Source of the DNA: Winogradskyella sp. KYW1333
Lineage (GTDB): Bacteria; Bacteroidota; Bacteroidia; Flavobacteriales; Flavobacteriaceae
DNA: 64,000 nt
Direction: 5' to 3'
NCBI RefSeq assembly: GCF_003335675.1
Contig: NZ_QPHL01000017.1
Location: forward strand, 372,001-436,000
Positions within the stretch are counted from its first letter, which is position 1; each line of letters begins with the position of its first letter. Positions 1 to 64,000 of the stretch are shown piece by piece. The position numbers and the translations under genes are program-made. Under the pieces are notes generated by a model. The model saw only the letters and a program-made list of their open reading frames with translations, was not told the origin of the DNA and searched no databases.

Positions 1-211
1 TATCAATTCCCTTGACCTCACCTGAAGATTTTATGTTTTTAACAGAAGATGTCGTTTGATTTTTGTCAAAAGTAAACGGCAATGGAATAGAAGTCTTTTT
101 ATACTTGGCATCCGGATATTCTAATCTTAAATAACCTTTTGGCCTCGGTAGAGGATCATCACTACAACCAAGAAGCAAAAGGCTTATTAATGGTATAATT
201 ACCTTTTTCAT
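1..211 (-). CDS. gldD: Gliding motility lipoprotein GldD (3' part beyond window edge)
   Basis: Only the first 70 codons are inside the window; the gene runs off the left edge. The start ATG (211-209) overlaps the gldE stop as ATGA, so the two are translationally coupled. The N-terminus is a lipoprotein signal ending in a lipobox LLGC with the lipidated Cys at residue 16, followed by the PRPKGYLRLEYP segment typical of GldD. Family knowledge: GldD is an envelope lipoprotein required for flavobacterial gliding and linked to the type IX secretion machinery, and it works with GldE. Identification is firm; the C-terminal part cannot be seen. Confidence 0.93.
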   Translation of the reverse strand, partial: MKKVIIPLISLLLLGCSDDPLPRPKGYLRLEYPDAKYKKTSIPLPFTFDKNQTTSSVKNIKSSGEVKGID

Positions 212-1527
212 TCTAAAGGTTTAATTAAGGTTAGTTTAATTTGTTTAATGCGCTTTCGTTCTAAAGCCTCTATAGTAAAAACGTAAGTTTTGAAATTTAG
301 TTTACTTCCAATTCTAGGAAATCCACCAGAAATCTCTAAAACAAAACCGGCTAAAGTTTCGGCATCTCCTTTTTTAGATTCAAAGTCACCAATGTCTTCT
401 TCAATTCCTACAATTTTATAGACATCTTTTAGAGGTGTTTTACCTTCAAAACTATAGTTATTGTCATCGAGCTTGGTGTAAATTAAATCTTCATCATCAT
501 ACTCATCACTGATATCTCCAACTATTTCTTCAATGATATCTTCCAGAGAAACCAAACCAGATGTACCACCATACTCATCTACCACCACGGCTAAATGAAC
601 TTTTTTTGTTTGAAACTCTACCATAAGGTCATCGAGTTTTTTGTTCTCAGGCACAAAAAATGGTTCTCTTAAAATCTTGGTCCAGTTGAATTTCTTTTTA
701 TTGAGATGAGGTAGCAGGTCTTTAACATAAAGCACACCTTTTATGGTATCAATTGATTCCTCATAAACAGGTATTCTAGAATATCCGTTGTTTATTATTT
801 CTTTAATAATGGTTTCGTAAGGTGTATTTATATCCAGTGCAAATAAATCCATTCTCGGACGCATTACTTGTTTTGTGTCTGTATTTCCAAAAGACACAAT
901 ACCTTGTAATATTTTTTGCTCTTCTTGTGTGGTATCTTCATCATTTGTGAGCTCTAATGCTTGTGATAACTGGTCAACACTGAGATTGGATTTTTGTTTA
1001 CCAAATGTATTTTGAATTTTCATTGTAACATACCTCATAGGTAGGCTAATAGGAGAAAAAATAAAGTCTAATATCTTTAATGGTCTCGCCATAAAGGAAG
1101 AAAACTGAACACTATTTCTACTTGCATATATTTTCGGAATTATTTCTCCGAATAATAGGATTAAGAATGTTGCGCAAACTACCTCCAAAAAAAACCTTGC
1201 GATACTGTTAGTGATATTACTAAATATAGTTTCGCCTATATATGCAAACAATAAAACAATGGCAATATTAATGAAGTTATTTGCAACTAAAATAGTTGCA
1301 AGTAATTTCTTTGGTCTGTTAAGGAGATCAGAAATAATCTGCATTTTTACAGACTTATTTTCTATACCTTCATCAATATTAGACTTTGTTAACGAGAATA
1401 TAGCTACTTCAGCTCCAGAAACCATTGCCGAACAAGCAAGTAAAATAACAAGTAAAATAATACTTGTAAGATATGATATATTAATTGCTAGAAAAATTGA
1501 AATTAAAACCGAGGGTTCTGGGTCCAA
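208..1527 (-). CDS. gldE: Gliding motility-associated protein GldE (CNNM/CorC-type transporter fold)
   Basis: A 439-residue membrane protein of the HlyC/CorC class. A CNNM (DUF21) membrane domain covers roughly residues 20-190, a CBS pair follows at about 200-320 (QVMRPRMDL and GTSGLVSLEDIIEEIVGDI are recognisable), and a CorC_HlyC C-terminal domain ends the protein. Context identifies it as GldE: it lies between ssb and gldD and overlaps gldD by 4 bp. No ATG is available at the 5' end; TTG at 1527 gives the MDPEPS start expected for GldE. Family knowledge: GldE overexpression partly suppresses gldD defects. Whether it moves ions is not known from the sequence. Confidence 0.92.
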   Translation of the reverse strand: MDPEPSVLISIFLAINISYLTSIILLVILLACSAMVSGAEVAIFSLTKSNIDEGIENKSVKMQIISDLLNRPKKLLATILVANNFINIAIVLLFAYIGETIFSNITNSIARFFLEVVCATFLILLFGEIIPKIYASRNSVQFSSFMARPLKILDFIFSPISLPMRYVTMKIQNTFGKQKSNLSVDQLSQALELTNDEDTTQEEQKILQGIVSFGNTDTKQVMRPRMDLFALDINTPYETIIKEIINNGYSRIPVYEESIDTIKGVLYVKDLLPHLNKKKFNWTKILREPFFVPENKKLDDLMVEFQTKKVHLAVVVDEYGGTSGLVSLEDIIEEIVGDISDEYDDEDLIYTKLDDNNYSFEGKTPLKDVYKIVGIEEDIGDFESKKGDAETLAGFVLEISGGFPRIGSKLNFKTYVFTIEALERKRIKQIKLTLIKPLE

Positions 1528-1547
1528 ATTAGTTTTATTTAAATTAT

Positions 1548-1991
1548 TTAGAATGGTAAATTATCATCCTCATCAGGTAAAACACTTTTCTGTTCAGTCT
1601 GTTGAGTCTGTATATTGGTTGTTGGTACACTTGGCTGTTGTGATTGTTGTTCATTTTTATTTGTTAAAAATGTGAAATCCGTACACTGAATTTCAGTCGA
1701 ATAGCGTTCCATACCTTTGTCATCTGTCCATTTTCTAGTTTTAATTCTACCCTCAATATAGACTTTATCACCCTTGGTGAGGTATTTTTCACAAATTTCA
1801 GCAGCCTTATTTCTAACTACTATATTGTGCCACTCTGTGTTAGAAACACGTTCATTAGTAGTTTTATTTGTGTATGTTTCGTTAGTCGCCAAAGGAAAAC
1901 GACCGACGCAATTTTTATCATCGAAATAATGCATTTTCACTTCATCTCCTAAATGCCCTATAAGCATTACTTTATTTAACGTCCCTGACAT
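1548..1991 (-). CDS. ssb: Single-stranded DNA-binding protein
   Basis: 147 residues: an N-terminal OB fold (about 1-108, beginning MSGTLNKVMLIGHLG), a Gln/Thr-rich linker, and the acidic tip DEDDNLPF that recruits SSB partner proteins. It coats single-stranded DNA in replication, repair and recombination. It lies 69 nt after mutY, with its own TAACTTTG -7 box at 2010-2017, and 20 nt before gldE, so it may be co-transcribed with gldE-gldD. The tip resembles that of the DUF3127 protein at 32439. Confidence 0.96.
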   Translation of the reverse strand: MSGTLNKVMLIGHLGDEVKMHYFDDKNCVGRFPLATNETYTNKTTNERVSNTEWHNIVVRNKAAEICEKYLTKGDKVYIEGRIKTRKWTDDKGMERYSTEIQCTDFTFLTNKNEQQSQQPSVPTTNIQTQQTEQKSVLPDEDDNLPF

Positions 1992-2009
1992 ATCTATTAT
2001 ATTTTGTTA

Positions 2010-2017
2010 CAAAGTTA
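2010..2017 (-). promoter_or_regulatory. -7 box (TAACTTTG) of the ssb promoter
   Basis: Matches the Bacteroidetes -7 consensus TAnnTTTG and sits about 19 nt upstream of the ssb ATG. No convincing -33 TTG was found at the usual spacing. It implies ssb can be transcribed apart from mutY. Confidence 0.5.
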
Positions 2018-2060
2018 AAGTTTTGAATACTCTATTAAAGGTAATAATTTTTTGTGATTA

Positions 2061-3110
2061 TTAAACCGCGTCAAAATTGAATTCTTCAATAAAGTTACTT
2101 ATCAATACAGGTGTAGGGTATGATCTTAATTTTTCAATTGAAATGTTGTCTCGAGATAATAGATCTACTTCAATAATCCAAAATTTGGTGTGTAAATGTT
2201 GATGAGATAACTTGTGAATTCTGTCAGTTTCATTATAAAGGGAAAATTCAAAATTAGAATTTTCAAGAATTGTGTTTTCCAATTTTAATAAGTTAAATTC
2301 CTCTGCTTTTAGACTTCGGTTTGATTCTATAAGTGGAAACTGATATAGATTCTGCCAAATACCCTTGCCTGTTCTTTTTTCTATAACAGTATTCTTTTTC
2401 TTGTCAATACAAACCAGGAAGTTGAAATACCTTGCACTAACTTTTGTCTTCTTCAATTTTACCGGTAATTGATCTATTGATTTATTTTTATAAGCATAGC
2501 AACTGTCTGAAACAGGGCATGAATTACAATTTGGATTTTTTGGTTTGCATTGTCTTGCACCAAATTCCATTATGGCTTGATTATAATTTCCTGGTTCTTT
2601 ATGGTCAATTAGGGTTGAAGCAAGTTCCTTAAATTCTTTAATTCCTTTTGAACTATTAATAGGTGTATCTATACCATAGAATCTAGATAATACACGATAA
2701 ACATTTCCGTCTACAACTGCATTAGCCTCATTAAAGCAAATCGATGTAATGGCGCTTGCAGTATAGTCGCCAACCCCCTTTAGAGACAATACATCTTTAT
2801 AGTTATCTGGGAAAACACCGTTAAGATTAAAGGCAATATGTTTAGCTGTAGTATGTAAATTTCTTGCTCTAGAATAATAGCCCAATCCCTGCCAAAGTTT
2901 CAATACCTGTTCTTCGGTAGCGTCTGCAAGGTCAAATACCGTAGGAAATTCTCTGATAAATGAAAGATAATATGGCAACCCTTGTTTAACTTGAGTTTGT
3001 TGTAATATTATTTCCGAAAGCCAAATATTATAAGGGTCTTTTGTAGTTCTCCACGGTAAATCTCGTTTATGTATTGAATACCAGTGAGTTATTTGTTTTT
3101 GAAAATTCAT
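2061..3110 (-). CDS. mutY: A/G-specific adenine glycosylase MutY
   Basis: 349 residues. Removes adenine mispaired with 8-oxoguanine. Visible hallmarks are the SEIILQQTQV segment with catalytic Glu33, a helix-hairpin-helix (LKGVGDYTASA, about 109-120), catalytic Asp134 in VDGNVYRVLSR, and a 4Fe-4S cluster loop C188-x6-C195-x2-C198-x5-C204. A C-terminal NUDIX-like 8-oxoG recognition domain (about 225-345) is present, with HxHxH-like residues near 300. It heads the minus-strand mutY-ssb-gldE-gldD run and is divergent from the HU gene. Confidence 0.96.
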   Translation of the reverse strand: MNFQKQITHWYSIHKRDLPWRTTKDPYNIWLSEIILQQTQVKQGLPYYLSFIREFPTVFDLADATEEQVLKLWQGLGYYSRARNLHTTAKHIAFNLNGVFPDNYKDVLSLKGVGDYTASAITSICFNEANAVVDGNVYRVLSRFYGIDTPINSSKGIKEFKELASTLIDHKEPGNYNQAIMEFGARQCKPKNPNCNSCPVSDSCYAYKNKSIDQLPVKLKKTKVSARYFNFLVCIDKKKNTVIEKRTGKGIWQNLYQFPLIESNRSLKAEEFNLLKLENTILENSNFEFSLYNETDRIHKLSHQHLHTKFWIIEVDLLSRDNISIEKLRSYPTPVLISNFIEEFNFDAV

Positions 3111-3130
3111 TTATTAAAAATCAGGTTCTG

Positions 3131-3138
3131 CAAAATTA
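3131..3138 (-). promoter_or_regulatory. -7 box (TAATTTTG) of the mutY promoter
   Basis: Bacteroidetes -7 consensus 20 nt upstream of the mutY ATG, back to back with the HU promoter on the other strand. Confidence 0.55.
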
Positions 3139-3172
3139 AATCTTTATAGTGTTAAATTTTAATTAATTACGC

Positions 3173-3204
3173 TTGAAATATTGAATTTAAATTACCTATA
3201 TTTG
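3173..3204 (+). promoter_or_regulatory. HU promoter: TTG (-33) and TATATTTG (-7)
   Basis: TTG at 3173-3175 and TATATTTG at 3197-3204 with 21 nt between them fit the Bacteroidetes sigmaA consensus. The ATG at 3244 follows about 40 nt later. The promoter lies inside the longer open frame, which rules out the TTG start at 3181 for this gene. Confidence 0.75.
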
Positions 3205-3243
3205 CATCCCTTAGAATTTATAATAACCCTAAAACTAACAACA

Positions 3244-3534
3244 ATGACAAAAGCTGATTTGGTAGCTAAAATTTCTGATAAGCTAGGTATGGAAAAAGGA
3301 GATGTTCAAGCTACAGTGGAAACCTTTATGGAAGAAGTAAAATCATCATTAGAAGGAGGCGATAATGTGTATTTAAGAGGTTTCGGAAGTTTTATAATTA
3401 AAACTAGAGCTGAAAAAACTGGTCGTAATATTTCGAAAAATACTACGATTAAAATACCTGCTCACAACATACCTGCTTTTAAACCGGCTAAAGTATTTTT
3501 AGAAGGTGTAAAATCTAATGTTGAAGTTAACTAA
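3244..3534 (+). CDS. HU/IHF-family nucleoid DNA-binding protein
   Basis: 96 residues from the ATG at 3244 (MTKADLVAKISDK). The HU fold is complete: two N-terminal helices, then the beta arm with the GRNISKNTTIKIPAHNIPAFKPAK region whose Pro intercalates into bent DNA. It acts as a homodimeric chromosome architectural protein. A longer frame begins at 3181, but that would start upstream of the -7 box. It is followed after 41 nt by the small basic protein gene and a strong terminator, so the two form one transcription unit. Confidence 0.95.
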   Translation: MTKADLVAKISDKLGMEKGDVQATVETFMEEVKSSLEGGDNVYLRGFGSFIIKTRAEKTGRNISKNTTIKIPAHNIPAFKPAKVFLEGVKSNVEVN

Positions 3535-3575
3535 ATAGGTAGTAAAAAAAATATTAACTAAAAGCATTATTAACT

Positions 3576-3665
3576 ATGCCAAGTGGTAAAAAGAGAAAAA
3601 GACACAAGGTAGCGACACATAAGCGTAAAAAACGTAGACGCGCTAATCGTCACAAAAAGAAATAA
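3576..3665 (+). CDS. 29-residue Lys/Arg-rich protein, possible ribosomal small protein
   Basis: A 30-codon frame, ATG to TAA, encoding MPSGKKRKRHKVATHKRKK and continuing with basic residues to a KKK end: about two thirds of the residues are Lys, Arg or His, with no acidic residue. It sits between HU and RNase G and ends 1 nt before a perfect 16-bp terminator hairpin, so it is clearly the last gene of the HU unit. From memory, short basic proteins beginning MPSGKKRKRHK occur at this position in other flavobacteria. Composition suggests an RNA- or ribosome-bound peptide such as a bTHX- or bL38-type protein; that is inference, and I cannot assign it to either family. Confidence 0.8.
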   Translation: MPSGKKRKRHKVATHKRKKRRRANRHKKK

Positions 3666-3666
3666 A

Positions 3667-3704
3667 CTGAAAAAAGTAGTTTTTAAACTACTTTTTTCAG
3701 TTTT
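3667..3704 (+). terminator. Intrinsic terminator after the HU/basic-protein unit
   Basis: Perfect 16-bp inverted repeat (3667-3682 with 3685-3700) followed by TTTT. It separates the HU transcription unit from rng. Confidence 0.9.
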
Positions 3705-3755
3705 AAAAAAACGTTCTTTGATATAGAATTTAAGAAGCATTTAATAGAGTGTTCT

Positions 3756-3763
3756 TAAGTTTG
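3756..3763 (+). promoter_or_regulatory. Candidate -7 box (TAAGTTTG) for rng
   Basis: Matches TAnnTTTG 78 nt before the rng ATG; the resulting leader of about 70 nt would contain the hairpin at 3805-3828. No clear -33 TTG was seen. Confidence 0.45.
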
Positions 3764-3804
3764 TTGGATACTAAAATCCTGTGTCAAAAAATTTAGTAAA
3801 ATCC

Positions 3805-3828
3805 ATCTAACTCAATTAAGAGCTAGAT
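3805..3828 (+). promoter_or_regulatory. Hairpin in the rng 5' leader
   Basis: A 9-bp stem with one A-C mismatch (3805-3813 with 3820-3828) around a 6-nt loop, ending 13 nt before the rng ATG. There is no U-run, so it is not a terminator. It is placed where an RNase could bind its own mRNA. Confidence 0.45.
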
Positions 3829-3841
3829 TTAAATTAACATT

Positions 3842-5386
3842 ATGAATAAAGAATTAATCATACGATCGAGTTCTGATATTGTTGATTTTGCCTTATTAAA
3901 AGATGGAAAACTTATTGAATTACATAAAGATGAAGAAGACAATAACTTTGCAGTAGGTGATATTTTTATTGCTAAGATTCGCAAGGTTATACCAGGTCTA
4001 AATGCCGCGTTTGTAAACGTTGGTTATGAAAAAGATGGTTTTTTACACTATCATGATCTTGGGCCTCAGTTGCCTTCTCTTTTAAAATTCATTAAACGTG
4101 TAAGCACAGGGAAATTAAGAGATTATAGACTCAAAGACTTTCCATTTGAAAAAGATTTAAACAAGCACGGTAAAATTGCCGATGCTATTAAATCCAATCA
4201 ATCAATTTTAGTACAAGTAGTAAAGGAACCAATTTCTACAAAAGGACCACGCATTAGTTCAGAATTATCTATTGCTGGTAGATACATAGTCTTAGTCCCT
4301 TTTTCTAATCGTATTTCAATTTCTCAAAAAATTGAATCTCAAGAAGAAAAAGATAGATTAAAGCGACTTGTAAAAAGTATCACTCCGAAGGGATTTGGTG
4401 TTATTATTCGTACAGTAGCTGAAGGCAAAAAAGTTGCCGAGCTAGATAATGATTTACAGAATTTGCTGGGTAGATGGACAGCAATGTGTAAAAAACTGTA
4501 CAAAGCACATCATCCTACAAAAGTATTGGGAGAAATGAACAAAGCATCCTCTATTTTGAGAGATATATTTAATGATTCATTTTCTGGTATTGTTGTAGAT
4601 GACGAAGCATTGTACATACAAGTAAAAGATTACGTGCAACAAATTGCACCGAATAAGGAGTCTATTGTAAAGTATTATAAAACTGGAGTGCCAATTTTTG
4701 AAAAATACGGTATTGAGCGTCAAATAAAAACATCATTTGGCCGTACTGTATCAATGGCAAAAGGAGCTTATTTGGTAATAGAACATACAGAAGCTATGCA
4801 CGTTATAGATGTAAATAGTGGTAACCGTTCTAATAAAGAAAAAAACCAAGAAGACACCGCTCTAGAAGTAAATTTAATCTCTGCTACTGAAATTGCCCGC
4901 CAATTACGATTACGTGATATGGGAGGAATTATCGTAATCGATTTTATCGATATGGGTAGAGCAGAGAATAGAAAGAAACTTTACAATCATCTTAGAGATG
5001 AGATGAAAGACGACAAAGCAAAGCATAAAATATTGCCGCCGAGTAAGTTTGGATTAGTGCAAATAACCAGACAACGCGTTAGGCCAGAGCGCAATATTAA
5101 AACAAAAGAAGAAAATCCTAATCTCGTAGGTGGCGATGAAATCGAAGCACCAATTAAAGTGGTACAGAGAATTAATCAAGATCTAGAACGGATTTTTAAA
5201 AGAGACTATAATAAGGTAACCTTAAATGCACATCCTTTTATAGCAGCCTTTTTAACAAAAGGGTTTCCATCAGTGCGTTCAAAATGGTTTTTTGAACACA
5301 AAAAATGGGTAAAAGTTTTACCTAGAGATGCTTACACTTATCTTGAATATCATTTTTTTGATAAAAACAATAACAAAATCAAGTAA
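3842..5386 (+). CDS. rng: Ribonuclease G/E family endoribonuclease
   Basis: 514 residues. Cleaves single-stranded RNA in rRNA maturation and mRNA decay. An S1 domain runs from about residue 36 to 125, interrupted by an insertion, followed by the 5'-sensor/RNase H-like region and the DNase I-like catalytic part. The Mg-binding Asp residues are visible as D323 (MHVIDVNSGN) and D367 (GGIIVIDFIDM). The CPxC zinc-link cysteines expected shortly after TRQRVRPE are absent; the only Cys is near residue 216. There is no C-terminal degradosome scaffold, as in RNase G. Transcribed alone between two terminators. Confidence 0.95.
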   Translation: MNKELIIRSSSDIVDFALLKDGKLIELHKDEEDNNFAVGDIFIAKIRKVIPGLNAAFVNVGYEKDGFLHYHDLGPQLPSLLKFIKRVSTGKLRDYRLKDFPFEKDLNKHGKIADAIKSNQSILVQVVKEPISTKGPRISSELSIAGRYIVLVPFSNRISISQKIESQEEKDRLKRLVKSITPKGFGVIIRTVAEGKKVAELDNDLQNLLGRWTAMCKKLYKAHHPTKVLGEMNKASSILRDIFNDSFSGIVVDDEALYIQVKDYVQQIAPNKESIVKYYKTGVPIFEKYGIERQIKTSFGRTVSMAKGAYLVIEHTEAMHVIDVNSGNRSNKEKNQEDTALEVNLISATEIARQLRLRDMGGIIVIDFIDMGRAENRKKLYNHLRDEMKDDKAKHKILPPSKFGLVQITRQRVRPERNIKTKEENPNLVGGDEIEAPIKVVQRINQDLERIFKRDYNKVTLNAHPFIAAFLTKGFPSVRSKWFFEHKKWVKVLPRDAYTYLEYHFFDKNNNKIK

Positions 5387-5402
5387 TATCTATTAAAAAA
5401 AT

Positions 5403-5431
5403 AGCCCTTCCAATTTGGAGGGGCTTTTTTT
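5403..5431 (+). terminator. Intrinsic terminator of rng
   Basis: GC-rich stem AGCCCTTCC / GGAGGGGCT (one G-U pair) with an AATTT-type loop, followed by seven T. It lies in the short space between the convergent rng and the aldo/keto reductase gene. Confidence 0.85.
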
Positions 5432-5450
5432 GTTTTATTTAATCTCGGAG

Positions 5451-6488
5451 CTATGGTGCTGGATTTGGTATTTGAGCATGTACCTTATTGATTTCACTCA
5501 ACACTTCTTTTGACAGTGAAATTTTGATACTCTCAATATTTTCTTCAAGCTGTTCTAAGTTGGTTGCACCAATAATATTACTGGTTAAAAATGGTCGTTC
5601 ATTGACAAAAGCCAAAGACATTTGGGCCAATGTCATACCATTTTCTTCTGCTATTTTTAAATAGCGTTTGGTAGCCTCAGTGGATTGTTCACTACTGTAG
5701 CGTGCAAATCTTGGGAATAGCTTTAGCCTAGCATTATCTGCCGCAGTACCTTTAATATACTTACCAGAAAGTACACCAAATGCCATTGGCGAATATGCAA
5801 GCAGGCCAATATTTTCTCTATGTGCAATTTCAGCCAAATCACCTTCAAAGGGTCTGCATAATAACGAGTAGGCATTTTGTATCGTTATTATTTTAGGAAG
5901 ACTATTATTCTTTGCTTCATTTAAATAACGCATTGTGCCCCAAGCACCTTCATTAGAAATACCAACTTCTCTTATTTTACCTGATTTTATTATTTCGTCT
6001 AGATTATGAAGAATCTCGTTAAAATTATCTTCCCATGGGTCATTAGGATTATGAGTATAATCTCTAACTCCAAAGGTTTTAGTATGGCGTTCTGGCCAAT
6101 GTAATTGATATAAGTCTATATAATCCGTTTTTAAGCGTTTTAAACTGTTGTCAACAGCTTCATTAAGTGCGTCTTTGCTAAATCCGGTTGTTCTAATATG
6201 TGCTGTATAATCGCCAGGTCCAGCAATTTTAGTCGCCAAAACGACCTTATCTCTATTACCAGTTTTAACAAACCAATTACCGATAATACGTTCTGTTTCT
6301 GCATAGGTTTCTGCAGTGGCAGGCACAGGATATAATTCTGCTACATCAAAGAAATTAACACCTTTGTCTAATGCTAAATCCATCTGCGCGAATCCTTCTT
6401 CTTGAGTGTTTTGGTTTCCCCATGTCATAGTTCCTAAACAAATCTTACTAACTTTTATATCGGTATTGGGTAGTGTTGTATATTTCAT
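5451..6488 (-). CDS. NADP(H)-dependent aldo/keto reductase, Tas-like
   Basis: 345 residues, a full-length AKR TIM barrel. The catalytic tetrad can be placed at Asp48, Tyr53, Lys87 and His130 (LYQLHWP). The N-terminus (LPNTDIKVSKICLGTMTWG) and the VAELYPVPATAETYAETE loop are those of the E. coli Tas (YgdS) branch, whose physiological substrate is not settled. Monocistronic on the minus strand, facing rng. The AKR assignment is certain; substrate unknown. Confidence 0.9.
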   Translation of the reverse strand: MKYTTLPNTDIKVSKICLGTMTWGNQNTQEEGFAQMDLALDKGVNFFDVAELYPVPATAETYAETERIIGNWFVKTGNRDKVVLATKIAGPGDYTAHIRTTGFSKDALNEAVDNSLKRLKTDYIDLYQLHWPERHTKTFGVRDYTHNPNDPWEDNFNEILHNLDEIIKSGKIREVGISNEGAWGTMRYLNEAKNNSLPKIITIQNAYSLLCRPFEGDLAEIAHRENIGLLAYSPMAFGVLSGKYIKGTAADNARLKLFPRFARYSSEQSTEATKRYLKIAEENGMTLAQMSLAFVNERPFLTSNIIGATNLEQLEENIESIKISLSKEVLSEINKVHAQIPNPAP

Positions 6489-6579
6489 TTTTCTTTTAAT
6501 CAGTAATTTCTTGTAAAAATAAGAAGTCCTTTCAGGTTAATGCAACATGAAAGGTCTAAATCTATGTTAAGTTTTGCTT

Positions 6580-7539
6580 TTAGATATCGTTAAGCAGTTT
6601 TGAAATTTCATCTAACTTAGGCGTTAAAATCACCTCGATTCTTCTATTTTTTGTTCTACCCTCAGTTGTGTCATTTGAGGCAATAGGTGCATATTCACCG
6701 CGACCGGCTGCCGTTAAATTTTCAGGATTAATTGATGTGTTTTCTCTCAGAATATTTACAATGGCAGTTGCACGTTTTGTAGATAAGTCCCAATTGCCAC
6801 TTAGCTGGGCATTTCCTTTATAAGGGACATTATCTGTATGACCTTCAATTAATATTGCTATATCTGGATTTTCAGCAAGTACATTAGCTAATTGCTTTAC
6901 TGCTTTACTGCCTTCAGATCCTACAGACCAACTGCCAGATTGAAATAGCAACTTATTCTCCATAGAAACATAAACTTTGCCATCACGTTGCTCAACTGTT
7001 AAACCTTTGCCTTCAAAATTTGTTAGGGCTGTGGATATCGCATCTTTCAGGGCTTTCATACTTGCATCTTTTATCGCAATTACATTCTCTAACTCCGCAA
7101 CTCTTTCAGATCTATCTTTAAGTTCTCTTTTAAGTTTTTCTAATCTTGCACTTTCACTTGCTAGAGCTTGTTCTTTTGCTTCAAGTTTCGCTAGTAATTC
7201 TCTATTTTTTTTAGAATTCTTTGCAATTTCTGCAGAGCTATTTTTTTCTAAAGCATCATATGAGGCTTTAAGATTATCTAGATTTGATGTAGAAGCAGCC
7301 AATTCTGACCTCAATTGATTTAATTCTGCCACGGCTTTGTCATATGTAGCAGTAAGTTTATCAAGGTTGTTTTTTAGAGTTGATTTTTCGCCTGAAAGTT
7401 TTTCAACCTCATCATTTAAGCTTCTGTTTTCTTTTTTAAGTGTGGCATATTTGTCTTCTAAATTTGTATAAATCTTTTTAGATACGCATGAACTAAACAG
7501 GCCTAAGGTGATTATTAATAAGGAAATTCTTTTTATCAT
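6580..7539 (-). CDS. OmpA-family peptidoglycan-binding lipoprotein with coiled coil
   Basis: 319 residues. The N-terminus is a lipoprotein signal with Cys18 (LFSSC) as the likely lipidation site. Residues about 25-165 are a long heptad-rich coiled coil made of Lys/Glu/Leu/Ala, and about 190-310 form an OmpA C-terminal domain with IEGHTDNVPY, NWDLSTKRA and TKNRRIEV, the diaminopimelate-binding elements. It should tether the outer membrane to the cell wall. It lies 25 nt before the xth stop region on the same strand, so may be co-transcribed with xth. No partner protein can be inferred. Confidence 0.9.
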   Translation of the reverse strand: MIKRISLLIITLGLFSSCVSKKIYTNLEDKYATLKKENRSLNDEVEKLSGEKSTLKNNLDKLTATYDKAVAELNQLRSELAASTSNLDNLKASYDALEKNSSAEIAKNSKKNRELLAKLEAKEQALASESARLEKLKRELKDRSERVAELENVIAIKDASMKALKDAISTALTNFEGKGLTVEQRDGKVYVSMENKLLFQSGSWSVGSEGSKAVKQLANVLAENPDIAILIEGHTDNVPYKGNAQLSGNWDLSTKRATAIVNILRENTSINPENLTAAGRGEYAPIASNDTTEGRTKNRRIEVILTPKLDEISKLLNDI

Positions 7540-7564
7540 TTTTAAGGTTTTAATGATTACTATA

Positions 7565-8326
7565 CTATAAATCCAATTCTAAAAGAATAGGGCAGTGGTC
7601 ACTATGAACTGCTTCAGTGAGTATAACGCTTCGTTTTATATTTTCTTGTAATGGTTTACTAACCATTGCGTAATCTAATCGCCATCCTTTATTGTTTGCT
7701 CTAGCATTTGCGCGATAACTCCACCAAGAAAATTCTTGTTTTTCAGGATGTAAAAACCTAAAACTATCAACAAATCCACTATTAATAAAATTGCCTAGCC
7801 ACTCACGTTCTTCAGGCAAATATCCTGAAACACCTTTCATTTTTGGGTTATGGATATCTATTGGTTCGTGACAAATATTGTAATCACCACAAACAACTAA
7901 ATTTGGACGTTTCTTTTGAAGCTTATTTAGATACTCATGGATCATATCCATGTATTCAAATTTGTGCTCTAATCGTGCATTATTAGTGCCTGATGGCAAA
8001 TACATGCTCATTACTGAAACATTGTCGTAATCTGCTCTAATGTTACGACCCTCAAAATCCATTGATGCAATGCCAGTACCAAATTCTATATGGTTAGGTT
8101 CCTTTTTACAAAGTAATGCTACACCACTATATCCCTTTTTTTGAGCACTAAACCAATAGTTATATTTGTATCCAATTTCAGTGAATAGATTTAAATCTAA
8201 TTGCTCCTCTAAGGCTTTAATTTCCTGTAAACAGATTACATCTGGGTGGGTAGCTTCAAGCCACTGAATAAAACCTTTATTTATTGCTGCTCTAATTCCA
8301 TTTACATTATATGATGCGATTTTCAT
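7565..8326 (-). CDS. xth: Exodeoxyribonuclease III (AP endonuclease)
   Basis: 253 residues, complete endonuclease/exonuclease/phosphatase fold. Visible active-site elements are Asn7, Glu35 (CLQEIKA), the CGDYNICHEPID Asp/Asn pair, the GWRLDYAM Asp, and the C-terminal SDHCPI Asp-His dyad. Acts in base excision repair at abasic sites. Divergent from the large outer-membrane protein gene at 8438 and upstream of the OmpA lipoprotein gene on the same strand. Confidence 0.95.
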   Translation of the reverse strand: MKIASYNVNGIRAAINKGFIQWLEATHPDVICLQEIKALEEQLDLNLFTEIGYKYNYWFSAQKKGYSGVALLCKKEPNHIEFGTGIASMDFEGRNIRADYDNVSVMSMYLPSGTNNARLEHKFEYMDMIHEYLNKLQKKRPNLVVCGDYNICHEPIDIHNPKMKGVSGYLPEEREWLGNFINSGFVDSFRFLHPEKQEFSWWSYRANARANNKGWRLDYAMVSKPLQENIKRSVILTEAVHSDHCPILLELDL

Positions 8327-8378
8327 AATTGAATTCTTAGGTTTAAGCGAAATTAAATAATACCCTACTTTTACACTA

Positions 8379-8386
8379 TAATTTTG
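8379..8386 (+). promoter_or_regulatory. -7 box (TAATTTTG) for the 1141-residue outer-membrane protein gene
   Basis: Matches TAnnTTTG, 51 nt before the ATG at 8438. No good -33 element was found. Confidence 0.5.
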
Positions 8387-8437
8387 CGCCTATTTTAACA
8401 ATAAAATATTTTAAGTTATAATCAGTTATTAGTCTAC

Positions 8438-11400
8438 ATGAAAAGAGCTTTGGTTTTTATTGTTTTACTATATTCTTTTTTGGGGTTTTCTCAAGAAGAA
8501 CAAAGTTCTTATAGGACCAAACGAATAGCAATTAAAGATTCTATTAAAATTGATTCCGTAAGTATTAATCCTTCGAGGTTTATTGTAAGGGATAAAAACG
8601 GTAAAATAATCGATTCTAGTTTATATAATATTGATTTTGTAAAATCATTATTAGTCTTTAGAAAAACAATTTCAACTGACACTGTTGAGGTAGATTATTT
8701 ACGTTACCCAGAGTTTATAACCAAAGTATATAAACAACTAGATGACAATATAATCGTAAACAGAAGTTCTAGCCTTCAGAAGTTATATCAACTTGAAAAT
8801 ACTATAAGGAAAAACACATTTATACCATTTGATGGCTTAACTACTTCTGGTAGTATATCTCGGGGTGTTACAATTGGGAATAATCAAAATTCTGTATTAA
8901 ATAGTGAACTAGACTTACAGATTTCTGGAAAGCTAAGTGACAAGGTGTCCTTAAGGGCTTCAATACAAGATGCGAATATACCTTTGCAAGAGAGTGGTTA
9001 CTCTCAGAGATTAGATGAGTTTGATCAAGTATTTATTGAATTGTTTAGTGATAGTTGGAACATTAGAGCTGGTGATATTGACCTTGTAAATACCCAGAGC
9101 TATTTTGTAAATTTTACAAAAAGAGTTCAAGGACTTTTGGTGAATGCCAATTTAAGCGAAAAGACTAATTTCTTTGCTTCTGGAGCACTAGTAAGAGGGC
9201 AGTTTACCACGACCCAATTTACAGCCCAAGAAGGAAACCAAGGGCCTTACAAACTTAGAGGTCCAAATAATGAGTTGTTTGTATTAATAGTTTCGGGTAG
9301 TGAAACGGTTTATGTCAATGGTGTGCCCTTAGAGCGTGGAGAAAATAGAGATTATATAATAGATTACAATGCAGGTGAAATTATTTTTAATGCTACGTTT
9401 CCTATAACTTCAGAAATGCGAATTACGGTAGATTATCAATTTAGTGAGCGCAACTATAGCAGATTTACAGTTTTTGGTGGAGGAGGCTATAAATCAGAAA
9501 AATTTAATCTAAATGTTTCTATTTACTCAGAAAGTGATGCCAAAAACCAACCATTGCAACAAAACTTGTCTACGGAACAAACGCAAATTTTAGCAGATGC
9601 CGGTGATAACAGAAGTTTAATGACAGCATCTTCTGCAAGCCCTCAATCTTATTCCGAGAATAGAATTTTATATAGAAAAGAGTTTATTGGAACAGATGAA
9701 ATTTTCGTTTTCTCTAATGACCCAGATGATGAGTTGTTTAGTGTCAGCTTTACTTTAGTTGGTCAAAATCAAGGTAACTATATACTAAGTAATGATAATG
9801 CTGTCAGTAATATTTTTGAATATATTCCACCAGTGGCAGGAGTGCCTCAAGGAAATTATGAGCCTATTGTCCAATTAGTTGCACCAGAGCGATTGCAAAT
9901 AGCAGTGTTAAATGGAAGTTATAAACCTTCCGAAAATACCAATGTGTTTTTTGAATTAGCAGGAAGCAAAAACGATCTCAACTTATTTTCAAACTTAGAT
10001 GATAATGATAACGATGGATTTGCGGGTAAATTGAAAGTAAACCAGAAAATTGTCAAGTCCGATAGCTTATGGAATTTGTCTGCACTCATTGATGCAGATT
10101 TTATTCAAAAAGATTTTAGAACCATACAGCGATTATATAGAGCTGAATTTAATAGAGATTGGAATTTGGAAGATGATAGGAATGACCAAGGAAATTTTAA
10201 TTTCGGTAATCAACTTCTGTTTACTTCTGGTTTACAATTATCACATTCCAAAAAAGGGGTTGTAACTTATAATTTTGAGTATTTGGATTACTCCAATAAT
10301 TTCACTGGAAGCAGGCATAATGCATTAGTTGATTTAAGACTCGGCAATTTTTCAATTCTCTCAAATACCAGTTATCTAAATAGTGAAAGCACTATAAATA
10401 ATTCTACCTTTTTAAGATCATTTAATCGTGTGGTATATGGTAAAAAAAATAAATGGGTTGGTGCAAAAATAGCACTAGAGGATAATGAACAACGTGCAAT
10501 TGCAACAGATTCATTAACACCTCTGAGTCAGAAATTTAACTCGTACGAAGCTTTTGTGGGTATTGGTGATAGCACTAAAGTCTTTGTAGAACTAGGCTAT
10601 ATTAATCGTGTAAATGATAGTGTAAGAGATAATTTGGTTCAACGCGTTAATCGATCAAATACCTATTATTTAAAATCTAGATTAATTCAGAACAAAGCAA
10701 CCAATTTGCAGTTGTTTGTTAATTATAGAGATTTAAAGGCTGATGTTGCAGATTCGCAAAATGAGCAGAGTTTAAACAGCCGTTTAAATTTCAATCAGAA
10801 ACTGTTTAATAATATAGTTATTTGGAACACAAATTTTGAAACTAACTCTGGTACCTTGCCACAACAAGATTTTACATATGTTGAGGTAGAAGCAGGCCAA
10901 GGCGCATATACTTGGATAGATTATAATGAAAATGGAATACAAGAGTTGAATGAATTTGAGCTTGCTCAGTTTCAAGATCAAGGTAATTACATTAGGGTTT
11001 TGTTGCCAAACCAGGTTTTTGTTAGAACCCACCAAAATAGACTAAGCCAAACAATTACATTTAATTTTCAAAAGTTAAGTTCATCAAAGGATAAATGGGA
11101 TAAATTCTTTTCACATTTCTATAATCAAACGTCTTTTCTTATTGATAGAAAAGTTAAACGAGATGGTAATAACTTTAATCTAAACCCTTTTAATGAGGAC
11201 GAAGAAAATGAATTGGCATTGAATAACAGTATAAGAAATGTACTGTTTTATAATAGAGGTAAACAGCGCTACACAACTTCATATACTTTCTTAACAAATA
11301 CAAGTCGTAATCTGTTATCTATCGGTTTTCAGGAAAATAAATTGACTAACCATCAAATAAACTTTAACCATAAATTTGCTACTAACTGGCTTATTAATGC

Positions 11401-11863
11401 CCAATGTAGTTTTGGTACTGAAGAAAGTTTAAGTGAAAATTTCGCAAATAGAAATTTCAATATAGACGAAGAACGATTTCAACCAAAGTTCTCTTATTTA
11501 TTCAATGAAAATGCGCAGTTTGATGTATTTTATCAATACACCTCCAAATCTAACACAATAGGAAGTTTAGAATCTTTAGTTCAAAACAATTATGGACTTT
11601 CATTTACCTATAATAACACTCAGAAAATTGCACTCACAGGAGAATTTAACTTTTTTCAAAACGATTTTGAAGGAAACTCCAACACTCCAGTTGCCTACCA
11701 AATGTTAGAAGGACTTCAACCCGGAAAAAACTTTACTTGGAACTTGCTTGCTCAAAAGAAGCTAACAAAGTTTTTAGATTTAAATCTGTCTTATTTTGGC
11801 AGAAAAACCGAAACGTCTAAAACTATTCATACTGGTACTGTGCAACTGAAAGCATATTTCTAA
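8438..11863 (+). CDS. Large outer-membrane beta-barrel protein with SprA-like N-terminal motif
   Basis: 1141 residues. A Sec signal peptide (about 1-18, ending GFSQ) is followed by a short beta domain and, near residues 135-215, the pattern GSISRGVTIGNNQNS...ASIQDANIPLQ...FDQVFIEL. That pattern resembles repeats in the T9SS translocon SprA, though this protein is less than half its length. The remainder alternates polar and aromatic residues as in a large barrel and ends in an aromatic residue (LKAYF), a plausible BAM signal. I do not recognise a named family. Its own promoter box lies upstream, and a small barrel protein gene follows after 73 nt. Role unknown; surface or secretion-related by resemblance only. 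Confidence 0.8.
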   Translation: MKRALVFIVLLYSFLGFSQEEQSSYRTKRIAIKDSIKIDSVSINPSRFIVRDKNGKIIDSSLYNIDFVKSLLVFRKTISTDTVEVDYLRYPEFITKVYKQLDDNIIVNRSSSLQKLYQLENTIRKNTFIPFDGLTTSGSISRGVTIGNNQNSVLNSELDLQISGKLSDKVSLRASIQDANIPLQESGYSQRLDEFDQVFIELFSDSWNIRAGDIDLVNTQSYFVNFTKRVQGLLVNANLSEKTNFFASGALVRGQFTTTQFTAQEGNQGPYKLRGPNNELFVLIVSGSETVYVNGVPLERGENRDYIIDYNAGEIIFNATFPITSEMRITVDYQFSERNYSRFTVFGGGGYKSEKFNLNVSIYSESDAKNQPLQQNLSTEQTQILADAGDNRSLMTASSASPQSYSENRILYRKEFIGTDEIFVFSNDPDDELFSVSFTLVGQNQGNYILSNDNAVSNIFEYIPPVAGVPQGNYEPIVQLVAPERLQIAVLNGSYKPSENTNVFFELAGSKNDLNLFSNLDDNDNDGFAGKLKVNQKIVKSDSLWNLSALIDADFIQKDFRTIQRLYRAEFNRDWNLEDDRNDQGNFNFGNQLLFTSGLQLSHSKKGVVTYNFEYLDYSNNFTGSRHNALVDLRLGNFSILSNTSYLNSESTINNSTFLRSFNRVVYGKKNKWVGAKIALEDNEQRAIATDSLTPLSQKFNSYEAFVGIGDSTKVFVELGYINRVNDSVRDNLVQRVNRSNTYYLKSRLIQNKATNLQLFVNYRDLKADVADSQNEQSLNSRLNFNQKLFNNIVIWNTNFETNSGTLPQQDFTYVEVEAGQGAYTWIDYNENGIQELNEFELAQFQDQGNYIRVLLPNQVFVRTHQNRLSQTITFNFQKLSSSKDKWDKFFSHFYNQTSFLIDRKVKRDGNNFNLNPFNEDEENELALNNSIRNVLFYNRGKQRYTTSYTFLTNTSRNLLSIGFQENKLTNHQINFNHKFATNWLINAQCSFGTEESLSENFANRNFNIDEERFQPKFSYLFNENAQFDVFYQYTSKSNTIGSLESLVQNNYGLSFTYNNTQKIALTGEFNFFQNDFEGNSNTPVAYQMLEGLQPGKNFTWNLLAQKKLTKFLDLNLSYFGRKTETSKTIHTGTVQLKAYF

Positions 11864-11936
11864 AAAAATAATTTCTTACGCAACCATTTGACTAGTTTAC
11901 CGTCTATAAGTAAAGAAAATCTAAATTAATCATTTA

Positions 11937-12521
11937 ATGAAAAAATTACTTTCAATCGTTTTGTTCATCCTCGTACTATTAAATACTAATGCACAGGAGG
12001 ATAAGAATTCTAATACTTTAGCAAAGAATGAGATATCAGTTAATCTCTTAGACTTAGTTTTAGCTGGTACTCTAGGAGTAAATTACGAGCGCCTTTTCGA
12101 TAATAATCAATCCTTATTTATAGGTGCTAATGTTTTTGATACCTACGGATATTACGATGCTGGTTATATTGAAGACAACTCAGCATTTTCATTGGAGGCT
12201 GCTTTTTTAATTTACTTTTCTAAGGAAAAAGATCATCATGGCTTTTTCTTCTACCCACAATTGAAATTAAGAACTGGGGAAATTACAACGGATGATTATT
12301 ATTACTATGATATAGCTACAGAAACAGATGTAAATGAAGAATTTATTTATGATATTGGCGGTGCCTCTGCCGGATTTGGCATTGGGCATAAATGGGTGTT
12401 TAACAATAAAATAACCTTAATGCTCAATGGTGATATTGCAAGGAATTTAGGAAATTTTGATGATGATTACCTAGACAATATTGAAGTGAGATTCTCTGTT
12501 AATTTTGGCTACAGGTTTTAA
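11937..12521 (+). CDS. Small outer-membrane beta-barrel protein, unknown function
   Basis: 194 residues. Signal peptide at about 1-19 (ends LNTNAQ), then alternating amphipathic strands with acidic, Tyr-rich loops (DDYYYYD), and the C-terminal VNFGYRF that fits an outer-membrane insertion signal. Probably an 8-stranded barrel. It follows the large barrel protein by 73 nt and may share its transcript. No homologue recognised by name. Confidence 0.75.
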   Translation: MKKLLSIVLFILVLLNTNAQEDKNSNTLAKNEISVNLLDLVLAGTLGVNYERLFDNNQSLFIGANVFDTYGYYDAGYIEDNSAFSLEAAFLIYFSKEKDHHGFFFYPQLKLRTGEITTDDYYYYDIATETDVNEEFIYDIGGASAGFGIGHKWVFNNKITLMLNGDIARNLGNFDDDYLDNIEVRFSVNFGYRF

Positions 12522-12541
12522 CTAAAAATGCTTAATTATAA

Positions 12542-12573
12542 ACCCAAAACAAATTGTTTGGGGTCTTTGTTTT
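12542..12573 (+). terminator. Probable terminator after the small barrel protein gene
   Basis: A 10-bp stem with one A-G mismatch (12542-12551 with 12555-12564), 3-nt loop, then a T-rich run. It sits in the 61-nt space between convergent genes. Confidence 0.55.
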
Positions 12574-12582
12574 TATTCTAAC

Positions 12583-14124
12583 CTATTTCATTCTCATTAA
12601 CCACTCTCTAACATCAACTTCTTTTTTAATAATGCTTCTGAGCTCGTCAATTTTCACTCTTTTTTGCTCCATTGTATCTCTATGGCGTATAGTTACGGTA
12701 TTGTCTTCTAAAGTGTCATGATCTACGGTAATACAATAAGGTGTACCAACGGCATCTTGTCTTCTGTAGCGTCTACCAACGGCATCTTTTTCATCGTAAA
12801 CCACATTAAAATCCCACTTAAGATTCTCAACAATTTGCTTCGCGATGTCCGGCAAACCATCCTTTTTCACTAATGGAAGGATAGCAGCCTTTGTTGGTGC
12901 TAATACTGCTGGTAATTTCAATACTGTACGAGTTGTACCGTTATCTAATTCTTCTTCTTGGAGCGAATTAGAGAATACGGCAAGGAACATACGGTCTAAA
13001 CCTATAGATGTTTCTAACACATAAGGCGTGTAGCTTGCATTGTCCTCATGATCAAAATATTGTAGTTTTTTACCAGAATATTCTTCGTGTTGGCTTAAAT
13101 CAAAGTCTGTACGAGAATGTATGCCTTCTAATTCTTTAAACCCGAAAGGGAAGTTAAACTCAATATCTGTTGCAGCATCAGCATAGTGGGCTAATTTTTC
13201 ATGATCGTGGAAGCGATAATTATCATCTCCCATACCCAATGATTTATGCCATTTTAAGCGATGTTCTTTCCAATATTCAAACCATTCCTTCTGTGTGCCT
13301 GGTTTAATGAAAAATTGCATTTCCATTTGTTCAAACTCGCGCATTCTAAAAATAAATTGTCTTGCAACAATTTCATTCCTAAAAGCTTTACCTGTTTGTG
13401 CTATACCAAATGGAATTTTCATCCTACCTGTTTTTTGCACATTCAAGAAATTGACAAAAATACCTTGAGCAGTTTCTGGTCTTAGGTATAAATCCATAGC
13501 AGAATCTGCAGATGCACCTAATTTGGTGCCGAACATTAAGTTAAACTGCTTTACGTCAGTCCAATTACGACTTCCAGACAACGGGTCTGCTATTTCAAGT
13601 TCTTCAATAAGTGCCTTTACATCTGCCAAATCTTCATTTTCTAATGACTTGCCCAGACGTTTGAGCGTAGAATCTATTTTTTCTTGATAACCTAAGACAC
13701 GACCATTTGTAGAAACAAATTCTTCTTTGTTAAAAGCATCACCAAATCTTTTTGCCGCCTTGGCAACTTCCTTGTTAATCTTTGCTTCTATTTTAGCACA
13801 GTAATCTTCTACTAGAACATCTGCTCTATAGCGTTTTTTCGAATCTTTGTTGTCAATAAGTGGGTCATTAAACGCATCAACGTGTCCTGATGCTTTCCAA
13901 GTGGTGGGATGCATAAATATTGCAGCATCTATACCAACAATATTTTCGTGCATTTGTACCATGGCCTTCCACCAATAGTTACGAATGTTATTTTTTAATT
14001 CAGCACCATTTTGTGCATAGTCATAAACGGCACTTAGGCCATCATAAATCTCGCTACTCTGAAATACGTAACCATACTCTTTTGCATGAGAGATTACCTT
14101 TTTGAATTTATCGTCGTTTGCCAT
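12583..14124 (-). CDS. glyS: Glycyl-tRNA synthetase (class II, alpha2 type)
   Basis: 513 residues, the single-chain homodimeric GlyRS rather than the alpha/beta type. The N-terminus KEYGYVFQSSEIYDGLSAVYDY is motif 1 surroundings; FRNEIVARQFIFRMREFEQMEMQFF is the class II motif 2 with its ATP-binding Arg; SIGLDRMFLAVF is motif 3; a C-terminal anticodon-binding domain follows (about 405-505). The start is fixed by MANDDKFKKV. A TATTTTTG box lies only 4 nt before the ATG, so the mRNA is probably leaderless. Confidence 0.97.
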   Translation of the reverse strand: MANDDKFKKVISHAKEYGYVFQSSEIYDGLSAVYDYAQNGAELKNNIRNYWWKAMVQMHENIVGIDAAIFMHPTTWKASGHVDAFNDPLIDNKDSKKRYRADVLVEDYCAKIEAKINKEVAKAAKRFGDAFNKEEFVSTNGRVLGYQEKIDSTLKRLGKSLENEDLADVKALIEELEIADPLSGSRNWTDVKQFNLMFGTKLGASADSAMDLYLRPETAQGIFVNFLNVQKTGRMKIPFGIAQTGKAFRNEIVARQFIFRMREFEQMEMQFFIKPGTQKEWFEYWKEHRLKWHKSLGMGDDNYRFHDHEKLAHYADAATDIEFNFPFGFKELEGIHSRTDFDLSQHEEYSGKKLQYFDHEDNASYTPYVLETSIGLDRMFLAVFSNSLQEEELDNGTTRTVLKLPAVLAPTKAAILPLVKKDGLPDIAKQIVENLKWDFNVVYDEKDAVGRRYRRQDAVGTPYCITVDHDTLEDNTVTIRHRDTMEQKRVKIDELRSIIKKEVDVREWLMRMK

Positions 14125-14128
14125 GGCA

Positions 14129-14136
14129 CAAAAATA
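14129..14136 (-). promoter_or_regulatory. -7 box (TATTTTTG) directly before the glyS ATG
   Basis: TAnnTTTG with exactly 4 nt between its last G and the start codon. The box is part of the U-run that follows the terminator hairpin of the upstream gene (14138-14166), so one short stretch serves both ends. Confidence 0.6.
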
Positions 14137-14166
14137 AAAAACCGCTCTAATTAATAGACCGGTTTT
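14137..14166 (-). terminator. Terminator of the coiled-coil protein gene, merging with the glyS promoter
   Basis: 12-position stem with one C-C mismatch (14155-14166 with 14138-14149), 5-nt loop; on the minus strand it is followed by a T-rich run which itself contains the glyS -7 box. Confidence 0.7.
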
Positions 14167-14187
14167 AAAAAAATTATGTTATTGAAA

Positions 14188-15072
14188 TTACTTTAAATTT
14201 ACAGTAGTACTTCCAAGTTTCATATTCTTATGAAAAACATTGATTAAATAGTCTCCTTTTTGGAAAGGTTTATCATCTTCATCTGCAATAATAGCTGTAC
14301 AAATTTCTAGATTTTCATTATTATAGGTTATAACCTCTTTCTTGCTATAGATTAAAGAAAATTCTCCAAATAAAACTTCTCCCTTATCTGCAACTATATT
14401 ACCATCTGGGCTAACAATCTGGATAAAAATATCCTTTTGCCCATTTTCAGTCAATGGGTTTTCTGCTAGCAATACACAAACATCGATAGCATTTGCACGT
14501 CTTGCTTTGGTTGTAAATCTCTTTTTGGGACCTCTTAATTTATAAGATTTTGCCTTGACATCACTTACTTTAAGTATTGCGGCATTATCAATGACTTTAC
14601 TTAGAAGATTATTTTTAGCGGTGAGATCATTGATTGTAAAACTCTTTTTCTCAATAGTATAGAGTGCATCTTGGTTTTCCTTTTGAAGTTGCTCATTTGC
14701 AATATTCAAAGAATCAATGGTATTTAAAAGTACCTTACTTTTAGATTTTAGAATTATAAGTTGCTCCTTAAACTTAGTGATAATCGATAAATCACTTTTT
14801 AATAATCTTAATGAATCTAAGGCATTCTTAGTTTCTAATTTTGCTTCTTGGAGCTGAGAAGCCATAAGATTATAATCTTGGCTTAGTTCGTCATAACTTT
14901 CTAACATTTCTGTTAGTTCTTGTTCTATCAAAAACTTTTCTTGCTTTAGGAATTCTTCGTAGGATTTAATGGATTTATAATTTGTAAAGCTATAAATACC
15001 TAAAGCGGTTAAAACGACTAATAAAGAACCTATGATTAATCTGTAGTTAAATAATTGAGGGTTAACTATCAT
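14188..15072 (-). CDS. Membrane-anchored coiled-coil protein of unknown function
   Basis: 294 residues. One transmembrane segment at about 12-30 (LIIGSLLVVLTALGIYSF), then a long coiled coil (about 35-165, Leu/Glu/Lys/Asn heptads), then a compact C-terminal beta domain (about 185-293). The domain should face the periplasm if the short N-terminus is cytoplasmic. Similar proteins in flavobacteria are often labelled as ParA-like or chromosome partitioning, but no Walker motif is present here, so I would not use that name. A -7 box is at 15093-15100. Single-gene unit with its own terminator. Confidence 0.75.
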   Translation of the reverse strand: MIVNPQLFNYRLIIGSLLVVLTALGIYSFTNYKSIKSYEEFLKQEKFLIEQELTEMLESYDELSQDYNLMASQLQEAKLETKNALDSLRLLKSDLSIITKFKEQLIILKSKSKVLLNTIDSLNIANEQLQKENQDALYTIEKKSFTINDLTAKNNLLSKVIDNAAILKVSDVKAKSYKLRGPKKRFTTKARRANAIDVCVLLAENPLTENGQKDIFIQIVSPDGNIVADKGEVLFGEFSLIYSKKEVITYNNENLEICTAIIADEDDKPFQKGDYLINVFHKNMKLGSTTVNLK

Positions 15073-15092
15073 AATTAATTGCTAATTTGAGT

Positions 15093-15100
15093 CAAAATTA
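15093..15100 (-). promoter_or_regulatory. -7 box (TAATTTTG) for the coiled-coil protein gene
   Basis: TAnnTTTG match 20 nt upstream of the ATG at 15072. Confidence 0.5.
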
Positions 15101-15137
15101 GAGCTAATTAAATGACCAATTTATTTTATTCGATTAA

Positions 15138-15818
15138 GTGGTAAAAAATTTGTTAAACTTGTTCTTTCCAGAAGTCTGTGAAGCATGTAATAATGTTTTA
15201 AAAGACAAGGAATCCGTAATCTGTATTTCTTGTAGGCATCAACTACCTGTCACTAATTTTCATTATGAAGATTCAGAGGTCGTAAAAAAAAATCTATATG
15301 GCAGAGTGAAATTAGAAAATGCGACATCTCTATTACATTTTTCCAAAAAAGGAATTGTACAACAACTATTGCACAATCTCAAGTATCGAGGCCATGAAAA
15401 TATTAGTGAATTCTTTGGTAAATGGCTTGGAGCGGAGTTAAGTACTATAAGCGCCTACAATAATATAGATGTTGTTGTACCAGTGCCTTTGTATAAAACA
15501 AAACTCAGAAAAAGAGGATTCAACCAAGTGTCCAAATTCGGAATTGAAATTGCCAAAGCATTACAAGCAGACTATAATGACACAGTATTGATTAAAACTA
15601 AATCTACTAAAACACAAGTATTTAAAGATAGATTGAAACGTATTGATACAGATAATACTTTATTTGATATTTCGGAGAAAACTTCATTAGAAGGTAAGCA
15701 TATTTTAATCGTAGATGATATTATTACAACTGGTGCAACAATTGAATCCTGTGCATCTGTTTTGTTAAAAATTGATAATATTAAGTTAAGTCTTGTTACA
15801 ATGGCAATTGCAGATTAA
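15138..15818 (+). CDS. ComF-family phosphoribosyltransferase-like protein
   Basis: 226 residues from a GTG start. The N-terminal part has a four-cysteine zinc finger (CEACNN...CISC), the C-terminal part a type I PRTase fold with the PRPP loop VDDIITTGAT near residue 192. Proteins of this class (ComFC/GntX) aid DNA uptake in naturally transformable bacteria by an unknown mechanism. Divergent from the coiled-coil gene and 55 nt before the lipoprotein gene. Family is certain; a role in transformation here is not shown. Confidence 0.88.
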   Translation: MVKNLLNLFFPEVCEACNNVLKDKESVICISCRHQLPVTNFHYEDSEVVKKNLYGRVKLENATSLLHFSKKGIVQQLLHNLKYRGHENISEFFGKWLGAELSTISAYNNIDVVVPVPLYKTKLRKRGFNQVSKFGIEIAKALQADYNDTVLIKTKSTKTQVFKDRLKRIDTDNTLFDISEKTSLEGKHILIVDDIITTGATIESCASVLLKIDNIKLSLVTMAIAD

Positions 15819-15873
15819 TTTTTTCGTTTCTAACTATTAAAATTGTTTCTTTGTTCTAAATAATTCTTACTGA

Positions 15874-17490
15874 ATGTATTCTTACTTACGGAGATTTTTT
15901 ATTGGTCTTTTTTTGATTTGCATTTTGATAGGTTGCGCTAATCGCGGTACGCCAACTGGTGGTGATAAGGATACTGAGCCACCTGTTATTTTAAAATCTG
16001 AGCCAGAGAATTTTTCAACAAATTTTAAAGGAGATGAAATTAACATCTACTTCGATGAGTATGTTAAAATTAAGGACCTTAGGAAGCAATTGATTATTTC
16101 TCCTCCAATGGATACCGATCCTTCTATTACTCCTATGGGAGGCGCAAGTAAATATATCTCTATAAAAATTAAAGATACCCTTGAGGCAAATACAACTTAT
16201 GCGTTTAATTTTGGTGAGAGTATTGTAGATAATAATGAGGAAAACCCTTATCCATATTACAGATATGTGTTTTCCACCGGAGACACCATAGATTCATTAT
16301 CGGTTAAAGGATATGTAGAAGATGCTATTGCTGAGGAACCGGATACCTTTGTAACAGTTATGTTGTATGAGGTAGATTCTACTTATACAGACTCTATTGT
16401 TTTTAAGGAAAAACCTAGATATATCACAAATACATTAGATAGTTTAACCACTTTTAGCATAGACAATATTAAAGAAGGTAAATACAAACTATTCGCTATT
16501 AAGGATAAAAACAGCAATTTTTTATTTGATCAAAAGGATGATAAAATTGCCTTTAAAGAAGGATTTATTGAAGTGCCTACAGATTCAACGTTCGGATTAA
16601 AATTATTTAAGGAAGAACCAAATTTCAAGGCATTTAAGCCAAAGCAAGATGGAGACAAAAGGATACTTTTTCCATATGAAGGCGATTATAGAACCATGCA
16701 AATTGAACTTTTAGGTGATAAACCTGAAGGATTTGAAACAAGAATAACTAAGGATAAACAAACAGATAGCCTTTATTATTGGTACAATCCAAAATTCGAA
16801 GTAGATACAGTAAATTTTATTGTTAGAAATGAGAAATCCATTGATACTTTTAAACATAGGTTTAGAGCTATGGAAGATGACTCTTTAAAAATTAAAGCAT
16901 TGGTTTCTGGAACTATTAATTTTGATCAGGATTTTAGTCTCGAAGGAAATATCCCAATAACAAAATTAGACAAATCAAAAATCAGTCTCATAAACAAGGA
17001 TTCTGTTTTTATTGATTTTCAAGTTGAATACGACTCTATTTATAATAAATACACTTTTCCGGTAGAAAAAGAAGAAGGCCAGAGTTACGTTTTTACGATG
17101 TTGCCAGAAACATTTGAAGGCTTTTATGGAGGTGTTATTAAGGATACACTTAATTATTCATTCAGAACAAAAATGAAATCTGAATACGGGAACTTAAGGG
17201 TTCAATTAAGAAACGCAAAGTTTCCTCTTATTGTACAGTTGGTCAATGATACAGGTATTGTAATTTATGAGCGCTATACTACTGAGAATCCTGTGGTAGA
17301 CTTCACTGATATTGCACCGCGCAAATATGCCTTAAGGGTTATATACGACACCAATGAAAATGGTAAGTATGATACTGGGAATTATTTACTGGGAATACAA
17401 CCTGAAAGGGTGAGCTATGCACCTTCTGCAAATGTGGAAGAGGTTAGAGCAAGTTTTGATTTTATTATTGAATTTACACTTTTAGATTAA
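15874..17490 (+). CDS. Ig-like (Big_5-type) domain lipoprotein
   Basis: 538 residues. Lipoprotein signal with Cys21 (LIGC) and the GTPTGGDKDTEPPVI segment right after it. An N-terminal Ig-like domain of the Big_5 kind (about 35-135; EPENFSTNF, YFDEYVKI, TTYAFNFGESIVDNN) is followed by beta-rich modules (about 140-535) with EF-hand-like acidic turns such as DKNSNFLFDQKDDK and DTNENGKYDTGNY. The family is widespread and uncharacterised in Bacteroidetes. Its last 17 bp overlap the end of the convergent amidase gene. Confidence 0.82.
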   Translation: MYSYLRRFFIGLFLICILIGCANRGTPTGGDKDTEPPVILKSEPENFSTNFKGDEINIYFDEYVKIKDLRKQLIISPPMDTDPSITPMGGASKYISIKIKDTLEANTTYAFNFGESIVDNNEENPYPYYRYVFSTGDTIDSLSVKGYVEDAIAEEPDTFVTVMLYEVDSTYTDSIVFKEKPRYITNTLDSLTTFSIDNIKEGKYKLFAIKDKNSNFLFDQKDDKIAFKEGFIEVPTDSTFGLKLFKEEPNFKAFKPKQDGDKRILFPYEGDYRTMQIELLGDKPEGFETRITKDKQTDSLYYWYNPKFEVDTVNFIVRNEKSIDTFKHRFRAMEDDSLKIKALVSGTINFDQDFSLEGNIPITKLDKSKISLINKDSVFIDFQVEYDSIYNKYTFPVEKEEGQSYVFTMLPETFEGFYGGVIKDTLNYSFRTKMKSEYGNLRVQLRNAKFPLIVQLVNDTGIVIYERYTTENPVVDFTDIAPRKYALRVIYDTNENGKYDTGNYLLGIQPERVSYAPSANVEEVRASFDFIIEFTLLD

Positions 17491-18256
17491 ACTCATCCCT
17501 GTCATTCAAAAAGTTAAGTTTATTCCTGTATTTACCAATCATTGATTTTTCTAGAGATACAATCTCAACCTTGTCTTCATTTTCCTTTATACTATCTACG
17601 CGGTGACCCAAAACATCATATACACCAGAATGACCTGGATATTCATAATTAAGTCCATCTAGGCCAACTCTATTAACACCAATACAATAACTCATGTTCT
17701 CTATGGCTCTTGCTTTTAGTAATGCATCCCACGCATTAATTCTAGGTTTTGGCCAGTTGGCAACGTATAACAATAAATCATAATCCTCGGAATTTCTTGC
17801 CCAAACGGGAAAACGCAGATCGTAACAAATAAGGGGACAAATTTTCCAACCTAAATAACTAAAGATTACTTTTTCAGTACCGGCTGTGTATACTTCGTGC
17901 TCTCCTGCAAGTGTGAATGTGTGCCTTTTATCATATTTAATAAGTTTACCAGACGGTTGGGCACATATTAAACGATTGTAGTGGTTGTTGTTTTCGTAAA
18001 TAACTAAACTCCCTATTATAGCAGTTTCTTTATTTTTTGAAATGTTTTTTAGCCAGTTTATAGTTTCACCTTGCATAGTTTCAGCCACCTTAAGAGCATT
18101 CATTGTAAAGCCAGTAGTAAACATCTCCGGGAGCACTATTATATCAACATTATCTGATATAGAATTAATTTTCTCTGTAAACTTTTTTCGATTTTCTTCA
18201 GGGTCTTCCCAAACCAAATGAGATTGAATAATTGCTATTTTCAGAGTGTTTTGCAT
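17474..18256 (-). CDS. Omega-amidase / nitrilase-family amidohydrolase (YafV-like)
   Basis: 260 residues, one carbon-nitrogen hydrolase domain. The catalytic triad is visible as Glu44 (LPEMFTTGF), Lys110 (KYDKRHTF) and Cys144 (LICYDLRFP). The subgroup matches YafV/omega-amidase, which hydrolyses 2-oxoglutaramate and related omega-amides. It lies downstream of an aminotransferase of the YbdL/glutamine transaminase K type on the same strand; together they fit the methionine salvage (glutamine transaminase-omega-amidase) pathway. It overlaps the convergent lipoprotein gene by 17 bp. Confidence 0.9.
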   Translation of the reverse strand: MQNTLKIAIIQSHLVWEDPEENRKKFTEKINSISDNVDIIVLPEMFTTGFTMNALKVAETMQGETINWLKNISKNKETAIIGSLVIYENNNHYNRLICAQPSGKLIKYDKRHTFTLAGEHEVYTAGTEKVIFSYLGWKICPLICYDLRFPVWARNSEDYDLLLYVANWPKPRINAWDALLKARAIENMSYCIGVNRVGLDGLNYEYPGHSGVYDVLGHRVDSIKENEDKVEIVSLEKSMIGKYRNKLNFLNDRDEFNLKV

Positions 18257-18408
18257 AGTTACTTTTTGCTATAGGACTTGTTAACTTTTGTTTCTAATTT
18301 ATCAATTTTATTTAACCACTTACGGTCGTCAATTGTAGATAATTTAACTTTCTTTTTAATTTTTTATATTTTTTTGAGATTCTTTTTATGTCTTTTTTGG
18401 CATTTCCT

Positions 18409-19551
18409 CTAAATTTTACTGAGAATTTCTGCTGCCTTAATCAAAGTTTCCTCAGTTTTGGCAAAGCAAAAACGAAGAACTTTATCATCCTTGTTGTCAT
18501 TATTGAAAACGGACAAGGGTATAGAAGCTATTTTATAATCTATGGTTAATTGTTTTGCGAAATCTACGTCGTATTCATCAGTGATTTCAGAATAATCTAA
18601 AACCTGAAAATAGGTGCCTTGTGAAGGACTAAATTTAAATCGAGATTCAGAAATCAAATTAAGAAACAAATCACGTTTACGCTGAAAAAATTCTGAAAGA
18701 CCATTATATGTCTCTGGGTCTTGCATAAAATCGGCAATTCCTTTTTGTGCAGGATGATTAACTGAAAACACATTAAACTGATGTACTTTTCTAAATTCTT
18801 CCATTAATGATTTTGGTGCACAACAGTACCCAATTTTCCATCCTGTATTATGAAATGTTTTTCCAAAAGAGGCTGTTATAAAAGAGCGTTGTTTTAAATC
18901 ATTAAATAAACAAACACTGTAATGTTTAGCATCATCAAAAACAATATGTTCATAGACCTCATCACTTAGTACAATTATATTGGTATTTTGAGTCACTTTT
19001 TGAAGTTGTAATAAATCTTCTTTAGACCAAATGGTACCTGTAGGGTTATGAGGTGTATTAATTAGTATCATTTTTGTTTTAGAAGTAATCTTTGATGATA
19101 CTTCTTCCCAATTAATTTTATAATTAGGTACTGATAACTGAATAGATATAGGTGTTCCTCCATTGATTTTAACTGCAGGTTCATAACAATCGTATGCAGG
19201 TTTAAAAATTATGACCTCATCATCCCTGTGTATAAAGGCTGAGATTATTGTGTAGATGGCTTGTGTAGCACCAGCTGTTACGGTTATTTCATTCTCTGGA
19301 TGATAGGTTTTATTGTATAGCAATTCATACTTATGCGCAATAGCTAATCTTAAATCTAAATTACCAGCCATTGGTGCATATTGGTTGTAACCATTATTCA
19401 TGGCATTGTTAACAAGATCGTTTAATTTCTGTGAACTAGGATAGTTGGGAAAACCTTGAGATAAATTAATAGCGTTATGCTCATTAGCCAAGGCACTCAT
19501 TACTGTGAAAATTGTTGTGCCAACCTTTGGTAACTTAGAGTTTATGTCCAT
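18409..19551 (-). CDS. PLP-dependent aminotransferase, methionine/glutamine type (YbdL-like)
   Basis: 380 residues, fold type I class I aminotransferase. Recognisable residues are Asn168 (NTPHNPTG), Asp197 and Tyr200 (LSDEVYEH), and the PLP Lys231 (SFGKTFHNTGWK). The N-terminus (KLPKVGTTIFTVMSALA...NLSQGFPNYP) is characteristic of the YbdL / kynurenine-glutamine transaminase group that transaminates 4-methylthio-2-oxobutyrate to methionine. The omega-amidase gene 152 nt downstream would remove the by-product. Substrate range is inferred from family and context. Confidence 0.9.
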   Translation of the reverse strand: MDINSKLPKVGTTIFTVMSALANEHNAINLSQGFPNYPSSQKLNDLVNNAMNNGYNQYAPMAGNLDLRLAIAHKYELLYNKTYHPENEITVTAGATQAIYTIISAFIHRDDEVIIFKPAYDCYEPAVKINGGTPISIQLSVPNYKINWEEVSSKITSKTKMILINTPHNPTGTIWSKEDLLQLQKVTQNTNIIVLSDEVYEHIVFDDAKHYSVCLFNDLKQRSFITASFGKTFHNTGWKIGYCCAPKSLMEEFRKVHQFNVFSVNHPAQKGIADFMQDPETYNGLSEFFQRKRDLFLNLISESRFKFSPSQGTYFQVLDYSEITDEYDVDFAKQLTIDYKIASIPLSVFNNDNKDDKVLRFCFAKTEETLIKAAEILSKI

Positions 19552-19589
19552 ATTTTGAATTTGTTATGTGCATTAAAAACATTGCTGAT

Positions 19590-20027
19590 TCATGTTTTAA
19601 GATTGTCTTTTATTTCGTGTACCCAAAATCTAAAGATGGTATATTCCATATTTTGCAACTGCTGGTTTACTTCTTTATCACGTTGCATATTACGTTCAAT
19701 CTTGGGAATCCAAAATCTAGGATTGGTTTTTAACTTGGGTTTTCTCTCATTCCAATTGTAAACATGCCAGTATTCTCCATCAATAAAAATTGCAAGTTTG
19801 TATTTTTTTATAATTACCTCTGGTTTGCCAGGTAGTTGTTTATTGTTAACTCTATAACGAATTCCTCTTTTCCACAGAGCTTTTCTGAAAATTAATTCTG
19901 GTTTGGTATTCTTGCTATGTATTTTGCTCATCATTTTAGAGCGCTTCCTTGTGGTATAGAAGCCTTCTTCTTCACTAAATCTCGGGACTTTTATTTTGTC
20001 GTTTGAATAGATCATTTTCAGACTCAA
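19590..20027 (-). CDS. vsr: Vsr-like very short patch repair endonuclease, altered active site
   Basis: 145 residues with the Vsr/PD-(D/E)XK order: MMSKIHSKNTKPELIFRKALW, RYRVNNKQLPGKPE, IDGEYWHVYNW, FWIPKIERNMQRD, FRFWVHEI. Glu44 matches the N-terminal acidic residue and His88 the WH histidine. The Asp following LPGKP (Asp51 in E. coli Vsr) is Glu70 here. The zinc cysteines of E. coli Vsr are absent, as in many Bacteroidetes relatives. No cytosine methyltransferase gene is nearby, so a classical T-G repair partner is not evident. A terminator separates it from ahcY upstream. Confidence 0.85.
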   Translation of the reverse strand: MSLKMIYSNDKIKVPRFSEEEGFYTTRKRSKMMSKIHSKNTKPELIFRKALWKRGIRYRVNNKQLPGKPEVIIKKYKLAIFIDGEYWHVYNWNERKPKLKTNPRFWIPKIERNMQRDKEVNQQLQNMEYTIFRFWVHEIKDNLKT

Positions 20028-20030
20028 AAT

Positions 20031-20057
20031 AAAAAAACCCTTTCAGAAATGAAAGGG
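20031..20057 (-). terminator. Intrinsic terminator of ahcY
   Basis: Perfect 8-bp stem (CCCTTTCA / TGAAAGGG) with a GAAA loop at 20038-20057; on the minus strand seven T follow. It insulates ahcY from the vsr-like gene. Confidence 0.85.
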
Positions 20058-20099
20058 CCTTTTAATATATTTAATACTGTAATTATATAATAAAAATAA

Positions 20100-21425
20100 T
20101 TAGTATCTATAGTGTTCTGGCTTATATGGTCCTTCAACCGTAACACCAATATAATCTGCTTGGTAGCCCTTAAGCTCAGTTAATTCAACACCAATTTTTT
20201 CTAAGTGCAACTTCGCGACCTTTTCATCTAGGTGCTTAGGTAACATGTACACCTTGTTTTCGTAGTTTCCAGAATTGTTCCAAAGTTCAATCTGTGCTAA
20301 TGTTTGGTTTGTAAAAGAGTTACTCATTACAAAACTTGGATGACCTGTAGCACAACCTAAGTTTACCAATCTACCTTCTGCTAAGATAATGACATCCTTA
20401 CCATCTATAGTATACTTATCAACTTGAGGTTTAATGGTGTTTTTGGTATCACCATAATTTTCGTTTAACCAAGCCATTTGTATTTCATTGTCAAAATGAC
20501 CAATATTACAAACTATGGTTTTGTCTTTCATGGCCTTAAAATGCTCTGCTCTTACAATGTCCTTATTACCTGTAGTAGTAATTACAATATCAGAATTAGA
20601 AACAACAGTTTCCAAACGTTTTACCTCAAATCCGTCCATTGCTGCTTGCAAAGCACAAATTGGATCTATTTCAGTAACAGTAACAATACTTCCAGCACCT
20701 TTAAAAGAAGCTGCAGTTCCTTTACCAACGTCACCATAACCACAAACAGTTACACGTTTACCAGCTAGCATAGTATCTGTAGCACGGCGTATAGCATCTA
20801 CAGCAGACTCTTTACAACCGTATTTATTATCAAACTTAGATTTGGTTACAGAATCATTAACATTAATTGCTGGCATTGATAATGTTCCGTTCTTAACACG
20901 CTCATATAATCTGTGAACACCAGTAGTTGTTTCTTCAGAAAGGCCTTTGATTCCTGATGTTAATTCAGGATATTTATCTAAGACCATATTAGTCAAATCG
21001 CCACCATCGTCTAAAATCATGTTTAATGGCTCTCTGTCTTCACCAAAAAATAAGGTTTGTTCTATACACCAGTCAAACTCTTCCTCAGTCATATTTTTCC
21101 AAGCATAAACAGCAGTACCAGCCTCAGCTATGGCCGCCGCAGCCTGATCTTGAGTGGAGAATATATTACAAGAGCTCCAAGTAACTTCTGCACCAAGTGC
21201 TTGTAAAGTTTCAATTAATACGGCAGTCTGAATAGTCATATGCAAACAGCCTGCAATACGCGCACCTTTAAGTGGTTGTTCATCTTTATATTCTTCACGA
21301 AGACTCATTAGACCTGGCATTTCTGCTTCTGCTAATTCAATCTCTTTTCTTCCCCAAGAAGCAAGAGACATATCCTTTACTTTGTAAGGGACGTAAGCAA
21401 TTTTTGTACTCATTTTATATTTCAT
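20100..21425 (-). CDS. ahcY: S-adenosylhomocysteine hydrolase
   Basis: 441 residues. Splits S-adenosylhomocysteine into adenosine and homocysteine, using bound NAD+. Seen are the substrate-domain segments [15 protein letters not shown] and DDGGDLTN, the Rossmann loop [12 protein letters not shown], and the C-terminal dimer element ending [11 protein letters not shown] at 21413 ([11 protein letters not shown]) is an equally plausible start. A TATCTTTG box at 21508-21515 and a hairpin terminator make it a single-gene unit, close to methionine-related aminotransferase and amidase genes. Confidence 0.97.
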
Positions 21426-21507
21426 TTTTTAAATAACTACCTTTGGGATTATCATGTAATTGGTTAAATTCGTTCTTCATTACAAGCCAAATCTGATTAA
21501 GGCTGTG

Positions 21508-21515
21508 CAAAGATA
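21508..21515 (-). promoter_or_regulatory. -7 box (TATCTTTG) for ahcY
   Basis: TAnnTTTG match giving a leader of about 75-90 nt. I looked for an SAH or SAM riboswitch in that leader and saw no recognisable core. Confidence 0.5.
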
Positions 21516-21538
21516 AACATTACCATTTAGAATATTAA

Positions 21539-22165
21539 ATGCCACTTTATAAATCCATTGATGTAAACTCACAAACTACTGTTAAAATATGGAAGATTGA
21601 GGAGTCTTATAATGAACTATTGAAGCCTTTGGATTTAAAACCAAATAGTTTAGAACGCGTTTTGGGTATGAAAAGTGAATTACATCAACGCGGATTTCTA
21701 AGTGTAAGACACCTGCTTAGAGAATTTGGATATACAGATCAGGATTTGTTTTATGATGAACATGGTAAACCCCATCTTAAGGATGGGAAATGTATTTCAA
21801 TTACACATTCATTTATATTTTCGGGTGTGATAGTAAGTGATAAGGAAGTTGGTATAGACATTGAAAAGCAACGTGAAAAAATTTCAATCATTGCAAAAAA
21901 GTTCGTGGATTATGAATTTAATTATCTAGAGACTCATGCTGAAGATTATATAAATAAATTAACCGTTATTTGGGGCATTAAAGAGTCGTTATATAAACTT
22001 TTTGCAACCCCTGGAATGCTATTTAAAGATCATTTTTTAGTTATTCCATTTATGATTAATGATGGCAATACAGTAGCTTGGATAGATTATAATAATAAAA
22101 AGTACAGATACAATACTGCTTTTTTAGAGTTTGAAGGTTTTACCTGTGCCTATGTGGTACCATAA
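21539..22165 (+). CDS. 4'-phosphopantetheinyl transferase superfamily protein
   Basis: 208 residues, pseudo-dimeric Sfp-like size. The Mg/CoA-binding residues are visible: VGIDIEKQREK (Asp107, Glu109) and WGIKESLYKLF (Lys148, Glu149). It transfers phosphopantetheine from CoA to a Ser of acyl or peptidyl carrier proteins; the carrier is not in this window. Its stop overlaps the next ATG by 1 nt (TAATG), so it is translationally coupled to the GGGP synthase-like gene and heads a seven-gene plus-strand run. Confidence 0.88.
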   Translation: MPLYKSIDVNSQTTVKIWKIEESYNELLKPLDLKPNSLERVLGMKSELHQRGFLSVRHLLREFGYTDQDLFYDEHGKPHLKDGKCISITHSFIFSGVIVSDKEVGIDIEKQREKISIIAKKFVDYEFNYLETHAEDYINKLTVIWGIKESLYKLFATPGMLFKDHFLVIPFMINDGNTVAWIDYNNKKYRYNTAFLEFEGFTCAYVVP

Positions 22166-22911
22166 TGAAGAATGTATATAAAGATATTATTATTAACTCA
22201 CAGATTGCAAAAACGCAATTGGCCGTTTTAATTGATCCTGATAAAATGGAGATAAAGAATATTTCTTCATTTATAGGTAAAGTCAATAGATCCATTGCTA
22301 CTCATATTTTTGTTGGTGGAAGTGAAGTGGATACTAATATTGATGAACAGATTTTGGAAATTAAATCCCATACAAAATTGCCCGTAATATTATTCCCTGG
22401 AGATACGAATCAAATTTCTCCTGAGGCAGATGGAATTCTGTTTTTATCATTAATATCTGGGAGAAACCCAGATTATTTAATAGGAAAGCATGTTGAGGCT
22501 GTACCTAAATTATCAACTACCAACTTAGAAATCCTACCGACTGGTTATTTACTTGTTGAAAATGGTAAGAAAACCTCAGTAGAGAAAGTTAGTAAGACCA
22601 CGCCAATGCTAAGGGCTGATATCAACCTTATAAGAGATACTGCGAAAGCAGGAGAATTATTGGGTATGAAACTTATTTATTTAGAAGCAGGGAGTGGAGC
22701 AATACAGCCCATTGATTCTGATATAATTTCTAAAGTAAAAGGATCATTAAATATTCCTTTGATTATAGGAGGTGGTATTAAAACAAAACAAGACCTTAAT
22801 AACGCATATGGTGCAGGAGCAGATATTGTGGTGGTTGGTACAGCATTTGAAGAGGACGAATCCTTTTTAGAGGATTTGTTAAAGCCAGAATTTAAAATAA
22901 CTGCCAATTAA
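22165..22911 (+). CDS. Geranylgeranylglyceryl / heptaprenylglyceryl phosphate synthase-like protein
   Basis: 248 residues, TIM barrel of the PcrB/GGGPS family. Family residues include the LIDPDKMEI start of the barrel, the HIFVGGSEVD segment, KLIYLEAGSGA, the phosphate-binding IIGGGIKTK and DIVVVGTAFEE. In archaea such enzymes join geranylgeranyl-PP to glycerol-1-phosphate; in Bacteroidetes the prenyl length and the fate of the product are poorly known. No glycerol-1-phosphate dehydrogenase (AraM) gene is in the window. It overlaps the phosphopantetheinyl transferase gene by 1 nt. Confidence 0.88.
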   Translation: MKNVYKDIIINSQIAKTQLAVLIDPDKMEIKNISSFIGKVNRSIATHIFVGGSEVDTNIDEQILEIKSHTKLPVILFPGDTNQISPEADGILFLSLISGRNPDYLIGKHVEAVPKLSTTNLEILPTGYLLVENGKKTSVEKVSKTTPMLRADINLIRDTAKAGELLGMKLIYLEAGSGAIQPIDSDIISKVKGSLNIPLIIGGGIKTKQDLNNAYGAGADIVVVGTAFEEDESFLEDLLKPEFKITAN

Positions 22912-22919
22912 TAAATTCA

Positions 22920-23180
22920 ATGAAAATATCCGTAGAGCTTACTCTAACGCCATTAAAAGATGATTACGAATCTCATATTATCGAATTTATCAAAGAATTA
23001 AGAAAATCTGAATTTAAAGTTCTTGAAAATCCATTAAGCACACAAATTTATGGAGACTATGATGCTCTAATGACTTTTTTAACTAGAACCATCAAACAAT
23101 CTTTTCTAGATATAGATATTGCCGTATTAAACATGAAAGTTGTAAAGACAGACCGAAGCGATTATGAACCAGATTTTTGA
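22920..23180 (+). CDS. Thiamine-binding protein, MTH1187/YkoF-like
   Basis: 86 residues, a single ferredoxin-like module starting KISVELTLTPLKDD and ending with an acidic tail, as in the Thiamin_bdg (DUF77, MTH1187) family, which binds thiamine or HMP in related proteins. It starts 8 nt after the previous gene and overlaps the PnuC-type transporter gene by 17 bp. A TPP riboswitch lies 3.2 kb downstream. Thiamine binding is therefore supported by both family and context, but not proven. Confidence 0.8.
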   Translation: MKISVELTLTPLKDDYESHIIEFIKELRKSEFKVLENPLSTQIYGDYDALMTFLTRTIKQSFLDIDIAVLNMKVVKTDRSDYEPDF

Positions 23181-23796
23181 TTTCTTTTTTGGTCAGTATT
23201 CGGACTATCAAACTATGGATATTGTATTAGAGATAGTTGCCGTAGTCTTTGGGTTTCTATCCGTATGGTTTTCCAAGCAAAACAATATTTTAGTATTTCC
23301 AACAGGTATGATAAGTACCGCGATTTTTGTGTATTTACTGTTTAAATGGGAATTGCTTGGCGATATGATGATCAACGGGTACTATTTTGCTATGAGTGTT
23401 TATGGTTGGTATATATGGACTCGAAAAGTCGATGCAACACATGTTACACCAATATCTACTACTACCCAAAAGGAAAAACAAATTAGTATTGGCATTTTTA
23501 TTGCAACCTTGTTTTTTGTTTTTGTTGTATACAAGTCTTTTGATAAATGGACAAGTTGGGTTGCATATGTAGATACATTGACTACTGCCATATTTTTTGT
23601 TGGTATGTGGCTTATGGCAAGACGCAAAATAGAAAACTGGATATTTTGGATAATAGGAGATGTCATATCTGTACCTTTGTATCTATATAAAGGATTTACT
23701 TTTACTAGTTTTCAGTATTTAGGATTTACAATTATTGCCATTTATGGCTATTTAGCATGGAAGAAGCACTTAAACAACAACCTTCAAATTGTATAA
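23164..23796 (+). CDS. PnuC-family vitamin transporter, probably thiamine (PnuT)
   Basis: 210 residues with about seven hydrophobic segments and the PnuC layout (VAVVFGFLSVWFSKQNNILVFPTGMISTAIF, YGWYIW, DTLTTAIFFVGMWLMARRKIENWIFWIIGDVISVPLYLYKG). PnuC itself moves nicotinamide riboside; PnuT homologues move thiamine. The overlap with a thiamine-binding protein gene upstream, and a TPP-controlled receptor downstream, favour thiamine. It overlaps the NadR-like kinase gene by 40 bp; the kinase would trap the vitamin by phosphorylation. Confidence 0.85.
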   Translation: MNQIFDFFFGQYSDYQTMDIVLEIVAVVFGFLSVWFSKQNNILVFPTGMISTAIFVYLLFKWELLGDMMINGYYFAMSVYGWYIWTRKVDATHVTPISTTTQKEKQISIGIFIATLFFVFVVYKSFDKWTSWVAYVDTLTTAIFFVGMWLMARRKIENWIFWIIGDVISVPLYLYKGFTFTSFQYLGFTIIAIYGYLAWKKHLNNNLQIV

Positions 23797-24326
23797 AAGT
23801 AGTATTATTTGGGCCCGAATCCACTGGAAAAACTACACTTTCAAGACAGCTAGCAAGGCACTACAACTCTGTTTGGGTGCCTGAGTATGCAAGAGAATAT
23901 CTTCAGAATAAATGGAATAATGAACGCAAAACTTGCGAGCCAAAAGATCTATTGCCAATAGCGATTGGACAGATGAAACTTGAAAATGAACTGGCACAAA
24001 AAACAGAAACCATATTGACTTGTGATACGGACTTACTTGAGACTAAAGTTTATAGCGAGGCCTATTACTCAGGTACTTGTGACCCGATTTTAGAGACCAA
24101 TGCTCTAAAAAATTCATACGACCTTTATTTTTTAACTTATATTGACACCCCTTGGGAAGCAGATGACCTTAGAGATAAACCCAATGAAAGAGAACGCATG
24201 TTTAAGGCATTTGAAGAAACACTTATTAAGTACAACAAACCATATGTTTTACTTAAGGGAAATAAGCAAGAACGTTTAAAATCAGCTATTAAACATATAG
24301 ATAACCTACTAAAGAATTCAAAATGA
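23757..24326 (+). CDS. NadR-like P-loop kinase (ATPase/vitamin kinase)
   Basis: 189 residues. Walker A GPESTGKTTL at residues 19-28, then VPEYAREYLQNKW, ILTCDTDLLETKVYSEAYY and the DTPWEADDLRDKPNER lid, all as in the C-terminal nicotinamide riboside kinase domain of NadR. The N-terminal adenylyltransferase and regulatory domains are absent. Encoded within a PnuC-thiamine-binding unit, it could phosphorylate thiamine or nicotinamide riboside; sequence alone does not decide. It starts inside pnuC and overlaps the DUF4301 gene by 4 bp. Confidence 0.82.
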   Translation: MEEALKQQPSNCIKVVLFGPESTGKTTLSRQLARHYNSVWVPEYAREYLQNKWNNERKTCEPKDLLPIAIGQMKLENELAQKTETILTCDTDLLETKVYSEAYYSGTCDPILETNALKNSYDLYFLTYIDTPWEADDLRDKPNERERMFKAFEETLIKYNKPYVLLKGNKQERLKSAIKHIDNLLKNSK

Positions 24327-25879
24327 GTTTTACAGAATCCGATATTAACCAAATCGAAGAAAAAGGATTAACAATAGAACAAGTACAATCACAAATCAAC
24401 TTGTTTAAAACAGGAATTCCTTTTACCCAAATTGTTGAAGCCGCAACAATAGATAATGGAATCATTAAGTTAAATGATCATACGATCAAAACACATATCT
24501 ATAAGTTCGATTCTAATAGAGAGAATTTATCCCTTATCAAATTTGTGCCAGCGTCTGGAGCTGCAACTAGAATGTTTAAGTTTCTTTTTAAATTTTTAAA
24601 AGAATATGATTCTGAAAAGGAATCCTTGAATGCATTTATAAATAAGAATAAATTGAAGGACTTTTCATTGTTCAGAGTTGGTCTTGAACAATTTCCATTT
24701 TATAAAATGGTTATGGATAGAATTGAATCTAGTGAAGTAGACTATCCTTCATTATCATCTGGTGAAAAAGCACGTCATTTTGTAAATACAATGTTGCACG
24801 AGAACCACTTAAATTTTGGTAATTCTCCAAAAGGCTTATTGCCATTTCATCAATATAAAAACAATCATATATCAACAGCTTTTGAAGAGCATTTGTATGA
24901 AGGTGCTTTATATGCATCTGACAAAAATGAGGCTAGATTGCACTTTACGATTTCAGAAAAATATAAAGACAGATTCGATGAGGAATTCAAAAATATTGAA
25001 GAATACGTTGAGAAAATAACAGGTATTACATTTCATATTTCCTTTTCATACCAGCAAGAATCAACAGATACCATTGCTGTAACATTAGATGATAAACCAT
25101 TTAGGGAAGATGATGGCACACTATTATTTAGACCATCTGGTCATGGTGCCCTTCTTAAAAACCTTGATACACTAGATGCAGACATAATATTTGTAAAAAA
25201 CATAGATAATGTTGTTGTTAAACAATACAAAGAAGAAGTAGCAAAGTACAAAAAGGTTTTAGCAGGTATTTTACTAGATGTCCAGGAAAAGGCCTATAAA
25301 TATCTGAAGGACTTAGAGGCCAATGAAATTAGTGAAGATTATCTTACAACCATTGCAGAATTTCTAACAAGACAACTTAACGTTAGAATTTCAGAGGAGT
25401 TTGAAAAGTATTCTGAAAAATATAAAATTGAATATTTAAGAGAAAAATTAAACCGTCCTGTAAGGGTTTGTGGTATGGTAAAAAATGAAGGAGAACCAGG
25501 AGGAGGACCATTTTGGGTTAAGGATCAAAACTCTAATATCTCATTGCAAATTGTTGAATCTGCTCAGATAAATCAAAAGAACAAAGAGCAAAAAAATATA
25601 CTTAAGAATGCTACCCATTTTAATCCAGTAGATCTTGTATGTGGTGTTAGAAACTACAGAGGCGAAAAGTTTAATCTTGAAGATTTTGTAGATCATAAGG
25701 CTGCTTTTATTACCATGAAAACAAAGGTTGGTAAAGATTTAAAAGCATTAGAACTACCAGGCCTATGGAACGGTAGTATGGCCTTTTGGAACACGATTTT
25801 TGTTGAAGTACCAATTATAACCTTTAATCCGGTTAAAACGGTAAACGACCTACTCAAAGACATGCATCAAATTAACTAA
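24323..25879 (+). CDS. DUF4301 family protein
   Basis: 518 residues, soluble, no signal peptide. The stretch LIKFVPASGAATRMFKFLF (about 76-94) looks like the glycine-rich/Arg loop of a nucleotidyltransferase, and VCGMVKNEGEPGGGPFWVKD is another strongly conserved-looking segment. Family DUF4301 has no assigned reaction that I know. It begins with an ATGA overlap on the NadR-like kinase gene and ends 2 nt before arfB, so it belongs to the same operon as the transporter genes. A sugar- or cofactor-nucleotidyl transfer role is only a guess. Confidence 0.8.
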   Translation: MSFTESDINQIEEKGLTIEQVQSQINLFKTGIPFTQIVEAATIDNGIIKLNDHTIKTHIYKFDSNRENLSLIKFVPASGAATRMFKFLFKFLKEYDSEKESLNAFINKNKLKDFSLFRVGLEQFPFYKMVMDRIESSEVDYPSLSSGEKARHFVNTMLHENHLNFGNSPKGLLPFHQYKNNHISTAFEEHLYEGALYASDKNEARLHFTISEKYKDRFDEEFKNIEEYVEKITGITFHISFSYQQESTDTIAVTLDDKPFREDDGTLLFRPSGHGALLKNLDTLDADIIFVKNIDNVVVKQYKEEVAKYKKVLAGILLDVQEKAYKYLKDLEANEISEDYLTTIAEFLTRQLNVRISEEFEKYSEKYKIEYLREKLNRPVRVCGMVKNEGEPGGGPFWVKDQNSNISLQIVESAQINQKNKEQKNILKNATHFNPVDLVCGVRNYRGEKFNLEDFVDHKAAFITMKTKVGKDLKALELPGLWNGSMAFWNTIFVEVPIITFNPVKTVNDLLKDMHQIN

Positions 25880-25881
25880 TT

Positions 25882-26286
25882 GTGGATGCGGAAAATTTAA
25901 TTTCTGAGTTAACATTTAAGGCTGTTCGAAGCTCAGGCAGTGGAGGGCAACATGTTAATAAAGTCGCAACAAAGGTTGTTCTTAGTTTTGATATTTTAAA
26001 TTCTAGCCATTTAAGCGAAGACGAAAAAATTAAACTTCTTTCCTTTCTAAGTAATAGAATAAATAAGTCAGGTATTTTAGTTTTAAGTTCAGGCCAAAAC
26101 AGAAGTCAATTAAAAAATAAAATAGATGTTACTAAAAGATTTTTAAACCTAATTGAGCTTGGTTTAAAACAAGAAAAAGAAAGAAAACAAACTAAGATTC
26201 CCAAATCCGCAAAGCGTAAAAGACTAGAAATTAAACGAAAAATTTCTGAAAAGAAGGCTAATAGGAAACCACCTAAATTAGACTAG
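25882..26286 (+). CDS. arfB: ArfB-type peptidyl-tRNA hydrolase (ribosome rescue)
   Basis: 134 residues from a GTG start. Contains the RF-1-like catalytic domain with GGQ at 21-23 (SGSGGQHVNKV) and a Lys/Arg-rich C-terminal tail (about 100-134) that in ArfB/YaeJ enters the mRNA channel of stalled ribosomes. Releases nascent chains without a stop codon. Last gene of the seven-gene run; an AT-only palindrome follows it directly. Confidence 0.9.
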   Translation: MDAENLISELTFKAVRSSGSGGQHVNKVATKVVLSFDILNSSHLSEDEKIKLLSFLSNRINKSGILVLSSGQNRSQLKNKIDVTKRFLNLIELGLKQEKERKQTKIPKSAKRKRLEIKRKISEKKANRKPPKLD

Positions 26287-26306
26287 TAATTAATTTAAAT
26301 TAATTA
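26287..26306. repeat. 20-bp perfect AT-only palindrome
   Basis: A two-fold symmetric 20-bp element made only of A and T, immediately after the arfB stop and before the TPP-riboswitch promoter. It could be a weak terminator (GTTTTC follows) or a protein site. Not seen elsewhere in the window. Confidence 0.4.
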
Positions 26307-26328
26307 GTTTTCAAATATCATTTGTTAG

Positions 26329-26336
26329 TATATTTG
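26329..26336 (+). promoter_or_regulatory. -7 box (TATATTTG) of the riboswitch transcript
   Basis: TAnnTTTG match placed so that transcription would begin at about 26341-26345, exactly at the 5' edge of the TPP riboswitch. Confidence 0.7.
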
Positions 26337-26342
26337 CAGCGT

Positions 26343-26419
26343 TCTCAAAAAGGGGTGCCAATAAGTGGCTGAGATCATACCCATTGAACCTGAGCAGGTA
26401 ATGCTGCTAAGGAATTTCA
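26343..26419 (+). promoter_or_regulatory. TPP (THI-box) riboswitch
   Basis: Contains the conserved core of the thiamine pyrophosphate aptamer: GGGGTGCC, then GGCTGAGAT, the ACCC...TTGAACCTGA block, and the closing GCTAAGGAA. It lies about 90 nt before the TonB-dependent receptor ATG. A 7-bp hairpin follows at 26421-26443 without a U-run, so the expression platform is not obvious. Binding of TPP should lower expression of the receptor. Confidence 0.95.
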
Positions 26420-26506
26420 AGGATTTAAGTATTTAATAAATCCAAAATTAAAAATTACAAATAAAGAATAATTACCTCTTTTTATTCGATTATAATTTAT
26501 AGTCGT

Positions 26507-28720
26507 ATGAAAAATTTATTCAAAAAAAGGACACAGAAACTCAAACCGAATTTACTATTTGTTTTATGTCTTTGCTTCGGGACAATGTTCGCCCAAGAAA
26601 AACAACAGGATTCTACAAAGGTTCAAAAACTAGATGAGGTTTTGGTGAAATCCGTACGTGTAGATGCTAAATCACCAATCACACATTCAAATGTCTCAAA
26701 AAAAGAGATTACTAAACGAAATTTAGGGCAGGACATTCCAATTTTATTAAATTTTTTACCTTCTGTCGTTACCACTACAGATGCTGGTGCAGGTGTTGGT
26801 TATACAGGTATAAGGGTAAGAGGTGTAAGTCCACAATCTACCAATATCACGATAAATGGAATTCCTTACAATGATGCTGAATCATTGGGTACGTTTTGGG
26901 TTAATTTAGGAGATTTTGCGTCATCCATTGAAAGTCTTCAGTTACAACGTGGTGTTGGGACTTCAACCAATGGATCTGGAGCATTTGGTGCGAGCATTAA
27001 TGTGCTTACAGATGCTATTTTCAAAAATCCCTCTGGCGAAATATCAAATTCTTTCGGAAGCTTTAATACAAGAAAACATACTGTAAAATTCAGTACTGGA
27101 TTAATAAATGACCATTTTGAAATTGCAGGTCGGTTATCTAACATTTCATCAGATGGTTACATAGATAGAGCTTCTGCGGACTTAAGATCTTATTTTTTGC
27201 AAGGTGCTTATGTAGATGAAAATACACTGATTAAAGCTATTGTTTTTGGCGGAAATGAAGTAACCTATCAAGCATGGTATGGTATTGATGCAGAGACATT
27301 GGCTGATAATAGAACTTTTAATTTTGCAGGTATTTACGAGAATGACGATGGTAATACCCAATTTTATGATAATGAAGTAGATAATTATAGCCAAGATCAC
27401 TACCAATTGCATTGGAATCAGCGCTACAATAATTATTGGTCCACTAATGTGGGATTAAATTATACATATGGAAGAGGATTTTTTGAACAGTTTAGAGAAG
27501 ATGATGAGTTTTCAATTTATGGCTTTGAGGAATTAACCGTAAATGGAGAAATACAAAACACTACGGATCTAATACGTCGTAGATGGTTAGACAATGATTT
27601 TTATGTTATTAATGCAAGTGCTAATTATAAAAATAATGACTTGGATATGATTTTTGGTGGCTCTTTAAGTCATTACGATGGTGATCATTTTGGAGAAGTT
27701 ATTTGGGCAGAATTTGCAAGTCAAAGTGATATTAGAGATAGATATTATGATGGTAATAGCTTAAAAAACGATTTATCTGTATTCACAAAAGCCAATTACA
27801 AGCTAAATGATAGAATTAGTCTCTATGGTGATTTGCAAGTTAGAAACGTATCGTATAAAACTTATGGCACAACTTCAGATTTAGTGCTTTTTGAAGTAGA
27901 TAAAGATTTTACATTTTTTAATCCAAAGGCTGGGATCACATACGATTTAAACAATAGTGATAGTTTCTACTTTTCTTATGCTAGAGCTAACAGAGAACCT
28001 AATAGAACCGATTTTGAGTCTAATAATGATATTGAACCTGAACAGCTTAATGATTTTGAGCTTGGTTGGAGACATAGAAAGGGTAATTTTAGCTTCAATG
28101 CAAATGCATATTATATGCTTTATAATGAGCAATTGGTTTTATCTGGACGATTAGATGATGTTGGAAATCCAATAAGAACAAATAGTGGTGAAAGTTATCG
28201 ACTAGGGTTGGAGTTAGAAGCTATAATTCCTGTATCATCCAAGCTAACAATACAACCTAACATGACAATTAGCTCTAATAAAAATACGGAAACTATTGTA
28301 TCACTTAATGGAGAATTAGAAAACCTAGGAAAAACAGATATTTCATTTTCGCCAGATTTGGTTGTGGCAAATGCAATTGTATATCAGCCAATTGAAAATT
28401 TGCAAATGTCTTTATTGAGTAAATATGTTGGTGACCAATACATGGGTAATACAGAGAACCCAGAATCAAAACTTGATAGCTTTTTTGTAAACGATTTTAA
28501 TATCACATACACTCTAAAAACAAATTCAATTTTTGAGTCTGTAGTATTTACAGGTTTAGTAAATAATATTCTTAACGAAGAATATGTTTCAAATGGTTAT
28601 TTTGGATCGTTTGACTTTGAGGATTCCAATAGCCCAACAGGTATTTCAACAGGATTTTTCTCTGGATTTTATCCTCAGGCTACTACAAACTTTTTACTTG
28701 GTATAACCTTAAACTTTTAG
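26507..28720 (+). CDS. TonB-dependent outer-membrane receptor, predicted thiamine transporter
   Basis: 737 residues. Signal peptide to about residue 30 (ends MFAQ), a TonB-box/plug domain (about 55-165; RGVSPQSTNITINGIPYNDAES and SINVLTDA), and a 22-strand barrel ending LLGITLNF with the C-terminal Phe. The TPP riboswitch in its leader identifies the likely cargo as thiamine or a phosphate ester. No SusD partner follows. Its last 4 bp overlap the convergent lipoprotein gene. The cargo is an inference from the riboswitch. Confidence 0.92.
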   Translation: MKNLFKKRTQKLKPNLLFVLCLCFGTMFAQEKQQDSTKVQKLDEVLVKSVRVDAKSPITHSNVSKKEITKRNLGQDIPILLNFLPSVVTTTDAGAGVGYTGIRVRGVSPQSTNITINGIPYNDAESLGTFWVNLGDFASSIESLQLQRGVGTSTNGSGAFGASINVLTDAIFKNPSGEISNSFGSFNTRKHTVKFSTGLINDHFEIAGRLSNISSDGYIDRASADLRSYFLQGAYVDENTLIKAIVFGGNEVTYQAWYGIDAETLADNRTFNFAGIYENDDGNTQFYDNEVDNYSQDHYQLHWNQRYNNYWSTNVGLNYTYGRGFFEQFREDDEFSIYGFEELTVNGEIQNTTDLIRRRWLDNDFYVINASANYKNNDLDMIFGGSLSHYDGDHFGEVIWAEFASQSDIRDRYYDGNSLKNDLSVFTKANYKLNDRISLYGDLQVRNVSYKTYGTTSDLVLFEVDKDFTFFNPKAGITYDLNNSDSFYFSYARANREPNRTDFESNNDIEPEQLNDFELGWRHRKGNFSFNANAYYMLYNEQLVLSGRLDDVGNPIRTNSGESYRLGLELEAIIPVSSKLTIQPNMTISSNKNTETIVSLNGELENLGKTDISFSPDLVVANAIVYQPIENLQMSLLSKYVGDQYMGNTENPESKLDSFFVNDFNITYTLKTNSIFESVVFTGLVNNILNEEYVSNGYFGSFDFEDSNSPTGISTGFFSGFYPQATTNFLLGITLNF

Positions 28721-29151
28721 TTGGTTACCAAAAAGGTATTGTTACCCAACGATTCAACCCTGTATGGCTTTAATGTGCAGGGTTGATTTGTTTGGCTTAC
28801 TAATTGCCCAGTAACCAAATTATATATATTTCCGTCATCACAGCCACATTCCGCATCTATACCGTTAAGTTGTAAAGCTGAACAAGGTCCTGGTGAGTGA
28901 TTCGGATCTGCCCCATCCCAAGCTAAAATATTATCACCGATGCCTCGTATTAAAATAAGTCCTTCATTACCTTGGCCTTCTACTCTTACAGGATTATTAG
29001 CAAATTGAAGCTGACTGAATTGAGGTAAATTAATGTTTACTGTTAAGTTGACTCCAACATTAAGAAGAAAGTTACAATTGTTGTTGTCATCACTTTTATT
29101 ACATCCTAATAGAAGTAACAAAACAAGTAATAAAGACAATTTTTTCATCAT
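28717..29151 (-). CDS. Small lipoprotein with degenerate Rieske-like domain
   Basis: 144 residues. Lipobox LLGC with Cys17. The following segment aligns by eye with the Rieske fold: LIRGIGDNILAWDGADPNH, then AECGCDDGNIYNLVTGQ, then a Pro-Cys and LKPYRVES near the end. In a true Rieske protein the two C-x-H / C-x-x-H pairs hold a 2Fe-2S cluster; here the His ligand next to the second Cys is replaced (GCDDG instead of CHGS) and the first pair is not recognisable. It may keep the fold without the cluster. Function unknown; 4-bp overlap with the receptor gene. Confidence 0.7.
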   Translation of the reverse strand: MMKKLSLLLVLLLLLGCNKSDDNNNCNFLLNVGVNLTVNINLPQFSQLQFANNPVRVEGQGNEGLILIRGIGDNILAWDGADPNHSPGPCSALQLNGIDAECGCDDGNIYNLVTGQLVSQTNQPCTLKPYRVESLGNNTFLVTN

Positions 29152-29203
29152 AGAATTTTATGTGGCAATTTACGATTATTTCAACTATACCGTAAATATT
29201 TTA

Positions 29204-29211
29204 TATATTTG
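29204..29211 (+). promoter_or_regulatory. -7 box (TATATTTG) of greA
   Basis: TAnnTTTG match 83 nt before the greA ATG, giving a leader of about 75 nt that contains a terminator-like hairpin. Confidence 0.65.
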
Positions 29212-29243
29212 CATACACAACTTATTGAAAAGATGTCGTATTA

Positions 29244-29270
29244 ACGCTGAACATGGTTCGGCGTCTTTTT
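29244..29270 (+). terminator. Terminator-like hairpin in the greA leader
   Basis: 9-bp stem with one G-U pair (29244-29252 with 29256-29264), ATG triloop, then CTTTTT. It lies between the greA promoter and the greA ATG at 29294, where no upstream plus-strand gene needs terminating, so it is placed as an attenuator. A three-codon frame (ATG at 29233) ends at the foot of the stem. Confidence 0.65.
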
Positions 29271-29293
29271 GTATATACAAAAACGAATGAATT

Positions 29294-29767
29294 ATGAGTA
29301 AAGTATCTTATTATACTGAAGAAGGATTAAAAAAATTGAGAGAGGAGTTAAACCACCTCAAAGATGTTGAACGCCCTAAAGCGTCTCAGGCAATTGCCGA
29401 GGCAAGAGATAAGGGTGATTTAAGTGAGAATGCTGAATATGATGCGGCCAAGGAGGCTCAAGGAATGTTAGAGATGAAAATTTCTAAAATGGAAGAAACT
29501 TTGGCTAATGCCAGAGTAATTGATGAGTCGCAATTAGATACCTCTAAGGTATTGGCCCTTTCTATAGTGAAAATAAAGAACCAAGTTAATGGGATGGAAA
29601 TGACCTATACTTTGGTTGCAGAAAGTGAGGCAGATTTAGCTGCTGGAAAAATTTCGGTTAATTCTCCAATAGGACAAGGCCTTTTGGGTAAATCTGTAGG
29701 TGATGTAGCTGAAATAAAAGTACCAAGTGGTATTATGAAGTTTGACATCTTAGAAATTTCAAGATAG
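29294..29767 (+). CDS. greA: Transcription elongation factor GreA
   Basis: 157 residues: N-terminal coiled-coil hairpin (about 1-75) with the acidic tip DLSENAEYDAAKE that reaches the RNA polymerase active site, and a C-terminal FKBP-like domain (about 83-157, SPIGQGLLGKSVGD). It rescues backtracked polymerase by stimulating RNA cleavage. Start fixed by MSKVSYYTEEGLKKL. Its leader carries a terminator-like hairpin, which suggests control by premature termination. A terminator follows before the HIT gene. Confidence 0.97.
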   Translation: MSKVSYYTEEGLKKLREELNHLKDVERPKASQAIAEARDKGDLSENAEYDAAKEAQGMLEMKISKMEETLANARVIDESQLDTSKVLALSIVKIKNQVNGMEMTYTLVAESEADLAAGKISVNSPIGQGLLGKSVGDVAEIKVPSGIMKFDILEISR

Positions 29768-29804
29768 AAGACTATTTCCAAAACAATAATCGTATTTAGA
29801 ATTA

Positions 29805-29838
29805 AAAGATTCCTTTATCAAGGAATCTTTTTATATTT
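29805..29838 (+). terminator. Intrinsic terminator of greA
   Basis: Perfect 11-bp stem (29805-29815 with 29820-29830), TATC loop, T-rich tail. The HIT gene begins only 14 nt after the stem. Confidence 0.8.
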
Positions 29839-29843
29839 ATAAT

Positions 29844-30245
29844 ATGGCAACATTATTTACAAAGATTATACAAGGTGAAATCCCTTCACATAAAGTTGCA
29901 GAAACTGAAGAGTTTTATGCTTTTTTAGATATAAATCCGAACACCAAGGGACACACTTTATGTATTCCAAAGAAAGAAGTCAATAAAATTTTTGATCTAG
30001 ATAAGGAGACCTACTTGGGTTTAATGGAATTTTCAAGAAAGGTTGCTATTGCAATAGAAAAGGCTGTGCCATGCGAAAGAGTTGGTATGTCCGTAATCGG
30101 ATTAGAAGTACCACATGTTCATGTGCATTTAATACCTTTGCACAATATGGAAAATGCAAGGTTTACAACTAAGCAAAAATTATCTTCTACAGAATTTGAA
30201 GTGGTCGCAAGTTTAATTGCAAAAAATTATAATGAAATAGGCTAA
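29844..30245 (+). CDS. HIT-family nucleotide hydrolase
   Basis: 133 residues, complete HINT-type HIT domain: TLFTKIIQGEIPSHKV at the start and the histidine triad HVHVHLIP near residue 92-99. Hydrolyses nucleoside phosphoramidates or related nucleotide esters. It follows greA, as in other flavobacteria to my memory, and its last 4 bp overlap the convergent histidine kinase gene. Confidence 0.92.
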   Translation: MATLFTKIIQGEIPSHKVAETEEFYAFLDINPNTKGHTLCIPKKEVNKIFDLDKETYLGLMEFSRKVAIAIEKAVPCERVGMSVIGLEVPHVHVHLIPLHNMENARFTTKQKLSSTEFEVVASLIAKNYNEIG

Positions 30246-31399
30246 ACAGTCTTAAGTGAAATTTGGATTGTGGTTCCTTTTCCAATCTCCGATTTAAGCA
30301 CTTTTATTTTTCCATTGTGATAGTCTTCAATAATACGTTTAGCTAGAGATAGACCTAGACCCCAACCACGCTTTTTTGTGGTGTAACCAGGCTCGAATAT
30401 TTTCTGAAAATGATTCTTAAGTATTCCTTTACCAGTATCAGATATATTAATAAATACTTGCTTCTCATTCTGAGAAATCATCAGTTTTAGATCTCCCTTT
30501 CCTTTCATGGCATCAATTGCATTTTTTACAAGATTTTCAATGGTCCAACTATAGAGTTGGGGATTTAAATTAACGTTAACTTCTTTGTCTAAACTTTGAA
30601 TTTCAAAATTCACAAGTTTAGAAGAGCGTGTTTTTAAGTAATCAAAAGATGAATTTGTGGCTTCAATTATATCTGTCTTTTTTAATGTGGGTGCAGAACC
30701 AATATTACTAAATCGTTCAGTAATGGTTTGCAATCGGCTGATATCCTTTTCAATTTCAGTAATATATTCTTGTTTAACATTCTCAGATTTTAATATTTCG
30801 GCCCAACCAACAAGAGAAGATAAAGGTGTGCCAATTTGATGAGCCGTTTCTTTTGCCATACCTGTCCAAAGTTTATTTTGTTCTGCATTCTTAGAACTTC
30901 GGTAAAAGAAATACACAACCGCCGCAAACAATAATATGATTAATAAGAGTGCGAGAGGGTAGTATTTTAGTTTATTTAGTAATGGGGAGTTACCATAATA
31001 AATCGTCTGTATTGTCTCTTTACCAACTCTAACTTCAATAGGTTGGTTTTCATTAGAGAACTTTTTAATTATTTTCTGAACTTTTAAGGAGTCGTTCAGT
31101 TTAGATTCTTCAATATTGATGTAATTGTTTACCTCTCCATTTGCATCAATTACTAACATGGGTGTGCTCGTTGTCATTTCTGTAAGGACATGAGAGGTTA
31201 CATTATTAACATCCTTGTCTAAATCGTCTATGTTTTTTATAAAGTCAATTTGGGCAACTGACCAAGTATTCATTTTCACTCGTTCTTCTGCCTTAAATTT
31301 TTGAAAGAAAGTGTAGGTATTCCAAAGAATTAGAGAAATAATTATAAAAGAAGAAACTATGATAATCCAACGGATTATATTACGGTTAGTACTAAACAT
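30242..31399 (-). CDS. Orphan membrane sensor histidine kinase
   Basis: 385 residues. Transmembrane segments at about 9-30 and 147-166 enclose a small periplasmic sensor domain. The H-box is ETAHQIGTPLSSL with His187, a variant common in Bacteroidetes, followed by N, G1 (SDTGKGI) and G2 (KRGWGLGLSLAKRI) boxes. No HAMP domain is evident and no response regulator is adjacent, so the partner is unknown. Overlaps the HIT gene by 4 bp at the 3' end. Confidence 0.9.
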   Translation of the reverse strand: MFSTNRNIIRWIIIVSSFIIISLILWNTYTFFQKFKAEERVKMNTWSVAQIDFIKNIDDLDKDVNNVTSHVLTEMTTSTPMLVIDANGEVNNYINIEESKLNDSLKVQKIIKKFSNENQPIEVRVGKETIQTIYYGNSPLLNKLKYYPLALLLIILLFAAVVYFFYRSSKNAEQNKLWTGMAKETAHQIGTPLSSLVGWAEILKSENVKQEYITEIEKDISRLQTITERFSNIGSAPTLKKTDIIEATNSSFDYLKTRSSKLVNFEIQSLDKEVNVNLNPQLYSWTIENLVKNAIDAMKGKGDLKLMISQNEKQVFINISDTGKGILKNHFQKIFEPGYTTKKRGWGLGLSLAKRIIEDYHNGKIKVLKSEIGKGTTIQISLKTV

Positions 31400-31496
31400 T
31401 GGCTAGTGCAATTTCATTTTTAAATATAATGGATTTCTGTTAATAATATTGTGTCTCTTATTGTATAAAACACTTTCGCCGGAGGTTCAATATATT

Positions 31497-31504
31497 TATA
31501 TTTG
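31497..31504 (+). promoter_or_regulatory. -7 box (TATATTTG) of the flavin reductase gene
   Basis: TAnnTTTG match 20 nt before the ATG at 31524. Confidence 0.6.
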
Positions 31505-31523
31505 CTGAAAATCAGAGTACTAT

Positions 31524-32393
31524 ATGATTTCAATAAACCCTAAAGACCTTACTACAGCTAAATTACACAGTTATTTGTTGAGTTCGGTAGCTCCAAGACC
31601 TATTGCCTTTGCGAGTACTATTGATGCTGAAGGAAACCCTAACTTATCACCTTTTAGTTACTTTAATGTATTTAGTACTAATCCACCAATTTTAATTTTT
31701 TCTCCGGCAAGACGAGTTAGGGATAATACGGTTAAACACACATTAACCAATGCAGAAGAGGTTAAAGAAGTTGTAATAAATGTAGTTAATTATGATTTGG
31801 TACATCAAATGTCACTGACTAGTACAGAATATCCAGAAGATGTCAATGAATTTGATAAAGCAGGATTAACAATGTTGCCTTCAGAAGAGGTAAAACCATT
31901 TAGAGTTGCAGAATCTCCTGTGCAGTTAGAATGTAAGGTCAATGATATAGTATATTTAGGTAAGGAAGGTGGTGCAGGTAATTTAATTATTTGTGAAGTT
32001 GTGAAATTTCATGTTGCAGAAGAAGTTTTAAATGGTGATGGTTCAATTAACCAAGAAGCGCTAGACTTGGTTGCTAGAGCAGGAGGAAGTTTTTACAGTA
32101 GAGCAAAAAAGGGGTTTTTTCAGATCCCCAAGCCATTAAAAACAATGGGAATTGGTGTAGATGCTATGCCAGAAGAGGTTAGAAACAGTATGATCTTAAC
32201 GGGAAATAATCTTGGTATGTTGGCAAATGTGGAGGCCTTGCCAAGCAAAGAAGAGGTTAATAGTTTTATTAATCATATTAGTGAACGCTATCCAGATATA
32301 AAAAATACCACTCACAGAAAAAAACATAAATTGGCTCAAAATTATTTGAGTTATGGTGATGTAGAAAGTGCATGGAAGTTATTACTTTCGTAA
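31524..32393 (+). CDS. Flavin reductase-like (FMN-binding split barrel) protein
   Basis: 289 residues. The N-terminal 200 residues form the flavin reductase-like domain (SSVAPRPIAFASTIDAEGNPNLSPFSYFNVFSTNPPILIFSP is the FMN-binding signature), and a C-terminal extension of about 80 residues is helical. The group is annotated as flavin reductase or flavoredoxin; the electron acceptor is not known. A DUF3127 gene follows 46 nt downstream on the same strand. Confidence 0.87.
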   Translation: MISINPKDLTTAKLHSYLLSSVAPRPIAFASTIDAEGNPNLSPFSYFNVFSTNPPILIFSPARRVRDNTVKHTLTNAEEVKEVVINVVNYDLVHQMSLTSTEYPEDVNEFDKAGLTMLPSEEVKPFRVAESPVQLECKVNDIVYLGKEGGAGNLIICEVVKFHVAEEVLNGDGSINQEALDLVARAGGSFYSRAKKGFFQIPKPLKTMGIGVDAMPEEVRNSMILTGNNLGMLANVEALPSKEEVNSFINHISERYPDIKNTTHRKKHKLAQNYLSYGDVESAWKLLLS

Positions 32394-32438
32394 ACTCAAT
32401 TAAAAATCAATATTAAAATAACATAGATTAAGTAAAAA

Positions 32439-32816
32439 ATGGAAGTACAAGGAAGAATTAAGGTGATTGGAGAGACACAGACTTTTGGTAGTAATGGGTT
32501 TAGAAAACGTGAGGTTGTCGTAACTACAGAAGAGCAATACCCACAACATATTATGATAGAGTTTGTTCAGGATAAGTCGGAATTATTAAACAATTTTCAA
32601 GTCGGGCAACAGGTTAAAATCAGCATTAATTTAAGAGGTAGAGAATGGGTAAATCCACAAGGAGAAACTAAATATTTTAATTCTATACAAGGATGGAGAA
32701 TTGAGGCGTTACAACAAGAAGCGGGTAATGCAGATATGCCACCTGTTCCTCCAACTGATGCTTTTGAGCCTATAACAGACTTAAATGAAGAAGACCACGA
32801 TGATTTACCGTTTTAG
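32439..32816 (+). CDS. DUF3127 protein with an SSB-type acidic C-terminal tip
   Basis: 125 residues. Residues 1-95 are a compact beta-rich domain (MEVQGRIKVIGETQTFG, VKISINLRGREW, YFNSIQGWRIEAL) of an OB-fold appearance. A Pro-rich linker (about 100-112) leads to the C-terminus NEEDHDDLPF, which closely matches the DDNLPF tip of the SSB at 1548-1991. DUF3127 has no assigned function known to me. The tail suggests it contacts SSB-partner proteins or nucleic-acid complexes. Confidence 0.82.
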   Translation: MEVQGRIKVIGETQTFGSNGFRKREVVVTTEEQYPQHIMIEFVQDKSELLNNFQVGQQVKISINLRGREWVNPQGETKYFNSIQGWRIEALQQEAGNADMPPVPPTDAFEPITDLNEEDHDDLPF

Positions 32817-32841
32817 TAAAAATACCAGGTAATAAATAATG

Positions 32842-32871
32842 AAGACTTGTTTTTTTAAACAAGTCTTTTTT
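32842..32871 (+). terminator. Intrinsic terminator after the DUF3127 gene
   Basis: Perfect 11-bp stem (32842-32852 with 32857-32867), TTTT loop, then a run of T. Confidence 0.88.
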
Positions 32872-33056
32872 ATTTTTAAAATAAAAAAGTCCTGATGGTT
32901 AGTCAGGACTTAATGTTGTGGTTTTAGGTTTTGACCTTTACAAACAAACTTAAAAAAAAGCAATGATGAACAAAAATTTATAAATAAAGGTCGGGTCAAA
33001 TATCAATAAAATTAAGTTACTATCAAAGTCAAAGGCCTTATTTAACAACAAAAACA
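32872..33056. other. Non-coding stretch with inverted repeats before aat
   Basis: The 268-nt gap between DUF3127 and aat holds a second hairpin (32887-32895 with 32903-32911; A-rich on its left, so a minus-strand terminator if functional). It also has a possible longer-range pairing of TTTGACC-TTTA near 32930-32940 with AAAGGTCGGGTCAAA near 32986-33000. No tRNA, riboswitch or promoter consensus recognised. Confidence 0.35.
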
Positions 33057-33083
33057 ATGAAAAAACCGTATTATAGCAAGTAA
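33057..33083 (+). CDS. Possible 8-codon leader ORF (MKKPYYSK) before aat
   Basis: ATG-to-TAA frame ending 1 nt before the aat ATG (TAAaATG). It may be chance or a coupled leader peptide; nothing beyond its placement supports it. Confidence 0.25.
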   Translation: MKKPYYSK

Positions 33084-33084
33084 A

Positions 33085-33711
33085 ATGCACTTTTTAAATC
33101 AAAAAATTGAATTTCCCGATGTCAATGAGGCTTCTATAGAAGGCTTACTTGCTGTTGGTGGTGATCTTTCTTCAGAACGACTCCTTCATGCATATGCTCA
33201 TGGTATTTTTCCCTGGTATGATGCAGATGACCCAATTCTTTGGTGGTCTCCTGATCCTAGGTATGTTTTGTTCCCAGATGATTTAAAGGTATCTAAAAGT
33301 ATGAAACAAGTCTTGCGTAAAAAACAGTTTAAGGTGACATATAACAAGGCATTTACTGAGGTAATCAATAATTGTGCATTGGCAAAGCGTGAAGGGCAAG
33401 AAGGCACATGGATTACAGAGGATATGATTGACGCTTTTATAAAACTTCATGAGCTAGGTTATGCAAAGTCTGTTGAGGTTTGGGAGAATGCGGAATTGGT
33501 AGGAGGTCTTTACGGTATTGACTTAGATAACAAAGTTTTTTGCGGTGAAAGTATGTTTGCAAAAGTTAGTAATGCTAGTAAAGCAGCATTTATAACCTTG
33601 GTTCAAAGTAATGAGTACCAATTGATAGATTGTCAATTACACACTAAACATCTCGAAAGTTTAGGTGCTAAGCATATTTCTAGAACGGAATTTTTAAAAT
33701 CTTTGAAGTAG
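33085..33711 (+). CDS. aat: Leucyl/phenylalanyl-tRNA-protein transferase
   Basis: 208 residues. Adds Leu or Phe from aminoacyl-tRNA to proteins with N-terminal Arg/Lys (N-end rule). Typical segments: GLLAVGGDLSSERLLHAYAHGIFPWY, WWSPDPRYVLFPDDLKVSKSM, GTWITEDMIDAF, AELVGGLYGI, CGESMF, and DCQLHTKHLESLGA at the end. It ends 4 nt before the stop of the convergent tag gene. Confidence 0.96.
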   Translation: MHFLNQKIEFPDVNEASIEGLLAVGGDLSSERLLHAYAHGIFPWYDADDPILWWSPDPRYVLFPDDLKVSKSMKQVLRKKQFKVTYNKAFTEVINNCALAKREGQEGTWITEDMIDAFIKLHELGYAKSVEVWENAELVGGLYGIDLDNKVFCGESMFAKVSNASKAAFITLVQSNEYQLIDCQLHTKHLESLGAKHISRTEFLKSLK

Positions 33712-33715
33712 TTTA

Positions 33716-34279
33716 TTAGACTTCGTTATATCTGAAGCACGACATTTCATGGTCGTTTACCATTCCAGTGGCTTGCATGTGTGCATAAATCACAGTAGTG
33801 CCAACAAACTTAAAATCACGATTTTTTAAGTCTTTACTGATGATATTACTTAGAGAAGTATTTGCAGGTGCATTTCGATGATCTTTAAGTTTGTTCTTTA
33901 TTGGTTTGCCATTAACAAAAGCCCATATATAGTCTGAAAATGAACCAAATTCATTTTGAATTTTAATGAAAGCCTGCGCATTAGTAACCGTTGCTTTTAC
34001 TTTCAGCTTATTTCTTATTATACCTGCATCTTGAAGTAATGCATCAATCTTTGATTGCTTGTAATTTGCTATTTTTTTATAATCAAAATTGTCAAAAGCT
34101 TTCCTAAAATTTTCACGTTTCCGTAATACGGTTATCCAACTTAATCCAGCTTGAAAAGTTTCTAATATCAAAAACTCAAACAACTTATTTTCATCATATA
34201 AAGGAACACCCCATTCCTCATCATGATATCTTTCATATAATGGGTCGCCTACACACCATCCGCATCTGTGTTTTTCCAT
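33716..34279 (-). CDS. tag: DNA-3-methyladenine glycosylase I
   Basis: 187 residues. Removes 3-methyladenine from DNA. The zinc snap ligands are visible at the ends (Cys6, His19 and the C-terminal NDHEMSCF His/Cys), and Glu40 in LETFQAGLSW is the base-recognition Glu. The WCVGDPLYERYHDEEWGVPLYD start is diagnostic. Faces aat with no room for a terminator between them. Confidence 0.96.
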   Translation of the reverse strand: MEKHRCGWCVGDPLYERYHDEEWGVPLYDENKLFEFLILETFQAGLSWITVLRKRENFRKAFDNFDYKKIANYKQSKIDALLQDAGIIRNKLKVKATVTNAQAFIKIQNEFGSFSDYIWAFVNGKPIKNKLKDHRNAPANTSLSNIISKDLKNRDFKFVGTTVIYAHMQATGMVNDHEMSCFRYNEV

Positions 34280-34358
34280 TTTGTAAGTTTTTAAATTCTT
34301 TACTACTAATGTAACAACTGTTGCAAAATAAATTTCAACATAACCCTAATTTTACACT

Positions 34359-34976
34359 ATGGAAGTTCAAGATAAATTAATGATAAACGATATAATTAAA
34401 GATAGCTTAAATAATAGTATTAGCTACAACGAATACAGAGATTTGGTTTTAAACCTTGTTGCAGTAAATTCAACAACTGGCAACAAGAAAACGGAAGCAT
34501 TAGCTAATTATACAATGCTTAACGATAGACGAATGAAGCGTTGGGATAAAACTGTAAAACTGTCTGATAATACCAAGGAGAAGATTGAGTCTTATAACAA
34601 AAAGGTTACTTGGTTGGTAATAACAGAGAGTTGGTGTGGTGATGCTGCTCATATTATGCCTGTAATTAATAAAGTGGCAGAGTTAAATGATAATATTGAC
34701 TATAGAATTGTTTTGCGTGATGACAACGATGATTTGATGAATGAATTTTTAACAAATGGAGGACGTGCTATTCCAAAATTGATAATGATAGATATATCTT
34801 CTAATGAAGTTGTAAATACCTTTGGACCACGACCAACAGTAGCAACTGAGATGGTTTTAGATTATAAAGCACAACACGGTAAATTAACGCCAGAATTTAA
34901 AGAAGATTTGCAGCGTTGGTATAATAAAGACAAAGGCCAATCAACAGTTGAGGATTTGGTAAATCTACTTAAGTAA
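34359..34976 (+). CDS. Thioredoxin-fold protein with single active-site Cys
   Basis: 205 residues, no signal peptide. A helical N-terminal part (about 1-80) precedes a thioredoxin fold whose active site reads SWCGDAAH: Cys93 is kept, the resolving Cys of CxxC is Ala. The cis-Pro loop GGRAIPKLIMID is intact. Such proteins may act by mixed disulfide or glutathionylation rather than dithiol exchange. Ends 1 nt before the convergent TonB-like gene. Confidence 0.85.
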   Translation: MEVQDKLMINDIIKDSLNNSISYNEYRDLVLNLVAVNSTTGNKKTEALANYTMLNDRRMKRWDKTVKLSDNTKEKIESYNKKVTWLVITESWCGDAAHIMPVINKVAELNDNIDYRIVLRDDNDDLMNEFLTNGGRAIPKLIMIDISSNEVVNTFGPRPTVATEMVLDYKAQHGKLTPEFKEDLQRWYNKDKGQSTVEDLVNLLK

Positions 34977-34977
34977 A

Positions 34978-35712
34978 TTAGTTTTTCCCTTTAAATAAAA
35001 ATGTAATTGTGCCCAATTGATCTGTACGATCTGAAGCGTCAAATTGTACGGACTTAGCATAGTCAATGGCATGATAAATTAAGCATTGGTTTTCTGAATT
35101 TGAAGATCCGTTTATATAAGCATCAAACACATTACCCTTTTCATCCACTCTGATGGAAACAACAATTTTTCCACCTCTTTCACAAAGGTATCTCGGTATT
35201 TGATAATAACCCAAAGTACGACCCTTTAGCGAATAAGTCAATGTGCTTCTTCTATTGGCATGCTCATCAGCTATTTTTTGGTTTTCGAGGCGTTTGTTCA
35301 GTTTTTCCTGTAATGCTTTATAAGAATCGGTTTCTACATTATTTAATGCATAAGCATTATTGTCATTTATAGACTTATTTATGTTTCTTTCTTCAATTAA
35401 GTCTTTGGTATTATCAGTATTGTCAAGTTCCTTGGTGGTTCGCTGAAAATCGTTTGATGCTAAAGTTTTAAAGTTGCGCATCATCTGCTTGAATTCTTGA
35501 TCTTCATTAAAAGCCTTATTGGTTGAAGGTCCTTTCATTTTCTCAAATTCCTCAATTAATTTTTCCTCTTCTGTTTCAGGTTCTATTTTATAATAGCTTT
35601 CTGATATTAGAGTACCTTTTTGCGTTAATTGAATTGTAAACAAACCTAAAACCACAATTCCTGATAACAGGAAGGTGATAATTGCAGCTTTATGTTTATC
35701 GATTAAATTCAT
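34978..35712 (-). CDS. TonB-like C-terminal domain membrane protein
   Basis: 244 residues from the ATG at 35712; a longer frame would need TTG at 35727. One transmembrane helix (about 12-30), a charged linker with coiled-coil character (about 45-165), and a C-terminal domain with the TonB pattern (GGKIVVSIRVDEKGNVFDAYINGSS, then an aromatic-rich final strand). TonB-type proteins pass proton-motive energy to outer-membrane receptors; no ExbB/ExbD genes are near. Same strand as truB upstream. Confidence 0.78.
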   Translation of the reverse strand: MNLIDKHKAAIITFLLSGIVVLGLFTIQLTQKGTLISESYYKIEPETEEEKLIEEFEKMKGPSTNKAFNEDQEFKQMMRNFKTLASNDFQRTTKELDNTDNTKDLIEERNINKSINDNNAYALNNVETDSYKALQEKLNKRLENQKIADEHANRRSTLTYSLKGRTLGYYQIPRYLCERGGKIVVSIRVDEKGNVFDAYINGSSNSENQCLIYHAIDYAKSVQFDASDRTDQLGTITFLFKGKN

Positions 35713-35784
35713 AATGACTATATACAACCGTAATTGAATATACGAAATTTAAGGCTAGTTGGTTCTTGAATAGTATTTGCGCAC

Positions 35785-36483
35785 TTATTGATGAAGAGGC
35801 AATTCATTAATAAATTCATCAATTGTTAGAGCATTTTCAACTTTAAAATCACCAATGCGAGTTCGCCTAAGTTCAGATAAATGTGCGCCAGAATCTATGG
35901 CTTTTCCAAAGTCATTTGCTAAGGATCGTATGTAAGTTCCTTTACTACAGACTACTCTGAAATGTAATTTTAAACCATCGATTTCTGTTATCTCAAATAC
36001 TTTAATTTCAACCTGTCTAGATTTAATTTCAACATTTTCACCAGCTCTTGCAAATTCATATAATCGTTTACCATCCTTTTTAATAGCAGAAAAAACTGGA
36101 GGGAATTGGTTGATAATTCCTAAGAATTTTTTGGTTGTAGTATGAATAAGTTCTTCTGTAATATGTTCAGTAGGATAGGTTTTGTCAATTTCGGTTTCTA
36201 AATCAAAAGATGGTGTAGTACTTCCAATAGTGAATGTGCCTGTATATTCTTTGTCTTGTCCTTGAAATATGTTTATTTGCTTGGTCATTTTACCTGTGCA
36301 AATAACTAATAAACCTGTTGCTAAAGGATCTAAAGTACCAGCATGACCAACTTTAATCTTTTTTATGCTGAATGCCTTTCTAATTGCCCATCTTAATTTA
36401 TTCACTACTTGAAAAGAAGTCCATTCAAGAGGCTTGTCTATTAACAACACCTGTCCATTCTTAAAATCTTCTGCAGTATACAT
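35785..36483 (-). CDS. truB: tRNA pseudouridine-55 synthase
   Basis: 232 residues, catalytic domain without a long PUA extension. KVGHAGTLDPLATGLL carries the catalytic Asp52, and FPPVFSAIKKDGKRLYEFARAGE and GTYIRSLANDFG are further TruB motifs. Lies 15 nt downstream of uppP on the same strand; the pair is probably one transcript starting at the uppP promoter. Confidence 0.96.
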   Translation of the reverse strand: MYTAEDFKNGQVLLIDKPLEWTSFQVVNKLRWAIRKAFSIKKIKVGHAGTLDPLATGLLVICTGKMTKQINIFQGQDKEYTGTFTIGSTTPSFDLETEIDKTYPTEHITEELIHTTTKKFLGIINQFPPVFSAIKKDGKRLYEFARAGENVEIKSRQVEIKVFEITEIDGLKLHFRVVCSKGTYIRSLANDFGKAIDSGAHLSELRRTRIGDFKVENALTIDEFINELPLHQ

Positions 36484-36498
36484 TAAATGAAATTAGAT

Positions 36499-37293
36499 TT
36501 ATTGGCTCACCGCCCAAATTATAGCAATTAGGCCAACAATAGCGCAATAGATAGAAAAATAGGTTAGCTTGCTTTTTTTCACTAAGGCAATCATCCAGGT
36601 ACACGCAAATAATCCTGCAATAAAGGCGGCTACAAATCCAACGCTGAGTGGTAAGAAATTTGAACTTTCATAGGTTAATTCACCGCTAAGGACATCTTTT
36701 GCAATTTTCCCAAAAATTAAAGGAACAACCATTAAAAACGAAAAACGTGCAGCCTTTGTTTTGTCATTACCCAATAATACTGAGGTAGAAATTGTTGCTC
36801 CAGATCGGGAAATACCTGGTAAAATGGCAATTGCCTGTGATACACCAATTACAAAAGCATTAGAAAAAGAAACACTTTTTTCAGTGTTTTTTGCTCTATC
36901 AGCTAAATATAGAAGTAAGGCCGTAATTATGAGCATAAAACCAACTAGCGCTATTTGCCCACCAAATAATAGTTCCAATTCTTCCTCGAAGAATACGCCA
37001 ATTATAGTTGCTGGAATCATGGAAATCACGATTTTTGATAGAAACTTCATGTCTTCGTTCCATTCAAATTTTAAAATTCCTTTTATGATGTTAAGAATAT
37101 CCTTTCTAAAAACTACAATGGTACTGAGAGCTGTTGCAAAATGAAGTACAACTGTAAAAAGTAAACTTTCTTTTGGTACTGAATTATCTCCCAATATAGC
37201 TTTTCCTAATTCTAAATGACCACTAGAGGAAACAGGTAGAAACTCAGTGAGTCCTTGGATTATTCCTAAAATAATTGCATCAATTACTTCCAT
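36499..37293 (-). CDS. uppP: Undecaprenyl-diphosphatase
   Basis: 264 residues, multi-spanning BacA-type phosphatase that recycles the lipid carrier for peptidoglycan and other envelope polymers. Active-site motifs are visible at both halves: GLTEFLPVSSSGHLEL and PGISRSGATIS. A TACTTTTG box ends 4 nt before the ATG, so the transcript is probably leaderless. The divergent neighbour is the glycosyl-glycerate cassette. Confidence 0.96.
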   Translation of the reverse strand: MEVIDAIILGIIQGLTEFLPVSSSGHLELGKAILGDNSVPKESLLFTVVLHFATALSTIVVFRKDILNIIKGILKFEWNEDMKFLSKIVISMIPATIIGVFFEEELELLFGGQIALVGFMLIITALLLYLADRAKNTEKSVSFSNAFVIGVSQAIAILPGISRSGATISTSVLLGNDKTKAARFSFLMVVPLIFGKIAKDVLSGELTYESSNFLPLSVGFVAAFIAGLFACTWMIALVKKSKLTYFSIYCAIVGLIAIIWAVSQ

Positions 37294-37297
37294 GGAG

Positions 37298-37305
37298 CAA
37301 AAGTA
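37298..37305 (-). promoter_or_regulatory. -7 box (TACTTTTG) directly before the uppP ATG
   Basis: TAnnTTTG with a 4-nt spacer to the start codon, the same arrangement as at glyS and luxE. Confidence 0.6.
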
Positions 37306-37420
37306 TCAATTAGAAACAAGTTTCAAAGCAAATGATCCTAAAATCGTTAATCCTAATTTTTATTTTAATTTTATAGGAACTAACTAATATAACCAACAAC
37401 CAGGATCCAAATTTTCTTTC

Positions 37421-38731
37421 ATGTATAAAACCAACCTAATTGAAGGCGCTAAAAAGGTGCTTAATTCTAATTTTAATGAAGAAAAAGGATTTACAATTCC
37501 GTGCGAAGGATTATATCCATTCCAGTGGCACTGGGACTCTGGATTTATAGCTATTGGTTATGCACACTACGATATTGAGAAGGCTAAGCGAGAAGTTGAA
37601 TCATTATTAAGTGGCCAGTGGGAAAATGGATTTATTCCACATATAGTTTTTCATAATGAAAGTGACACCTATTTCCCTGGACCAGATTACCACAGATCAG
37701 ATTTACATCCTTCTTCACCAAAAACTATAAAGACCACAGGAATTACACAACCACCAGTATTGGGATTTGTTTTAAAAGAAATCTATGATATAGCCAGAGA
37801 TAAGCAGGATGTGTTAGAATTCATAAGACGAAATATCGATAAGATATTTAAGAATCATGAGCATTTTTATAAGTATAGAGATCCACATGATGAAGGCCTA
37901 GTATATATCTATCACAACTGGGAATCTGGCACTGACAATTCTCCTATTTGGGATGAAATTTGGAAGATAATGGATCCTCCTAAATACAAATATGAAAGAA
38001 AAGATACGACTCATGTTGATGCTTCTCAAAGGCCTACTAATAGAGAATACGACTGCTATTTACATTTATTAGAAATAGCAAAAGCACATAATTATGATGA
38101 TGCAAAAATCGCTGAGTTATCTCCATTTTTAGTTCAAGATCCTCTATTTAATGCCATTCTTATTAAATCTAATGAAGCCTTGATTGAATTATATCATATT
38201 CTCGGAGGCAATGAGGATAAGGTTGAGGTATTAAAGTCCTGGCAAAATAAAGCTAAGGATAGTTTTGAGGCAAAATTATTTAATGAAGAATTAGGCTCAT
38301 ATGTGTATTATGATTTAAGAAATCAAAAGCAGATTGCATTTACTACATCTTCGTCATTTACACCGCTTTTTGCTGGTATACCCAATACAGGTAGAGCGAA
38401 TAAATTGGCACATAGGTTGTTGAAAAATTTTGGAAGTGAAGATTTATTTTTTTGTGCCTCTTTTGATCCAAAGAGTGAGCAATTCAAGCCTAAAAAGTAT
38501 TGGAGAGGACCAGTTTGGATAAACCTAAATTGGTTGATTTATAAAGGGCTAAAAAGATATAAGTACTATGAATTGGCTGAACGATTAAAACAAGAAACCA
38601 TCAAATATATTGAGAAGCATGGTTTTTACGAATATTTTGATGCACGAAAGGATCAGTTTGAAAACGCTGCTTATGGCGGTAAGAATTTTTCATGGAGTGC
38701 CGCCTTAACATTAGACTTATTAAACGAATAA
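37421..38731 (+). CDS. GH63-type mannosylglycerate/glucosylglycerate hydrolase-like enzyme
   Basis: 436 residues, no signal peptide, so cytoplasmic. An (alpha/alpha)6-barrel glycosidase: PFQWHWDSGF (Asp39), NWESGTDNSPIWDE (Asp172), YWRGPVWINLNWL, and YEYFDARKDQFENAAYGGKNFSWSA (Glu404). Length and motifs fit the GH63 mannosylglycerate and glucosylglycerate hydrolases of Thermus and Mycolicibacterium, where to my recollection equivalent Asp/Asp/Glu residues bind the glycerate and catalyse hydrolysis. It lacks the GH37 trehalase signatures. Next genes are a sodium symporter (9 nt) and a glycerate kinase, which would use the glycerate released. Glucosyl versus mannosyl specificity cannot be read from sequence. 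Confidence 0.82.
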   Translation: MYKTNLIEGAKKVLNSNFNEEKGFTIPCEGLYPFQWHWDSGFIAIGYAHYDIEKAKREVESLLSGQWENGFIPHIVFHNESDTYFPGPDYHRSDLHPSSPKTIKTTGITQPPVLGFVLKEIYDIARDKQDVLEFIRRNIDKIFKNHEHFYKYRDPHDEGLVYIYHNWESGTDNSPIWDEIWKIMDPPKYKYERKDTTHVDASQRPTNREYDCYLHLLEIAKAHNYDDAKIAELSPFLVQDPLFNAILIKSNEALIELYHILGGNEDKVEVLKSWQNKAKDSFEAKLFNEELGSYVYYDLRNQKQIAFTTSSSFTPLFAGIPNTGRANKLAHRLLKNFGSEDLFFCASFDPKSEQFKPKKYWRGPVWINLNWLIYKGLKRYKYYELAERLKQETIKYIEKHGFYEYFDARKDQFENAAYGGKNFSWSAALTLDLLNE

Positions 38732-38740
38732 TAAATTATT

Positions 38741-40447
38741 ATGAATTGGTTAGACTATACTATAATTGCTATTTATCTCATAGGTTTTATTGCCATGGGC
38801 TATTTCTTTAAGGATAATAAAGATTCCAAAGACTATTTCTTAGGTGGTAAAAGTTTGGGTTGGTTTCCGTTGAGCTTATCAACCATGGCAACACAGTTGT
38901 CTGCTATAAGTTTTATTTCGGCACCAGCTTTTGTTGGTTTAAAGGCTAATGGTGGTATGAAATGGCTCACTTTTGAGTTCGCTGTACCTCTGGCAATGAT
39001 TGGGATTATGTTTTTCATAATTCCACCGTTATACAAATCTGGAATAGTTAGTATTTATGAGTATTTAGAACAGCGATTTTCAAAATCTACTCGTAAAATA
39101 ATAAGTGTTGTTTTTCAGATTAGTAGAGCATTAGGTACAGGTGTTATGGTATTTACCATGGCATTAATCATTCAAGCTGTCGTTGGTATTAGTTTTCATT
39201 ATACCTTGATCATTATTAGTGTTGTAACCTTAGCCTATTCCTATCAAGGTGGTATGAAGGCTGTAGTTTGGGGTGATGCTATACAAATGATAATTCTTTT
39301 TGCCGGTTTAGTTATTTGTTTGATAGTTGGGTATTCTTTACTTAAGGATACAGGAACTTTCACTGGCTTTGACACTGACAGGTTACAAGTTATAGATTTT
39401 GATAACTTCGGAATATTTAGTGGTGACGAATATGGCTTTTGGCCTATGCTTTTAGGTGGATTGTTTTTGTATCTATCTTATTATGGTACAGATCAAACCC
39501 AAGCGCAGAGATTACTTTCTGCAAGAGATGAAGGTACCATCAAGAAACTATTAATGGCTAACGGATTATTGCGATTCCCTGTTGTATTGGTGTATTGTGT
39601 AATGGGATTGATAATTGGTTATTTAGTAAGCAACATTCCTGAGTTTTATGAAAGTATACAAGAGACGACTCGTATTCACTATCCAGGTGAATATGCTAAA
39701 TCAGGGTTTAAGCCAGATCTAATGATACCTGTTTTCATAACCAATTATTTGCCAAATGGATTAATAGGAATTCTTATGGTGGGAGTAATGTCTGCTGCAA
39801 TGTCTTCATTAAGCTCAACTATTAACTCATTAAGCGCTGTGACTATTGAAGATTTTTTCAATAGTGGCGAAAAGAAACTAGAAGGTAAACGTTACATGTT
39901 TATATCTAAGGGATTGGTTGTTTTTTGGGGTTCGGTATGTATTTTGGCAGCTTATTTATTCGGTAATAGCCAGAGTACAGTTATTGAACTAATAAATGCT
40001 ATTTCTTCATTGTTTTTTGGACCAATATTAGCGGCATTTATATTAGCAATTTTCTTTAGAAAGGTCAACCATATTGGTATGAATGTGGCTATCATAACTT
40101 CGGTAGTTGTTAATTTGGTATTTAAGTATTTACCAGATTTAGTCTACTTGTTTAATCAAGGCGGTTTTTATAATGGTAATGCATCTATTCATAGCGCTTT
40201 AGCGGATACAGGTATTACAAATGTTCCAGATTTATTTTGGATATGGTATAACCTTACTGGATTTGCAATTGCATTAGTTGTGGCAGTTATTGTAAGCAAG
40301 TTAACAAGCAAAACACCTGCAAAGCAATTGGAAATACAGTATTCGTTCAATGCTAACGAACTAGTTCAAAAGGAGAGTGTCATATTGATTAGTTTCTTTG
40401 TATTGATATTAGTATTTAGTTATTTCTTACCAATAATTTTGGGTTAA
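38741..40447 (+). CDS. Sodium:solute symporter (SSS family), predicted glycosyl-glycerate importer
   Basis: 568 residues with about 13-14 hydrophobic segments in the SSS (SGLT-like) arrangement: LDYTIIAIYLIGFIAMGYFF start, DYFLGGKSLGWFPLSLS, and MSAAMSSLSSTINSLSAVTIEDF for sodium binding. It starts 9 nt after the GH63 gene and ends 4 nt before the glycerate kinase gene, so the three form a tight operon. Import of the GH63 substrate is inferred from that position; related SSS members carry sugars, sialic acid or amino acids. Confidence 0.88.
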   Translation: MNWLDYTIIAIYLIGFIAMGYFFKDNKDSKDYFLGGKSLGWFPLSLSTMATQLSAISFISAPAFVGLKANGGMKWLTFEFAVPLAMIGIMFFIIPPLYKSGIVSIYEYLEQRFSKSTRKIISVVFQISRALGTGVMVFTMALIIQAVVGISFHYTLIIISVVTLAYSYQGGMKAVVWGDAIQMIILFAGLVICLIVGYSLLKDTGTFTGFDTDRLQVIDFDNFGIFSGDEYGFWPMLLGGLFLYLSYYGTDQTQAQRLLSARDEGTIKKLLMANGLLRFPVVLVYCVMGLIIGYLVSNIPEFYESIQETTRIHYPGEYAKSGFKPDLMIPVFITNYLPNGLIGILMVGVMSAAMSSLSSTINSLSAVTIEDFFNSGEKKLEGKRYMFISKGLVVFWGSVCILAAYLFGNSQSTVIELINAISSLFFGPILAAFILAIFFRKVNHIGMNVAIITSVVVNLVFKYLPDLVYLFNQGGFYNGNASIHSALADTGITNVPDLFWIWYNLTGFAIALVVAVIVSKLTSKTPAKQLEIQYSFNANELVQKESVILISFFVLILVFSYFLPIILG

Positions 40448-40451
40448 CTAT

Positions 40452-41570
40452 ATGCGTATAATATTAGCACCAGATAAGTATAAAGGTTCAATAACTGGTT
40501 TAGAATTTTGTAACATAATAGAACCAGTCCTTCGTAATCATTTTGATGCAGAAATTATCAGATTACCCATGGCTGATGGTGGTGATGGCACAATTGAAGT
40601 TATTGATTTTTATTTATCAGGACAGACAATCAAGACTAAGGTTAGCGATCCCTTATTTAGAACAATTGAAGCTTCATATCTATTTTCTGATGCTTCAAAA
40701 ACTGCTTTCATAGAAATGGCCGAAGCTTCGGGTTTAAAATTATTGAAGCTAGAGGATCAAAACTGCATGAGCACCACATCATTTGGAACTGGAGAATTAA
40801 TCCTTCATGCTTTAGATAAAGGTGCTCAGCATATTATTTTGGGTATTGGTGGTAGTGCAACGAACGATTGTGGCATTGGTATGGCATCAGCATTAGGCTA
40901 TCAGTTTTTTGATGAAAGAAATAATCAAATCACACCAATTGGTAGAAACCTTGCAAAAGTTAATAGAATTGACGATTCTCAAGTAGAAAAACGCTTGGCC
41001 AAAGTAAAAATTCAGATTGCATGCGATGTAAAGAATCCTTTGTATGGCCCACAAGGTGCAGCTTATATTTATGGAAAACAAAAAGGCGCAAACCTTTCTG
41101 AAATTATGGACTTAGATAGTGGGTTACACAATGTATCTTCTGTAATAGACCATCACTTTGGGTTAAAAACTCAAGATATTATTGGCGCTGGTGCGGCAGG
41201 CGGAATGGGAGCTGGTACCGTCGCTTTTTTAAATGGAGAGCTAATTCCTGGGATTGAATTAATGATGCAGATTGCCGATTTTGAAAAGAAAGTAGAAGGT
41301 GCAGATTGGATAATTTCTGGCGAGGGCCGATTAGATGACCAGACATTATCAGGTAAAGCAATGAGCGGTATTATTAAATTGGCACAAAAACACAATATTA
41401 AAGTGGCTTCTTTTTGTGGTAGTACTGATCTAGACTCAAATGAAATTAGTGAAATGGGCATTAATTATAGTAGCACCATAATGGATAAGGCTAATAGTTT
41501 AGATGATGCCTTAGAGAATACAAAGCTATACTTAGAGCAACTGGTAGAAGATTTTATTTCTTCCCTTTAG
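40452..41570 (+). CDS. Glycerate kinase (GarK/GlxK family)
   Basis: 372 residues, complete class-2 glycerate kinase: ILAPDKYKGSITGLEF, LPMADGGDGTIEVID, IGIGGSATNDCGIGMASALG, GAGAAGGMGAG and SGEGRLDDQTLSGKA are diagnostic. Enzymes of this fold mostly make 2-phosphoglycerate from D-glycerate. Its place behind the glycosyl-glycerate hydrolase and symporter suggests it channels the glycerate half into lower glycolysis. The last 17 bp overlap the convergent DUF3098 gene. Confidence 0.93.
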   Translation: MRIILAPDKYKGSITGLEFCNIIEPVLRNHFDAEIIRLPMADGGDGTIEVIDFYLSGQTIKTKVSDPLFRTIEASYLFSDASKTAFIEMAEASGLKLLKLEDQNCMSTTSFGTGELILHALDKGAQHIILGIGGSATNDCGIGMASALGYQFFDERNNQITPIGRNLAKVNRIDDSQVEKRLAKVKIQIACDVKNPLYGPQGAAYIYGKQKGANLSEIMDLDSGLHNVSSVIDHHFGLKTQDIIGAGAAGGMGAGTVAFLNGELIPGIELMMQIADFEKKVEGADWIISGEGRLDDQTLSGKAMSGIIKLAQKHNIKVASFCGSTDLDSNEISEMGINYSSTIMDKANSLDDALENTKLYLEQLVEDFISSL

Positions 41571-41826
41571 ATTTCTTTTTGTCAGGATTTAAAAGGATAG
41601 CGTAAACCTGCATGCCAAAACCAATCAACACTAAGGTTGGTGCTAATCGAATCCGTCTCCAACTAAAAATTGATGGATCAAAAACATTTGGATTATCACT
41701 TCCTCCACCTGCCATAAGGATAAAACCTAAAGCAATAAATGCCAACCCAATGAAAAGCCACTTATAGTTTTTCTTTCCAAAAATAAATTCTGCTTTAGAG
41801 TCTTGCTTACGTTTTTGTTCTCCCAT
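41554..41826 (-). CDS. DUF3098 small membrane protein
   Basis: 90 residues, Lys-rich at both ends with two transmembrane helices (about 23-40 and 62-80; FIFGKKNYKWLFIGLAFIALGF is the family signature). Function unknown; in flavobacteria it is found next to ftsX and uppP, pointing to a cell-envelope role. Its ATG overlaps the stop of the upstream lipoprotein-like gene by 1 nt, and its end overlaps glycerate kinase by 17 bp. Confidence 0.85.
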   Translation of the reverse strand: MGEQKRKQDSKAEFIFGKKNYKWLFIGLAFIALGFILMAGGGSDNPNVFDPSIFSWRRIRLAPTLVLIGFGMQVYAILLNPDKKKSKGKK

Positions 41827-42182
41827 TAGTTATTAAATTCTGTAAAGATAATTTCATCTTCAATGGCTAGTTGTGAAATATGTTCGGATGTCATGCCACC
41901 CAATACTTTAGCCAAGTGCAAAGTAACAGTTTTATTTAAAACTTTTGTCTTAAGAGAATCTAAATTTAATGCTCTTTCCAGGCCGCGGTTAATATAATAG
42001 AAGTCTGTGCTATCGTCATGGAATACAATATCTTTTACACCAGCTTCCGTAATATTGGTAACTTTTACTTTAACGACTACACAGTCTTCAGGTTTAGGAT
42101 TTTGAATAATGCAAGACTTAAGCAATAAGAAACAAACGGTAATAATCGATAATCTAATTATAGAAGAAAGTATTTTTTTCAC
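41826..42182 (-). CDS. Small predicted lipoprotein of unknown function
   Basis: 118 residues from a GTG start. The N-terminus is hydrophobic and reaches Cys24 in LLLKSC, a lipobox with an unusual Lys at -2, so lipidation is likely but not certain. The rest is a small alpha/beta domain with no motif I recognise. It lies between ftsX (52 nt) and DUF3098 (1-nt overlap) in the same direction, so it may belong to the division/envelope operon. Confidence 0.68.
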   Translation of the reverse strand: MKKILSSIIRLSIITVCFLLLKSCIIQNPKPEDCVVVKVKVTNITEAGVKDIVFHDDSTDFYYINRGLERALNLDSLKTKVLNKTVTLHLAKVLGGMTSEHISQLAIEDEIIFTEFNN

Positions 42183-42234
42183 GATTGGTGGTTTTCAATA
42201 AAAACGGAAAGTCGTCTGATTTATTACACTAAAC

Positions 42235-43113
42235 TTAATAATACAATTGGTCTGTCTTGAGATTAAGAAAGCGTTGGGTAGCAATAAAAGTGCTTATCCA
42301 AGTAATAACAACACCCAAAAGAAATATACCAATAAAAAGTGCAATGATTAAGATTGTATTTCTAAGCAATTCTAATTCCGGGAAAGTTAAATCAAGATAA
42401 TATAGTACTACGGCCATCCCTGCTAATGCAACAACTGCACCGATGATTCCAAGTTGTACGCTCTTCCAAATAAAAGGTCTTCTAATAAAACTCTTAGTGG
42501 CACCAACCATTTGCATTGTCTTAATGATAAATCGTTTAGAATAAACAGCTAATCGTATGGAACTATTTATTAAGAGGACTGCAATTAATGTAAAAACACC
42601 ACTAATTATGAGTACCCAAAACGTTATCTTTTTAACATTATCATTCATTAATTCAACCAAGTCATTATCATAACGAATTTCTTCGATAAAAGATTTGTTA
42701 GATAAGTTCTCAGATATTTCCGTAAGGTTTTCCGTAGTAACGAAATCTGCTTTTAAGTAAACATCAATCGAGTTTTTAAGCGGATTATATCCCACAAAAT
42801 CCATAAAATCATCACCCGTTTCAGCTTTCATAAGAGCAGCAGCTTCTTCTTTAGAAACATAAAGTGCTTCTTTTGAGTAGTCTGCCATAGCCAAACTTTT
42901 CTTTAATTGATTTACTTCTACCTCTTTTGCAGTATCATTTAGGTAAATGGTCACAACCACTTGTTCCTTAAAGTGATCAGCAACTTTTTTGGCATTAATA
43001 ACTAAAAGACCTAAGCAACCTAAAAGAAAAAGTACCAAAGCAATACTTATAACCACAGAGATATAAGAAGAGATAAGTTTGCGCTTTTGGTATTTGTCAA
43101 AGGATGAGGCCAT
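42235..43113 (-). CDS. ftsX: Cell division protein FtsX (permease of FtsEX)
   Basis: 292 residues. N-terminal transmembrane helix (about 17-40), a periplasmic domain (about 45-165) and three C-terminal helices with the FtsX/MacB element KTMQMVGATKSFIRRPFIWKSVQLGIIGA. With FtsE it activates peptidoglycan hydrolases at the septum; ftsE is not adjacent here. First gene of the minus-strand group ftsX-lipoprotein-DUF3098, divergent from leuS. Confidence 0.94.
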   Translation of the reverse strand: MASSFDKYQKRKLISSYISVVISIALVLFLLGCLGLLVINAKKVADHFKEQVVVTIYLNDTAKEVEVNQLKKSLAMADYSKEALYVSKEEAAALMKAETGDDFMDFVGYNPLKNSIDVYLKADFVTTENLTEISENLSNKSFIEEIRYDNDLVELMNDNVKKITFWVLIISGVFTLIAVLLINSSIRLAVYSKRFIIKTMQMVGATKSFIRRPFIWKSVQLGIIGAVVALAGMAVVLYYLDLTFPELELLRNTILIIALFIGIFLLGVVITWISTFIATQRFLNLKTDQLYY

Positions 43114-43202
43114 GTAAAACGGATTAATGTTGTAAAAATAAAAAACAATTTAGTTATCTAGAGTATTACAACGTTTAGTTTTTAATTGTGTTGTAATACC
43201 AC

Positions 43203-43210
43203 TAAATTTG
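43203..43210 (+). promoter_or_regulatory. -7 box (TAAATTTG) of leuS
   Basis: TAnnTTTG match 26 nt before the ATG at 43237. It lies inside the longer TTG-initiated frame and therefore decides the start. Confidence 0.65.
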
Positions 43211-43236
43211 CACCTTATTTCAAGGAAATTCTGGTA

Positions 43237-46050
43237 ATGAGATACGAGTTTAACAAGATTGAGGAAAAGTGGCAAAAGTATTGGTCGGATCACCAAACCT
43301 TTAAAACTGAAAATAATTCAGACAAACCAAAATATTACGTTTTGGATATGTTCCCTTATCCAAGTGGTGCAGGTTTACATGTTGGACATCCACTAGGCTA
43401 CATAGCTAGTGATATCTATGCGCGTTACAAGCGTCATAAAGGCTTCAATGTATTACATCCACAAGGCTATGATAGTTTTGGGTTACCAGCAGAACAATAT
43501 GCCATACAGACAGGTCAGCATCCTGCTGTTACGACCGAAGCAAATATTAAAACGTACCGTAGACAGTTAGATCAAATTGGGTTTTCTTTTGATTGGAGTA
43601 GAGAAGTACGTACCTCAGATCCTAAGTACTACAAATGGACACAATGGATTTTTATTCAATTGTTTGAATCTTGGTATAACTACAATAGTGATAAGGCTGA
43701 AGAGATTGTATCCTTGGTTAAAATATTTGAGGCTGAAGGTAACGCAACTATAAATGCTGCCTGTGATGATGATATTGAAATCTTTACAGCTGAAGAATGG
43801 AAAGACTATTCGTCTGAACAGCAAGAAGAAATCCTATTAAAATATAGATTGACCTATTTGGCTGAGACCGAAGTTAACTGGTGCCCTGCATTGGGTACAG
43901 TTTTAGCTAATGATGAAATTATAAATGGAGTTTCTGAACGTGGTGGTCATTCTGTAATCCGTAAAAAGATGACGCAATGGAGTATGCGAATATCTGCATA
44001 TGCAGAACGTTTGCTTCAAGGACTGGAAACTATAGATTGGACGGACTCATTAAAAGAAAGTCAACGCAATTGGATTGGTAAATCCGTAGGTGCTTCAGTT
44101 ACATTTAATGTGAAAGATTATGATGCGAAAATAGATGTCTTTACAACACGACCAGATACCATTTTTGGAGTATCATTTATGACTTTAGCACCTGAACACG
44201 AGCTAGTTTCAAAAATTACAACACAGGAGCAAAAAGCTGAGGTTAAAGCTTATGTTGAAGCCACAGCAAAACGTTCCGAGCGTGATAGAATGGCAGATGT
44301 TAAAACTATTTCAGGCGTGTTCACGGGTGTCTATGCAGAGCATCCTTTTACTAAAGTACCAGTTCCTATTTGGATTGGTGATTATGTCTTAGCTAGTTAT
44401 GGTACTGGAGCTGTAATGGCAGTTCCTTGTGGTGATCAACGCGATTATGATTTTGCTAAACATTTTAATATTCCAATTCCAAATATTTTTGATGGTGTTG
44501 ATATTTCAGAAGAAGCTTTTGCTTCCAAGGACAATGTAAAAATCGGTAATAGCGATTTCTTAGATGGTTTAAATTATAAGAAGGCTACCAAACGTGCTAT
44601 TTATGAATTAGAACAAATTGGTCAAGGTCAAGGTAAAACCAATTACCGTTTGCGTGATGCAGTTTTTTCAAGACAACGTTATTGGGGCGAACCATTCCCA
44701 GTATACTACAAGAATGGGTTGCCACAAATGATTGATGCGAAGCACTTACCGTTAACGCTTCCTGAAGTTGAAAAATACCTACCTACAGAAACAGGTGAAC
44801 CACCTTTAGGTAATGCTAAAGTTTGGGCATGGGACAGCCTCAAGGCTGAAGTAGTCTCAAATGAGTTAATCGATAATGAGAATGTTTTTCCTTTAGAGTT
44901 GAATACCATGCCTGGATGGGCAGGAAGTTCGCAGTATTTTAATAGGTATATGGATCCACATAACGATGAGAAGATATTTTCAAAGGATTCCATTAACTAC
45001 TGGCAACAAGTAGATTTATATATAGGTGGAAGCGAGCATGCCACAGGGCATTTATTGTACTCTCGTTTTTGGCAAAAATTTATGTTTGATAAAGGCTATG
45101 TACTACATGATGAATTTGCTAAAAAGCTCATCAACCAAGGTATGATATTGGGTACTAGTGCTTTTGTATATCGCAACAAAAACACAAATAAATTTTATTC
45201 CAAAGGATTAATAGACGGTAAGGATGTTCAACTTATTCATGCTGATGTTTCATTTATAAACTCATCAGACGAATTAGATATCGATGCATTCAAGAATTGG
45301 AGACCAGATTTTAAAGATGCTGAATTTATTCTTGAAGATGGAGTCTATAAAGTAGGGCGCGATGTAGAAAAAATGTCAAAATCCAAATACAACGTTGTCA
45401 ATCCAGATGAGATCTGTGAGCAATACGGTGCAGACAGTTTAAGGCTTTATGAGATGTTTCTTGGCCCATTAGAACAATACAAACCATGGAATACTGCTGG
45501 TATTACAGGTGTGCATAGTTTTCTTAAGAAATTATGGAAACTTTATGTTGGGCAAGATGGACTGAATGTTAATGACGCGGAGGCATCAAAGGATAATTTA
45601 AAGACCTTGCATAAAACTATTAAAAAGGTTGAAGAGGATATTGAGAATTTCTCATTCAATACATCAGTTTCAACTTTTATGATTGCTGTAAATGAATTAA
45701 CAGCACAAAAGTGCACTAGTAAGGATATTCTTGAGCCATTATTAATTCTTATTTCACCTTATGCACCACATATAGCTGAAGAACTTTGGGAGCGTCTGGG
45801 AAATTCAGATTCTATTTCTACTGCACCATTCCCAAAATTTGATGAGAGCCACTTAGTGGAGAGTAGTAAGAACTATCCAATTTCTTTTAATGGTAAAATG
45901 CGATTTACTTTAGAATTACCGTTAGATATGAGTAAGGAAGAAATTGAAAAGACCGTGATGGCTTACAAAAAAACACAAGAACAGCTTCAAGGGCGTACGC
46001 CAAAAAAGGTGATTGTTGTACCGGGAAAAATTGTCAATATAGTAGGATAG
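43237..46050 (+). CDS. leuS: Leucyl-tRNA synthetase
   Basis: 937 residues from the ATG at 43237 (MRYEFNKIEEKWQKYW). Class I synthetase with the HIGH element PSGAGLHVGHPLG, the CP1 editing domain (TTRPDTIFGVSF and GTGAVMAVPCGDQRDYDF), KMSKS in VEKMSKSKYNVV, and a C-terminal anticodon domain. Compared with E. coli LeuRS there are extra residues near 160-200 (EIVSLVKIFEAEGN...) typical of Bacteroidetes enzymes. A longer reading from TTG at 43186 would begin upstream of the promoter box. Confidence 0.96.
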   Translation: MRYEFNKIEEKWQKYWSDHQTFKTENNSDKPKYYVLDMFPYPSGAGLHVGHPLGYIASDIYARYKRHKGFNVLHPQGYDSFGLPAEQYAIQTGQHPAVTTEANIKTYRRQLDQIGFSFDWSREVRTSDPKYYKWTQWIFIQLFESWYNYNSDKAEEIVSLVKIFEAEGNATINAACDDDIEIFTAEEWKDYSSEQQEEILLKYRLTYLAETEVNWCPALGTVLANDEIINGVSERGGHSVIRKKMTQWSMRISAYAERLLQGLETIDWTDSLKESQRNWIGKSVGASVTFNVKDYDAKIDVFTTRPDTIFGVSFMTLAPEHELVSKITTQEQKAEVKAYVEATAKRSERDRMADVKTISGVFTGVYAEHPFTKVPVPIWIGDYVLASYGTGAVMAVPCGDQRDYDFAKHFNIPIPNIFDGVDISEEAFASKDNVKIGNSDFLDGLNYKKATKRAIYELEQIGQGQGKTNYRLRDAVFSRQRYWGEPFPVYYKNGLPQMIDAKHLPLTLPEVEKYLPTETGEPPLGNAKVWAWDSLKAEVVSNELIDNENVFPLELNTMPGWAGSSQYFNRYMDPHNDEKIFSKDSINYWQQVDLYIGGSEHATGHLLYSRFWQKFMFDKGYVLHDEFAKKLINQGMILGTSAFVYRNKNTNKFYSKGLIDGKDVQLIHADVSFINSSDELDIDAFKNWRPDFKDAEFILEDGVYKVGRDVEKMSKSKYNVVNPDEICEQYGADSLRLYEMFLGPLEQYKPWNTAGITGVHSFLKKLWKLYVGQDGLNVNDAEASKDNLKTLHKTIKKVEEDIENFSFNTSVSTFMIAVNELTAQKCTSKDILEPLLILISPYAPHIAEELWERLGNSDSISTAPFPKFDESHLVESSKNYPISFNGKMRFTLELPLDMSKEEIEKTVMAYKKTQEQLQGRTPKKVIVVPGKIVNIVG

Positions 46051-46064
46051 ACGGAAAAATAGGA

Positions 46065-46427
46065 ATGATGATAAAGCTCAAAAGAAACGATAAAATTGGA
46101 TTGGTTTTCTTTTTAGCATTTATTATTAGTATGTCCCTTGTTTGGCTTTTTGAAGAACGATTTGATCAAGAGCAATGGCGAAGCAATCCAGGTAAACGCT
46201 ACAAAATGGCAAAGAACATTATTGAGCAAGATCTGTTGGACAATAAATCTAAAGAAGAGGTAATTCAAATTTTAGGAGAACCTGTTACTGCTGAATTTTC
46301 AGATAATAATATTTTAATTTATCAATTAGGTACACCACCAAGTTTTTTTGATGAAGAGCCTCAAGAATTAATAATTGTCTTAAAAGATTCTAAAGTAATT
46401 CATGTATCTGTAAATCAAGAAGAGTAG
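46065..46427 (+). CDS. Small membrane protein, BamE/SmpA-like pattern
   Basis: 120 residues. One N-terminal transmembrane segment (about 11-29), then a domain with KSKEEVIQILGEPVTAEFSDNNILIYQLG, which has the layout of SmpA/OmlA (BamE-like) folds, where a helix is followed by the GEP turn and beta strands. The family is not otherwise recognised. It lies 14 nt after leuS and is probably co-transcribed. Confidence 0.7.
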   Translation: MMIKLKRNDKIGLVFFLAFIISMSLVWLFEERFDQEQWRSNPGKRYKMAKNIIEQDLLDNKSKEEVIQILGEPVTAEFSDNNILIYQLGTPPSFFDEEPQELIIVLKDSKVIHVSVNQEE

Positions 46428-46525
46428 TTGCTTTACTAGAAGAACCTGACAAATTTTCTTAACTCAAGTTTGGCTTATTTTTTGTTATTCATTTAGTAAT
46501 TTTACAATAACTAATAGTTAAAAAT

Positions 46526-47221
46526 ATGTTTGGATATTATATATTAATTGGAGCAATTGCATTAGTCAGTTGGTTAGTAAGCAATAAACTGAAGCAGAAG
46601 TTTGCTTTTTATTCTAAAAGACAATTACAAAATGGAATGAGTGGTAGAGAGATTGCTGAAAAAATGCTTGCCGATAATGGTATTTATGATGTTGAGGTAA
46701 TTTCTGTAAGAGGACAATTAACAGATCATTATAACCCAAAGAATAAAACTGTAAACCTAAGTGAAGCGGTTTATAACCAACATAATGCTGCCGCTGCGGC
46801 TGTTGCTGCGCATGAAGTTGGACATGCAGTACAACATGCACAAGCGTATAGTGCGTTGGGCATGCGCTCAGCCTTGGTGCCTATTGTAAGTGTAACATCT
46901 GGTATGTCGCAATGGTTAGTTATAGGTGGTTTGGTTTTAGGTGCCGCGGCCGGAGTTGGATTAGGATATTGGGTGGCTGTAGCAGGGCTTGCATTTATGG
47001 GATTTGCTACACTTTTCAGCTTTATAACTTTGCCAGTTGAGTATGATGCAAGTAATAGAGCGTTAGCTTGGCTAAAAAATAAAAATATGCTGAATCAGCA
47101 AGAATATGAAGGCGCGGAGGATGCTTTAAAGTGGGCGGCAAGGACGTATCTAGTAGCTGCAATTGGAGCATTAGCTTCACTATTATATTGGGCGTTGCAA
47201 GTTTTTGGTGGTAGGGATTAA
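46526..47221 (+). CDS. Membrane zinc metallopeptidase (YugP-like, Zn_peptidase_2)
   Basis: 231 residues. N-terminal transmembrane segment, the zinc-binding AAHEVGHAVQH motif (HExxH) near residue 96, several C-terminal hydrophobic helices, and the family-specific FSFITLPVEYDASNRALAWL. The substrate is unknown. A strong bidirectional terminator follows before the convergent Lrp gene. Confidence 0.9.
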   Translation: MFGYYILIGAIALVSWLVSNKLKQKFAFYSKRQLQNGMSGREIAEKMLADNGIYDVEVISVRGQLTDHYNPKNKTVNLSEAVYNQHNAAAAAVAAHEVGHAVQHAQAYSALGMRSALVPIVSVTSGMSQWLVIGGLVLGAAAGVGLGYWVAVAGLAFMGFATLFSFITLPVEYDASNRALAWLKNKNMLNQQEYEGAEDALKWAARTYLVAAIGALASLLYWALQVFGGRD

Positions 47222-47232
47222 ACAATAAATAA

Positions 47233-47268
47233 AAATGAAAGCTCTGAGAAATCAGAGCTTTTTATATT
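47233..47268. terminator. Bidirectional terminator between the metallopeptidase and Lrp genes
   Basis: Perfect 10-bp stem (47238-47247 with 47252-47261), GAAA loop, A-run on the left and T-run on the right; serves both convergent genes. Confidence 0.88.
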
Positions 47269-47732
47269 TTTATCTGTCTATCAATCTGTTGTTGTAAAGA
47301 AATGAAAGTTTCAGTCCTTGAAACCCCAGTGATAATTTGTATTTGCGTGTTTAAAACATGCATTAAATGTTCATTGTTTTTAGATAAAATTTTAATAAAA
47401 ATACTCCACTCTCCTGTAGTATAGTGACATTCTATAACCTCAGGTACCTTTTGGAGTTGTTTTACCGCATCAGGATTACTCACAGCTTTATCTAAATAAA
47501 CACCGACAAACGCCATTGTTGTATAGCCTAGAACTTTAGGATTAATTATAAACTTAGAGCCAGCAAGTAATCCGGATTTTTCAAGTTTTTTGAGTCTTTG
47601 GTGTATTGCGGCACCAGAAATACCAACACCTCTAGCTATTTCCAGAATAGGAGTTCTGGCGTCAGACATTAGAGCTCTTAGTATCTTTTTGTCAATACCG
47701 TCTATAAAAACACCCTTATCGTTAACCTTCAT
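47262..47732 (-). CDS. Lrp/AsnC-family transcriptional regulator
   Basis: 156 residues: N-terminal winged helix-turn-helix (about 10-60; ILRALMSDARTPILEIARGVGISGAAIHQRLKKLE) and a C-terminal RAM ligand-binding domain (about 75-145). Such regulators respond to amino acids. It follows the saccharopine dehydrogenase gene on the same strand with its own -7 box, so it may sense lysine or a related metabolite; that link is by position only. Confidence 0.92.
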   Translation of the reverse strand: MKVNDKGVFIDGIDKKILRALMSDARTPILEIARGVGISGAAIHQRLKKLEKSGLLAGSKFIINPKVLGYTTMAFVGVYLDKAVSNPDAVKQLQKVPEVIECHYTTGEWSIFIKILSKNNEHLMHVLNTQIQIITGVSRTETFISLQQQIDRQIKI

Positions 47733-47758
47733 TTCAAATATTGTTTAAAAATGAAAGT

Positions 47759-47766
47759 CAAAAATA
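47759..47766 (-). promoter_or_regulatory. -7 box (TATTTTTG) of the Lrp gene
   Basis: TAnnTTTG match 26 nt before the ATG, within the 56-nt gap after the saccharopine dehydrogenase gene. Confidence 0.5.
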
Positions 47767-47788
47767 AGAAAAGGATTTCAAAATATAA

Positions 47789-49159
47789 TTATTCGAGATT
47801 TAAAGGATTATAACCTAAGTAGGGCACTTTCTTCTCATTAAATACAATGCCATAAGACTTTAACTCATCTAAAATTGGAGTATATATTTCTTTCGAAATA
47901 GGAATTTGTACACCTGGAGTTCTGATTTTTTTATTCAGAATACCTAACGTTGCAATTGCGACAGGTAGACCAACAGTTTTTGCCATTGCGGTATAAGTTT
48001 GGTCTTCTCCGACAACTACCATAGTAGAATCAATTTGAAGTTTTTCACCATTGATTACATAGCCAAATTTATGATACATTACAATCATATCCTTATCATC
48101 TTGGCTCAATGTCCAACTATCCATTAATATTTTTTGAAGAATTTGAGCTGGTGTAGCTTTTTCTAATTCTACCATTTTAGTGGCACTAAACAAGTCTAGT
48201 TCTAAAAATTTATCCCACACAATATCGTCTTGATCAATTTTTAAGGCATGTCTAAATTTTAATTCTACAGAATCTGTTGGGCTGTATGGTAAAAATGAAT
48301 TAACATAATCACGATAAGTCATATTAGCACTATCGTCTATAGTATAACTATCATCTGTCATACCGAGCTGGACAAATACATGCCATGCTTTGCTGAAACC
48401 TACACGTCTCATTGTGCCACGATATAATGTTTTAGTATTATCAAGGCCATAAGAGTGTTGGTACTTTAGAGAATCTCTATTAGCGTAGGCTTCAAATCTG
48501 CCAAATCCCTCTACCTCCAGAAATTCAGTGCGTCTAAATAGTCTGTGGTATGGGATATATTTAAACTGGTTTTCTTGTAAAAATTTGGCGGCACCACCTT
48601 GTCCAGCAACAACAACATTTCTTGGGTTCCAGGTAAATTTATAATTCCAAAGATTGTTATCACTTTCGGGTGCTACCAGTCCACCAGTAAATGATTCGAA
48701 TAGAATTATTTTACCTCCCTTATATCTAATGCGATCAATCACCTGCATTGCACTCATATGATCTATACCAGGATCAACACCAATTTCATTCATAAAAATC
48801 AAACCATTTGCTTTTGCCTCTGTATCTAGTGCTTCCATTTCCTTACTAACATAAGATGCGGTTACCATGTGTTTTTTGAAGGTTATACAGTCTTTGGCGA
48901 CTTCGGTATGCATTCGCGCTGGTAACATTGATATCACAATATCAGCACTTTTAATGGCTTCCTCCCGTGATTTTGAATCGAATACATCCAAGTGAATAAC
49001 TTCAACATTTTGTGCGTCCTTTTCCAATAATTTAGTTGCATTCTCTACATTAATATCTCCAATAGTAATTTTAAGATTCTCAGTAATAGATTTATCTACT
49101 AAATATTTGATAAGATAAGAGGATGATTTACCGGCACCAATAATTAAAATTTTTCGCAT
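47789..49159 (-). CDS. Saccharopine dehydrogenase family protein (LYS9-like)
   Basis: 456 residues. N-terminal Rossmann domain starting KILIIGAGKSSSYLIKYLVD, the middle FMNEIGVDPGIDHMSAMQVID segment and a C-terminal catalytic domain. This is the size and layout of the glutamate-forming saccharopine dehydrogenase used in lysine breakdown via saccharopine. The ketoglutarate reductase partner is not in the window. An Lrp-type regulator gene follows. Confidence 0.88.
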   Translation of the reverse strand: MRKILIIGAGKSSSYLIKYLVDKSITENLKITIGDINVENATKLLEKDAQNVEVIHLDVFDSKSREEAIKSADIVISMLPARMHTEVAKDCITFKKHMVTASYVSKEMEALDTEAKANGLIFMNEIGVDPGIDHMSAMQVIDRIRYKGGKIILFESFTGGLVAPESDNNLWNYKFTWNPRNVVVAGQGGAAKFLQENQFKYIPYHRLFRRTEFLEVEGFGRFEAYANRDSLKYQHSYGLDNTKTLYRGTMRRVGFSKAWHVFVQLGMTDDSYTIDDSANMTYRDYVNSFLPYSPTDSVELKFRHALKIDQDDIVWDKFLELDLFSATKMVELEKATPAQILQKILMDSWTLSQDDKDMIVMYHKFGYVINGEKLQIDSTMVVVGEDQTYTAMAKTVGLPVAIATLGILNKKIRTPGVQIPISKEIYTPILDELKSYGIVFNEKKVPYLGYNPLNLE

Positions 49160-49175
49160 AATGGCTTTATATGAC

Positions 49176-49183
49176 TAATTTTG
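49176..49183 (+). promoter_or_regulatory. -7 box (TAATTTTG) of the DUF423 gene
   Basis: TAnnTTTG match, 57 nt before the ATG at 49241; it overlaps the alternative TTG start at 49181 and so rules that start out. Confidence 0.55.
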
Positions 49184-49240
49184 TATAACACGAATGTAAT
49201 AAATACAAAAGGGATTTTAAATGAATATTCTAGTTTAATT

Positions 49241-49630
49241 ATGAACAAAACAATTTTAATTACAGGATCAATTTTAGGGCTATTAGGAATTGTTTTAGGA
49301 GCATTTGCGGCACATGGATTAGAAAAATTGATTGATGAAAATGCAATAGAATCTTTTAAAACTGGCGTAAGGCAGCAAATGTATCACGCCTTTTTACTTT
49401 TAATTATTGGAGGTACAGGTTTTGTAAAAGAAAAGATTAAAAAGAGTATTTTCTACTTGGTGTTAGGTGGTATAATTTTCTTTTCAGGATCAATTTATGG
49501 TCTAGCAACAAATACACTTACAAGTTTTGATTTTAAAACCATAGCTATGGTAACACCTATTGGAGGATTGTTTTTAATTTCTGCTTGGCTAATTATGTTA
49601 ATTGGTATAATAAAAAGTAAGATCGATTAA
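49241..49630 (+). CDS. DUF423 membrane protein
   Basis: 129 residues from the ATG at 49241 (MNKTILITGSILG). Four transmembrane helices with the family signature LGAFAAHGLEK near residue 20 and a GVRQQMYHAFLLL segment. DUF423 (YgdD-like) is widespread; function unknown. The longer frame from TTG at 49181 overlaps the promoter. Confidence 0.88.
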   Translation: MNKTILITGSILGLLGIVLGAFAAHGLEKLIDENAIESFKTGVRQQMYHAFLLLIIGGTGFVKEKIKKSIFYLVLGGIIFFSGSIYGLATNTLTSFDFKTIAMVTPIGGLFLISAWLIMLIGIIKSKID

Positions 49631-49664
49631 TGAGTTTCTTGACCATTAATATAAAATAAAATTA

Positions 49665-49672
49665 TAATTTTG
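49665..49672 (+). promoter_or_regulatory. -7 box (TAATTTTG) of pckA
   Basis: TAnnTTTG match 22 nt before the pckA ATG. Confidence 0.6.
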
Positions 49673-49694
49673 CGACCTAAACAATACTAAAATT

Positions 49695-51314
49695 ATGGCA
49701 AACCATGCTTCATCAGCGAAAACGATTTCGTTAGATAAATATGGCATTAAACATGCTCAAATTCACTATCAACTTTCACCAAAAGATCTACAGGCTATAA
49801 CCATCGAAAAAGGAATGGGACGTGAAACCAATAATGGAACTTTGGCAATAAATACAGGTAAGTTTACCGGCCGTTCTCCAGAAGACAGGTTTTTGGTAAA
49901 AGACAATTACACTGAAGATAAAATATGGTGGGGAGATTCTAACAAAGCAATCTCACCAGAAAACTTTGATTTTTTACAAAGTGAAATAGAGCAATATCTA
50001 TGTAAGAAAGAGCTTTTTGTTAGAGATGGATATGTATGTGCAGATCCAGAGTATAAAATGAATGTTAGAACTGTTACAGAATATCCATGGTCTAATATGT
50101 TTATTTATAATATGTTCTTGCGTCCAGAAGCAGAAGAACTCGATGGGTTTGAAGAAGAATGGTTCGTATTATGTGCACCTGGTTATGAGTGTCTAAACCC
50201 TGAACAACATGGATTAAGACAAGGAAACTTTTCAATTCTTAATTTTACAAAGAAAATTGCACTAGTGGCTGGTTCAGCATACACTGGCGAGATGAAAAAA
50301 GGAATTTTTACGGCATTGAATTTTATTTTACCAGTTGAGAAAAATGTATTACCGATGCACTGTTCTGCGAATGTTGGTGAAAATGGTGAAACAGCAATCT
50401 TCTTCGGTTTATCAGGAACCGGTAAAACCACATTGTCTACAGACCCAAATAGAAAGCTTATCGGAGATGATGAACATGGTTGGACTGAAGAGAACACAAT
50501 CTTTAATTTTGAAGGAGGGTGTTATGCGAAAGCTATTGATTTGAGTGAGGAAAAGGAGCCAGACATATACAGAGCCATAAAACCGGGAGCCATTTTAGAG
50601 AATGTAATCTTTAAAGAAAATGGTGAAGTTGATTATATGGATAGTACAATTACTCAGAATACACGCGTCAGCTATCCGATTTATCACATTGACAATATAC
50701 AGCAACCATCTTTTGCAGCTAATCCCAAGAATATATTCTTTTTAACGGCAGACGCTTTTGGAGTGTTGCCTCCAATTTCTAAGCTGACTCCGGCTCAAGC
50801 AGCTTATCACTTTATTTCTGGTTATACAGCTAAAGTTGCTGGAACTGAAGCAGGAGTTGTTGAGCCACAACCATCTTTTTCCGCTTGTTTTGGAGCACCA
50901 TTTATGCCACTGCATCCAACAGAGTATGCAGACATGCTGAGTAGAAAAATGAAAGAGGCAGGAGTAAATGTTTGGTTGGTAAATACCGGATGGACAGGAG
51001 GGCCATATGGTGTCGGGACTAGAATGAAATTAAAATATACACGTGCTATGATTACTGCAGCCCTAAATGGGGATTTGGGTAATTATACTTATGAAGATTA
51101 TCATATACATTCAGTATTTGGTGTTGCACAACCTAGATCCTGTCCTGGTGTGCCAACTGAGGTTTTAAGCCCAAGAACTACATGGAATGATGATGACGCT
51201 TATTATAAAATGGCATTTAAATTATCTAATTCGTTTAGACATAATTTTAAAAAGTTTGAGTCTTATGCTTCTGAAGAAATCAGACGTGGAGGCCCACAAC
51301 GATATGCACATTAA
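49695..51314 (+). CDS. pckA: Phosphoenolpyruvate carboxykinase (ATP)
   Basis: 539 residues. Converts oxaloacetate and ATP to PEP and CO2, the entry to gluconeogenesis. Kinase loop FGLSGTGKTTLS (P-loop), the metal-binding LIGDDEHGW and the FEGGCYAKAIDL segment identify the ATP-dependent type. Own promoter box upstream and a strong terminator downstream. Confidence 0.97.
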   Translation: MANHASSAKTISLDKYGIKHAQIHYQLSPKDLQAITIEKGMGRETNNGTLAINTGKFTGRSPEDRFLVKDNYTEDKIWWGDSNKAISPENFDFLQSEIEQYLCKKELFVRDGYVCADPEYKMNVRTVTEYPWSNMFIYNMFLRPEAEELDGFEEEWFVLCAPGYECLNPEQHGLRQGNFSILNFTKKIALVAGSAYTGEMKKGIFTALNFILPVEKNVLPMHCSANVGENGETAIFFGLSGTGKTTLSTDPNRKLIGDDEHGWTEENTIFNFEGGCYAKAIDLSEEKEPDIYRAIKPGAILENVIFKENGEVDYMDSTITQNTRVSYPIYHIDNIQQPSFAANPKNIFFLTADAFGVLPPISKLTPAQAAYHFISGYTAKVAGTEAGVVEPQPSFSACFGAPFMPLHPTEYADMLSRKMKEAGVNVWLVNTGWTGGPYGVGTRMKLKYTRAMITAALNGDLGNYTYEDYHIHSVFGVAQPRSCPGVPTEVLSPRTTWNDDDAYYKMAFKLSNSFRHNFKKFESYASEEIRRGGPQRYAH

Positions 51315-51331
51315 ACTAGATATTAAAAATT

Positions 51332-51361
51332 AAAAAAGCGATACTTTAGAATCGCTTTTTT
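51332..51361 (+). terminator. Intrinsic terminator of pckA
   Basis: 11-bp stem (51332-51342 with 51351-51361) with an 8-nt loop and T-rich 3' side. Confidence 0.85.
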
Positions 51362-51436
51362 AATATGTTAATTGTTTGATAATAAATTATTTATATCTTT
51401 AGATCTGATAACAAGACTTAAATTATTCAAATTAAC

Positions 51437-51922
51437 ATGAAAAATAAGTTCTTCTTAGTTCTATTATTAGCTTCTCTTCAACTATCGTTTTCTCAATTTA
51501 AAAAGAAATATACAATCTATTTAAACTTTGATTCATCAAAAGAGCAAATGATTACATCAGAAAAGAAAATGAGTGATTCAATTTGGGTTAAAACGTTTAA
51601 CTTTCCCAAAGATGTTTTAACTGAGAATTGTAAGTCTGCACTAACAATTGACAGTACTGGAAGGTTGATTAAGCAAATTGATAGAGGCAATACAGAAAAA
51701 AAAGAAGATAAAATAGTTCTTTATCATTATTCATACAGAAACAAAATAGTTTCATTAGATCAATTACCACAGTCTAATATTATTGAATATGATGATTTTA
51801 TCAATTCTGAATTTATAAGTTTTAGCAAAATTTTGAAAAATGCGGAAAATGTTTACGTAATTGATTCGGGTGAATCCAGAGATTCTAGTGATTCTATTAA
51901 AGCCTATCAAGTTGTGTTTTAA
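51437..51922 (+). CDS. Secreted protein of unknown function
   Basis: 161 residues with a Sec signal peptide (about 1-19, ending LSFSQ) and a Lys/Ser/Asp-rich mature part, probably beta-rich. There is no lipobox and no sorting domain, so it is likely periplasmic. I recognise no family. It stands alone between the pckA terminator and the hairpin it shares with hemD. Confidence 0.6.
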   Translation: MKNKFFLVLLLASLQLSFSQFKKKYTIYLNFDSSKEQMITSEKKMSDSIWVKTFNFPKDVLTENCKSALTIDSTGRLIKQIDRGNTEKKEDKIVLYHYSYRNKIVSLDQLPQSNIIEYDDFINSEFISFSKILKNAENVYVIDSGESRDSSDSIKAYQVVF

Positions 51923-51951
51923 AACAAAAAAGCTCAACCAAAAGTTGAGCT
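51921..51951 (-). terminator. Terminator of hemD, possibly bidirectional
   Basis: 8-bp stem AGCTCAAC / GTTGAGCT (51931-51938 with 51944-51951); on the minus strand a T-rich run follows. It also sits just after the convergent secreted-protein gene. Confidence 0.78.
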
Positions 51952-51979
51952 CTATTTATTCTAGTTGCAAAAATTCTTC

Positions 51980-52729
51980 CTATTTCCCCTTATTTACAGA
52001 ATCAATATATTTCTGTAATGCCATGGTCATTGAAGGTGTTTCTGGTGTCGGCGCAGCAATATCCACTCTTAATCCTTTTTTCTCTACCGCTTTTACTGTA
52101 GTGTTACCAAATACAGCTATGCGCGTGTCGTTTTGTTTGAAATCTGGAAAATTATGGAAAAGTGATTCAATTCCGGATGGGCTAAAGAATACTAAAATGT
52201 CATAATATACATCAGCTAAATCAGATAAATCACTTATTACGGTTTTGTAAAAAGTGGCCTGTATCCAGTTCACCTCAAGATTATCCAAAATTTCTGGGAT
52301 TATTGGCTTTAGCTTGTCAGTTGTAGGGAGTAAAAACTTTTCCTCTTTGTATTTTTTGATTAATGGAGTTAAATCTTCAAAATTACGTTTACCAACATAA
52401 ATTTTACGTTTTCTATAAACAACATATTTTTGCAAGTAATAAGCTACTGCTTCTGATTGGCAGAAATACTTCATAGAATCAGGTACCTTAAAGCGCATTT
52501 CTTCTGCAACTCTAAAGAAATGATCAACAGAATTTCTACTAGTAAGAATTATTGCAGTAAACTTGCTTAAGTCAATTTTTTGTTGTCTTATATCTTTGGC
52601 AGATACTCCTTCAACATGTATAAAAGGTCTAAAATCTACTTTTACCTTTTGTCTTTCTTGGAGATCAAAGTATGGAGAGTTCTCTATTTTAGGCTCTGGT
52701 TGCGATACTAAAATTGTTTTCACTTTCAT
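51980..52729 (-). CDS. hemD: Uroporphyrinogen-III synthase
   Basis: 249 residues, two-domain HemD fold: TILVSQPEPKIENSPYFDLQ at the start, AIILTSRNSVDHFF in domain 1, ILVFFSPSGIESLF and IAVFGNTTVKAVEKKGLRVDIAAPTPETPSMTMAL near the end. Closes and inverts ring D of hydroxymethylbilane in heme synthesis. Lies 15 nt after DUF4271 on the same strand; no other hem gene is in the window. Confidence 0.92.
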   Translation of the reverse strand: MKVKTILVSQPEPKIENSPYFDLQERQKVKVDFRPFIHVEGVSAKDIRQQKIDLSKFTAIILTSRNSVDHFFRVAEEMRFKVPDSMKYFCQSEAVAYYLQKYVVYRKRKIYVGKRNFEDLTPLIKKYKEEKFLLPTTDKLKPIIPEILDNLEVNWIQATFYKTVISDLSDLADVYYDILVFFSPSGIESLFHNFPDFKQNDTRIAVFGNTTVKAVEKKGLRVDIAAPTPETPSMTMALQKYIDSVNKGK

Positions 52730-52744
52730 ACGTCTTTCTTTGTT

Positions 52745-53395
52745 TTATACGTTATAGTCCTTAATTATCTTATACAAAAGTATATAAGGTCCAATTTCGA
52801 GAGCGCAAAGATACAACAAAAAATAGAATAAATTAAGATTTATTGTGTTTTGATAGGTTTTAAATGAACTGTAGAATCCAATAAGATTCAATATGCAAAT
52901 GACGCAAATTACTGAGATTATGATAATTTCTGGAACGCTATTTGTATAAATTAAAAACAGGTTGGCAACTAATAAAATTAACCCTGAATAATTTTTAAAT
53001 GTAGTTTTCTGAAATAAATAAACATCTATAATATTGTCAATTTCAAAAAGGCTTGCAACTAGACGTTCCACCAGAACCTTAATAATTAATATAGTAGCAA
53101 TTGCAAAGCTTAGTTTCAAAAAGGAATTCAAATCAAATACTATAGTTTCAACAAATTGAGTATAGCAGAAGTATGTAAATATACTGAGGCAAATTGTTAA
53201 ATTAAAAAATAAGAACCCATCAAAAGTATCAATGAATTTTTGATCCCTAGAATAGATTTTCAGGTATTTTGAGTTGCCCACAACATAAAGGAAATCATTA
53301 AATCTTATGCTGTGAAGAGATTTGGCTATAACAACTGAAACAAGGGCTAAAACAATAAAAATTGTAAACCATTCATATGTAATAAATTCTCTCAT
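52745..53395 (-). CDS. DUF4271 membrane protein
   Basis: 216 residues with about six transmembrane helices and little soluble sequence. Matches the DUF4271 pattern, a Bacteroidetes family I know from next to hemD. Function unknown; co-transcription with hemD (15 nt apart) could mean a link with tetrapyrrole export or membrane assembly, but that is speculative. Confidence 0.78.
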   Translation of the reverse strand: MREFITYEWFTIFIVLALVSVVIAKSLHSIRFNDFLYVVGNSKYLKIYSRDQKFIDTFDGFLFFNLTICLSIFTYFCYTQFVETIVFDLNSFLKLSFAIATILIIKVLVERLVASLFEIDNIIDVYLFQKTTFKNYSGLILLVANLFLIYTNSVPEIIIISVICVICILNLIGFYSSFKTYQNTINLNLFYFLLYLCALEIGPYILLYKIIKDYNV

Positions 53396-53542
53396 GTAGC
53401 TAAATTATGAAGAAAATGTGGCATTTATCAGATTAAAATAGGCAATAATCAAATAAACAAATTCCAGTATATAATCCATTAAAAACTTTACTTTTGTCAA
53501 AATCTAAGAATACTTAAAATACGACTTCAAATAATTGAATTA

Positions 53543-54268
53543 ATGTCTGACGCTTTAGTAATTATACCTACATATAATGAAATTGAAAATATAGAGTCTA
53601 TTATAAGAGCTATATTTTCTCAAGATAAGGCATATCACATATTGGTAGTTGATGATAAGTCACCAGATTACACAGGTAAAAAGGTAAAGCAGCTAAAAGC
53701 AGAATTTTCAAATTCCTTATTTCTATTGGAGCGTAAGGGGAAAAAAGGTCTTGGATCTGCATATATTGATGGGTTTAAATGGGCTTTAGAACGTTCTTAT
53801 AGCTACATTTTCGAAATGGATGCCGATTTTTCACATAATCCTAATGATCTCATTAAATTGTATGAAGCCTGTGCTATAAATGGGGCTGATATGTCAGTCG
53901 GCTCTCGATATGTAAAAGGGATTACTGTTGTAAATTGGCCAATGTCAAGGATTTTGTTGTCCTACGGTGCATCCAAATATGTAAGGATGATAACTGGAAT
54001 GAATGTAAATGATTCAACGGCTGGTTTTATTTGTTACAAGAGAGAAGCACTAGAAAGTATAGACTTAAATAAAATAAAATTTGTGGGTTATGCATTCCAA
54101 ATTGAAATGAAGTTTAAAGCTTACAAGAAAGGGTTTACAATTGCTGAAATACCTGTAATATTTAAAGATAGAACACAAGGTAAATCTAAGATGAGTAGAG
54201 GTATTATATCTGAAGCTGTGTTTGGAGTAATTAGTTTAAAATTAAAAAGCTTATTTGCTAAGTCATAA
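53543..54268 (+). CDS. Polyprenol-phosphate mannosyltransferase (DPM1-like, GT2)
   Basis: 241 residues. GT-A fold with IIPTYNEIENIESIIRAIF, the metal-binding DADFSHNP and the GSRYVKG and FKDRTQGKSKM segments of polyprenol monophosphomannose synthases. No C-terminal membrane domain is present. It should transfer mannose from GDP-mannose to a polyprenyl phosphate at the cytoplasmic face. First gene of a plus-strand unit with pyrC (4 nt) and DUF4296. Confidence 0.9.
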   Translation: MSDALVIIPTYNEIENIESIIRAIFSQDKAYHILVVDDKSPDYTGKKVKQLKAEFSNSLFLLERKGKKGLGSAYIDGFKWALERSYSYIFEMDADFSHNPNDLIKLYEACAINGADMSVGSRYVKGITVVNWPMSRILLSYGASKYVRMITGMNVNDSTAGFICYKREALESIDLNKIKFVGYAFQIEMKFKAYKKGFTIAEIPVIFKDRTQGKSKMSRGIISEAVFGVISLKLKSLFAKS

Positions 54269-54272
54269 TATC

Positions 54273-55616
54273 ATGAAGCGAAATACCCTCATAAAAAACG
54301 CGAAAATTGTTAACGAAGGAAAAATATTTGAAGGTGATATTCTCATTGAGAATAACAGAATCGAAGCGATAGATTCATCAATAAGCGTAAAATCTGCAGA
54401 TATGATAGTGATTGATGCGGAAGGAAATTATGTTTTACCTGGCTTAATTGATGATCAGGTACATTTTAGAGAGCCTGGATTAACTCATAAGGCAAATATA
54501 GAGTCAGAATCAAAAGCAGCAATCGCAGGTGGGATTACTTCTTTTATTGAAATGCCAAATACCAAACCTCAAACCACTACGATTGAAAAACTTGAGGAAA
54601 AGTTTGCTATAGCAGAAAAGACCTCGTATGCTAATTATTCGTTCATGTTTGGTGGCACCAATGATAATTTGGATGAGATTTTAAAAGTTGATCCAAAATC
54701 TGTTGCAGGATTAAAACTATTCTTGGGTTCGTCTACAGGAAATATGCTAGTTGATGATCCAGAAGTTCTGGAAGAAATATTTTCAAGTACAGATATGGTA
54801 ATTTCAGTACACTGTGAAGATGAAGCTACAATTAGAAAAAACCTTGAAAAATATACGGATGAATATGGAGATGATATTCCAATGGAATTACATCCTATTA
54901 TCCGAAGTGAAGAAGCTTGTTATTTATCCTCATCAAAAGCAATAGAGCTGGCGAAAAAAACGGGAGCAAGGCTACACATATTTCATTTGTCTACAGCTAA
55001 GGAAACCAGTTTGTTTACGAATAAAATTCCACTTAAAGATAAGAAGATAACAGCTGAGGTTTGCATTCATCATTTATGGTTTTCTGATGAAGATTACAAG
55101 ACTAAGGGAAGTCGGATAAAGTGGAATCCGGCTGTAAAAACAGCGAAGGATAGAGATAAATTGTGGGAAGCATTGTTGGATGATAGAATTGATGTTCTGG
55201 CAACGGATCATGCACCTCATACAAATGAAGAAAAGAACAATCCATATACAAGCGCACCATCTGGTGGGCCTTTAGTTCAACACGCACTTGTAGCATTATT
55301 AGAAGCACATCATAAGGATAAGATTTCCATAGAAAAGATTGTTGAAAAAGCTTGCCATAATCCTGCTATTTTGTTCGACGTTGAAAAACGCGGATATGTT
55401 AAAGAAGGTTATTTTGCCGATTTGGTAATTGTAGATTTAAATAGCCCTTGGACAGTAAATAAGAGTAATATACTTTACAAATGTGGCTGGTCTCCATTTG
55501 AGGGCAATACCTTTAAAAGTAGAGTAACACATACATTTGTTAATGGAGAGTTGGTTTATAATAATTTTAAAGTTCTAGACGTTAAAGCTGGTCAGAGACT
55601 TACATTCAATAGATAG
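54273..55616 (+). CDS. pyrC: Dihydroorotase
   Basis: 447 residues from the ATG at 54273 (MKRNTLIKNAKIVNEG), 4 nt after the mannosyltransferase stop; the longer frame uses a TTG inside that gene. Amidohydrolase barrel with zinc ligands in DDQVHFREPG, Lys in GLKLFLGSSTG, and HCEDE, IFHLSTAKE and ATDHAPHTNEEK. Closes dihydroorotate in pyrimidine synthesis (class I dihydroorotase length). Confidence 0.94.
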   Translation: MKRNTLIKNAKIVNEGKIFEGDILIENNRIEAIDSSISVKSADMIVIDAEGNYVLPGLIDDQVHFREPGLTHKANIESESKAAIAGGITSFIEMPNTKPQTTTIEKLEEKFAIAEKTSYANYSFMFGGTNDNLDEILKVDPKSVAGLKLFLGSSTGNMLVDDPEVLEEIFSSTDMVISVHCEDEATIRKNLEKYTDEYGDDIPMELHPIIRSEEACYLSSSKAIELAKKTGARLHIFHLSTAKETSLFTNKIPLKDKKITAEVCIHHLWFSDEDYKTKGSRIKWNPAVKTAKDRDKLWEALLDDRIDVLATDHAPHTNEEKNNPYTSAPSGGPLVQHALVALLEAHHKDKISIEKIVEKACHNPAILFDVEKRGYVKEGYFADLVIVDLNSPWTVNKSNILYKCGWSPFEGNTFKSRVTHTFVNGELVYNNFKVLDVKAGQRLTFNR

Positions 55617-55617
55617 T

Positions 55618-56070
55618 ATGTTAAAAAAGATAGTTGTATTAATATTAACGATGGTAACTTTCTTGTCTTGTGACAATAAAGATAGACCACCTAAACCATC
55701 AAATCTTATCCCAAAAGAAAAGATGGCTGATATTATATACGACCTTTATATTATAAATGCGGCAAAAGGTGTTAATCGAAAAGTTTTAGAAAAGCGTAAT
55801 CTGGTGCCTCAAAATTATGTGCTTACTAAATTTGAGATAGACAGTATTCAATTTGCTCAGAGTAATAATTATTATGCCTTTGACACAGAAGATTATGCCT
55901 TAATTGTCGAATCAGTAAAATCTCGATTAGAAAGAGAGAAGAAGGAGATTGAGGACTTACAAAAGCAGGAACAAGTTGAAGCGAAACGAAAGAGAGATTC
56001 ATTAAAAGCACTTAATACAGAAAAAAAAGAGCAGAAAAAAGTATCGAAAGATTCTACGACAATAAAGTAA
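55618..56070 (+). CDS. DUF4296 lipoprotein
   Basis: 150 residues. Lipobox FLSC with Cys18, followed by PKPSNLIPKEKMADIIYDLYIINAAKG, the DUF4296 signature, and a long charged coiled-coil tail (about 100-150). Function unknown. It starts 1 nt after pyrC and ends 1 nt before the stop of the convergent epimerase gene. Confidence 0.85.
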   Translation: MLKKIVVLILTMVTFLSCDNKDRPPKPSNLIPKEKMADIIYDLYIINAAKGVNRKVLEKRNLVPQNYVLTKFEIDSIQFAQSNNYYAFDTEDYALIVESVKSRLEREKKEIEDLQKQEQVEAKRKRDSLKALNTEKKEQKKVSKDSTTIK

Positions 56071-56071
56071 C

Positions 56072-57091
56072 TCAGACTTCTAAATCTTTCAGGTACAAAC
56101 TACAAACCTCTTTAATAGACTCATCGATAGATTTAAATTTAAAACTGAGAGTTTCCTTAATCTTAGAATTGTCGTATTTAGTAATACTTGTCAAAGATTT
56201 GGCAGTTTGCTTAGTTAAACTTCTACGTTTCCCCAATAATTTATGGAGTAACCAGTCCATTCGCCATATCAAATTGAGCAGCCATATTTTAGCTTCTTTT
56301 TTAGGTGCTTTAACTTTTAAAGATGTAGCTACTTTATTTTGAAATGACTCAAACGATAAGTTTTCTGAAATGACAATATAACCTTCATTGGTGATATTAC
56401 TTTTCATTAATTGGTGCATTATTTTTACAACATCAAAAACGTCTACATATCCAACAACACCTTTTACATAAAAAGACATACCGTTATAGATTTGCTGAAA
56501 TAAATTGCCACTGCTACCACCGTTCCAATATCCTGCACCTAATACCACTCCTGGGTTAACAATTACTGCATTCAGTCCTTCCTGTGTGCCTCGCCATACT
56601 TCAAGTTCAGCACCATATTTAGTTATTCGGTAAACATTATTGTCTTCTTCTGGATTCCACGGTGTGGTTTCATTAATTAAATCATTTGGGTTTTCTGTGT
56701 GTCCTATGGCAGCAATGGAACTTACATAGCATAATTTTTTCACAGAATTACTCAGGCATAAGTTCACTATATTGGCAGTACCTTTAATGTTTATTTTTCT
56801 TAGTAATTTATATTTGTCTGGTTCAAAAGAAACAAGAGCCGCACAATGGTAAACATGGGTAATTCCAATAAAAGCGTGTTGTAGTTTTGGGATATCATTT
56901 AAATCAGCTTCAACCCAATCAATTCTTTTAAAAAGTGTTTCAGGTTCATCAGAAAAATAGGAGAAAACGTGTTCTACACGTTTTAAGGTTTTTTCTCGTC
57001 TATAAATTGCTCTCACATTTTCATTATTGCTAACCAATTTATATAACAAATGCGAGCCAACTAATCCTGTACCACCAGTAACTAATATCAT
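56072..57091 (-). CDS. NAD-dependent epimerase/dehydratase
   Basis: 339 residues, extended short-chain dehydrogenase fold. NAD-binding [12 protein letters not shown] at the N-terminus and the catalytic Tyr-x3-Lys in [15 protein letters not shown]. The C-terminal substrate part does not tell me the substrate (nucleotide sugar, dihydroflavonol-like or lipid). Single gene on the minus strand between pyrC-DUF4296 and tyrS. Confidence 0.87.
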
Positions 57092-57143
57092 AATGTAAAA
57101 TTACGTTTTTTAGAATTGTCTTTTGTCTTTAAAAGTGGAAACA

Positions 57144-57151
57144 TATCTTTG
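57144..57151 (+). promoter_or_regulatory. -7 box (TATCTTTG) of tyrS
   Basis: TAnnTTTG match 27 nt before the ATG at 57179; it lies within the longer TTG frame and decides the start. Confidence 0.65.
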
Positions 57152-57178
57152 CTAAAATTTAATTACAACTATAATAGA

Positions 57179-58477
57179 ATGGGACAGAATTTTGTAGAAG
57201 AATTAAAGTGGAGAGGAATGCTACATGATAGTATGCCAGGTGTAGAAGAACATCTCGCAGAAGCAATGAGAAGTGCGTATGTTGGTTTTGATCCTACGGC
57301 CGATTCTTTGCACATAGGTAACCTTGTCCCAATTATGCTCTTGGCACATTATCAGCGCTGTGGTCACAAACCCGTAGCTTTAGTGGGTGGTGCTACCGGA
57401 ATGATTGGAGATCCCTCTGGAAAATCAAGTGAACGTAACTTGTTAGATGAAAAAACGCTTCGCCATAATCAAGATGCTATTAAAAAACAACTATCTCATT
57501 TTTTAGATTTTGAAAGTGATGCTCCTAATGCAGCGGAACTTGTAAATAATTACGACTGGATGAAGAAGTTCTCCTTTCTTGGATTTATAAGAGATGTTGG
57601 TAAGCATATCACTGTAAATTATATGATGGCAAAGGACTCAGTAAAAAACAGAATTTCTACTGAAAATACTAGTGATGGAATGAGTTTTACCGAGTGTACC
57701 TATCAGTTGGTGCAAGGCTATGATTTTCTTCATCTATATAGAAATCAGGAGTGTACTATTCAAATGGGAGGAAGTGATCAGTGGGGAAATATTACAACAG
57801 GTACCGAGTTAATAAGACGAATAGGAAATGGTAAAGGATACGCCATAACATGCCCTTTGATTACAAAAAGCGATGGATCTAAATTTGGGAAATCAGAAGG
57901 TGGAAATGTTTGGTTAGATGCCAACCGTACTTCACCGTACAAGTTTTACCAGTATTGGTTAAACTCTAGTGACGAAGATGCAGAAAAGTATATCAAAATC
58001 TTTACTTTTTTATCTGAGAATGAAATTGAAGCTTTAATTAAGAAGCATTCTGAAATGCCTCATATGAGATTTTTACAAAAGAAACTAGCTGAAGAAATCA
58101 CGGTTATGGTACATTCTCAGGAAGAATTTGAAAATGCTGTAAAAGCATCTCAAATATTATTCAGTAAATCTTTTAAAGAAGATATTACAACCTTAGATGA
58201 GAAGACATTTTTAGATGTATTTGAAGGTGTGAAACAAGCCGAATTAACAAAATCTGAGTTTAATGAAGGTTTAGATATGATAGGAGCACTTGCTGCCAAA
58301 ACCAATTTCTTAAATTCAAATGGCGAAGCACGAAGAGCACTAAAAGAAAATGCTATAGCCGTAAATAAAGTTAAAGTGAAAGATGATTACCTGCTGTCTT
58401 CAGAAGACTTAATAAACGATAAGTACATCATTTTAAGTAGAGGAAAGAAAACAAACTTTATTCTAAAAGTCATATAA
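57179..58477 (+). CDS. tyrS: Tyrosyl-tRNA synthetase
   Basis: 432 residues from the ATG at 57179 ([17 protein letters not shown]). Class I: HIGH-like [15 protein letters not shown], tyrosine pocket [13 protein letters not shown] and [11 protein letters not shown], and KMSKS equivalent [10 protein letters not shown]-terminal S4-like RNA-binding domain (about 365-430, [11 protein letters not shown]) completes the bacterial TyrRS. A stable hairpin follows. Confidence 0.96.
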
Positions 58478-58483
58478 AAAGAG

Positions 58484-58508
58484 AATGCCCGAATGAAATT
58501 CGGGCATT
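58484..58508 (+). terminator. Hairpin after tyrS, probable terminator
   Basis: Perfect 11-bp stem AATGCCCGAAT / ATTCGGGCATT with a GAA loop; no T-run follows, so termination is less certain. Confidence 0.6.
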
Positions 58509-58585
58509 AACTAACCAATCAATCAACTAATGAAAAATCTTTCTTTTTCATAAGTAATTCATTAGTCGTTTTTGTTTTCGATTCC

Positions 58586-59566
58586 TTACAAAACCATAAG
58601 ATTGCAGCCACGAATATCAGAATTATCAAAACGGCCTATAACTTCAAAACCACCATTGTCATGCACTTTTCCTAAATCTTGTGTTGCAATAAAGGAACAC
58701 GAATTTAGATTGGCTAAATCAATAATGTTTATTCCACCTGATTTATTAGTTTTTTGAAGTGTCAATGCATCTTCCGTATCTCTAATAAGGACTTTCATCC
58801 AAGGAGGGCTTTCAAAAACACCATTGCCTTTAGAATATGCCTGACTTAAAAGCTCGGTCATACCATATTCACTATGTATGTGCTCTATACCAAATCCTTC
58901 TTTTAGGATAGTATGTAATTCAGTGCGGATCATTTCTTTTCTTCTTCCTTTCATACCACCAGTTTCCATTACTATAGTATTTTTTAATTTAATGCTTTGA
59001 GACTCAACAAAATCTAATAAGGCAAAAGATACACCAACTAAAATAGTTTTTTGATTTAGAGCCTCTAGAGATTGAATAGCTTCAGCTAATTCACCAAGGT
59101 TGTTTAAATAAAACCCGCTTTTAGGATGATTTGATTTTTGAATTAAATAATCAACCATATAAATCAAGGAGGAGCCATCTCTTTCTAGATAAGATGGGAG
59201 TAGCCCAAGTATTGCATAGTCATCAATATTACCATAGAAATACTCAAATCCGTTTTTAAAACTCGACTCATAAATATGTAAATCTGTGACAAAATGTTTG
59301 CTAGTTACATTTCCTGTTGTACCAGAACTTGTGAAGATTTTCTGAGGAGGCTGAGTGGAACTTAAGACTTCGTGAGATTTAAAAAACTGAATAGGTAAGA
59401 AGGGAATTTCTTCTATAGAATTAATATCAGAAGGATGCTTAAAGAGAAGGTCACAAAAGGATCTATAGACAGCATTATTTTCAAATTGAAACTTGAAAAC
59501 TCGGAGTGCAATTGACTCGAATTCGTCATTAGTTTTAATATTAAAAATATCCTTTTCTGACAGCAT
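58586..59566 (-). CDS. LuxE-like acyl-protein synthetase
   Basis: 326 residues from the ATG at 59566 (MLSEKDIFNIKTNDEF). ANL-type adenylate-forming fold of the LuxE subgroup: FTSSGTTGNVTSKHF is the phosphate loop, and METGGMKGRRKEM and SEYGMTELLSQAY are the core motifs. LuxE activates fatty acids for aldehyde synthesis in luminous bacteria; in flavobacteria no lux genes accompany it and its acyl acceptor is unknown. A longer frame from TTG at 59611 would begin inside the terminator hairpin of the neighbour. The -7 box is 4 nt before the ATG. Confidence 0.85.
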   Translation of the reverse strand: MLSEKDIFNIKTNDEFESIALRVFKFQFENNAVYRSFCDLLFKHPSDINSIEEIPFLPIQFFKSHEVLSSTQPPQKIFTSSGTTGNVTSKHFVTDLHIYESSFKNGFEYFYGNIDDYAILGLLPSYLERDGSSLIYMVDYLIQKSNHPKSGFYLNNLGELAEAIQSLEALNQKTILVGVSFALLDFVESQSIKLKNTIVMETGGMKGRRKEMIRTELHTILKEGFGIEHIHSEYGMTELLSQAYSKGNGVFESPPWMKVLIRDTEDALTLQKTNKSGGINIIDLANLNSCSFIATQDLGKVHDNGGFEVIGRFDNSDIRGCNLMVL

Positions 59567-59570
59567 ATTG

Positions 59571-59578
59571 CAAAAGTA
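59571..59578 (-). promoter_or_regulatory. -7 box (TACTTTTG) directly before the LuxE-like gene
   Basis: TAnnTTTG with a 4-nt spacer to the ATG, as at glyS and uppP; only a few nt after the U-run of the upstream terminator. Confidence 0.6.
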
Positions 59579-59581
59579 TGG

Positions 59582-59622
59582 AAAATAAAAAAGCGCAACT
59601 TGAGCAATCAAGTTGCGCTTTT
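59582..59622 (-). terminator. Strong terminator of the T9SS cargo gene
   Basis: Perfect 15-bp stem (59589-59603 with 59608-59622), GCAA loop; on the minus strand it is followed by TTTTATTTTC. Confidence 0.92.
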
Positions 59623-59638
59623 CATTATAACAATACCA

Positions 59639-61447
59639 CTATTTAATAACTAATTTTTTAGTAACTGACGTATTATTTTGATTTATCTTAACAATGTATA
59701 ACCCCGATTTTAGGCTAGACACATTGAGGTTGTTATTTGTGATTCTTTGATTAATTACCTGCTTACCTAAAACATCAAACACTTGTATATCCATCACATC
59801 ATTATTGGTAGACGTTATAGTTACATTACCAGTGTTTGTTGGGTTAGGGTAAATTGAAAAATCAATATTAAACGCTTGGTTAACAGACAACAGATTTCCA
59901 GAAGGATAAGGACTAGTTGAGTTATTGTTTAAGGTACCATCCAACTGACCAACACCACTAAAACTCCAATTGGCAAGAACAAAAGTTGATCCGTCTGGAC
60001 CTGTACCTGTATTGCGATATGCCCAACCATCTGTGTATTCCCATTCAGGACATGGTGATGAACCAGCATTTGGATCACAATCAATTATACCAAATACATC
60101 TATTACTTGACCACTTTCAAAAAGTTCTATTGCATCGTCACCATTTATGCTTGCAGCAGTAGTTTCATAAGGTGATAAGTTTACGCCAAAGAATGTATTA
60201 AAATCTACTGATTGCCCTGAGTTTACAATATAAATTAAATCACCAGTCAATGCACTTACTGAAGGGAATGTAAATTCTTGCCCATCTGTACCACCACCAT
60301 TATTTGCACCACCAATACCAAAAATACTCAAATCTGGTATATCACTTAACACTTCTAATTCGATACCTTTAGGGCTACTTCCGTCTTGTGCATCGAATAC
60401 ACCGCTGATTCTCATCGCATTTGTTGGTGGATTTGTAACAGATCCATTTAAAGAAACAGTTCTAGGTGTTGCATCAGTGCTAGTAACATCGACATCTTCA
60501 ATATAATTTCCAACCGGTAAACCAGAAATTAACCTTGTAAAAATTATTGAACTTACAGCTCCTGCATTTTCCTGTAAAACTATAGGGGCGGTAACATAAG
60601 GACCACCTGTTGTCGTAGAGATTTCATAGTTCGCAGGCGGATCTACTGTAATGTCATCTATCAGATCTGATCCTTCTACAGTGAAGGATCCTTCCACTGA
60701 TGAAACGCCGTTGCCTACTTCATACCCTAAATTAGAAACATCACTACCTACGGTAATTGTTGGTGAGGTAGGTACAGATCCAGAGACAAACAATACATTA
60801 TCTAAAAAGAGAGATTCACTACCAGAATTACTTGAAAATTCCACAACTAGTTGCAAATTAATATTATCAGACAAACCAGATGAAGAACCTGTTATCCAAG
60901 CACCTTCAATACTTAAATCATCGATATCGGAACCATTTGTATCTAATATAATTATTTCAGTTCCATTAGTTAAATCTCTAACATATATTTTAATAAAATC
61001 AGCCGACTCCCAACCTGTGGAACCTACAAAATAATCAATGTTAACCGAAATATCTGTATAGGCTGTCATATCAACTGAGTCAAATTCTAAAACCATAATA
61101 CCATCGATGTCACTAAACTGGTACCCTTGATTTCCGTCGGTATAACTACCTACTGTACCGGTGAAACTAGAGACACCAACAAAATCCCCATCTGTAAGAC
61201 CAACACTAGGGGTATCATAGGGAATATAACTTGCATCGAAACCTATTTCGCTTGCACCAACACCAGGGACATAATCTACGTCAGACTCACCAACATTATT
61301 TATTAGATCGTGAGCTATACTAGCGTCACCAGTATCGACATATTGAGCACCCGCGGCAGGCTCTTCAAAACTTGTAGAAGCGACAGTTTGCCCATACGAC
61401 AAATTGCTTAGCATTAAACTAAAAAGTAAAAAGTAAAGTTTTTTCAT
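59639..61447 (-). CDS. Secreted T9SS cargo protein with lamin-tail-like domain
   Basis: 602 residues. Sec signal peptide (about 1-20, ends SYGQ), an N-terminal jelly-roll-like part (about 25-230), an Ig-like repeat (about 232-340; TITVGSDVSNLGYEVGNG start), a lamin-tail-like region (about 343-505; MRISGVFDAQDGSSPKGIELEV, DDAIELFESGQVIDVFG), and a type A sorting domain at about 528-602 starting FSIYPNP and ending VTKKLVIK. The sorting domain marks export by T9SS and attachment or release at the cell surface. No catalytic module is recognised, so it may bind a polymer or another cell. Confidence 0.88.
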   Translation of the reverse strand: MKKLYFLLFSLMLSNLSYGQTVASTSFEEPAAGAQYVDTGDASIAHDLINNVGESDVDYVPGVGASEIGFDASYIPYDTPSVGLTDGDFVGVSSFTGTVGSYTDGNQGYQFSDIDGIMVLEFDSVDMTAYTDISVNIDYFVGSTGWESADFIKIYVRDLTNGTEIIILDTNGSDIDDLSIEGAWITGSSSGLSDNINLQLVVEFSSNSGSESLFLDNVLFVSGSVPTSPTITVGSDVSNLGYEVGNGVSSVEGSFTVEGSDLIDDITVDPPANYEISTTTGGPYVTAPIVLQENAGAVSSIIFTRLISGLPVGNYIEDVDVTSTDATPRTVSLNGSVTNPPTNAMRISGVFDAQDGSSPKGIELEVLSDIPDLSIFGIGGANNGGGTDGQEFTFPSVSALTGDLIYIVNSGQSVDFNTFFGVNLSPYETTAASINGDDAIELFESGQVIDVFGIIDCDPNAGSSPCPEWEYTDGWAYRNTGTGPDGSTFVLANWSFSGVGQLDGTLNNNSTSPYPSGNLLSVNQAFNIDFSIYPNPTNTGNVTITSTNNDVMDIQVFDVLGKQVINQRITNNNLNVSSLKSGLYIVKINQNNTSVTKKLVIK

Positions 61448-61680
61448 AATTGGTTAAAATAAAATTAGATTATAAATATAAGAACTATTTATGAGTAAAA
61501 GGAGTGATTTTTATTAACAATTAATGATTTTACAAAATCATAACATTGATTTTAAATAGACTTTTAAAAAAATTAGAATTAAAAATCCAATGTTAGGTAA
61601 TTGTTATCAATTGAAAGCATATGATAAACATAATAAAGATATATTTTATATTTACGAAACGTTAATACATTAGCTCTAGA
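61448..61680. other. Intergenic region between the T9SS cargo gene and the response regulator
   Basis: 233 nt, very AT-rich. Contains an 8-bp palindrome (61524-61531 with 61534-61541) that could be an operator or hairpin, and TATATTTA near 61645, one base off the -7 consensus. No small frame or RNA gene convincing. Confidence 0.3.
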
Positions 61681-62367
61681 GTGAAAAAGAAGGATATTAA
61701 AATATTATTGGTTGATGATGAACCAGATATTTTAGAAATAGTAAGATATAACTTGTCGTCACAAGGGTATCAAATTATAATAGGTAAAAATGGTATTGAA
61801 GCTGTTGAAAAAGCCAAAAAACATAAACCACATCTTATAATTTTAGATGTTATGATGCCAGAAATGGATGGCATTGAGGCTTGCGAAAAGATAAGGGAAT
61901 TACCAAACCAAAACGATACAATAATTACTTTTTTAACTGCAAGAGGAGAGGATTACTCTCAGGTTGCTGGTTTTGATGCTGGTGCGGACGATTATATCGC
62001 AAAGCCTATTAAACCAAAAGTGTTAGTTAGTAAAGTTAAAGCACTACTTAGACGCCTCAAGGAATCTGATAGTTCTGCTGATAGCATTGTAAAAATTGGT
62101 GATCTTATTATTTATAAGGATGAATATAAAATCACCAAAAAGGGCGAAGAAATTACTTTACCTAGAAAAGAGTTTGAATTGTTATCTTTGTTAGTGAACA
62201 AGCCTGGGAAAGTATTTAAACGCGACGAGATTTTAGATAAAGTATGGGGCAATGAAGTTGTTGTTGGTGGACGAACAATAGACGTACACATTAGAAAACT
62301 CCGTGAAAAAATTGGCGATAAGTCTTTCAAAACCGTGAAAGGTGTTGGTTACAAGTTTGTTGACTAA
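61681..62367 (+). CDS. OmpR/PhoB-family response regulator
   Basis: 228 residues from a GTG start. Receiver domain (about 5-125) with Asp56 in LIILDVMMPEMDG as the phosphorylation site and the IAKPIKPK Lys; winged-helix DNA-binding domain (about 135-228) ending in KLREKIGDKSFKTVKGVGYKF. The stop overlaps the ATG of the histidine kinase by 1 nt (TAATG). Pairing and sequence resemble PhoB-PhoR, but no pho gene is near and no Pho-type box is apparent. Confidence 0.93.
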   Translation: MKKKDIKILLVDDEPDILEIVRYNLSSQGYQIIIGKNGIEAVEKAKKHKPHLIILDVMMPEMDGIEACEKIRELPNQNDTIITFLTARGEDYSQVAGFDAGADDYIAKPIKPKVLVSKVKALLRRLKESDSSADSIVKIGDLIIYKDEYKITKKGEEITLPRKEFELLSLLVNKPGKVFKRDEILDKVWGNEVVVGGRTIDVHIRKLREKIGDKSFKTVKGVGYKFVD

Positions 62368-63410
62368 TGCAAGAAAGTAATTTTAAGAAAACCTATAAGT
62401 TCGCTACAATAACATCGTTATATGTAACGCTATTTGCAACACTCCTTGTGAGTGTTTTTTTATGGTATTACCATAATTTTAATTGGCAGGTGATCTTCTT
62501 TGCACCTCTATGCTATGTCATTTGTTTTTTTGTTATTCAGTATAGAGTTGAACGCTTTATTTACAGAAGGGTTAAGAAAATCTATGATGATTTAACGCTT
62601 TTAGAAGCGGCATCCTTAAGACAACAGCCTATAACTACTGATATGGGAACACTTACCAAAGAAATTGATAAGTACGCTCGAGATAAAAAATTAGAAATTG
62701 AAACGCTTAAGGTCAGGGAAGAATATCGAAAGGAATATATGGGTAATATTTCCCATGAAATGAAAACACCATTGTTCACAGTTCAGGGCTATATCTTAAC
62801 CTTATTAGATGGTGCCATGGGTGATGAGAAACTCAGAACAAAATATTTAAACAGAGCAAGCAAAGGTGTTGAGCGATTAATTTATATAATTAAAGATTTG
62901 GATATGATTACTAAATTAGAAGTTGGTGATCTTAGTCTAAACAAGGAAAATTTTGACATTGTAGAATTGGTAAAGGGAGTTTTTGACTTGTTTGAAATGA
63001 AGGCTTCAAAAAGGAAAATTACCCTAACTTTTGATATGGATTATAACCAGCCAATCATGGTTTATGCAGATCGAGAAAGGATTCAGCAAGTGCTAACAAA
63101 TTTGATTGTAAACTCTATAAAATATGGTAATGAAAAGGGTACCACTGAAGTCAGTATAGAAAACCTAATAAAAAATAAGGTAATAGTAAGAGTGACGGAT
63201 AATGGAGAAGGAATCGATGAAAAAGATCTTTCAAGGCTTTTTGAACGATTTTATAGAGTTGATAAAAGCGGTTCAAGAAATGAAGGTGGTTCTGGTTTAG
63301 GGCTTTCGATCGTGAAACATATTATTGAGGCACATGAAGAAAAAATCTATGTTGAAAGCCAAGCTGAAGTAGGTAGTGAGTTTTCTTTTACCCTAGAAAA
63401 GGCTGAATAG
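62367..63410 (+). CDS. Membrane sensor histidine kinase (PhoR-like)
   Basis: 347 residues. Two transmembrane helices (about 13-34 and 41-57) with almost no periplasmic loop, so it may sense a membrane or cytoplasmic signal. HisKA domain with NISHEMKTPLF (His130), then an ATPase domain with N, G1 (TDNGEGI), F and G2 (GGSGLGLSIVKHI) boxes. No PAS domain is recognisable. Translationally coupled to the response regulator gene, so the pair forms one two-component system. Its last 18 bp overlap the convergent glycosyltransferase gene. Confidence 0.94.
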   Translation: MQESNFKKTYKFATITSLYVTLFATLLVSVFLWYYHNFNWQVIFFAPLCYVICFFVIQYRVERFIYRRVKKIYDDLTLLEAASLRQQPITTDMGTLTKEIDKYARDKKLEIETLKVREEYRKEYMGNISHEMKTPLFTVQGYILTLLDGAMGDEKLRTKYLNRASKGVERLIYIIKDLDMITKLEVGDLSLNKENFDIVELVKGVFDLFEMKASKRKITLTFDMDYNQPIMVYADRERIQQVLTNLIVNSIKYGNEKGTTEVSIENLIKNKVIVRVTDNGEGIDEKDLSRLFERFYRVDKSGSRNEGGSGLGLSIVKHIIEAHEEKIYVESQAEVGSEFSFTLEKAE

Positions 63411-64000
63411 GTTTTCAAAATCTACTTGAAAAGGATTTGATTTAAAACCTGAATAATCTTCAATATTGTTTAGCATTTCTATTTTAAAATCATCTTGACT
63501 ACAACATGGTATAATTTTGAGTTCATTCAACCTATTTGCTAAGTACTCTTGTTCAAATTGACCTGGTGTTGGAATAAAAAAGGCTTTCTTTTCTAGTTTC
63601 GCTAAATCCATTATAGTTGTATAACCAGACCTGCTCAAAACAATTTCACTTTTATTAATGGCTTCTTCTAATTCGCCACTTGTCATATAATTGTAAATAG
63701 TTATGTTGTTATTATTCTGTTTCTTCTGAGTTGTTTCAATTAATCCTTTCACAAACAATACTGAACCATTAAAATATTCAAGTTCATTAAGGAGTTTCTG
63801 TTCTAAAAATGTGCGCTGAGGTTCAGGTCCTGATAGTAGAACTAACAGATCATATTTTATTTCCGAATTATGTTTTTGAAATCGACTTAGTGGACCTATG
63901 TATTTAGTTTTTGTGGATTTTACATTGTCTTGCCCTAAATCCCCACTTAGATTATGTTCTCCTTTGTGGTCTGGCACCCAACATTCATCAAATTTTGAAA
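63393..64000 (-). CDS. MurG-like glycosyltransferase (5' part beyond window edge)
   Basis: The frame remains open to the right edge (upstream codons read SKFDECW before the GTG at 63977), so the start lies outside. The visible 200 residues form the C-terminal domain of a GT28/MurG-type enzyme: ECWVPDHKGEHNLSGDLG, LLVLLSGPEPQRT, VLSRSGYTTIMDLAKLEKKAFFIPTPGQFEQEYLANRL, where the last part binds the nucleotide. Donor and acceptor are unknown. Its end overlaps the histidine kinase gene by 18 bp. Confidence 0.85.
   Translation of the reverse strand, partial: SKFDECWVPDHKGEHNLSGDLGQDNVKSTKTKYIGPLSRFQKHNSEIKYDLLVLLSGPEPQRTFLEQKLLNELEYFNGSVLFVKGLIETTQKKQNNNNITIYNYMTSGELEEAINKSEIVLSRSGYTTIMDLAKLEKKAFFIPTPGQFEQEYLANRLNELKIIPCCSQDDFKIEMLNNIEDYSGFKSNPFQVDFENLFSLF

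Follow-up and report, generated by a model that had tools for sequence, protein, structure and literature searches.

In the window, a 64,000-nt stretch of contig NZ_QPHL01000017.1 of Winogradskyella sp. KYW1333, genes for a GH63 hydrolase, a sodium symporter and a glycerate kinase very probably form one catabolic operon, by which the cell would import mannosylglycerate (digeneaside), likely also glucosylglycerate, split it in the cytoplasm and use both halves. Import, cytoplasmic cleavage and use of both halves had been proposed in the initial annotation, and this functional reading has good inferential support in the hydrolase residues, the co-occurrence of the kinase, the operon-linked mannose-6-phosphate isomerase (ManA) of some relatives and two synthesis families without a match over cut-off; where that annotation named mannosyl- or glucosylglycerate, the mannosyl compound is now favoured. 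The three open reading frames were confirmed in position and strand, with gaps of 9 and 4 nt (Table 1).

Table 1. Features of the operon and its surroundings (window positions)
Feature	Position	Strand	Remarks
GH63 (MGH1-like) hydrolase, predicted mannosylglycerate/glucosylglycerate hydrolase	37421..38731	+	436 aa
SSS-family sodium:solute symporter, predicted glycosyl-glycerate importer	38741..40447	+	568 aa; 11 hydrophobic segments (hydropathy)
Class-II glycerate kinase	40452..41570	+	372 aa
Intergenic stretch, uppP to hydrolase	37294..37420		127 nt
Presumed uppP, left boundary, outside operon	36499..37293	-	neighbour conserved in relatives
Presumed ftsX-like gene, right boundary, outside operon	42235..43113	-	neighbour conserved in relatives; small genes between

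The left neighbour, which we take to be uppP, also flanks full-form loci in Winogradskyella and five other genera, and gene-order comparison places the gene that we assume to be ftsX-like as right neighbour in relatives too. A flavobacterial promoter pattern had no match 5' of the hydrolase gene, and a generic scan for promoters did no better than chance, with 18 found where 21.4 were expected. A scan for terminators yielded 4 where 2.3 were expected, none of them 3' of the kinase gene on its strand; therefore no promoter or terminator is claimed.

The hydrolase matches the MGH1-like glycoside hydrolase family PF22422 at 312.2 bits (cut-off 27), with residues 32–426 spanning profile positions 1–356 of 356. 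Its N-terminus is not hydrophobic, and the enzyme is predicted from its sequence to be cytoplasmic. When aligned with the glucosylglycerate hydrolase MhGgH from Mycolicibacterium hassiacum (PDB 5ohc, 35% identical), the catalytic Asp and Glu and 11 conserved substrate-contact residues agree at 13 of 13 positions; Asp39, Asp172 and Glu404, which had been picked out beforehand, have MhGgH Asp43, Asp182 and Glu419 as counterparts, and all glycerate-contact residues are retained. The mannosylglycerate hydrolase (MgH) from Thermus thermophilus HB8 (PDB 4wva-4wvc, 2z07) is 41% identical, and the fold agrees with the solved structures of MgH and MhGgH. Against the NCBIfam equivalog for glucosylglycerate hydrolase, NF047898, the protein reaches 344.8 bits, below the cut-off of 550.

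The other two family assignments held as well, all three lying over their cut-offs. The symporter scores 137 bits with PF00474 (SSF; cut-off 22.8) and 223.7 bits with TIGR00813 (cut-off 184). Its best sequence matches in the PDB are iodide and multivitamin transporters, which do not indicate glycosyl-glycerate; this predicted substrate is drawn from gene context, the family being uninformative on substrate. Similarly, the glycerate kinase scores 449.5 bits with PF02595 (cut-off 23.3) and 416.4 bits with TIGR00045 (cut-off 168.45), and it is the single match of the PF02595 profile in the genome; as to its product, 2- or 3-phosphoglycerate, two PRK equivalogs both stay below their cut-offs, with 312.9 bits (cut-off 625) and 299.9 bits (cut-off 686).

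Gene content was compared among 74 distinct loci whose hydrolase is more than 50% identical to that of the window. The symporter is present in 74/74, partial or broken copies included, and the glycerate kinase in 69/74, being missing in L065, L066, L068, L078 and L135, of which L078 lies on a contig that stops inside the symporter gene; another count gave co-occurrence of the kinase in 31/31 cases. The gene set is therefore no chance neighbourhood, and the earlier proviso that the genes might not co-occur in other genomes was not borne out. Outside the Flavobacteriaceae-type set, the symporter accompanies the hydrolase in 5 of 18 cases and the kinase in 2 of 18; membership of the enzyme family thus does not imply the triad. 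The distant hydrolases L104, L105, L107 and L108 adjoin RtcB-family genes (by Pfam for L104 and L107, by cluster for L105 and L108), without symporter or kinase.

The substrate is the point on which another reading carries most weight, namely that the main natural substrate is glucosylglycerate, supplied by cyanobacteria or other bacteria, and not mannosylglycerate, which we consider unlikely though still deserving attention. PMC6608630 reports that characterised MgH enzymes, those from Thermus and Selaginella, are similarly efficient on both substrates; one relative (L125) has a predicted glucosylglycerate phosphorylase in its operon; and the genome of the window carries one ROK kinase, which is of the glucose type, scoring over cut-off as polyphosphate-glucose phosphotransferase. 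Against this stands Phe423, which is the MgH state and occupies the position of Gln434 in MhGgH. In addition, ManA, which is missing from the window's operon, is operon-linked in four relatives' loci of one hydrolase clade, and a PF01050 cupin occurs in three further loci (one by Pfam, two by cluster); such genes would be superfluous for a glucose-only pathway. The Flavobacterium cupin scores weakly, at 31 bits (cut-off 373), with an NCBIfam family that contains mannose-6-phosphate isomerase (PMI). A hydrolase tree including both solved references gave MhGgH a branch of more than 5 changes per column and was flagged for long-branch joins; it was therefore kept out of the mannosyl versus glucosyl decision.

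It is very improbable that the operon recycles mannosyl- or glucosylglycerate made by the cell itself, with the symporter merely recovering leaked solute. Such a role has a precedent in MhGgH, proposed in PMC6608630 to mobilise the cell's own glucosylglycerate. The search for solute synthesis covered two families: PF09488 had no match in 199 genomes, the window's included, although it is present in a Thermus control genome, and NF010496 had none over cut-off in the same 199 genomes. A sub-cut-off NF010496 signal appears in 199/199 genomes and 14/14 controls, with 1 control over cut-off, and is read as ordinary glycosyltransferase background. Recycling was set aside because both searches lacked a match over cut-off; moreover, the TonB receptor and LacI-type genes beside the operon in most relatives resemble nutrient acquisition.

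These two genes, for an outer-membrane TonB receptor and a LacI-type regulator, are added to the triad in most relatives. The three-gene operon first described is real in its genes; what the window contains is a five-gene locus in reduced form. Between uppP and the hydrolase gene, related Winogradskyella and other genera have the TonB receptor gene, a LacI gene in divergent orientation and a palindrome resembling an operator; the window shares the lack of all three with four further Winogradskyella loci. Winogradskyella vincentii and W. alexanderae have the three-gene form, W. thalassocola the five-gene form. No orthologue of the receptor or of the LacI protein was found elsewhere in the window's genome, and no operator-like palindrome near its operon. 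In trees of 26 rows, the five reduced loci form a firm clade for the hydrolase (100/99) and group weakly for the symporter (74/49), and for the glycerate kinase they are not one clade and need 2 changes, one in 6% of bootstraps. The window's lineage likely lost receptor, LacI gene and operator together; since only the hydrolase tree is firm on the reduced clade, a single loss is likely, short of proof. That the three-gene form is a functionless, decaying remnant of this loss seems highly improbable: the receptor, LacI gene and palindrome are indeed gone in all five loci, but all three frames lack internal stops in 5/5, and dN/dS among them is at most 0.132 wherever computable.

Hardly credible is that the hydrolase acts as a trehalase or as some other alpha-glucosidase, with kinase and symporter as incidental neighbours: several close homologues bear the names trehalase or amylo-alpha-1,6-glucosidase in NCBI or UniRef and Pfam Trehalase scores 72 bits, over cut-off, but the MGH1-like score, the intact glycerate contacts, the kinase linkage, the fold and the low scores with TreA/TreF NCBIfam models (41.6, 24.9 and 24.0 bits; cut-offs 512, 560 and 941) speak against it, the genome holds another trehalase-family protein (C9:613641-615212, 451.6 bits), and the grouping with other GH63/GH37 activities that had been named as a refuting case is absent by scores and fold.

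In the catabolic operon proposed here, the symporter would carry the intact anion with Na+ across the inner membrane. The hydrolase would cleave it by an inverting mechanism into mannose or glucose and D-glycerate, with Asp172 as acid, Glu404 as base, and Arg204, Tyr84 and Tyr360 holding the glycerate. D-Glycerate would be phosphorylated by the glycerate kinase to a phosphoglycerate and enter glycolysis. No mannokinase is linked to the window's operon; mannose may be phosphorylated by the single ROK kinase and then converted to fructose-6-phosphate by ManA, of which the genome has one. In most relatives, the TonB receptor likely moves the solute over the outer membrane, and the LacI-type protein likely controls the operon at the GCAAACGTTTGC operator. 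Since receptor, LacI gene and operator have likely been lost in the window's lineage, the small solute probably enters there via porins, and the operon is probably controlled by another route, or not at all.

It has been reported that Maribacter dokdonensis 62-1 has homologues of the digeneaside-degradation genes of Zobellia galactanivorans, a trait cited to Barbeyron et al. 2016 (PMC8072126), and digeneaside is listed among the possible substrates of loci in North Sea Flavobacteriia (PMC6298971). As far as the trait is concerned, the initial statement that no such operon had been described in flavobacteria therefore does not stand; within titles and abstracts, mostly without subscription papers, no described set of GH63, symporter and glycerate kinase genes was recognised. 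The Zobellia/Maribacter trait shares bacterial family and predicted substrate with the window, a likeness at trait level. In Maribacter-titled loci (L043, L044, L054, L056, L073, L081), hydrolase, symporter and kinase follow one another as in the window, and the receptor and LacI genes, which the window lacks, are present as well. Mannosylglycerate is likewise imported and serves as carbon source in the Escherichia coli MngA system (PMC8490865), where uptake is by a PTS, unlike the predicted sodium symporter and GH63 hydrolase here. Clusters with GH13_18 2-O-glucosylglycerate phosphorylase (PMC7178133) also place glycosyl-glycerate catabolism beside glycerate kinase but use a phosphorylase instead of a hydrolase; L125 appears to hold both. 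For the L125 protein, the best match in its genome has 32% identity, confined to residues 200-462.

More broadly, and tentatively, at a little short of even probability, marine Flavobacteriaceae may have in common a regulon dedicated to glycosyl-glycerate uptake. It would combine a SusD-less TonB receptor and the SSS symporter with the GH63 hydrolase and the glycerate kinase, under a LacI repressor that acts at GCAAACGTTTGC, and in some cases ManA or a glucosylglycerate phosphorylase would join them. A single deletion would have removed the receptor together with repressor and operator from the window's Winogradskyella lineage, leaving a low-affinity, unregulated digeneaside scavenger. Digeneaside accumulates in most Ceramiales red algae (PMC8523428). 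If the proposed function is true, the gene set would flag marine bacteria that feed on digeneaside, the trehalase and amylo-alpha-1,6-glucosidase labels of several close homologues would appear to be wrong, and transporter, receptor and regulator would become concrete candidates to test, with the receptor-less lineage as a natural comparison for the contribution of the TonB receptor to small-solute uptake.

As shown in the table below, the GH63 hydrolase, symporter and glycerate kinase genes lie adjacent to one another at the positions first assigned to them, and the gaps of 9 nt and 4 nt between them were borne out by a check of the sequence. By Pfam, NCBIfam and PDB comparisons the first product is a GH63 hydrolase of the MGH1-like type, the second an SSS symporter and the third a class-II glycerate kinase, which is the sole PF02595 match in the genome (17 contigs, 2.81 Mb). 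Trehalase and amylo-alpha-1,6-glucosidase occur among the public names of the close homologues P0003, P0015, P0039, P0040, P0048 and P0101, and these names are likely misannotations.

Coordinates of the predicted operon, its boundaries and features of compared loci
Feature	Position	Strand	Remark
Operon	37421..41570	+	three genes
GH63 hydrolase	37421..38731	+
SSS symporter	38741..40447	+
Glycerate kinase	40452..41570	+
uppP	36499..37293	-	left boundary, outside operon
ftsX-like	42235..43113	-	right boundary, outside operon
Segment aligned with W. vincentii (L057)	37121-38900
LacI-family match, locus L160	G000:C9:592451-593461		one internal TAA
RtcB gene, locus L104	L104:8690-11656		intein-splicing domain

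The initial annotation expected the three genes to co-occur in other genomes, and they do. The 102 fetched loci that have a hydrolase reduce to 92 distinct ones, 74 of which encode a hydrolase more than 50% identical to that of the window; the symporter accompanies it in 74/74 and the kinase in 69/74, while the remaining 18 distinct loci have the symporter in 5 and the kinase in 2. A PF02595 kinase gene is present in 31/31 Flavobacteriaceae genomes with the hydrolase versus 60/168 without it (Fisher 1e-12, uncorrected for the ancestry of the genomes), and in 27 of the 31 the two genes are no more than 5 kb apart; in G158 the contig stops 1.6 kb past the hydrolase, and in G095 (a partial match), G183 and G065 the kinase is on a different contig. 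In locus L132 (G150), counted as having the symporter, this gene is split into three frames beside an open hydrolase and kinase, which reflects either a pseudogene or an assembly error. Twelve loci carry a GNAT acetyltransferase gene between hydrolase and symporter (L050 by Pfam; L044, L049, L051, L064, L073, L081, L100, L119, L124, L127 and L130 by cluster). The operon kinases of L043, L044, L055 and other loci are just 34–43% identical to that of the window, and symporter identities seem to form two groups, about 49–57% and 59–94%, which suggests that parts have been swapped within the operon. At L104, the RtcB adjoining a distant hydrolase has an intein-splicing domain; the RtcB-clustered gene of L105 equals the L104 gene in length (988 aa).

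Of the distinct loci, 68 extend 3.3 kb or more upstream. In 46 of them a TonB receptor gene stands directly 5' of the hydrolase, alongside an operator-like palindrome and a LacI-type gene in divergent orientation; 4 loci have LacI and palindrome without the receptor, 3 have receptor and LacI with no palindrome at one mismatch, and 15 have none of the three. The palindrome GCAAACGTTTGC (at most one mismatch) is found in 50/53 loci with LacI and 0/15 without it, a count over related loci and thus no test of independent events. Where the receptor precedes the hydrolase (47 loci), no SusD-sized partner is encoded between receptor and kinase, because the only further genes predicted there, apart from GNAT, are that of the L125 protein described below and one 84-aa ORF. 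Most of the full-form loci examined in Winogradskyella, L179 and L180 being exceptions, occupy the same uppP–ftsX site as the window, and so do loci of five other genera (L119, L124, L126, L128, L130).

Receptor, LacI and palindrome are absent at this same site in the window, W. vincentii (L057), W. alexanderae (L033), DT_119 (L035) and G606 (L177). In the hydrolase tree these five reduced loci form one clade (100/99) that lies within the full forms; support for this clade is weak in the symporter tree (74/49) and absent in the kinase tree. Elsewhere in the window's genome no orthologue of the receptor was found (matches 25–36% identical, all in the first 300 of 888 residues), nor of LacI (best match 39% identical). 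The LacI-family match at L160 is 39% identical to the operon regulator of the relatives. All three frames are intact in 5/5 reduced loci, and the triad genes are under purifying selection where this was computable, the values being approximate at high dS. The hydrolase occurs in 16/68 genomes of Winogradskyella, the genus of the window; the surroundings were fetched for 15 of these (all but G623), of which 5 show the reduced form and 10 carry both receptor and LacI. A single loss event is the simplest reading of the reduced form. Against W. vincentii, the hydrolase gene shows 95–100% DNA identity in 200-column blocks and the flanks mostly 74–91%, one later block reaching 98%; this pattern suggests a recent recombination tract over the gene.

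Mannosyl- or glucosylglycerate had been proposed as the substrate; both are plausible, and the mannosyl form is now favoured, because of kinase-linked genes in relatives. L067, L123, L124 and L128, all in one hydrolase clade, have a same-strand mannose-6-phosphate isomerase gene (TIGR00218, above cut-off) directly 3' of the kinase, at -20 to 15 nt. Three loci of Flavobacterium (L046 by direct test, L048 and L053 by cluster) carry a PF01050 cupin gene 12–14 nt beyond the glycerate kinase, and in L051 a ROK kinase gene follows after 61 nt. L125 has a GH13_18-type protein gene between symporter and kinase; among solved structures the protein comes closest to glucosylglycerol and sucrose phosphorylases, at 202 it stays short of the NCBIfam cut-off of 334 for sucrose phosphorylase, and it has TETN. 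In PMC7178133, (T/S)ETN is reported as a mark of glucosylglycerate phosphorylases, which glycerate kinase genes frequently accompany. No link is evident for the further downstream genes tested at other loci (AraC-type regulators, methyltransferase, PhzF-like, DUF families, mechanosensitive channel, outer-membrane barrel). A single ManA, which shares 52% identity with the L067 enzyme, and a single ROK kinase are encoded in the window's genome.

The claim that no such operon had been described in flavobacteria does not hold at the level of the trait, as PMC8072126 cites 'digeneaside degradation' for Zobellia and Maribacter. PMC6298971 names digeneaside as a possible substrate of North Sea Flavobacteriia; given these two sources, digeneaside catabolism of this kind is already known, still largely as a prediction. 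No description of the five-gene architecture with its operator, or of the receptor-less lineage, was found in the literature searched, which did not cover the Zobellia report. No PF09488 synthase was detected in 199 genomes (Thermus control positive), and NF010496 gave no match above cut-off in them, with sub-cut-off matches in 199/199. Taken with the presence of TonB receptor and LacI genes in relatives, these null searches favour a solute that would be acquired from outside rather than made by the cell itself.
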